Shown one piece after another: positions 1-27,133 of a DNA stretch of 27,133 nucleotides (position 1 is its first letter; each line of letters starts with the position of its first letter). Under the pieces are notes generated by a model that searched no databases, was not told the origin of the DNA, and saw only the letters and a list, made by a program, of their open reading frames with translations. Source of the stretch: a virus; IMG/VR virus record IMGVR_UViG_3300032086_003383, positions 1 to 27,133 of that record. One strand, given 5' to 3'. The position numbers and the translations under genes are program-made.

Positions 1-4
1 ATAA

Positions 5-2044
5 ATGGCAGGCGAAAGAGAATACACTAGAATACCGCCGGAGAGCACCGGCGATAGGGTTGGAATGGTTCATACTGCCGTTATAACTTACGACGGTCTT
101 CAAAATAGCCATGTCTGGCAGGAGGGGGAAGAATACTTCTTAACTGGAGGAGTAGACTCCAATAATGATTTTACAGTACATCTACATAATGCTATAACCA
201 CTACAGCAGTAACAGGTGTTTTGTATGTTCATTATGAAGAACTGGCAAGATATCAAGGATATACCCCTGAGGACAATCAAACTATAAGAAAAGATTCTCC
301 ATCCGGGGATATAGTTGCTACCATTAACGGTACTCCTTATGAGATTTATTTGCCCGCAAATAATATAGTAGGTTATAAAAATCCTCAGCACGGATTAGAA
401 ATAGATGTAACTGGTTCTGCCTCAATCAGGTTCGATGAAGGCAGACCACAGTTAGATGCTTGGGGCAAGCTTAGAGTATCAGGAGCAGAGCATCTAGGAG
501 ACTATGTTTTTGGCCAAGAGTCAAAGCTAACAGACAACTTTTCCAGAGCTCGTATAGATGGAGGATATACAACTTGGTCCAGTGACAGTAGGTCGGTCAA
601 AATAGGAATTGACCCTGCAGACCCTCAGTTTGATGGAACAAATGGCTTTGCAGCTAGTACAAGTAATACCTATCATCACTACTTTCCTGGCTCTTCTCAT
701 TTGTATATGGCTACTTGTAGATTGAACAACCCATCTACCCTCAACTCTACTCGTCAGTGGGGAATGTTTGATGCTGATAACGGGTTTTTCTTTTCACTTG
801 GAACTGGGGGAGTGGACGCTACTGATACAACTGGTTTTAGTGTTGTAATAAGAAGCAGTTATAGTGCGGCTGCTCAAAAAGATCTTATAATACCCAGAAG
901 TGACTGGAACGGAGACAAATTAGACGGCACTGGAGGAAGCCAAGCAGTACTTAATCTAGAAAATTCTAATATATGGTGGATTGACACTCAGTGGCATGGA
1001 GCGGGAAGAGCAAGATTTGGAACATATATTAACGGACAAAGAGTAGTTTGTCACAGTTATTTTCACTCTAACTCTTACCCTTATACTATGGGCCAGACGG
1101 TTTCTTTGCCTGTGTGTTTTTCCAATAAATCCACTGCAACTACGAACTTAGATTTGTTTTTAGAGACTTGGTCTGCAAGTGTTTGGACAGAGACAAGTAT
1201 AGACCTTAACGAAGCAGGAAAAGCTCTTACTTATCATTCTCCAGAATACTCTATTACCTCTGATGTCTCAGGCTCTTGGCAATACTTATTTTCTATGTCA
1301 CCAGAAGAAGAGATTGAGCCTGGAGTTGTAAATCACACTCTTTATATGCCTACGAGTATACACTCTTTTGCATATGATTCAAACCCTGCGGGTAGCCCCT
1401 ACACAGACTTAGAGGCTATAGTGGATATAAAGGCTGAAGTCAATGCTATTCACTCTGGGCACAACTTTTCTCTAATACCCGGTACTACTGTAGAAGTTTC
1501 TAATACCGGAACCTCTTATAGTGGCGGGCAGACCATTTACAACCATACTTTTAAGGGGGAGGAGCATTCAAATTATACGGACGTATATAATAATTTTCAA
1601 TACGGAGCAATAAAGAATCTTGCAGATGATGGAGGAACTCAGTCAAATACTATTAGCGGTATTTCTGTTGCTGGAAGCCCTTCCACTGCTACTATAACTA
1701 CTTCTGACCCCCAGATATTGTTGAGAGAACCCCAAGAATCCACTTTTCCCTTAAATACTAGCAGGTATGGCGGAAAGGTTGAGATATATGATTCTACTGT
1801 AAATGACTACAATGGAACTTATTACCTTAAAATAACCAGTTCAACTACAGCAGAATTATATGACGACAAAGCCTTGACAACTCCTTCGGATTTAAGCGCT
1901 GCTGCTGCTTTTACAGGGACCGCTACTATAAAGGGGTTTTATGGAAGTAGGCTAATATGGTCGTTTTTTGCAAAGACCAGAACTGCCCTACATAATGATG
2001 TAAAAGCCGCCCTTACAATAGAGTGGAAAGAAATAGTACAGTAG
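5..2044 (+). CDS. Virion structural protein, probably tail or adhesion-related
   Basis: A 679-residue protein with no signal peptide or membrane segment. It is rich in Ser, Thr, Gly, Asn and aromatic residues, the composition of beta-rich tail or spike proteins. Around residues 150-165 it carries DAWGKLRVS, a variant of the DAFGRLRVS-like motif that recurs in phage structural proteins; it is followed by a long beta-rich region with many Trp and Tyr. The ATG directly follows a TAA at 2-4 that may be the stop of an upstream gene, so the late operon continues beyond the window. It is followed after one base by the next virion gene. The structural role is inferred from composition, motif and position; whether it is fibre, spike or capsid decoration cannot be told. 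Confidence 0.65.
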   Translation: MAGEREYTRIPPESTGDRVGMVHTAVITYDGLQNSHVWQEGEEYFLTGGVDSNNDFTVHLHNAITTTAVTGVLYVHYEELARYQGYTPEDNQTIRKDSPSGDIVATINGTPYEIYLPANNIVGYKNPQHGLEIDVTGSASIRFDEGRPQLDAWGKLRVSGAEHLGDYVFGQESKLTDNFSRARIDGGYTTWSSDSRSVKIGIDPADPQFDGTNGFAASTSNTYHHYFPGSSHLYMATCRLNNPSTLNSTRQWGMFDADNGFFFSLGTGGVDATDTTGFSVVIRSSYSAAAQKDLIIPRSDWNGDKLDGTGGSQAVLNLENSNIWWIDTQWHGAGRARFGTYINGQRVVCHSYFHSNSYPYTMGQTVSLPVCFSNKSTATTNLDLFLETWSASVWTETSIDLNEAGKALTYHSPEYSITSDVSGSWQYLFSMSPEEEIEPGVVNHTLYMPTSIHSFAYDSNPAGSPYTDLEAIVDIKAEVNAIHSGHNFSLIPGTTVEVSNTGTSYSGGQTIYNHTFKGEEHSNYTDVYNNFQYGAIKNLADDGGTQSNTISGISVAGSPSTATITTSDPQILLREPQESTFPLNTSRYGGKVEIYDSTVNDYNGTYYLKITSSTTAELYDDKALTTPSDLSAAAAFTGTATIKGFYGSRLIWSFFAKTRTALHNDVKAALTIEWKEIVQ

Positions 2045-2045
2045 A

Positions 2046-3542
2046 ATGCCAAATATAACTGTTAACTATGGACACTGGACATATTGGGGGGATTATAATC
2101 CCCCAGAATTTGTTGGTGAGCAAAAAGTTACTTTTGATGGGCCGAACAGGTTGATTCTTATTAACGAGGGACAAACAGATATAGATGTTACTATAGATAT
2201 ATATTCTGCTTGGAAAAACTGGTCTCTTCAAATAGACAATATGAAATACGCCCAAGCTCTGACCCCTCTAGGTGGAGACCCTATTACCTCCACAAACTCT
2301 GTAGGAAGAACCTACTTTCTTGAAAATGGTTGGAGAATACAACCTTGGCCAAGCTACAATGGATATATCCTCACCATTACCGGAAACCTTTATACTCGAG
2401 AAGAAGGAGGAAACCCCACCAACCCACAGTCAGGCGTTAGCGTAAACTTTACACGATCTTCTCTAGTAGAGTTGGTTACTCCTGAAGGTGGTGGTGGAAG
2501 CTCTCTCACAGCGGCAGATGTTTGGAGCTATGCTACAAGAAGTCTAACCGCTTCTTTAGACCCCACAGTAGCAGATTTTTGGTCTTATGCTACCAGAACC
2601 CTTACGGCTTCTTTAGACCCTACATCTACGGATATTAGAGATGTTATCTGGAATGCTACTGCAACAGATTATGACACTACAGGAACCATGGGCAATTGGG
2701 TAAATGAGGTTCATGGGCAAATACGGCGCGGAGTGTTTATCAATACTGAAGAAGCAACAAATGGTAACGGATATCAACAAACCCCTTACAATAATTTCAG
2801 CGATGCAGTAGATAGTGCCGAATCTCTGTTATTACAAAAACTGTTTTTAGAGGCGGATGCTACAGTAGATAGGCAACTGTCCAACTTTGAAATAGAGGGC
2901 ATTGATTTGCCTACTGTTGATTTGAATGGGCAGAATTTCAAAAATACAATTATTAGAGAGTGTAATATTACCGGGGCACAGGGAACAGGAAATAGCCCAC
3001 TGTTGCTTCTTACTTGTGGCTCTAATAACGTTACTGATTTCAATGGGTCTGCCCTCACGCTGGCGGCTGCCGGCACTTTTGGAATAGCTGATGGAGCCTT
3101 TGTTCTGATAAATGAAGTTGTAAACGCTGTAGCAGGTGTATTTACAAATATAGATATGGGGGCTGGAGGTGCAGCAAGTAATTTGAATATGATGAAAGTT
3201 ATGGGAGACTTTCAAATTTCAAATATGGACAATGCTTCGGATACTATAGACATAGGATTTGAAGCCGGAGAATTGACCGTAAATTCCTCTTGCACAGCAG
3301 GAACAATAGTGGTTCATGGAAATTGCGTTTTAATTGATAATAGTGGACCGGGGTGTACGGTCGTTTTAGACCATATAGATCCTTTGGATGTATTGTTATC
3401 AAAAGAGCTTCTTGAAGCCGACCAAGTATTTGACCAGTCAGCAGGACTATTACATTATTATAGAAAGGGCACTACTACAGACCTTATTCCGCCTAAAACT
3501 GTTGTCACTACCCAGACGCAGGATACCTCTCTTACGGAGTAG
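2046..3542 (+). CDS. Virion structural protein with tandem Trp-Ser-Tyr repeats, probably tail-associated
   Basis: A 498-residue protein with no export signal. Residues 1-145 form a compact domain with WKNWS near 57 and NGWRIQPWP near 94-102, a pattern I associate with phage tail or baseplate proteins. A Gly-rich hinge (148-153) leads to two copies of a 19-residue repeat at 157-175 and 176-194 (each with WSYATR). The C-terminal half (about 215-460) is a series of short hydrophobic and Asn/Gly-rich stretches that looks like a beta-helix or pectate-lyase-like fold. It starts one base after the preceding stop and is followed by the 59-residue gene. A tail or fibre-like role is inferred from neighbours and repeat style; no enzymatic motif is evident. 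Confidence 0.6.
   Translation: MPNITVNYGHWTYWGDYNPPEFVGEQKVTFDGPNRLILINEGQTDIDVTIDIYSAWKNWSLQIDNMKYAQALTPLGGDPITSTNSVGRTYFLENGWRIQPWPSYNGYILTITGNLYTREEGGNPTNPQSGVSVNFTRSSLVELVTPEGGGGSSLTAADVWSYATRSLTASLDPTVADFWSYATRTLTASLDPTSTDIRDVIWNATATDYDTTGTMGNWVNEVHGQIRRGVFINTEEATNGNGYQQTPYNNFSDAVDSAESLLLQKLFLEADATVDRQLSNFEIEGIDLPTVDLNGQNFKNTIIRECNITGAQGTGNSPLLLLTCGSNNVTDFNGSALTLAAAGTFGIADGAFVLINEVVNAVAGVFTNIDMGAGGAASNLNMMKVMGDFQISNMDNASDTIDIGFEAGELTVNSSCTAGTIVVHGNCVLIDNSGPGCTVVLDHIDPLDVLLSKELLEADQVFDQSAGLLHYYRKGTTTDLIPPKTVVTTQTQDTSLTE
2514..2627 (+). repeat. Two tandem 57-bp coding repeats in the virion gene
   Basis: The copies at 2514-2570 and 2571-2627 encode residues 157-175 and 176-194 of the 498-residue protein. 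Each reads A-D-[V/F]-W-S-Y-A-T-R-[S/T]-L-T-A-S-L-D-P-T. The DNA differs mostly at third positions, so the protein repeat is being kept while the DNA drifts. Confidence 0.8.
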
Positions 3543-3544
3543 CC

Positions 3545-3724
3545 ATGTTTTTAGCAGGAGTTTTATTATTTGGTGGCACCGGTATAGGTATTGGAGATAT
3601 TGGTTATATTCTTGAGGAAATAGCCTTGGACCAAGGAGAGTTGAATGTGGACATAGAATGTCCCGTAGCAGTAGTAACTGTACAAGAAATATCAGTAGAT
3701 GTGGCTTCAATTGAGGTATTATAA
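3545..3724 (+). CDS. 59-residue hypothetical protein in the late operon
   Basis: An open frame from ATG 3545 to TAA 3722-3724, two bases after the stop of the preceding virion gene. Its TAA overlaps the ATG of the next gene as TAATG, which supports translational coupling and argues it is real. The N-terminus is hydrophobic and Gly-rich (residues 1-20, FLAGVLLFGG then GIGIGDIG); the rest is acidic and beta-like, with one Cys near 39. It could be a small virion or membrane-associated protein. I do not recognise a family. Confidence 0.65.
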   Translation: MFLAGVLLFGGTGIGIGDIGYILEEIALDQGELNVDIECPVAVVTVQEISVDVASIEVL

Positions 3725-4086
3725 TGGCATTTAAAAGACACGACCTTTGCGACTTAGTTAGGGGTGATGACTGGGCTATACAGCTTACAATAAAAGACGA
3801 GAACGATGCTGTAATAGATATTACAAACAATGTCTATTGGATGACTCTTAAAAACGCACAAGGAGATGCAGATCCAGGGGTTATACAAACAAACATTACA
3901 GCTACTGGGGCTGATGCCGCAGCAGGTATAGTCACTATCTCATTCTTAGATATTAATACAAGATTAGTGGAGCCAGGAAGGTATTACTACGATGTTCAAG
4001 AGGTAGACACAGACAATAACGTATATACATTACTTTTGGGTAAAGTAAAAGTATTACAGGACGTTACTATAAGTATTACGGAGTAA
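3724..4086 (+). CDS. Small virion-type protein, possible baseplate or tail component
   Basis: A 120-residue protein with the pattern RGDDWAIQLTIKDENDAVIDI near residues 13-33, then a beta-sandwich-like stretch ending in DVTISITE. This resembles the N-terminal domain of phage upper-baseplate (BppU-like) or fibre-attachment proteins, which commonly show a conserved 'RGD(D/T)' start, a 'tLK' strand and a 'GRYYYDV' strand; GRYYYDVQ is present near residues 86-93. It sits between virion-type genes and the membrane protein, coupled to the previous gene by TAATG. The family link is from memory of the pattern and is tentative. Confidence 0.55.
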   Translation: MAFKRHDLCDLVRGDDWAIQLTIKDENDAVIDITNNVYWMTLKNAQGDADPGVIQTNITATGADAAAGIVTISFLDINTRLVEPGRYYYDVQEVDTDNNVYTLLLGKVKVLQDVTISITE

Positions 4087-4088
4087 TT

Positions 4089-4349
4089 ATGTCACACGAA
4101 GAAAAGAATATAGAACTAACTCAAAGAGTTACAGAACTGGAAATAAAAGAGGAAAAGGCGGAGGCCCAGAAAAGAATAGCTTGGATGGCCATGGGGTCAA
4201 TGTTAGCATTTACTGCTGTTCTTTTTACTTCTTTTGTAACAGTAGATAGAGTAAATGCTTTAAGTGACCTGCTCGGACTATTTTACATAGCCCAAGCAGG
4301 TGTTGTCGGTGCTTACATGGGTGTAGCAGCCTGGATGAGCAAACGATAA
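4089..4349 (+). CDS. Two-helix membrane protein, holin candidate
   Basis: An 86-residue protein. A charged, Glu/Lys-rich helical N-terminus (1-30, coiled-coil-like) is followed by two hydrophobic segments at about 30-53 and 62-83, and a short basic C-terminus (SKR). That layout fits small class II holins and also the generic two-TM proteins found at the ends of tail operons. It is the last gene of the + strand block and ends exactly where the - strand nrdB stop begins. No endolysin is visible next to it, so the holin role is a guess from topology and position only. Confidence 0.55.
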   Translation: MSHEEKNIELTQRVTELEIKEEKAEAQKRIAWMAMGSMLAFTAVLFTSFVTVDRVNALSDLLGLFYIAQAGVVGAYMGVAAWMSKR

Positions 4350-5303
4350 CTACTTAAATATATCCTGCCAGTTACCTGTAGTGCTAGCTCGGGCATACTC
4401 AGTTGCTCTGTTTTCAAAGAAATTGGTATGCTCGACAGCATTTATCATATAGTCCAGCCAAGGAAGAGGATTACCGCTACTGCTAAAAATCTTCTTCATA
4501 CCTAACTGTAATAGTCTTCGATCTGCTATATATCTTATGTAAGCTTTTATTTCTTCAGGTTGAAGTCCCTTAATATTGCAGTTTTCAAACGCAATATCAA
4601 TAAAAGCGTCTTCTAACTCTACAACCCTCTCTGCCGCGCAGTATATCTCATACTTGAGTTCATCATTCCACAGTTCTGGGTTTTCCCGGATATACTCTTT
4701 AAACAGTTTAGTCATTCCCTCTACATGAAGTGTCTCGTCACGAATACTCCAAGTAACTATCTGACCCATGTTTTTCATCAAATTGTTTCTCGGAAAGTTT
4801 AACAAGATGGCAAAACTGCTAAATAGTTGAACCCCTTCTGTGAAACCGCTATACACTGCCATGGTTTTAGCAAGCTCTTTTGGCGTATCGCTACTAAAGT
4901 TCGATAAGTAATCATGTTTATCCGCCATAGCTTTTACATCCATAAACATCTGATACTCTTCTTCAGGAAACCCCAGAGTTTCAAGTAGAGTAGAATATGC
5001 TTCTTGGTGCACGGCTTCCATTGAGGCAAATGCTGACAACATCATTCTTATTTCGGGCGCTTTGAAATTCGGCAGATAGTGGGTTGCGTAGCCACAACAG
5101 ACATCTACATCGCTTTGAGTAAAGAACCTGAAAATATGACCGAGCAGACGTTTACTATCTTCATCAAGAGCCCTGTAATCTTTTAGATCATCTGCCATCG
5201 GAACTTCATCCGGCAGCCAGTGCATATGCTGTTGGCTTTTATAAGCCTCAAATGCCCACGGGTACTGAAACGGTTTGTAATAATTTCTTTCTTCTGTTAG
5301 CAT
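4350..5303 (-). CDS. nrdB: Ribonucleoside-diphosphate reductase small subunit (class Ia)
   Basis: A 317-residue R2 protein that holds the diferric-tyrosyl radical cofactor used by NrdA to make deoxyribonucleotides. Aligning by eye with E. coli NrdB, the iron ligands are D65, E96, H99, E156, E190 and H193, and the radical tyrosine is Y103 (motif SMEAVHQEAY). All are present and the D65-to-E96 spacing equals that of E. coli D84-E115, so the enzyme should be active. It is the last gene of the - strand block, separated from nrdA by three small genes. Its stop abuts the stop of the convergent + strand gene with no gap, so + strand read-through would be antisense to it. Confidence 0.95.
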   Translation of the reverse strand: MLTEERNYYKPFQYPWAFEAYKSQQHMHWLPDEVPMADDLKDYRALDEDSKRLLGHIFRFFTQSDVDVCCGYATHYLPNFKAPEIRMMLSAFASMEAVHQEAYSTLLETLGFPEEEYQMFMDVKAMADKHDYLSNFSSDTPKELAKTMAVYSGFTEGVQLFSSFAILLNFPRNNLMKNMGQIVTWSIRDETLHVEGMTKLFKEYIRENPELWNDELKYEIYCAAERVVELEDAFIDIAFENCNIKGLQPEEIKAYIRYIADRRLLQLGMKKIFSSSGNPLPWLDYMINAVEHTNFFENRATEYARASTTGNWQDIFK

Positions 5304-5304
5304 C

Positions 5305-5487
5305 TTACTCCTCTAACTTAGCCAGAGCCATTTTAAGCTCTTCAACTTCTTCTTTCTTCTCTTTTACTCTCATCTCTGCCGTCTCTAAAGAAGCAGCAGC
5401 AGTTTCTACTCTGCTCTTCATTACTGACAGTTGTTCTTCTTCTAAAGTAAGCAAATTCTCTAAAGAATGTATAGCATAATTAGTCAT
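5305..5487 (-). CDS. 60-residue coiled-coil miniprotein
   Basis: An almost wholly helical protein rich in Glu, Lys, Leu and Ala with a heptad pattern over residues 8-58. No domain is recognised. It overlaps the end of the preceding small gene by 8 nt and ends one base before the nrdB ATG, so it is locked into the nrd operon. A second coiled-coil miniprotein lies directly upstream; the two could pair with each other or act on ribonucleotide reductase, but nothing in the sequence proves it. Confidence 0.6.
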   Translation of the reverse strand: MTNYAIHSLENLLTLEEEQLSVMKSRVETAAASLETAEMRVKEKKEEVEELKMALAKLEE

Positions 5488-5683
5488 CTTTTTCCTCTAT
5501 AAAAGGGAGAGCATCTCTCTCCTGTTCTATTATGGTTATACATAAGTTAGTTACTTCTAAGTCTTTTTGTAAAAACCATATTTTTTGTTGTATTTTTTCT
5601 AGTTCAGCCCTGTAAAACTCTAGCTCTTTCTCTTTTCTGAGCTTTTGTTCTACTATCTCTGACATAAGTATTATTTTGCTCAT
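5480..5683 (-). CDS. 67-residue coiled-coil miniprotein
   Basis: Highly charged and helical, with heptad-like Leu/Ile spacing at residues 10-55 and one Cys near 48. It starts one base after the TGA of the small membrane-protein gene and overlaps the following coiled-coil gene by 8 nt. Tight packing between nrdA and nrdB supports that it is expressed. No family recognised; the pair with the neighbouring 60-residue protein may form a heterodimeric coiled coil (inference). Confidence 0.6.
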   Translation of the reverse strand: MSKIILMSEIVEQKLRKEKELEFYRAELEKIQQKIWFLQKDLEVTNLCITIIEQERDALPFIEEKDD

Positions 5684-5684
5684 A

Positions 5685-5849
5685 TCACCAGTTGTGTACT
5701 ATATTGCTCATTATGAAAAAGCAGGTTATAAAGTTTACTAACACTATAAGGGTTCGCAGAATAGCAACAATATTATCGTATTCTGCGGTTTTTTCGTCAC
5801 TGAAACTGCCAATAGTGTATTTCCAGATTGTCCAAACTTTAGCCTTCAC
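5685..5849 (-). CDS. Small single-span membrane protein downstream of nrdA
   Basis: About 54 residues from a GTG at 5849, which is preceded by a GAGGGA ribosome-binding-like site and overlaps the nrdA end by 11 nt. In-frame ATGs at 5867, 5873 and 5885 would lengthen it by 6-12 residues but overlap nrdA more. The body (IWKYTIGSFSDEKT, then a hydrophobic helix from about residue 27 to 48) looks like a conserved phage inner-membrane miniprotein. A terminator-shaped inverted repeat for the opposite strand lies inside the coding sequence. Function unknown. Confidence 0.55.
   Translation of the reverse strand: MKAKVWTIWKYTIGSFSDEKTAEYDNIVAILRTLIVLVNFITCFFIMSNIVHNW
5755..5794 (+). terminator. Rho-independent terminator shape facing the late operon
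   Basis: A perfect 9-bp stem, CGCAGAATA (5755-5763) with TATTCTGCG (5779-5787), a 15-nt loop, then one G and six T (5789-5794) on the + strand. There is no T-run in the - direction, so it is oriented to stop + strand transcripts. The last + strand gene ends at 4349, so this could stop late read-through about 1.4 kb into the antisense nrd region. The stem is AT-rich and the loop is large, so it would be a moderate terminator at best. Confidence 0.5.
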
Positions 5850-7605
5850 AAGCCAAGCATCCCTCATCGTCATAGTCAAAAACATAATCTCTCAAGGCTT
5901 CATCAGATACTACCTCAGCTCTTTTTATAGCTTGGCTACGAGCATAATAAAGTGTCTTCATTCCTCTAGCCCAAGCCATCATATGAATATTGTGAAGCTC
6001 TTGCTTACTTACATTCGCAGGAAAGAATACATTTACACTTTGAGACTGGCAGATATGCTGTTGTCTGTCTGCGGCAAACTCAATTACCCACTTCTGATCA
6101 ATCTCAATAGCAGTCTTAAACACATCTTTAATGTATTCATCTAGAAAATCAAGATGCTGAACGCTGCCACTGTTTGTTGTTATACTCTTCCAAACTTCGT
6201 CGGTATTCATGCCCAGTTCTTCTAAATGGTGTTCAAGATACTCATTTTTTAGTAGGCTAGTTCCTGATTTGGTTTTCTGTGCAAATGCGTTCGCAAGATA
6301 AGGCTCAATACTCGGGCTAGTATTAGCACATATAATGCTGGACGAAGCATTTGGAGCAATAGCAAGTAAATGTGCGTTACGAACCCCATAACCTTCACCA
6401 TCTGGGCACTCTCCCCGCTCTTTTGCAAGTTGCCGAGTTGCTTTTTCAGCTTCTGACTTAATATGAGCAAATGCTCTCATATTAAAACTCTTAGCCATTA
6501 CACTCTCGAAAGCAATGTTATGTCTTTGCAGATAAGCATGAAAGCCCATAGCTCCCAGACCTATAGAGCGTTCCCTATATGCGCTATACTTAGCTTTGGC
6601 TAGAGCATCTGGAGCAGTATTAATAAAGTGAGTAAGAACGTTGTCCAACATACGAACTAGGTCTGGAATAAACTGCTCTTCATTGCACCAAGAATCGTAC
6701 TCCTCCAGATTTACACTCGACAAGCAGCATACTGCCGTTCTTTCAGCATCTGTAGGCAGAGTTATCTCAGAGCAAAGATTAGACTGATTGACTCTTAGCC
6801 CTAAGTTTCTTTGATACTCTGGAAGAGAGTTATTCACTGCGTCTTCGAACATAATGTAAGGTTCGCCAGTTTCTACCCTATTCTGTAACATCTTTACCCA
6901 CAGGGCTTTTGCGGGAACTGTTTTTATAGTGACTCCCGTATGAGGGTCCACAAGCGGCCAGCTATCATCAAATCCAGGCTCTTGAGTCGCCTGTGCTATT
7001 AGCTTCATGAATTTGTCTGGAACCACCACAGCATGATGCAGGTTAGTAGACTTACGGTTAATATCACCACCCGTGGGCTTTCTAACATCCAAAAACTCTT
7101 CAATTTCTGGATGAGATATGTGTAAATACGCTGCATAAGAGCCCCTCCTTGTGACTCCTTGTGAGAATGCCAGCATTTCGGCATCCACCACTTTCATAAA
7201 AGGAATAACACCAGTGCTCTCACTGCCATTACTTGTTTTAGAACCTACTGATCTAATACCGCTCCAACAACCACCAACGCCACCACCGGCGGAGGATAGC
7301 CAAGCATTCTCAGTGTAATGGTCTGTAATACCTCCTCTACTATCTTCAACATAGTTTAGAAAGCACGATATTGGTTGGCCTCTACTGGTCCCACCATTGG
7401 ATAATACGGGGGTTGAAAACATAAACCACAAATTACTGGCATACTCATATAGCCTTTGAGCGTGATGCTCATCATCAGAAAAAGCAGTAGCAGCACGAGC
7501 AAATGCATCTTGGGGCGAGGTTTCTCCATCAACTAAATACCTGTCTTCTAAAGTTTGTATGCCAAAGGGCGATAATAATCTGTCTCTCCCATAATCAATT
7601 TTCAT
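5839..7605 (-). CDS. nrdA: Ribonucleoside-diphosphate reductase large subunit (class Ia)
   Basis: A 588-residue R1 protein that reduces ribonucleoside diphosphates using the NrdB radical. Catalytic residues are visible: redox Cys C81 (PISCF), the N276-x-C278-x-E280 active-site loop (NLCSE), the partner Cys at 293/294 (CCLSS), radical-transfer tyrosines Y553-Y554 (LYYAR) and the C-terminal redox pair C583/C586 (CLAC). It is far shorter than the roughly 760 residues of E. coli NrdA. The N-terminus begins just before the catalytic core, so the ATP-cone that gives dATP feedback inhibition is missing. The ATG overlaps the exonuclease gene by 11 nt. NrdB is three small genes downstream. Confidence 0.95.
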   Translation of the reverse strand: MKIDYGRDRLLSPFGIQTLEDRYLVDGETSPQDAFARAATAFSDDEHHAQRLYEYASNLWFMFSTPVLSNGGTSRGQPISCFLNYVEDSRGGITDHYTENAWLSSAGGGVGGCWSGIRSVGSKTSNGSESTGVIPFMKVVDAEMLAFSQGVTRRGSYAAYLHISHPEIEEFLDVRKPTGGDINRKSTNLHHAVVVPDKFMKLIAQATQEPGFDDSWPLVDPHTGVTIKTVPAKALWVKMLQNRVETGEPYIMFEDAVNNSLPEYQRNLGLRVNQSNLCSEITLPTDAERTAVCCLSSVNLEEYDSWCNEEQFIPDLVRMLDNVLTHFINTAPDALAKAKYSAYRERSIGLGAMGFHAYLQRHNIAFESVMAKSFNMRAFAHIKSEAEKATRQLAKERGECPDGEGYGVRNAHLLAIAPNASSSIICANTSPSIEPYLANAFAQKTKSGTSLLKNEYLEHHLEELGMNTDEVWKSITTNSGSVQHLDFLDEYIKDVFKTAIEIDQKWVIEFAADRQQHICQSQSVNVFFPANVSKQELHNIHMMAWARGMKTLYYARSQAIKRAEVVSDEALRDYVFDYDDEGCLACEG

Positions 7606-8455
7606 TCATGTACTCCATAATTCTATCATCTATTTCAGATAGACTGTGACCTGCTACCTCTATTGCTTCCCCGCAAAAAGTTACTAGGTCCATCAACTCG
7701 TAGTTGATCATCAATTGTTCTTTATTATCGTTTAAATTCTGTATATACTTGTACTTGCTATCCATAGGTAGCAAGTCATATATGTCGAATGCAGAGCCAT
7801 AGGTGTTTATTAACTCTGTAGCTCTTTTTGGTCCTATTCCTGGAACTCCGGGAATATTATCCCCATTGTCGCCTGTAAGAACCTTGAAACTTAGATACTC
7901 TTCAATAGGAAAGTCAAAGAACTCTTCCCAATTGTAAACAGTGCTCTCTTTTCTAGTGACGGTAGAGAAGCGGGATACGTGGTCATCTATAAGCAAGTCC
8001 CAGTCTTTATCGCTGGAAATTAGCCAGATGTCTTCAATCCCATATTTCTCTCTATTACCACAGATGTATGCGGCAACATCATCAGCCTCTACTTCTTTGT
8101 ATCTAAGAACTAAAAATTTATCTGAAAAAAGTTCTAAGGCTTTTTCATACTCCTCAAAGAAAGCATTTGACTTTTCTCGCTCTTCAGGCGTTTCATCTTT
8201 AAACTTTTCTTTTCTCTGTGCTTTGTATTCAGGAAGTAATTCTTTTCTATACTTGCTCTTAAATAGGTCTGCTGTAATAATAATCTTACCACAGTTATAA
8301 GATTGAGCTAGACTCTCTACTGTTCGCAAATAGTCTAGTGCAAAATCGTTGTATTTGTTTCCATGCTTCCATCTAAAAGCTACATTCATGGCATCAAGCA
8401 CAAGAGCGTTTTGATTTTCTATCGGTTCAGGAACCATAGACATAAAATCACTCAT
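7595..8455 (-). CDS. 5'-3' flap exonuclease, FEN family (T5 D15 / T4 RNase H type)
   Basis: A 286-residue nuclease expected to remove RNA primers and 5' flaps. The start at 8455 forms an ATGA overlap with the resolvase stop and has GGAG upstream; an earlier in-frame codon at 8521 would only re-read the neighbouring gene. Metal-binding acidic residues are visible in LVLDAMN (D21), KEVEADDVA and SSDKDWDLLIDD. The C-terminal helix-3-turn-helix DNA-binding motif reads LTGDNGDNIPGVPGIGPKRA. Length matches T5 D15 (about 291). It sits beside the resolvase and SbcCD genes, as D15 does in T5. Confidence 0.9.
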   Translation of the reverse strand: MSDFMSMVPEPIENQNALVLDAMNVAFRWKHGNKYNDFALDYLRTVESLAQSYNCGKIIITADLFKSKYRKELLPEYKAQRKEKFKDETPEEREKSNAFFEEYEKALELFSDKFLVLRYKEVEADDVAAYICGNREKYGIEDIWLISSDKDWDLLIDDHVSRFSTVTRKESTVYNWEEFFDFPIEEYLSFKVLTGDNGDNIPGVPGIGPKRATELINTYGSAFDIYDLLPMDSKYKYIQNLNDNKEQLMINYELMDLVTFCGEAIEVAGHSLSEIDDRIMEYMNEN

Positions 8456-8886
8456 TTTAGGAACTCCACTTTTTCTTCTTCTAACCACTCTTCTGCAAGC
8501 ATTATGTAACAGTCTAACCAAGAGGTATAGTTATATCTACAACTTTTAGGTTTTATGTCTGTTCCCACAAACACTTTAGACCTAGAATACTTGAAGAACA
8601 GTAGTGGTTGTTGTTTTCTTTCAGCAGCTTGATCTATTAGTTTAGGCCACCACTGCAATATGTAATTTGTTTTATTAGTGAATATTTTATCACTAAAAGG
8701 TGACTTCTCATAGTTCTTTACTTCTATACAAAATCTGTTATCCTCATGAGGAACATATAAGTCCCCCTTCAAATAAGAAAGAGCGCCCGATGCGGGCACC
8801 CTCTCAAATTGTAAGCCTGTATGTTCACGAAGCATATCTCTTACTAGATACTCTCCGCGAGCACCTTTTGCTCTGGAATCAACCAT
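8452..8886 (-). CDS. PDDEXK nuclease, Holliday-junction-resolvase-like
   Basis: A 144-residue protein with the Hjc-like PDDEXK layout: KGARGEYLV (E12), then KGDLYVP (D42), then CIEVKNY (E55-x-K57). These are the metal-binding and catalytic residues expected for archaeal-type Hjc and phage resolvases, which cut four-way DNA junctions; the length is also typical. It occupies the place of T5 D14, between the SbcC-like ATPase and the flap exonuclease. It overlaps the SbcC gene by 8 nt and the exonuclease gene by 4 nt. Junction specificity itself is inferred. Confidence 0.75.
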   Translation of the reverse strand: MVDSRAKGARGEYLVRDMLREHTGLQFERVPASGALSYLKGDLYVPHEDNRFCIEVKNYEKSPFSDKIFTNKTNYILQWWPKLIDQAAERKQQPLLFFKYSRSKVFVGTDIKPKSCRYNYTSWLDCYIMLAEEWLEEEKVEFLK

Positions 8887-10681
8887 TTACTAACCTACTT
8901 ATATTATCGTGCTTTTGCACCTCTATCTTTTCTAGTAGCGGATGAGACCACATATGAGATACTAGGTATGTATTTAGTTCTTCTTCAAGTAGGACTTCAA
9001 TAAGCTTTTCCCTACCGTCTTCATCCAGAACATTCATAACTTCGTCCAAGAATAAAACATTTATCTTACTAGAAGACAAGCTATTCATTAGTTTTCGAAG
9101 AGCCAGTAGAGTAGCAGTATTGACCCTGGCAAGCTCACCAGAAGATAGAGCCAAGATATCAACGCTACTCCCATTGTCCGTGATTGCAACATTAAGTTTA
9201 TCATTATTAACGATAAACTCAAGAGTAAACCTACCACCAGACAACTCACCAAGATATGTATTAACAAGTTCTTCTAGCTCCTTTACCAAGTTTTCTATCT
9301 TATAGGCTATTAGCCCTGTTGTACTAAAAGACTTTTTAAGTATTTCTATGTTGGATCGCCTCTCCCCACAAACATCGTAGTCGTCTTTGTAGCTTTTCAA
9401 ATCATTACTAAAAGACTCTGTTTGTTCAAGGACCACCTCTATTTTAGCGTTATGTGCAGATATTTCTCTGTTTTCTGCCTCAAGCCTTTTCATCTCTTCT
9501 TGGTCCCTATGAAGCTCACTACGAATAACATTTATTTTATCTGCAAGCGCATCTTCATTTACAAGAGAAGAGCCTAATTCCAAGTCTATCGAGTTGTAAA
9601 GTTCTTGCCACTCTTTTTGTTTCTGCTCTTTTAGTCTATACTTAGTATTACTGTCTTTTATATCCTCAATACTAGACTTTACAGTATCAAACTTTTCTTT
9701 TAAGACAGAGAGATTATTTTTGTGATACTCCATCTGCTCTGCAAAAGTCTCTTTTGGAATATCTTGACCACATGCACTACAAGTATCAGGAGTTGATTCT
9801 AATCTCTTTATCTCTCTTTTAGCGTGATCAGCCGAACCCTTTATTCCTCCTAACTCGGACTGCAAGTCATCGTAGGATATTTCTTCGCTCGGAGCATCCA
9901 TAGAGTTTATTCTATTAATGTCAATACTACGAAGCATATCCTTTTTAGTATTGTTTTGAGAAATTTTTCGGTTTGTATCCGAAATATTTTTAAGTTCCAA
10001 CTGTAAAGAACTTAATTCTTCCTGCTTATTCGTATTGATTTCCGGCAAAATTTTAAGGGTCTTTGGGTTGGTATCGTTCAATTTGTTACTTTCCAACCAT
10101 TTTTCTACTGTTGATATACGAGCTTCTAGCCCTGCATATTCTTTATCTACCTCTCTTGAGGCTTCTTTGAACACTTCAAACAACTCAACATACTTTTCTA
10201 GGCCGAGAAGGTCTATAAGAAACTTTTTTCTATTCGCATCCGTGGCTGTCAAAAAGTTTAAGCTATTGTTAGTGTTTTGGTACACTACCTGTGTAAAGGT
10301 TTTAAAATCATACCCAAGAACTGCTTGAATATTTTTGTAAGTATCAGTAGCTGTATGACTACTAATGTCTTCTCCATTCTTTGTAAAAACTACTTTTAAT
10401 GAGCCTTTACGCTTTACAGATATGTTATATTCATCCTCTTCTCTGGAAAAGTCTACAGATATTTCATATCCTTTGGCAAGTTCACGATTAGGTATATCTG
10501 CCTTTTTTATGCCCTTGCTGTTTTTATTAAACAATACTTCTTCTAAAATTAACGGGATGGACGATTTGCCCACCCCGTTAGTTCCCAGTATCTGGGTGAT
10601 TTTGGAAGAAGATAGATCTACTTCATTGTTTTCGCCGTAGCTAAAACAATTACTCCATTGTAGTTTCTTTAGAATAATCAT
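8879..10681 (-). CDS. SbcC/Rad50-like recombination ATPase (T5 D13, T4 gp46 type)
   Basis: A 600-residue SMC-like ATPase that partners an SbcD/Mre11 nuclease in end processing and recombination. Visible: Walker A GTNGVGKSS (33-41), two coiled-coil arms, a zinc-hook CSAC (C301, C304) at the arm tip, ABC signature LSSGELARV near 510, Walker B VLFLDE (D546, E547) and a terminal H-loop region (VSHMW). It is compact relative to bacterial SbcC (over 1000 residues) and matches phage versions. I chose the ATG at 10681 over an in-frame TTG at 10693. It overlaps the SbcD gene by 32 nt, so the subunits are co-translated. Confidence 0.92.
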   Translation of the reverse strand: MIILKKLQWSNCFSYGENNEVDLSSSKITQILGTNGVGKSSIPLILEEVLFNKNSKGIKKADIPNRELAKGYEISVDFSREEDEYNISVKRKGSLKVVFTKNGEDISSHTATDTYKNIQAVLGYDFKTFTQVVYQNTNNSLNFLTATDANRKKFLIDLLGLEKYVELFEVFKEASREVDKEYAGLEARISTVEKWLESNKLNDTNPKTLKILPEINTNKQEELSSLQLELKNISDTNRKISQNNTKKDMLRSIDINRINSMDAPSEEISYDDLQSELGGIKGSADHAKREIKRLESTPDTCSACGQDIPKETFAEQMEYHKNNLSVLKEKFDTVKSSIEDIKDSNTKYRLKEQKQKEWQELYNSIDLELGSSLVNEDALADKINVIRSELHRDQEEMKRLEAENREISAHNAKIEVVLEQTESFSNDLKSYKDDYDVCGERRSNIEILKKSFSTTGLIAYKIENLVKELEELVNTYLGELSGGRFTLEFIVNNDKLNVAITDNGSSVDILALSSGELARVNTATLLALRKLMNSLSSSKINVLFLDEVMNVLDEDGREKLIEVLLEEELNTYLVSHMWSHPLLEKIEVQKHDNISRLVNG

Positions 10682-11609
10682 TGTATATCCCAATAATTCC
10701 AGGTATCTTTTCTTCCGGTATTTCTAATATATAAGTTAGATACTCTACTAACTCTTCTCCAATACTCATGTTTCCTCCAAGTATTAGAGCGGCTTCCGAG
10801 CTTCTCTTTACTATCTTCTTATCAAGAAGACTAGAGTTGGAAACCTTAGATAAATCTCCAAGGTCTCCTTCTAACTCATAAATAACGTGGTCGTAAAACT
10901 CTTGAACCATGTCTTCTTCAGAGGACACAGTTTTTCGAAGAAGCTGAGGAAGTTTTAACTCTTCCCAGTACCAATCTTCTTCGTCCATGAGTATTACTAG
11001 AACTCCAGTTGACACCTTGCTTCTGTGAAAAGAAGTTGTCATTGGACTTCCTGGATATACTATATTTCTCTGAGTATTGCTATGACTGTGCAAGTCACCT
11101 GCGTATACTACCGGAAACCTATCAAACCTGCTCAACTCTACCTCTGGGGTAACGTGTGGTGGTATTTCGCCACGCACATGAGTAAATACAGGTAGCTTAG
11201 GATTAAGTATTTCAATACTATCTTTTTTATGTAAATCACAGTAAGGTAATATACTAAACCCTCTACTGTCTTCATAGCTTTCATCAACTATGCTGACAAG
11301 AGCATTTAACTTTGTTGTTACCTCACCTAAAGTTGAAAAGAAGGTCTTATTCTTCTTAGTAGCTTCGTGATTGCCATCAAAGATAATTGTTTCCACGTTA
11401 ACATTAGAAATAAATTCGAAGTAGAGTTCTAACTCATCTAGGGTCGGAACTCTATCGAATAGGTCTCCACCTATAATATGAAGATCAACATCTTCGCATA
11501 GTTTGTGGATCTGATCGAAAAAGCTCTCGTACCGTGCAATAGCCCACGGAACAGGAACATTCTTTTGACCCAGTTTTAGGTGCCAGTCGGCAGAAAACAG
11601 TATTTTCAT
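10650..11609 (-). CDS. SbcD/Mre11-like nuclease (T5 D12, T4 gp47 type)
   Basis: A 319-residue calcineurin-like metallophosphoesterase. Metal-binding motifs run in order: D8-x-H10 (FSADWHL), GGDLFDR (D49), GNHE (N80, H81), FTHVRG and GDLHSH. Its length is that of phage gp47-type nucleases. With the adjacent SbcC-like ATPase it should resect or cleave DNA ends during recombination-dependent replication. The start at 11609 lies 41 nt after the single-strand binding gene. No missing catalytic residue is seen. Confidence 0.92.
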   Translation of the reverse strand: MKILFSADWHLKLGQKNVPVPWAIARYESFFDQIHKLCEDVDLHIIGGDLFDRVPTLDELELYFEFISNVNVETIIFDGNHEATKKNKTFFSTLGEVTTKLNALVSIVDESYEDSRGFSILPYCDLHKKDSIEILNPKLPVFTHVRGEIPPHVTPEVELSRFDRFPVVYAGDLHSHSNTQRNIVYPGSPMTTSFHRSKVSTGVLVILMDEEDWYWEELKLPQLLRKTVSSEEDMVQEFYDHVIYELEGDLGDLSKVSNSSLLDKKIVKRSSEAALILGGNMSIGEELVEYLTYILEIPEEKIPGIIGIYNDYSKETTME

Positions 11610-11650
11610 CTACAAACTCTATTAGTGGTGGATTATAATCTTTATAGTTA

Positions 11651-12304
11651 TCAAGAAACGTCGAAGTCATCGTCATCAAACTCATCTGCATCAGACTCAT
11701 CAACGTTTTCAGTGTCCTTGCCCATCATACGCTCAAGCAACTCTTTCTGCTGCTCAGGAGTGGGACGAGTAAAGATTTCTTCTACATCGGGAGCACCATC
11801 AATTAGTGCCTTCATGTCGTCAGAAACCGGACCCTGTGCTTTAGAGCACTTGATCTCTTGAAGATTATATTTTACATTCATTGGCTGAGGACCGGTCTTC
11901 TCTTTCTCGTAGCAAATGTCCCAACCGTTTTCGAGGTCAGTGGGGTCGCCCAAATCTGCTGCCAGCTTGATAATTCGGTCCATGAGGGTTTTCTTCGGAT
12001 TGAAGATTTTCAGCTCGCCATTCTCAATGCAAAGCATAACATATCCATACTTTGACTTGAGGTCAGGGTAGTAGTGCTTCACCCAGTCTTTTTCTGAGTT
12101 AGACCAGCCCTGATTGTCCCTGTCCCAAGACAGGCACTCTACCGGCATAGTGCGGCCTTCCGCATTTGTTACCCAGTAGATGTATCGTGGAATAATACCA
12201 CCAAAGATACGAATACGATTATCGCCAAACTGAGGCTTGTGCTCGTTTAGCTTTTCACGGCTGTTGCCTGTATCTTCTTTTAGTTGTCCAAAACCTAACG
12301 CCAT
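11651..12304 (-). CDS. Single-stranded DNA-binding protein with acidic tail
   Basis: A 217-residue protein with an aromatic-rich central region (PRYIYWV, SWDRDNQGW, VKHYYP; about 38-85) suited to stacking on DNA bases. It ends in a strongly acidic tail (about 195-217: many Asp and Glu) of the kind SSB and T4 gp32 use to contact replication and repair proteins. Position between helicase-side genes and the recombination nucleases fits this role. It is not obviously a bacterial SSB OB-fold by sequence; the call rests on tail, composition and location. ATG 12304 is 15 nt after the previous stop. Confidence 0.75.
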   Translation of the reverse strand: MALGFGQLKEDTGNSREKLNEHKPQFGDNRIRIFGGIIPRYIYWVTNAEGRTMPVECLSWDRDNQGWSNSEKDWVKHYYPDLKSKYGYVMLCIENGELKIFNPKKTLMDRIIKLAADLGDPTDLENGWDICYEKEKTGPQPMNVKYNLQEIKCSKAQGPVSDDMKALIDGAPDVEEIFTRPTPEQQKELLERMMGKDTENVDESDADEFDDDDFDVS

Positions 12305-12319
12305 AGTTTTCTCCGTAGC

Positions 12320-12703
12320 TTATGCTTCATACAGAAACTGGATGTTGTCATCTACAATTTCCAGAAGCGGGTTGTCAGTAAACTTCTCTACAGGAACAGG
12401 ACATTCCAGCAAAGGAAGGTTTACATTATTAGTTAGTTTATAATTTGTATAGCTGCGATAACTGGCTATGCCAATATATTGAGCTATATGACGAGGGGTG
12501 TATATACGCCGGTGAACAAGTATTCGTTCTGGGTATACTAAGAAGCTAGTTCCATCCCATTTGGTGTATGCTACTTGATACATAGGATCGAACCTGCTTT
12601 CTGGAACATGCTTAAATGTTTGATACGCAATGACCTTTATTACTCTCTTCGCGTTGCCCTTGGCGTAGCGACGAATCTTTTGCCAGTCGTATCTTACGAG
12701 CAC
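12320..12703 (-). CDS. 127-residue hypothetical protein, first gene of its transcription unit
   Basis: Basic N-terminal half (YDWQKIRRYAKGNAKRVIKVI), a central beta-like part with several Tyr and Arg, and an acidic C-terminus. No family recognised. The GTG at 12703 follows a consensus promoter by about 19 nt of predicted leader, with only a weak GGGA-type ribosome site. It is followed after 16 nt by the single-strand binding gene, so a role linked to replication or recombination is likely but not shown. Confidence 0.6.
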   Translation of the reverse strand: MLVRYDWQKIRRYAKGNAKRVIKVIAYQTFKHVPESRFDPMYQVAYTKWDGTSFLVYPERILVHRRIYTPRHIAQYIGIASYRSYTNYKLTNNVNLPLLECPVPVEKFTDNPLLEIVDDNIQFLYEA

Positions 12704-12721
12704 GTATTTTTCCCAAAGTCA

Positions 12722-12771
12722 AGTGTATATTATACGGGATGTGACCTAAAATGTCAAGAACTATTTTTTCT
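12722..12771. repeat. Promoter cassette copy 1 of a 50-bp near-duplicate
   Basis: Aligned base for base with 21482-21531 there are 6 mismatches in 50 bp. The identity runs beyond the -35 and -10 hexamers into the upstream A-tract and TAG, and into an AGGTCA element in the spacer, so it is more than two consensus promoters looking alike. Confidence 0.7.
12729..12757 (-). promoter_or_regulatory. Consensus sigma70 promoter, recombination/nrd unit
   Basis: On the - strand: TTGACA (12757-12752), 17-bp spacer, TATAAT (12734-12729), with an A-rich stretch upstream that may act as an UP element. The predicted start near 12722 gives about 19 nt of leader before the GTG at 12703. It lies directly after the SF2 helicase stop and would drive the 127-residue gene, SSB, SbcD, SbcC, resolvase, exonuclease and nrd genes. 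Confidence 0.88.
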
Positions 12772-14059
12772 ACATGTCTGTAAAAGACACTCGATAGTCT
12801 TGTTGCCTGTAGTGGGCTAAGCGTAGTCCCGCCTGCCTACTCGCGGTCTTTCCCTTTAGATTTATATCCACAACTACTGGCTGTAGCTTATCTGGATACT
12901 CTCGAACAACACGACCAATTAGCTGTGTAAGCAATGGTGTGTTATTCACTGGAGTTGCTAGAATGAGGCAGGAAAGAGGATTTACACTTATCCCCTCAGC
13001 AAAGATTGCTTGTGTGCCCAGTAGTATATCCACTTTTCCTGCTTTTACTTTCGTAAGACGCTCTTCCCTCTCTTCAAGCGTATTTTCGCCCGTAATAATT
13101 ACAGCGTGCTTTCCAATAGTAAGCTTCAATCTTTTTAGAAAGTTCACTCTATCACTGACAAGAAGCACTTTGTGCCCCTTACTTTTATAAATGGCTGCCA
13201 GCATAGCCACTAACTTGCCATACTCCTCGTTTGCTACAAGGTCATTGACCCGTAGTGCCCAAGGAGTACGACCGTCCATAAAGCGTATAGAAGACTGTAT
13301 AATATCTACTCTAGGCTTCATGTAATTTTCAGCAGGAGGAACAAACTTTGTATACCCGAAGTAGTCTGGAAGGAGCACATGTCTACCATCCTTTCTCTCT
13401 ACAGTTCCTGATAGCCCGATTTTGTATCGAGCATACGAGGCATCTACAAGTTTGTTAAAGGTATTTGCCGGTATGTGATGACACTCATCAACTATGAGAG
13501 TGCCAAATTTAGTCGCTATTTCGTCCTTGACTTTATACAATGTCTGAACGTTTCCAACAACGATCGGCTGGTTATACTCTTTTCTTCCAGAACCAATAAT
13601 TCCAGGAGTAATACCAAATACCTTCTTAATCTCATTTTCCCACTGAGTTCGCAGAGCAATAGTATGTGTTACTATGAGAGTTTTTTGCTGTAGCTTTCCA
13701 GCGATGGCAAGTGCGGTAAAGGTTTTCCCCCAAGAAACGCTTGCGTTTATTACCGCATTGCCTTCAATTTTATCGTACACCTCTTGCTGAGAGGGACGTA
13801 ATTCAAACCGAAACTCTGGAAAAGTTACTGGCAAATCAACTCTTTTATCAACTATCTCATAGCCTTTTGGTATCAAGTCAGTTCTTCCCACAGGTATAGA
13901 GATTAGACCAGACTTTACTCTTTTCATATTCTTTATGATCTGAGGAGGACGGTCTTCTCTATACGAAGGTATTTCATAGGTCAACGTATCATCAAACCTA
14001 GATATTTCGCTAGCTTCAACGTTTAACATTATCCTATTTGATATAACTGCTTTAGCCAT
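12770..14059 (-). CDS. SF2 DNA helicase (T5 D10 / T4 UvsW-like)
   Basis: A 429-residue DExH helicase likely involved in branch migration or remodelling of replication forks. Motif I is SVSWGKT (K112, T113), motif Ia LIVTHTIAL, motif II DECH (191-194), motif III GLSGT, and the second RecA lobe has LLVSD, GTQAIFAEGIS and the motif VI stretch QLIGRVVRE. Motif I has Ser-Trp before GKT where classic helicases have Gly-x-Gly or Gly-Ser-Gly. It overlaps the PhoH gene by 8 nt. Its relation to D10 is based on size, motifs and gene order. Confidence 0.88.
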   Translation of the reverse strand: MAKAVISNRIMLNVEASEISRFDDTLTYEIPSYREDRPPQIIKNMKRVKSGLISIPVGRTDLIPKGYEIVDKRVDLPVTFPEFRFELRPSQQEVYDKIEGNAVINASVSWGKTFTALAIAGKLQQKTLIVTHTIALRTQWENEIKKVFGITPGIIGSGRKEYNQPIVVGNVQTLYKVKDEIATKFGTLIVDECHHIPANTFNKLVDASYARYKIGLSGTVERKDGRHVLLPDYFGYTKFVPPAENYMKPRVDIIQSSIRFMDGRTPWALRVNDLVANEEYGKLVAMLAAIYKSKGHKVLLVSDRVNFLKRLKLTIGKHAVIITGENTLEEREERLTKVKAGKVDILLGTQAIFAEGISVNPLSCLILATPVNNTPLLTQLIGRVVREYPDKLQPVVVDINLKGKTASRQAGLRLAHYRQQDYRVSFTDM

Positions 14060-14714
14060 TTCTATACTTTGCTATTAGATAGTCTTTTACAAACTTACTA
14101 CGAACAATATCTTCTATCCCGAAGTCTACAAAATCAAACGCGTCCATCTTCTGTATGATGTTCATAAACTCCCGTATGCCGTTCATTTTCAAGTCTGACT
14201 GAAAGAAGTCTCCGCAGAAAATAATTCTACAATTTCTTCCTACTCTAGTTATCAGACTGTCTAGCTCATGAAAACTCATATTCTGCGCTTCATCAACTAT
14301 CACTACGGTATCCTGAAAGGTTACTCCTCTAACATGAGAAGTGGTAATAAACTTAACAGCATTATGCTTTTTTAGTATTCCGTAAGCATCTCCCCTGTTG
14401 AAAAGCTCACTACATATAGCTATGTAGGGCTGTTCGTATACTTTTGACTTTTCTTCTTCATTTCCTGGCAGAAAGCCCATTTCTCTAGTTGGGACTGCGC
14501 TTCTTACCAAGGTTATGTCGTTGTATAGTTTTTTAACTATATCATCAAAAGCCAAGTAAAGAGAGACATATGTTTTTCCTGTTCCTGCACATCCGTGTAG
14601 AAATAGGTTTTTCTCTGACTCAAAGACTTTTAATTGTCCTCTCGTAAGAGGTTCAATATCTATAAGTTCTAGGTTTGCGGAATTTAGTTTACCATTTAGC
14701 TTTCTTTTGCCCAC
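14052..14714 (-). CDS. phoH: PhoH-like ATPase
   Basis: A 220-residue P-loop ATPase. Walker A GCAGTGKT (41-48), Walker B VVIVDEAQN (D141, E142), and the motif VRSAVPTREMGFLPG that is typical of PhoH and phage PhoH-like proteins. PhoH proteins resemble the helicase-1 ATPase core; their role in phages is not settled. It lies between the unknown 165-residue gene and the SF2 helicase, overlapping the helicase by 8 nt, so it is made with the replication proteins. Confidence 0.88.
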   Translation of the reverse strand: MGKRKLNGKLNSANLELIDIEPLTRGQLKVFESEKNLFLHGCAGTGKTYVSLYLAFDDIVKKLYNDITLVRSAVPTREMGFLPGNEEEKSKVYEQPYIAICSELFNRGDAYGILKKHNAVKFITTSHVRGVTFQDTVVIVDEAQNMSFHELDSLITRVGRNCRIIFCGDFFQSDLKMNGIREFMNIIQKMDAFDFVDFGIEDIVRSKFVKDYLIAKYRNG

Positions 14715-15208
14715 TAAATCATCCTTCTGTAGCTTTTACACGACTCTTCTGAGAAATCGTATATTTGCCAAGGCTCATTATCTAATAAAAGAACGTGAGC
14801 CCACTCTTTGCCCAGAGGGGCAGACTTCAAAATAAAAGGAGAGTTATGGCCTGCAAGCCATAATCTACAATAGTATCCTTTATACTCTTTAGTTTTTATT
14901 TTCATAGGTTTTACTGGTATATACTGCTCTTTCTTATAATAAAAACAGTTTCCTCTGCTATCTATGAAATTTTTGTGCTTGATTCTCATCAAGGCGACAA
15001 AATCCTCACACATCTTATTCAAATTGTATGTTGTATGAGGAGTTTGTAGCCTCCGCTTTCCTAGAGTGTCTCCTTTTTGATTTTTGTCATCTATAACTCT
15101 TTCTTGGTTAGTTAATAAGCCATCCCTGAAAGTTAGCTCTTCAGGAATGGCATACACCGGAAATGTTACTTTTTTAAGTATTTGACTATACGTCAATTCT
15201 ACCAACAT
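14714..15208 (-). CDS. Hypothetical protein between DNA polymerase and PhoH
   Basis: About 164 residues from ATG 15208, which overlaps the polymerase end by 23 nt; a GTG at 15244 would add 12 residues read from the polymerase region. The protein is basic in the middle (KGDTLGKRR, KPMKIKTKEYKGYYCRLWL) with paired aromatic residues and a C-terminal WQIYDFSEESC. Three Cys residues lie in the C-terminal half or near it, but not in a zinc-binding spacing. No family recognised. The stop shares one base with the PhoH start, so it is co-translated with replication genes. Confidence 0.65.
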   Translation of the reverse strand: MLVELTYSQILKKVTFPVYAIPEELTFRDGLLTNQERVIDDKNQKGDTLGKRRLQTPHTTYNLNKMCEDFVALMRIKHKNFIDSRGNCFYYKKEQYIPVKPMKIKTKEYKGYYCRLWLAGHNSPFILKSAPLGKEWAHVLLLDNEPWQIYDFSEESCKSYRRMI

Positions 15209-17459
15209 AAGTTTTTTCGAATTTGCCAAACGAATAGTCATCACCTATGTCAAAGTCACAACCAATCGGGCAACCTGGGATGGAGATACCTCGATCCCTT
15301 TGAATGCAAGTTTGCAATACCTGAGAATACATATCTACATGCTCTTCAGCAACATCTGCAAGAACAGAGTCATGCACAAGAGCAAACATATTAGCGTCTA
15401 TTCCGTCTGACTCTACAATTTCCTGTGCTTCCATTGCACCAATCAGGTTTACGTCTGATGCTGGCGATTGGACGATGAAATTAAGACCGGACCGTATGGC
15501 GTGGGCCACAGTCCCTTTGTTATCAGACTGCACATCAGGTAGCCTTCGCTTGCGGCCAAAATGAGAATACACGTGGCCAATACTAGCAATGAGCGCTTTG
15601 TTTCTGTCAATCCAAGCTTTGAGAGTACGGAAGTTCTTAAAGTATTGGTCGATGATTTTTTGTGCTTCTCCGACACTGAGGTTTCCTCCATCTTTGTTTA
15701 CCTGAGTGCTGATTGTGGGAGCACCCGCCCCGTAAATAATACCAAAGTTTACAGCTTTGGTAGCTTGCCTGTAGTCTGGATACAGATCTGCAATTTCTTC
15801 CACTTCGCAAGGAAGGTTGAATACATCCTTAGCTACTGTAGAGTGAAAGTTGGTTCCTGCCTTGAAGATTGCTTGCAGTTTCTTGTCTTTGGAAAGAACA
15901 GCAGCAATATAAATCTCGGCAGTGGTTAAGTCCATAGCAACAATTTTACGTCCGGGAGGTGCTTTGATGCAACCTTTTACAATAGGGTTGTCCCTAGGAA
16001 TTTGCTGCATATTCATTTTTCCACTGGAGGACAGGCGCCCGGCTACAGTTCCATGCAGATTAAAGTTGGTTCTAAGCCTACTATCTTTATTTAGCTGTGG
16101 AATAATCTTATCGATATAAGTATTCTTCAACTTAGTATCTTTACGAATATCCAGTATCATACTAGGAACTTCGTGTTCTTTTGACAAAACAGCTAGAGCA
16201 TCAGCACCAAGAGAGTGAGCACCTTTTTCCGTCATAATTCCAGTAGGCTTTAGACCAATGTAGTCAAAGAACAACTTACGAAGCTGAATAACACTGTTTG
16301 CATTGAACTCTCCATAGTCTTCGTGAAAGGACTTAACTTCCTCCATTTCAAACAGCTTATCTGTCATATCTTGGATATGATTTGTAAGAAGGGATTGAGC
16401 AGCAGCAAGCCTAGCCCTATCAAAAGGAACACCGTTATCCTGAACTTTCATAAGAAATCTGCAAGCAGGAATAAGGATGTCTTTGTAAACTTTTAGCAGT
16501 TTTGGATTACCACCAAGCAACGCTCTCTCAAACTTTTGAAAGATCATAAAGGTTACTGTAGCATCAATCGCTGCATAGTTCTTCATGACATCAAATGGAA
16601 TCCATTCCCACTTGAAATCATCTTTACGAATACCGTGCTCTTTACGATACTGCTCCATCCACTCATACATTGGCTTTTCGTAGTCACCGTAGTCGGTGTA
16701 CTTCATAGCAAGTTGCTTCAATCCATGATAGCCGGGACGCTCGTCAATAACATAGTGCATAAGCATAGTATCTTCAAAGCGAGGAATAGTAACGTTGAAA
16801 TGATACTCGAACATAGGTATGTCGAACTTAGCATTATGAAATACAGCACGCTTCCAATTGAAAAGCTCTTGTAGCTTTTCTTCTACTTCTTCTGATATTA
16901 CATCGGCATCGATATAAGCACCAGTATCAGGAGAGCCACAGAGACTAATTCCAAGGATATGCCCATCCCTAGGATATAACCCACTAGTTTCTGAGTCGAT
17001 ACCGAAAAAGTCGTAATTAGAGTCGAGAACCTGCTGAATGTAGTCGAGAGCTTCTTGTTCATCTTGTATTCCTATAAAGTTTTCACCAATCTCTGCTTTC
17101 TTTTTATCACCAGAAATATACTGTTTGATATTGTCCACACTAGACTCTAACAGTCGTTTTGTTTCTGGCTTGAAAGACACCATAGCCGGATTTATAAGAG
17201 GAAGAAACTTATCATCTACGAGAGTTCCTGAGTACTCCATAACTTTTGTGGCCTTGGTGTAGAACTTTAGAGGTTCTGCACCAACAAGAATTATCCAGTC
17301 AAACTTGTCTGGGTCCATATCAATGTCAACATCTTTCTTTAGAACTTTTTTGAGTGCTGGGTCAGATGCTAACGAATACTGTTCAAAAGGCCAAGCATTG
17401 CCAAACACATCAACATAGTTGTTGCGGGAAGGCTTGGACTCTACAATAGCTATTTTCAC
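15186..17459 (-). CDS. Family A DNA polymerase with 3'-5' proofreading domain (T5 D9 type)
   Basis: A 757-residue replicative polymerase. Exonuclease motifs: D155-x-E157 (GIDSETSGL), HNAKFD and AAIDATVTF. Polymerase motifs: A at D510-E515 (MDLTTAEIY), B at R564-K568-F572-Y576 (RQATKAVNFGIIYG), C at H696-D697 (LVHDS). Motif A has Ile-Tyr after the Glu where most members have Leu-Arg. The position equivalent to E. coli Pol I residue 762 is Phe. Residues 1-130 precede the exonuclease and contain LVGAEPLKF and LPLINPAMVSF, loosely like a degenerate uracil-glycosylase fold. The ATG overlaps the lipoprotein gene by 4 nt. Confidence 0.95.
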   Translation of the reverse strand: MKIAIVESKPSRNNYVDVFGNAWPFEQYSLASDPALKKVLKKDVDIDMDPDKFDWIILVGAEPLKFYTKATKVMEYSGTLVDDKFLPLINPAMVSFKPETKRLLESSVDNIKQYISGDKKKAEIGENFIGIQDEQEALDYIQQVLDSNYDFFGIDSETSGLYPRDGHILGISLCGSPDTGAYIDADVISEEVEEKLQELFNWKRAVFHNAKFDIPMFEYHFNVTIPRFEDTMLMHYVIDERPGYHGLKQLAMKYTDYGDYEKPMYEWMEQYRKEHGIRKDDFKWEWIPFDVMKNYAAIDATVTFMIFQKFERALLGGNPKLLKVYKDILIPACRFLMKVQDNGVPFDRARLAAAQSLLTNHIQDMTDKLFEMEEVKSFHEDYGEFNANSVIQLRKLFFDYIGLKPTGIMTEKGAHSLGADALAVLSKEHEVPSMILDIRKDTKLKNTYIDKIIPQLNKDSRLRTNFNLHGTVAGRLSSSGKMNMQQIPRDNPIVKGCIKAPPGRKIVAMDLTTAEIYIAAVLSKDKKLQAIFKAGTNFHSTVAKDVFNLPCEVEEIADLYPDYRQATKAVNFGIIYGAGAPTISTQVNKDGGNLSVGEAQKIIDQYFKNFRTLKAWIDRNKALIASIGHVYSHFGRKRRLPDVQSDNKGTVAHAIRSGLNFIVQSPASDVNLIGAMEAQEIVESDGIDANMFALVHDSVLADVAEEHVDMYSQVLQTCIQRDRGISIPGCPIGCDFDIGDDYSFGKFEKTYVGRIDV

Positions 17460-17710
17460 TTAATTCTATGCTCCGCTATTAATCTACAAAACTTTGCAGG
17501 ATGAGGTCTTATATCCATATTTAGGTTTATTCTAGCAAACGCCCAGTCTGAAACATCGACGGGATACCCATAACTCTTTGCATTTGTCATACAAGACCTA
17601 AAAACTTCTTTCTTTGCTTGCTCTTTTACGCACTCTGCTGTAACACAATCCACAGGCGTAGAAGCACACCCTGCCAATAATAGTATATTATACATCAAAA
17701 TCCTTTTCAT
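17456..17710 (-). CDS. Small outer-membrane-type lipoprotein
   Basis: An 84-residue protein with a basic start (MKR), a hydrophobic stretch and a lipobox LAGC with Cys15 as the predicted lipidated residue. Ala at +2 avoids the inner-membrane retention signal, so sorting to the outer membrane is expected. Four further Cys (about 22, 27, 40, 74) could form disulfides in the periplasm. It sits between primase and polymerase, one base after the primase stop. A consensus promoter lies across its first nine codons, so it can only be made from read-through transcripts. A T5 Llp-like receptor-blocking role is possible by analogy; there is no clear sequence match. Confidence 0.7.
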   Translation of the reverse strand: MKRILMYNILLLAGCASTPVDCVTAECVKEQAKKEVFRSCMTNAKSYGYPVDVSDWAFARINLNMDIRPHPAKFCRLIAEHRIK

Positions 17711-17715
17711 GTCAA
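17687..17715 (-). promoter_or_regulatory. Consensus sigma70 promoter inside the lipoprotein start, for DNA polymerase
   Basis: On the - strand: TTGACA (17715-17710), 17-bp spacer, TATAAT (17692-17687). The TGA stop of primase (17714-17712) lies within the -35. The -10 covers codons 7-9 of the lipoprotein gene, so the predicted start (near 17680) is downstream of the lipoprotein ATG. The transcript would have about 220 nt of leader before the polymerase ATG at 17459. Confidence 0.75.
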
Positions 17716-18542
17716 CTCCCGTAAAGTCTTTTCCTCAAATTTTTTACCTGATTTTTTGACAGCTCACCTGGGTCTCCGCTTTTTAAGTTTACCACCCTAA
17801 AAGGAAACCCTTTGCAAATTTCTTTTACTTTCTCTGCTGCTTCTTTTCCTGCTTTATCTCCGTCGAATAAAACATCTATTCCCATTACTCCAGAAACTTT
17901 TAGTAGATCTAAATTTTCATGGTTAAATTTATTTACTCCGAAACAACATACAGCATTATCTAAACCCTTATCATGTAAGTTTAGCATGTCAAACAACCCT
18001 TCTACTAAAATTATTCTTCCCTGCAATGTATTTGCTTGAGGAAATAGGGGAGGACTTACATTAGGAGGCCAAAACCTATACTTTGCTTTCTGGGCCATTG
18101 AATAGTCTCTTCCTTGAAAGCATACTATTTTTCCTCCAGAATCTGTGATTGGAAAGTTTATTCTGTTTTTAAACTGCTCATCAGTATGCTCAAATGCATT
18201 GAACTTGGAATAAGTTTTAGGACTTATGCCTCTCCAATTACCTATGTATGGCATGTAGCCTTCTGGCATTTGCATACCAAAGTTATCTGATCTAAGTTTA
18301 GCAATGGCTCTCTTTAGGCTTTCTCTTTTGAGAGAGCTTTCACTAATATCTATGTTATAGTGTCGAAATATGCTGCCCTTGTGTCCACAAGAAAAACAAT
18401 TGAATATGCCCAATATTTTATCAACACGCATACTGGGGTTTCTGTCTTCGTGTTCAGGGTTAAGGCACTTAATTAGAAAATCTTGACCAGACTCTCTATA
18501 CTCTAACCCTCTTTCAATTAATACTTGCTCTACTTCGCTCAT
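17712..18542 (-). CDS. DNA primase (zinc ribbon plus TOPRIM)
   Basis: A 276-residue primase that should make RNA primers at the fork. The N-terminal zinc ribbon has C26, H31, C49 and C52 (CLNPEH, then CFSC). The TOPRIM domain has ILVEGLFD (E181) and LFDGDKAG (D227, D229). It is shorter than bacterial DnaG because the helicase-binding C-terminal domain is absent; the helicase is a separate protein encoded just upstream, overlapping by ATGA. This resembles a T7 gp4 primase half split from its helicase. Confidence 0.92.
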   Translation of the reverse strand: MSEVEQVLIERGLEYRESGQDFLIKCLNPEHEDRNPSMRVDKILGIFNCFSCGHKGSIFRHYNIDISESSLKRESLKRAIAKLRSDNFGMQMPEGYMPYIGNWRGISPKTYSKFNAFEHTDEQFKNRINFPITDSGGKIVCFQGRDYSMAQKAKYRFWPPNVSPPLFPQANTLQGRIILVEGLFDMLNLHDKGLDNAVCCFGVNKFNHENLDLLKVSGVMGIDVLFDGDKAGKEAAEKVKEICKGFPFRVVNLKSGDPGELSKNQVKNLRKRLYGS

Positions 18543-19912
18543 CCGTGCAATGCCTTGTGAATGTCGTCTTCTTCTGGATCGTCTCCGTCTTCAGGAATTA
18601 TAATAGAATTAGGACCAATCTTTAGACTGCTCCAATCCATTTCTGAAGCAAAGGAAGTATCATCATCTCCACTTCTCATTTTTGTGCAGTTAAGCTTCAT
18701 GTAAGGGTTATCGCCTTTACTAGCTTCAAGAGTAAAAGCAGCATCCGGAGAGTCAAGAATACCTTTAGCAAATCTTGCCTCCCCTGTAGCATCTATTTGA
18801 TAAGGAGATATTACTAGAATACCATAATCTTGTGCGAATGCTTTTAATGCTTTACTTACTTCTATTTGCTCTGTCCAGTCATATTGACCCATTCTGCTGT
18901 TATTGAATCCTCTTTTTACTTGGTTCACATAGTCGACAATTACTACTTTCGGTTGAAGAGTTGGCACTTTCTTATCTAACTCTTTTCTTATGTTCGCAAG
19001 TGTTAGACCGGACTCGTAGACTATGTCTACTTGCTTTGGTCTTAAAGGGTTTTTGCTTAATTCATTATGTAAAAGACTAAAGTCTCTTAGGCCTCCGAAG
19101 CCTCGTGGAGAGGACTTTACCCAATCATTATAAAGCTTTTCACCCTCTTCAAACCTAGAAGCCCACCATTGAGCAACGTCTAACTGCTCTTTTGGCCCCA
19201 AGGTATTATTTTCTATAGCTTTTGCATTTACTCCTGTAGAAATTGCACATATTCTCTGCATAGTTTCTCTAGCGCTCATTTCTATAGTAAAGTACATTAC
19301 GGAGGAACCTGACTGATATGTAGTAGATGCAATATTAGCACATACTATAGACTTACCTTGACCTCTTTTACCTCCAATTAGGACATAGTCTTCTGGACCA
19401 AACTTCTCTACTTCATCATAGTCGACATTCAATCCTAGAGGAACTACGTTGTCTAAGTACTCTTTAGAATAAAATAGCTCCATTCGTTGCATACTTTCGG
19501 CAGTGCCTTTAAGATCAACTTTGTCTTCAACTTTTAGTATTATGTTTTGAAGACTCTCTATGTTCTCCTTAGCAGATTCCATAGCTATAGAGTTTTCCAA
19601 GTAGTCTTCCAGCTCGGTCATAATCTCTAGTTGAGTAAATTCATTTTTCAGATACTCAAGAAGCGTATGGTTGTCTATATCAACACTTTCTACATTTTGT
19701 AGAGCGAGAAGTCTTTCTCTAAGCTTGTTATCTCTTACTGAAAGCTGAACAGCGTCAAAGGAAGGAAGTTCCCGGAACTCCTCAACATGCTTGTCTATGA
19801 AGGACCAGATGGATTGATATTCGCGGGGAAGATAGTGTTTATGGAGGTCAGCCCAAGTATCCAAATCACTTTCCGTGATTATTGCTTTTAGCAGGATACT
19901 TGCAAGGTTCAC
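18539..19912 (-). CDS. DnaB-type replicative helicase
   Basis: A 457-residue RecA-fold hexameric helicase. Walker A is GGKRGQGKS (180-188), Walker B VVIVDYVNQV, and an Arg-finger region follows (CTKMRSGDDD). The N-terminal 130 residues are helical, as in DnaB N-terminal domains. Start: TTG at 19915 and GTG at 19912 are adjacent in frame; GGAG lies 7 nt before the GTG, so I chose that. It overlaps the primase by 4 nt, which fits a helicase-primase pair. A strong hairpin terminator lies just upstream, so expression is set by read-through from the D5-like gene. Confidence 0.92.
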   Translation of the reverse strand: MNLASILLKAIITESDLDTWADLHKHYLPREYQSIWSFIDKHVEEFRELPSFDAVQLSVRDNKLRERLLALQNVESVDIDNHTLLEYLKNEFTQLEIMTELEDYLENSIAMESAKENIESLQNIILKVEDKVDLKGTAESMQRMELFYSKEYLDNVVPLGLNVDYDEVEKFGPEDYVLIGGKRGQGKSIVCANIASTTYQSGSSVMYFTIEMSARETMQRICAISTGVNAKAIENNTLGPKEQLDVAQWWASRFEEGEKLYNDWVKSSPRGFGGLRDFSLLHNELSKNPLRPKQVDIVYESGLTLANIRKELDKKVPTLQPKVVIVDYVNQVKRGFNNSRMGQYDWTEQIEVSKALKAFAQDYGILVISPYQIDATGEARFAKGILDSPDAAFTLEASKGDNPYMKLNCTKMRSGDDDTSFASEMDWSSLKIGPNSIIIPEDGDDPEEDDIHKALHG

Positions 19913-19943
19913 CAAATGACTCCGTAATAAACTTTAGACGAGG

Positions 19944-19974
19944 AAAAGCCAGAGGAGTCGTCACTCCTCTGGCT
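19944..19974 (-). terminator. Hairpin terminator/attenuator between the D5-like gene and the helicase
   Basis: On the - strand a perfect 12-bp GC-rich stem (19974-19963 with 19958-19947; AGCCAGAGGAGT pairs ACTCCTCTGGCT) with a 4-nt loop, followed by TTT then CC. The T-run is short, so termination is probably partial. It starts about 19 nt after the D5-like stop and would make that protein more abundant than the downstream helicase and primase. Confidence 0.75.
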
Positions 19975-19992
19975 GATTAGAAACGAAACAAA

Positions 19993-20715
19993 CTAGCCAG
20001 CAGCTTTGGCTTGCTTAGCAGCTCCGTCATAGTTCGTAGCCGTCAAGCCACGACGCGTCAGCATCGTCTTAACACCACGAACAGTTTTGCCGATTTGATC
20101 TGCGATTTCTTCAACAGACATTTCAGCTACGTCGACGCCCTCAAGAGGGTCAGTCTTTGCAGAGGCACGGCTCTCTTTCTGTGCAGGGATAGCGTCGATT
20201 TGACCACCACGCAGCATGGACAGTGCCTTACCACGAATCTGGTTAATCGTCTTTCCAAGAGCTTCTGCGATATCTTCGAGATATGCGCCATCACCAGCCA
20301 TAGAAGCTACAGTTGCTTCTTCCTCTTCAGAGAAGCTACGAACAACTTCACGCTGAGGAGCGGGCTTGACATGCTCATGGAGCTGCATAGACAGGATCTT
20401 GCCTTGGATTTGCTTCGCATTGAACTCACCGCCAGCGAATGCTTCAGCGATTTGAGCGTATGTGAAGTTACCACTGTTATCTTCTACGAAGCTGCGGAGA
20501 GTGTCCTCTTGATCTTCGCTAAAGGTCTTAGTGGTGGGTGCGGCAGAAGATTCTACTTCAAAACCTTCTTTACGCAGCTTAGCAGCAACCGAACGAACAG
20601 TCGTCTCAAGCTGTTCTGCTGCTTCGCTAACAGTATCCTGAGATACTGGAGACTCGTCACCGACAAAATCAACCAGCTCTTGCCAGCGTTCGTCGTTCCA
20701 CTTGGGTAATGCCAT
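19993..20715 (-). CDS. T5 D5-like DNA-binding / transcription factor with repeated HTH domains
   Basis: A 240-residue protein built of about four helix-turn-helix-like units at roughly 1-55, 62-115, 124-170 and 195-235 (for example VEEIADQIGKTVRGVKTMLT and LEDIAEALGKTINQIRGKAL). T5 D5 is an abundant early DNA-binding protein of similar size needed for replication and late transcription, and the gene position next to a split ligase matches. ATG 20715 has a good AGGAG site and follows the ligase stop by 4 nt; longer in-frame starts re-read the ligase end. A strong hairpin follows the gene, consistent with high, separately tuned expression. D5 identity is from pattern memory and synteny. Confidence 0.75.
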   Translation of the reverse strand: MALPKWNDERWQELVDFVGDESPVSQDTVSEAAEQLETTVRSVAAKLRKEGFEVESSAAPTTKTFSEDQEDTLRSFVEDNSGNFTYAQIAEAFAGGEFNAKQIQGKILSMQLHEHVKPAPQREVVRSFSEEEEATVASMAGDGAYLEDIAEALGKTINQIRGKALSMLRGGQIDAIPAQKESRASAKTDPLEGVDVAEMSVEEIADQIGKTVRGVKTMLTRRGLTATNYDGAAKQAKAAG

Positions 20716-20719
20716 TATA

Positions 20720-21460
20720 TTACTCCTGTAGTAATTGATTAATATTTGTAACAACCGAGACACCCCTGTCTCGCGCTTTTCTAGTTTTGGAGGACTCTAC
20801 TCCGCTTTCATTGATAAGAATGGATACTTCCTTTGTAACAGAAGAAACAACCCTGTAACCCATCTTAACCAAAGCTTTTTCGGCCTCCGCTTTGCTTTTG
20901 TAGGACGACAATCGCCCTGATATACACACAACTTCTTTAGTTGACTGTGGTATAAAGTCTTTTGAAACCTCCCAACTAAAGGGAAGCATTACATCAAAAT
21001 TATTTTTGTACCAAAACATCAGATTTTCCGTAGCTTTTGGACCCAATCCAGCCTCTTTACACTTTTCTTCTGTTAGTTCATGAATATCTTCTATTACAGA
21101 ACAAAGCTTAGTTGATGCTGTTTTTCCAATAAGTGGAATAGACAAGGCTGGCAAAACCTCTTCAAGAGAACATTTTGTAGATTTTTTTATTTCTTCTAAG
21201 AGTTTTTCTGCCAGCTTTTCGGAGTTTAGTGCACCTGAAATAGTTTCAAACGATAAATAGTATATCTCATAAGGACTTTCTATTTCTAGCTTTTCTATTG
21301 TAGAAGGACCAAACCCTTTGATTTTGAGTGTCTTGGTGAAGTGCTCAACTTGTTTTTTATTCTTTGCAGAGCACAAAGGATTGTGACAATAAAGAATATC
21401 GTTCTCCCAGAAAAGCTCTTCTTCACAAGAAGGGCAATGTTCTGGAGGTAATATTTTCAT
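20720..21460 (-). CDS. NAD+-dependent DNA ligase, C-terminal subunit (zinc finger, HhH, BRCT)
   Basis: A 246-residue protein that equals the C-terminal half of bacterial LigA. The Cys4 zinc finger is C9, C12, C25 and C30; helix-hairpin-helix segments follow (LKIKGFGPSTIEKL, ALSIPLIGKTAST); residues about 170-246 form a BRCT domain (EVVCISGRLSSYKSKAEAEK). It has no nucleotidyltransferase motif, which is on the separate protein at 22287-23207. T5 also encodes ligase as two subunits. It is the first gene after a consensus promoter, with AAGGAA before its ATG. Confidence 0.92.
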   Translation of the reverse strand: MKILPPEHCPSCEEELFWENDILYCHNPLCSAKNKKQVEHFTKTLKIKGFGPSTIEKLEIESPYEIYYLSFETISGALNSEKLAEKLLEEIKKSTKCSLEEVLPALSIPLIGKTASTKLCSVIEDIHELTEEKCKEAGLGPKATENLMFWYKNNFDVMLPFSWEVSKDFIPQSTKEVVCISGRLSSYKSKAEAEKALVKMGYRVVSSVTKEVSILINESGVESSKTRKARDRGVSVVTNINQLLQE

Positions 21461-21481
21461 ATTGTTTGTTTCCTTGATTTG

Positions 21482-21531
21482 AGTGAATATTATACGGCTA
21501 TTGACCTAAAAAGTCAAGAACTATTTTTTCT
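21482..21531. repeat. Promoter cassette copy 2 of a 50-bp near-duplicate
   Basis: Partner of 12722-12771, 6 mismatches in 50 bp, including the TTGACT/TTGACA region, AGGTCA in the spacer, the TATAAT box and an AAAAAATAG tract upstream. Here the TAG of that tract is the actual stop codon of the GIY-YIG-like gene. Confidence 0.7.
21489..21517 (-). promoter_or_regulatory. Near-consensus sigma70 promoter for ligase C-half and D5-like unit
   Basis: On the - strand: TTGACT (21517-21512), 17-bp spacer, TATAAT (21494-21489). Predicted start near 21482, leader about 22 nt, with AAGGAA before the ATG at 21460. It would drive ligase C-half, the D5-like gene and, past the hairpin at 19944-19974, helicase and primase. 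Confidence 0.87.
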
Positions 21532-21874
21532 TTGGTATAGCTGCGATTATTTCTTTTCGAATTTCAAATAGCTCTGTGTAGCCTCCGAACTTTCTTGTTG
21601 GAGTATACTTGTATTGTTTAAAGCGTTCATGTAGTTCTTGCTCTATTTTCCACACACCGTAAATAGTATCTGCGTAGGTTCGTTGAATACGAATATCGTA
21701 TCCCGTAAAGCCTTGCGATCTTTTCAAAACATCTTTCCAGTTTTTTCCAGAGGCTATACCAATCTTCAGACACTCTCTTTTGTTAGTGTCTCTATCTACT
21801 AACACTACACAATACAGAACGCCAGGTCTCTCTGCTTCTTCTGGATTTGCCTCAAACCATTTTCTACTATACAT
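21521..21874 (-). CDS. GIY-YIG / T5orf172-like protein
   Basis: About 117 residues from ATG 21874 (8-nt overlap with the preceding gene); a longer in-frame start at 21958 would mostly re-read that gene. The core reads GVLYCVVLVD, then CLKIGIASGK, then WKIEQELHERF, and FGGYTELFE at the end. This is the layout of GIY-YIG superfamily proteins such as the T5orf172 domain: two short strands, a helix with Arg, a Glu (IEQELH) and a C-terminal 'TE-F' strand. A nuclease or DNA-binding role is likely by family. It lies between the two halves of the split ligase. Confidence 0.6.
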   Translation of the reverse strand: MYSRKWFEANPEEAERPGVLYCVVLVDRDTNKRECLKIGIASGKNWKDVLKRSQGFTGYDIRIQRTYADTIYGVWKIEQELHERFKQYKYTPTRKFGGYTELFEIRKEIIAAIPKKK

Positions 21875-22130
21875 TATCGGCGGGAAAATTGATGATGACT
21901 GCACTAGATAGTTCTTCTGGTTTCTGTGTATTATCTTCCTGCTCTCCAAAACTATCATTTCCTTCTATTAAAGTTTGTATGGCTTCCGCCCAGCCCTCCA
22001 AGACACTAAGCCTGGTTTTAGCTTTGAGCTTCCAAAATCTATCCTCAACTCCAATTATAGGGCTATAGTGAAACACCTCATCTACTAACCCTAGCCAACC
22101 TAGTTCTACTCTGCCCTCATCTTCATCCAT
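21867..22130 (-). CDS. 87-residue hypothetical acidic protein
   Basis: Starts at ATG 22130 inside the end of the 55-residue gene (8-nt overlap), with AAGG upstream; an in-frame TTG at 22163 is less likely. It is acidic overall with a helical Trp/Lys-rich centre (DRFWKLKAKTRLSVLEGWAEA). No family recognised. It lies in the small-gene cluster between the ligase halves and overlaps the GIY-YIG-like gene by 8 nt. Confidence 0.6.
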   Translation of the reverse strand: MDEDEGRVELGWLGLVDEVFHYSPIIGVEDRFWKLKAKTRLSVLEGWAEAIQTLIEGNDSFGEQEDNTQKPEELSSAVIINFPADNV

Positions 22131-22290
22131 TCTGTCGCCTTGTTTGATTTTCTGCCTGAGCAATTGTTTTGCCGTGAAATTTTACTAAATACATAAGAAC
22201 GCCTCGTATTCTTTTGTCTGAAAGCTCTACAACTGAGTGTTTTCCAGACAATAATGCGTCCAGAGTGCTTCTTGCTTCTTTTTTGTTCAT
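22123..22290 (-). CDS. 55-residue basic protein after the ligase N-half
   Basis: ATG 22290 overlaps the ligase stop as ATGA; TGA at 22125-22123. The protein begins MNKKEARSTLDALLSGKHSV and continues as a helical, Lys/Arg-rich small protein with a hydrophobic centre (RGVLMYLVKFHG). Tight coupling on both sides and sensible composition argue it is real. No family recognised; a DNA-associated helper is possible. Confidence 0.6.
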   Translation of the reverse strand: MNKKEARSTLDALLSGKHSVVELSDKRIRGVLMYLVKFHGKTIAQAENQTRRQNG

Positions 22291-23207
22291 ACTCTGCGAA
22301 CCACTCTAGGAATGATTTCTCCAGATCTAATAATTTCTACCTTGCAGCCTAGCTCTAAACCTAGATCTTCTATGTACTTCATATTGTGCAAAGTAGCTCT
22401 GGATACAGTGGCGTCCCCAATCTTTATAGGCTCTAGAATACCTACTGGGGCTACAACACCTGATTTGCCTACTTGCCAGACAACATCAACTAGCTTTGTA
22501 ACTACGCCTTCTTGCTTCTCCTTGAAAGCATATGCGCCCCGAGGGTGGTGCGCTGTGTATCCCTTAGAGTCAAAATCTTGATAGTAGTCTTCTCTAAAAA
22601 CTAAACCATCGTGAGGAAACTGACCCCAATCACTATCTATGACGGTGTTAAACCCCTGCATTTTTAAGTTCAGCATGTCTTCGGACCAGAAACTATCAAG
22701 CACATAAGGTTGAAGACCGTATGCTATAAAGGTTAGATCTCTTTCTGCAAACTCTTGGGGGTCTTTTAGGCCCAAAGCGCCCGCAGCATAATTACGGGCA
22801 TTTTTTATGCTTTTAGGAGCAACAACTTCTCCAGTAACCTGGAAAAATCTATTGCTTACTCCAATTCTTTTTGGAAAGTCTAGCATACGCATATTCTCTG
22901 TAATGTCTTTGCCTTTCTTTCCATCCCCTCTGGTGAGCGCATAGGCAAAGTGACCCTCTACATAGTAGAGGGCCACCGCCGCGCCGTCCAGTTTAGGACT
23001 TACAACAGAGGAGGATAGTTGTACGGGTGTATCTCCTTCATATACTTTCTGAAGGCTATACATTTGAAACTCGTGAGGCACATCACCGTCCATATAGCCA
23101 ACTGGGTCGTAATGACAGTCAGCACATAGTATGTCGAACGCGGCATCACTGATAAGTGGGTTGCCTGCGTAATATGCCTCGGAACATTTGTCTAAAAACT
23201 CTTTCAT
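22287..23207 (-). CDS. NAD+-dependent DNA ligase, N-terminal subunit (adenylation and OB domains)
   Basis: A 306-residue protein equal to the catalytic half of bacterial LigA. The Ia-like NAD-binding start has AYYAGNPLISDAAFD; motif I is KLDG with the adenylated lysine K72. Motif III-IV regions (VTGEVV, DGLVF) follow, then the KEKQEGVVTKLVDV motif V and an OB fold (VVWQVGKSGVVAPVGILEP, RATLHN). It stops where the zinc finger would begin; that half is encoded at 20720-21460. The ATG lies only 7 nt after the -10 of its promoter, so the promoter's mRNA would have almost no leader. Confidence 0.92.
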   Translation of the reverse strand: MKEFLDKCSEAYYAGNPLISDAAFDILCADCHYDPVGYMDGDVPHEFQMYSLQKVYEGDTPVQLSSSVVSPKLDGAAVALYYVEGHFAYALTRGDGKKGKDITENMRMLDFPKRIGVSNRFFQVTGEVVAPKSIKNARNYAAGALGLKDPQEFAERDLTFIAYGLQPYVLDSFWSEDMLNLKMQGFNTVIDSDWGQFPHDGLVFREDYYQDFDSKGYTAHHPRGAYAFKEKQEGVVTKLVDVVWQVGKSGVVAPVGILEPIKIGDATVSRATLHNMKYIEDLGLELGCKVEIIRSGEIIPRVVRRV

Positions 23208-23214
23208 TATGTAT

Positions 23215-23243
23215 ATTATAGGGCCTTCTGGTTAAAATGTCAA
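23215..23243 (-). promoter_or_regulatory. Consensus sigma70 promoter for the ligase N-half unit
   Basis: On the - strand: TTGACA (23243-23238), 17-bp spacer, TATAAT (23220-23215). The TGA stop of the PC4-like gene (23242-23240) lies in the -35. The start point predicted by usual spacing is 23208, one base before the ligase ATG. Confidence 0.87.
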
Positions 23244-23506
23244 GAATTAATTAAGTCTCCAAAGTATTCTTTTATAACTTCTTTACTCTCAGCTTGAGAC
23301 ATAATATCGCATACAGATGAGAATAGCTTTCTTACTGAATCAACGTCTAATTCAATTGCTAAGCCTTTAGGCGTAGGGTGCCACTCTTCATCAAAGTCGA
23401 TATAATACTCTCGCAAATGTAAATACTCCTTTCCTCTAAACTCGTTTACTGTGAGTCTAACTTGGGAATAATCTTCCTCTTTAATAATGTAGTATAATTC
23501 CTCCAT
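23240..23506 (-). CDS. PC4-like single-stranded-DNA-binding / transcription coactivator protein
   Basis: An 88-residue protein whose core VRLTVNEFRGKEYLHLREYY then WHPTPKGLAIELD matches the PC4/p15 family pattern (curved sheet with basic and aromatic DNA-binding residues, 'RGK..L.lREyy', 'PT.KG'). The C-terminal helix would form the dimer. Members bind single-stranded DNA or melted promoters; phage versions may act in replication, recombination or transcription. It is 4 nt after the previous gene. Its TGA stop sits inside the -35 of the next promoter. Confidence 0.7.
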   Translation of the reverse strand: MEELYYIIKEEDYSQVRLTVNEFRGKEYLHLREYYIDFDEEWHPTPKGLAIELDVDSVRKLFSSVCDIMSQAESKEVIKEYFGDLINS

Positions 23507-23510
23507 TTCG

Positions 23511-23777
23511 CTAGTCCTTATTCTTCAGGACATTGGAAAGGGGCACTACCGTCTTGACATTGTTAGCTTTCATTAGACGAAAAGAATCAGTGTCCCAACA
23601 AAACATTAGGACGCTCTTATCGTCTTCTTTTGCTCTATTTCTTTTACCTTGTATGTAAGGTGTCGAGAAATCTAACGTGCATACGTTGTATTTGGTCTTC
23701 TTAGAGTTTTCACTCTTGTAGGTGATAATAGCGTCACCTGCTTCCGTTAGACGCTCTATCAACTCCTCTTTTTTCAT
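23511..23777 (-). CDS. 88-residue hypothetical protein
   Basis: A soluble protein: helical start (KKEELIERLTEAGDAIITY), a basic middle (KSENSKKTKYN and GKRNRAKEDD) and a C-terminal strand-rich part (VLMFCWDTDSFRLMKANNV). It reads like a small alpha/beta nucleic-acid-associated protein, but I do not recognise a family. It is the first protein gene after the tRNA pair and is followed at 4 nt by the PC4-like gene. Confidence 0.6.
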   Translation of the reverse strand: MKKEELIERLTEAGDAIITYKSENSKKTKYNVCTLDFSTPYIQGKRNRAKEDDKSVLMFCWDTDSFRLMKANNVKTVVPLSNVLKNKD

Positions 23778-23837
23778 ATTAGCTCCGTATTACATTGAGC
23801 AAAACCTCTTTTGCCGCCGCAATACACTGGCTAATTA

Positions 23838-23913
23838 TGGAGCAAGGGACAGGATTTGCACCTGCATGTTTCGGATTTGCAGTCCGATGCCTATCTATTC
23901 GAGCCACCCTTGC
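23838..23913 (-). tRNA. tRNA-Cys (GCA)
   Basis: The 76-nt - strand sequence has a perfect 7-bp acceptor stem (GCAAGGG with CCCTTGC), a 5-bp anticodon stem (TCGGA/TCCGA) around loop CTGCAAA with anticodon GCA, a 5-bp T stem (one G-T pair) and a genome-encoded CCA. The D stem is weak (three pairs). Downstream of tRNA-Arg by 3 nt. Confidence 0.9.
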
Positions 23914-23916
23914 AAT

Positions 23917-23993
23917 TGGTACACCTGGAAGGACTAGAACCTTCAACCTAGAGATTAGAAATCTCTTGCTCTGTCCTGTTGAGCTACAGGTGT
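23917..23993 (-). tRNA. tRNA-Arg (TCT)
   Basis: A 77-nt cloverleaf: acceptor ACACCTG/CAGGTGT, D stem GCTC/GAGC, anticodon stem AGAGA/TCTCT with loop TTTCTAA (anticodon TCT), T stem GAAGG/CCTTC with loop TTCTAGT, and encoded CCA. It reads AGA, a codon frequent in this window's genes and rare in many enterobacterial-type hosts. Confidence 0.94.
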
Positions 23994-23996
23994 GGT

Positions 23997-24028
23997 GCGG
24001 GAGAAGTTCGGACTATACGCACTCCCGC
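23997..24028 (-). other. Hairpin between the collagen-like gene and the tRNAs
   Basis: A 7-bp GC-rich stem (GCGGGAG/CTCCCGC) with an 18-nt loop, 3 nt upstream of tRNA-Arg. There is no T-run, so it is more likely an RNA-processing or 3'-end protection element than a terminator. Confidence 0.45.
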
Positions 24029-24065
24029 CTACGCATGGAAACCAACTTATGTCAGCCAAGCCCTA

Positions 24066-24773
24066 TTAAAATTCGAATGAAAATCCTGCTTTTACAAGCG
24101 TTTCACTTCCAGATCGACCAAACCCTAAAGTGACCGCTTTTCCGTCTTCACTTTGAGCTGCAAAACCTACACTAACTCCTGTAGACCCAGCAATGTGTGA
24201 AGCGCCAAACGATACTCGGTTTCCCTCTCCATTTGGTAAATGGATGTCGAGAGCAGAGCTTGCTGCCAAGTATCTGGAAAATTCTCTACGATAGTCTCTA
24301 GCATCTCTGCCGTCTCGACCATCTTTGCCATCTCTTCCATCTCGTCCATCTTTTCCATCAGCACCATCCTTTCCTGCAACTCCTTGTTCGCCTTGTGGAC
24401 CTGCTGGACCCATTGGACCTTGTTCACCCATCGGACCCTGCTCGCCTTGTGGACCTGCTGGACCCATCGGACCCTGCTCGCCTTGTGGACCCGCAATTCC
24501 TTGCTCGCCTTGTGGACCCATCGGACCCGCAATTCCTTGTTCGCCTTGTGGACCTGCTGGACCCATCGGACCCTGCTCGCCTTGTGGACCCATCGGACCC
24601 TGCTCGCCTTGTGGACCTGCTGGACCCATCGGACCCATCGGACCTTCTGGACCCGGAGGTCCTACAAATAATTCGCATTCGTTTTCGATAAGAACAGGAT
24701 GATCACAATCCTCATTTCCAGCAAAAGCAGATGCTGATGTTATTAGAGCACCAAATAATACTACTTTCTTCAT
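24066..24773 (-). CDS. Secreted collagen-like protein with a YadA-like trimeric autotransporter anchor
   Basis: A 235-residue protein. Residues 1-18 form a Sec signal peptide cut near AFA|GN. A short head (19-37) has two Cys (23, 33). Residues 38-157 are 40 uninterrupted Gly-X-Y triplets: Pro-rich at first ([12 protein letters not shown]), then charged (GKD, GRD). Residues about 161-235 read like a YadA anchor: a short helix ([11 protein letters not shown]), then alternating Gly/aromatic strands ([34 protein letters not shown]) ending in Phe, the usual outer-membrane barrel signal. Collagen and YadA anchors both trimerise, so the parts are compatible. Inferred: a surface-displayed trimeric fibre made in the infected cell. 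Otherwise it could be a virion fibre, but the signal peptide argues against it. Confidence 0.8.
24303..24662 (-). repeat. Collagen-like Gly-X-Y coding repeat
   Basis: Forty codon triplets encoding Gly-X-Y with a repeated GPAGPQGEQ block (four near-copies) and GPMGPQGEQ variants. Repetition at the DNA level is strong, so copy number may vary by slippage or recombination. Not a CRISPR: there are no unique spacers and the period is 9 nt with longer blocks. Confidence 0.9.
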
Positions 24774-24790
24774 TTTACTCCTTAGAAGCT

Positions 24791-24809
24791 TGGGGGCATA
24801 ATGCCCCCA
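24791..24809 (-). promoter_or_regulatory. GC-rich hairpin just before the collagen-like gene
   Basis: TGGGGGCA (24791-24798) pairs with TGCCCCCA (24802-24809) around a 3-nt loop, 8 bp. It starts 4 nt after the stop of the upstream gene and ends about 17 nt before the collagen ATG, just upstream of its AAGGAG site. There is no following T-run. It may protect the upstream mRNA 3' end, be an RNase cleavage site or control translation. Confidence 0.55.
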
Positions 24810-24812
24810 GAG

Positions 24813-25169
24813 TTATGCGGCATTCACATGATTGAGAACGCCGGTGAAATACATAGCAGCCTTACCAGTAAGTTTTGCTAAGATTTCTTCGTCAACGTCA
24901 GCACCTGAATCACTGATGGCAGCCGTTAACTGTTCAATAGCAGCTGCCTTGCTTACGCGAGTGCTTCCGCCACTTGATTTGCTTTCAGAAGCTGCGGGAG
25001 CTTTCTTCACATAAACTTCTGCTTTAGATAAAATCATACGGACACCGTTGGGAGACTGTTCCAGCTCCTCTGCGATTGATGCCACGATTTCCGTGCTATT
25101 TTCAGGAGTAGGTTCCGCTTCCAGATACATTGCTACTGCCTGTGCTTTTTGCTCGTCGGTCCAAGCCAT
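24813..25169 (-). CDS. Small HTH-type DNA-binding protein
   Basis: A 118-residue protein from ATG 25169, which has AGAAGGAAA upstream; longer in-frame codons are in the promoter leader. The N-terminal domain (about 1-56) reads DEQKAQAVAMYL, EIVASIAEELEQSPNGV, RMILSKAEVYVKK, a helix-turn-helix with the same 'vAeel..s.ngVr.iLskA' rhythm as the D5-like protein. A Ser/Ala/Pro linker (57-75) leads to a helical C-terminal part. It is first in its unit, about 84 nt after the promoter start, so it should be abundant. A regulatory or DNA-structuring role is inferred. Confidence 0.7.
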   Translation of the reverse strand: MAWTDEQKAQAVAMYLEAEPTPENSTEIVASIAEELEQSPNGVRMILSKAEVYVKKAPAASESKSSGGSTRVSKAAAIEQLTAAISDSGADVDEEILAKLTGKAAMYFTGVLNHVNAA

Positions 25170-25260
25170 TTTTCTTTTCCTTCTGTTGGTTAGTGGGGCA
25201 CCTGGACAGGTGCCGGTTGCTTCAAGTTGTTGTGTATAAAATCTATATCCCATGATGTAT

Positions 25261-25289
25261 ATTATAGAGGAAGTGACCTCGCATGTCAA
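25261..25289 (-). promoter_or_regulatory. Consensus sigma70 promoter for the HTH, collagen-like, tRNA and PC4 unit
   Basis: On the - strand: TTGACA (25289-25284), 17-bp spacer containing GAGGTCA, TATAAT (25266-25261). The TGA stop of the upstream membrane-protein gene (25288-25286) is within the -35. The leader to ATG 25169 is about 84 nt, the longest of the promoters that lie between genes. Confidence 0.88.
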
Positions 25290-25528
25290 GATTTATTTTG
25301 CTTACGCTCTAAAAAAGCTTGTGTTGTAGCTATTACAAAGTGGTCGTGCATAAACACAAAAAATAAGAACAATAGCGGAGCAAACAAAAAATCTATAATA
25401 AATATAGTAATCCAGAAAGATGCTCTTTCTTTATGAGTAGCAGCTCTGGCAGCCAATCTTTGTATTCTCCAGAATATTACTGTAGCAGTAGTAAAGCAGA
25501 ACACTAGATAATATTCTAAGAATCCCAC
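25286..25528 (-). CDS. Small two-span membrane protein
   Basis: An 80-residue protein from GTG 25528, overlapping the 56-residue gene by 13 nt. Hydrophobic spans at about 4-22 and 38-60 are joined by a basic loop (RRLAARAATHKER-like region), so the loop is probably cytoplasmic with both ends outside, or the reverse. The tail after the second span (QAFLERKQNKS) is basic and favours a cytoplasmic C-terminus. No family recognised. Its stop lies in the next promoter. Confidence 0.55.
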   Translation of the reverse strand: MGFLEYYLVFCFTTATVIFWRIQRLAARAATHKERASFWITIFIIDFLFAPLLFLFFVFMHDHFVIATTQAFLERKQNKS

Positions 25529-25686
25529 GAAGATCCTCTCACTTCCTCATACCTATCTCTTATCGCCAGACCAAACTGTCCGTAATACGAATCCGTTAAA
25601 TACTCAGGATTATCATATATCAGGTCTAAAAGCTCTAAAGCGGTCATTTCCATTATATCCTGAACAAATCTTTCATTCGGAGTCAT
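25516..25686 (-). CDS. 56-residue acidic hypothetical protein
   Basis: ATG 25686 to TAG 25518-25516. It starts 2 nt after the preceding stop and overlaps the following gene by 13 nt. It is helical and acidic (NERFVQDIMEMTALELLDLI, DNPEYL) with YYGQFGLAIRDRYEEVR at the C-terminal part. Start, coupling and composition look real; no family recognised. Confidence 0.6.
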   Translation of the reverse strand: MTPNERFVQDIMEMTALELLDLIYDNPEYLTDSYYGQFGLAIRDRYEEVRGSSWDS

Positions 25687-25688
25687 TA

Positions 25689-25910
25689 TTAAAACCTATC
25701 TTTAGTATTTAGTAAGGATTGTAGCCTTCCTGCGGTCTCTCCAAGCTGTCTTTTGAGCCTATGAACCTCTTTTGCGAGTAAATCATACTCCTGTCTTTTT
25801 ATATATTCTGTTCCTGGAGGCCCCTGATTCCACTCTTGAGGAACTCCGGGGCCATTTATAAATACCGTTGTAGGCAGCTCTGTGCCTTGATAGGGGTGGT
25901 CTATTTTCAT
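25689..25910 (-). CDS. 73-residue hypothetical protein with C-terminal coiled coil
   Basis: ATG 25910 preceded by AGGAAA; a longer frame to 25952 would re-read the upstream gene. The first half is Pro/Gly-rich (GTELPTTVFINGPGVPQEWNQ, GPPGTEY) and the second half is a heptad-like helix (EYDLLAKEVHRLKRQL). Such an arrangement suits a small oligomeric binding protein. No family recognised. Confidence 0.58.
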   Translation of the reverse strand: MKIDHPYQGTELPTTVFINGPGVPQEWNQGPPGTEYIKRQEYDLLAKEVHRLKRQLGETAGRLQSLLNTKDRF

Positions 25911-25917
25911 AATTTTC

Positions 25918-26307
25918 CTATAGGTCGTAATAGCAGTGATACATCTTTTCACCTACCTCTGAAACGAGAGCGGCGTATACTACATGCGGGGCATGGTCCT
26001 CGGGAACATACACAAGCATTTTTGGAAGCAGATCTGACATTCTGTTGTCAAGTTTACGAATTAACGCTTTAGCTTTCTTATCTAGTTTACGCTTTTCTAG
26101 CGGGGTGAAAGTTTCCAAGAAAGCTTCTTTGTAAGAAAGCCACTCTGACCTATCCATCCAATACATATCATACTTAACCACTAGGTGATCGAACCCTTCA
26201 CAGTTAGCATAAGTTTGGGCGTCTTCTTTACTTACCCTCGCTAATACTGGTGTGGTGGTCATGAGTGCTGCTATAGCAGCTCCTGCACACAGTTTTTTCA
26301 ATTTCAT
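25918..26307 (-). CDS. Secreted periplasmic protein with a signal peptide
   Basis: A 129-residue protein with a clear Sec signal (MKLKKLCAGAAIAALMTTTPVLA, predicted cut near residue 23). The mature part is helical and basic in the middle (LEKRKLDKKAKALIRKLDNRM) and has two Cys (about 36 and 125), one near each end, that could form a disulfide after export. No family recognised. TAATG coupling to the HTH gene upstream places it in an early-type unit, so it may act on the host envelope soon after infection (inference). Confidence 0.7.
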   Translation of the reverse strand: MKLKKLCAGAAIAALMTTTPVLARVSKEDAQTYANCEGFDHLVVKYDMYWMDRSEWLSYKEAFLETFTPLEKRKLDKKAKALIRKLDNRMSDLLPKMLVYVPEDHAPHVVYAALVSEVGEKMYHCYYDL

Positions 26308-26942
26308 TATAGTCTACTCGTATTTAGTCCATACTTCTCAAGGTGAGATAGCTTGCCAAGATCATACGCTGCAATAAAGGCATTGTATCCACCTTGTCCA
26401 AATTCTGATGGTTCATTTATCCATACCTGATACACGGGACAGCCATAGCGGTCCTCATCCAATTCTCTACGGATTTCACACGAAGTGTGATGGCGGGATG
26501 ACCAAGCAACCTCTCCAACTGCAAATTCGTAGCTTACGCACTCCTCTGGCAAATAACCTATTTCATACTTATCTTCACCAGTGGGCTTTTGTGGAACACC
26601 TACTTTTTCGATTACTGTTTTTACAAAGCCTGTAGAACGATAAACTCTTTTTGAGATTTCAGCAAAGCTTTCTCCTGTTAGGTATTGTTCTACAATGTTT
26701 GCGATTTCAGAATCGCTGGCAGGGGTGCCCCTCTTTTTCTTGAGCATCTGTTGGCGACGCTCTTGACCCTCAACAAAGTTATCAATAATACTATTGAGCC
26801 TAGAGGTATTGTACGATATGTTCAATATCTCACAAGCTTCTTTCTTTGTTATTGGTTTCTCTGCCGAAAGCAGTTGAATAACCTTCTTGATATTTGATTC
26901 AGTAAGGTTCTCATGCTTTTTCTGTTTTACTCGTTTAGCCAT
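26307..26942 (-). CDS. DNA-binding protein with two helix-turn-helix-like motifs
   Basis: A 211-residue protein. A basic start (AKRVKQKKHE) is followed by an HTH-like stretch ITKKEACEILNISYNTSRL (about 31-50) and a second one ESFAEISKRVYRSTGFVKTVIE (about 92-113). The C-terminal third is a different domain with RHHTSCEIRRELDEDRYGCPVYQVW. It is first in a unit with a consensus promoter and a GGAG site, so it could be an early regulator. A promoter-proximal, two-HTH protein in a phage early region fits a transcription-related role, which I infer only. Confidence 0.6.
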   Translation of the reverse strand: MAKRVKQKKHENLTESNIKKVIQLLSAEKPITKKEACEILNISYNTSRLNSIIDNFVEGQERRQQMLKKKRGTPASDSEIANIVEQYLTGESFAEISKRVYRSTGFVKTVIEKVGVPQKPTGEDKYEIGYLPEECVSYEFAVGEVAWSSRHHTSCEIRRELDEDRYGCPVYQVWINEPSEFGQGGYNAFIAAYDLGKLSHLEKYGLNTSRL

Positions 26943-26963
26943 GCTTTCTCCGAATTTTCACAT

Positions 26964-26992
26964 ATTATACAGGCTTGAGCAGAGTATGTCAA
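26964..26992 (-). promoter_or_regulatory. Consensus sigma70 promoter for the HTH / envelope-protein unit
   Basis: On the - strand: TTGACA (26992-26987), 17-bp spacer, TATAAT (26969-26964). The TGA stop of the partial upstream gene (26991-26989) is in the -35. The predicted leader is about 15 nt with GGAG before ATG 26942. Confidence 0.88.
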
Positions 26993-27133
26993 GGAGTTTT
27001 TACGCCCCAAGGTCTCACTTTGCAGGCAGGATCAGCCTCTGGGTGAGTATGGTTGTTTCTCAAGTCTTTCCACGAAAATAGCTTTCCGCACTTCCAGCAC
27101 CAAAATTGTGCTTTATAATGATTGCAATGATTA
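26989..27133 (-). CDS. Partial zinc-binding protein (3' end only)
   Basis: The open frame enters from the right edge and ends with TGA at 26991-26989; 47 residues are visible. It contains FWCWKCGKLFSW, a CxxC knuckle, with an HCNHY before it and a C-terminal HTHPEADPACK, so Cys and His ligands for one or two zincs are likely. Small zinc-ribbon proteins of this kind are common in phage early regions and of unknown function. The start is outside the window. Confidence 0.65.
   Translation of the reverse strand, partial: NHCNHYKAQFWCWKCGKLFSWKDLRNNHTHPEADPACKVRPWGVKTP

Follow-up and report, generated by a model that had tools for sequence, protein, structure and literature searches.

The window, by which we mean the whole virus record of 27,133 bases that was analysed, carries a T5-like replication module on its minus strand, and within this module a promoter directed at the family A DNA polymerase gene overlies the start of a lipoprotein-like open reading frame (ORF). 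We consider it probable, judging from the sequence, that this is an inherited early polymerase promoter, the counterpart of Ppol in phage T5, and that a lipoprotein-like gene was inserted behind it with start codon and signal peptide overlying the promoter. As a promoter it looks ordinary and is probably ancestral; what is unusual is the added gene and its overlap with the promoter.

The module encodes a split NAD ligase, a D5-like regulator, a DnaB-like helicase, primase, the lipoprotein-like ORF and the polymerase, together with a PhoH-like protein, a further helicase and single-strand binding protein (Table 1). Ligase subunit B, D5, helicase, primase and polymerase follow the same order in the cultured phages Proteus vB_PMC-PL1, Klebsiella K32PH164C1, T5, Vibrio phi 3 and Vibrio Hades, and in these five no gene is annotated between primase and polymerase. 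Elsewhere the window encodes a collagen-repeat protein (24066-24773) with a signal-like start and a C-terminal match to a YadA-type anchor, and a small ORF (25918-26307) whose product begins like a signal peptide and is without a match in Pfam.

Table 1. Coordinates of the features discussed, numbered from the first base of the window
Feature	Position	Strand	Remarks
Family A DNA polymerase	15186..17459	-	GTG start overlapping lipoprotein TGA (GTGA, 17459-17456)
Lipoprotein-like ORF	17456..17710	-	84 codons; MKRILMYNILLLAG-C lipobox; five cysteines
Expected transcription start	17680	-	7 nt past the -10 box; position predicted by a spacing rule on sequence
Polymerase promoter (P_pol)	17687..17715	-	TTGACA-N17-TATAAT, then ATACTATT; sequence match and positional conservation in relatives
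DNA primase (CHC2/TOPRIM)	17712..18542	-	TGA stop inside TTGACA
DnaB-like replicative helicase (D6-like)	18539..19915	-	
Terminator-like hairpin between D5 and helicase	19947..19974	-	12 bp, then TTTCC; conserved in relatives
D5-like transcription regulator	19993..20715	-	scanned as 19993-20763; start placed at ATG 20715
Nearest strong upstream promoter, before ligase subunit B	21489..21517	-	TTGACT-N17-TATAAT; same place in L087, L008, L011 and L006

The polymerase promoter and its conservation

P_pol lies at the primase/polymerase junction, oriented towards the polymerase gene, and presents -35 and -10 elements of the sigma70 type, TTGACA (17715-17710) and TATAAT (17692-17687), which match the consensus at 12 of 12 positions across a 17-nt spacer. 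The primase stop codon, TGA (17714-17712), is contained in TTGACA, and only one base, 17711, lies between it and the ATG of the lipoprotein (17710-17708). Six of the 29 promoter bases precede or touch this ATG and the rest fall within the ORF, so that the promoter overlies codons 1-8 with TATAAT forming codons 7-8. A preliminary description had placed this motif over the end of primase and the start of the lipoprotein, which is exact, but had extended it to codon 9.

The window holds six sites of the form TTGACW-N15..19-TATAAT, each of them on the minus strand (26992, 25289, 23243, 21517, 17715 and 12757). The mean in 100 shuffles was 0.06, and none of the 100 reached six. Five sites match at 12 of 12 positions, that at 21517 at 11 of 12. 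In P_pol the TATAAT is followed by ATACT, one base away from ATATT, the discriminator of T5 early promoters according to PMC7472727; at the other five sites the following sequence starts with AT and then varies. On the shuffle count, taken with the conservation among relatives, we reject a chance match.

At three of the six window promoters (23240-23243, 25286-25289 and 17712-17715) the TGA within TTGACA terminates the ORF that lies upstream, and a TTGACA-type -35 element supplies the primase stop in 11 of the 23 promoter-bearing loci listed. The promoter before ligase subunit A (window 23207-23243) ends 7 nt from the ATG of that gene, as it does in L087 and L011, and the message would therefore be nearly leaderless. 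Near-leaderless polymerase messages are likewise expected in L026, L037, L031 and L160 (6-7 nt).

For comparison 157 loci were fetched, these being stretches and not whole genomes, of which 148 hold both primase and polymerase and form 64 clusters, window type included. In the nearest relatives, which are 84-89% identical and represent two distinct junctions on five contigs (L007, L011; L008, L009, L010), the primase stop is again inside TTGACA or TTGACT with TATAAT at 17 nt, the polymerase ATG follows 24 nt past TATAAT, and there is no lipoprotein ORF. The sequence of a sixth contig, L012, stops just past the promoter. In an alignment of the window with L007 and L009, all three have TTGAC and TATAATATA in common, as well as the end of primase and the beginning of the polymerase; the ORF is an extra segment. 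By the preliminary description, relatives without a TATAAT inside the coding sequence would count against it; literally that is the case, the coding sequence itself being absent, yet the promoter is kept.

A promoter matching at least 10 of 12 positions is present between the primase end and the polymerase in 16 of 19 clusters with a short gap, in 7 of 10 with a long gap and in none of 35 in which the genes overlap. Two of the seven long-gap promoters (L045 and L043) are weak, have 16-nt spacers and lie inside cargo ORFs. When the 120 nt before the polymerase are counted the values are 16/19, 4/10 and 1/35, respectively; random 122-nt stretches of the same loci gave such a match in 604 of 12,800 cases. 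The 35 overlapping clusters, without a junction promoter, outnumber the clusters that have one and include all ten at 60-66% polymerase identity. P_pol is very probably a real promoter, because its position is conserved in relatives down to approximately 49% polymerase identity. The -10 box lies 6-35 nt from the polymerase in 22 of the 23 listed promoter loci; only the window type, at 227 nt, departs from this. The end point of the measurement was the codon that aligns with the first polymerase residue, a start codon in 12 of the 23, so some distances are off by a few codons.

The most likely reading of these comparisons is that P_pol served the polymerase ancestrally and that the lipoprotein gene arrived later. 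That the gene is ancestral and was lost in the relatives is disfavoured; among the 157 loci, stretches as they are, the ORF is found only in L006, L086 and L162, three overlapping loci of one contig near-identical to the window.

The junction is an insertion place for differing cargo genes in other clusters, the same place as that occupied by the window ORF. The cargo consists of HNH endonucleases (L119 and L045), a DNA methylase accompanied by another ORF (L031), ORFs of 308 (L160) and 538 (L047) amino acids without a Pfam match, a membrane-protein-like ORF of 50 amino acids (L064) and small ORFs (L118 and L074); the Pfam scan of junction cargo left out L074 and L043. In the four cargo clusters with a polymerase-adjacent promoter (L119, L031, L160 and L064) the cargo stops before or at the promoter. 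A cargo ORF running over the promoter is seen in the window type only.

The lipoprotein-like reading frame

Is the extra segment a gene? We judge it likely. Inspection by eye of the N-terminus of the encoded protein identifies a charged N-region, a hydrophobic stretch and an L-A-G-C lipobox, in line with the lipobox rule for bacterial-type lipoproteins. The predicted signal peptide is short, with Tyr-Asn within it. Cysteine accounts for five of 84 residues, compared with 60 of 4,977 in 13 other proteins. The ribosome site has the strongest Shine-Dalgarno pairing of 13 gene starts, -9.3 kcal/mol as a crude duplex energy, where the same crude measure gives -5.8 kcal/mol for the polymerase GTG. 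The base composition resembles that of neighbouring genes. Over the 224 nt that run from immediately past TATAATATA to the polymerase start, the frame stays open in 0.33% of 10,000 mononucleotide shuffles, and any frame does so in 0.85%. The ORF is unchanged in L086, which is 99.8% identical to the window over 17.4 kb.

Beyond the one near-identical contig no relative of the ORF, and no diverged copy, was found among viral contigs, phage records and genome contigs. Pfam and NCBIfam gave no match, and no endonuclease family was matched in Pfam, NCBIfam or PHROG. PHROG matches have E values of 0.0079 to 0.17 and are confined to residues 1-32; the Cor profile aligns at E 0.17 with residues 1-29 only and with nothing past the signal peptide. 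Assignments as a spanin, Llp or Cor were rejected given the weakness and N-terminal confinement of these matches. A 37% match in Vibrio phage vB_pir03 (E 0.08) straddles two hypothetical ORFs. Single-sequence structure prediction produced three helices with a mean pLDDT of 56.3 and a pTM of 0.35, a model therefore too poor for a fold search. A likeness to superinfection-exclusion lipoproteins serves as a lead only.

The lack of relatives past that one contig, the blank Pfam and NCBIfam results with PHROG no better than E 0.0079, and the low-confidence structure model would all suit a different reading, in which the segment is a spacer or untranslated leader and its lipoprotein character a matter of chance. 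We hold this to be unlikely, given how seldom shuffled sequence leaves the frame open and given the combination of a lipobox, many cysteines, a favourable ribosome site and a stop codon that overlaps the polymerase start exactly.

Two proposed messages across the junction

If a small lipoprotein-like gene was inserted between promoter and polymerase in the window lineage, its ribosome site, start codon and signal peptide would have been placed on the primase end, the promoter and the start region. P_pol would be read by the host sigma70-type RNA polymerase. The predicted start, near 17680, is the first base of codon 11 and some 221 nt from the polymerase GTG at 17459, so the short message would begin inside the ORF and serve the polymerase behind a leader of approximately 220 nt. 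That such a transcript omits the lipoprotein ATG and signal peptide and leads into the polymerase, as the preliminary description proposed, agrees with the coordinates. The lipoprotein would therefore need read-through from upstream. It would be translated only from a long message, begun at the 21517 promoter and carrying ligase B, D5, helicase and primase.

The window scan lists no other minus-strand promoter of at least 10/12 between 21517 and 17715, and in agreement with the preliminary description, the interpretation of which is partly supported overall, the lipoprotein would be made only by read-through from the ligase/D5 unit. A weaker promoter (below 10/12), or one not of the sigma70 type, is possible before the helicase gene.

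The long message must also cross the terminator-like hairpin that follows D5. Its stem is a perfect 12 bp (-23.5 kcal/mol, z -4.91), although the T run is short and the simple window scan did not list it. A hairpin with a T-rich tail occurs in the first 150 nt of the D5/helicase gap in 53 of 59 clusters, window type included, as against 46 of 2,950 random 100-nt stretches. None of the 59 clusters has a promoter of at least 10/12 in this gap. Since the hairpin is conserved and the gap offers no strong promoter, expression of helicase, primase and lipoprotein probably relies on transcripts that pass the terminator. By eye, the Proteus and Klebsiella phages also have a hairpin between D5 and helicase.

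On the long message the lipoprotein stop overlaps the polymerase start, and translation of the two could therefore be coupled. The preliminary description mentioned neither this overlap nor the hairpin after D5, nor that the promoter probably predates the gene. With fold z scores of -0.09 (17680-17420) and +0.88 (around the polymerase start), the leader shows no special RNA structure. In Vibrio phi 3 (L167, ~4387-4421) and Hades (L168, ~4386-4422) a hairpin with a T run, attenuator-like by eye, lies between the polymerase promoter and the polymerase gene.

Might ribosomes enter the lipoprotein frame of the short message itself at an internal codon, and so make a protein that lacks the signal and is coupled to the polymerase? 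CCTGTGGAT contains a GTG in this frame, an ATG in the same frame lies further along, and the ORF stop overlaps the polymerase GTG. By eye, no ribosome site is present just upstream of the internal GTG, nor does any homologue display a conserved internal start, and we find the proposal very unlikely.

The overlap could also be read, as the preliminary description implies, as a regulatory device, a temporal switch whereby firing of P_pol shuts off the lipoprotein. Promoter and start codon do overlap anatomically, and in T5 the early Ppol transcripts rise and then vanish (PMC7472727). However, both transcription units run in one direction. The relatives have the promoter without the lipoprotein gene, so the overlap needs no regulatory cause; we regard a switch as very unlikely.

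A bolder version has the same DNA acting as promoter and as code for an export signal, the cell making either the lipoprotein from the long message or extra polymerase from the short one. On this view an ATG of the promoter spacer would have been taken up as start codon when the lipoprotein arose, and the added gene, by sitting on an essential promoter, would be guarded from deletion. Taken as a whole this is improbable. Our preferred reading, insertion behind an inherited promoter, would itself mean that a gene settled onto an essential promoter without breaking it and that an export signal is spelled by promoter DNA.

Comparison with T5 and T4

In the T5 record AY543070 a promoter is annotated ahead of pol, at 70987-71061, where it covers the end of the primase gene; two more (P-K28a/b) precede ligB, and D10 has one (P31A) at its end. 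Judged by neighbouring genes, the pol, ligB and D10 promoters would answer to the window sites at 17715, 21517 and 12757. Promoters at the T5 positions, ahead of ligB and pol and at the end of the downstream helicase, appear to recur in the uncultured lineage of the window and its close relatives. PMC7472727 reports early transcripts from Ppol, mapped in vivo by primer extension, that appear at 20 min and are no longer present after 30 min; from its name and place we infer that this Ppol is the promoter before pol in AY543070.

T5 resembles the window in having ligB, D5, helicase, primase, promoter and pol as neighbours and the promoter across the primase end. The differences are in the details. 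In T5 the leader is short, promoter and pol having no ORF between them, and helicase and primase are separated by an HNH gene. The primase stop of T5, TAA, overlaps TATAAT, behind which comes ATATT; the -35 element is weak (best 9/12). In the window it is the -35 element that contains the primase stop. A word search of the titles and abstract starts of open papers returned, among the matches listed, no case of a polymerase promoter overlain by an added gene in a T5-like phage.

T5 Llp and Cor are, like the window product, small phage lipoproteins, but the Cor profile result shows no sequence relation past the signal peptide. Llp is expressed early, according to a reference title in PMC9586334, which also places its gene beside that of pb5, the receptor-binding protein, unlike the window ORF.

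A further parallel is with the free-standing homing endonucleases of T4, where the promoter of an essential replication gene also lies inside an inserted upstream gene. According to PMC2988022, downstream-gene promoters lie inside inserted endonuclease genes, for example the gene 32 promoters within segG, which favours retention of the insert; several inserted endonuclease genes are promoter-less and read from upstream. The window shares two traits of the T4 seg/mob genes, an inserted gene absent from close relatives and a downstream promoter inside its ORF. It differs in that the cargo is lipoprotein-like and not a homing endonuclease, and that the promoter sits at the start codon and signal peptide. 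If our interpretation holds, a T5-like phage offers a test of the T4 idea that a buried essential promoter shields an insert from deletion. T4 homing endonuclease genes already provide cases of promoters lying within inserted genes, and the window would represent a variant with lipoprotein-like cargo.
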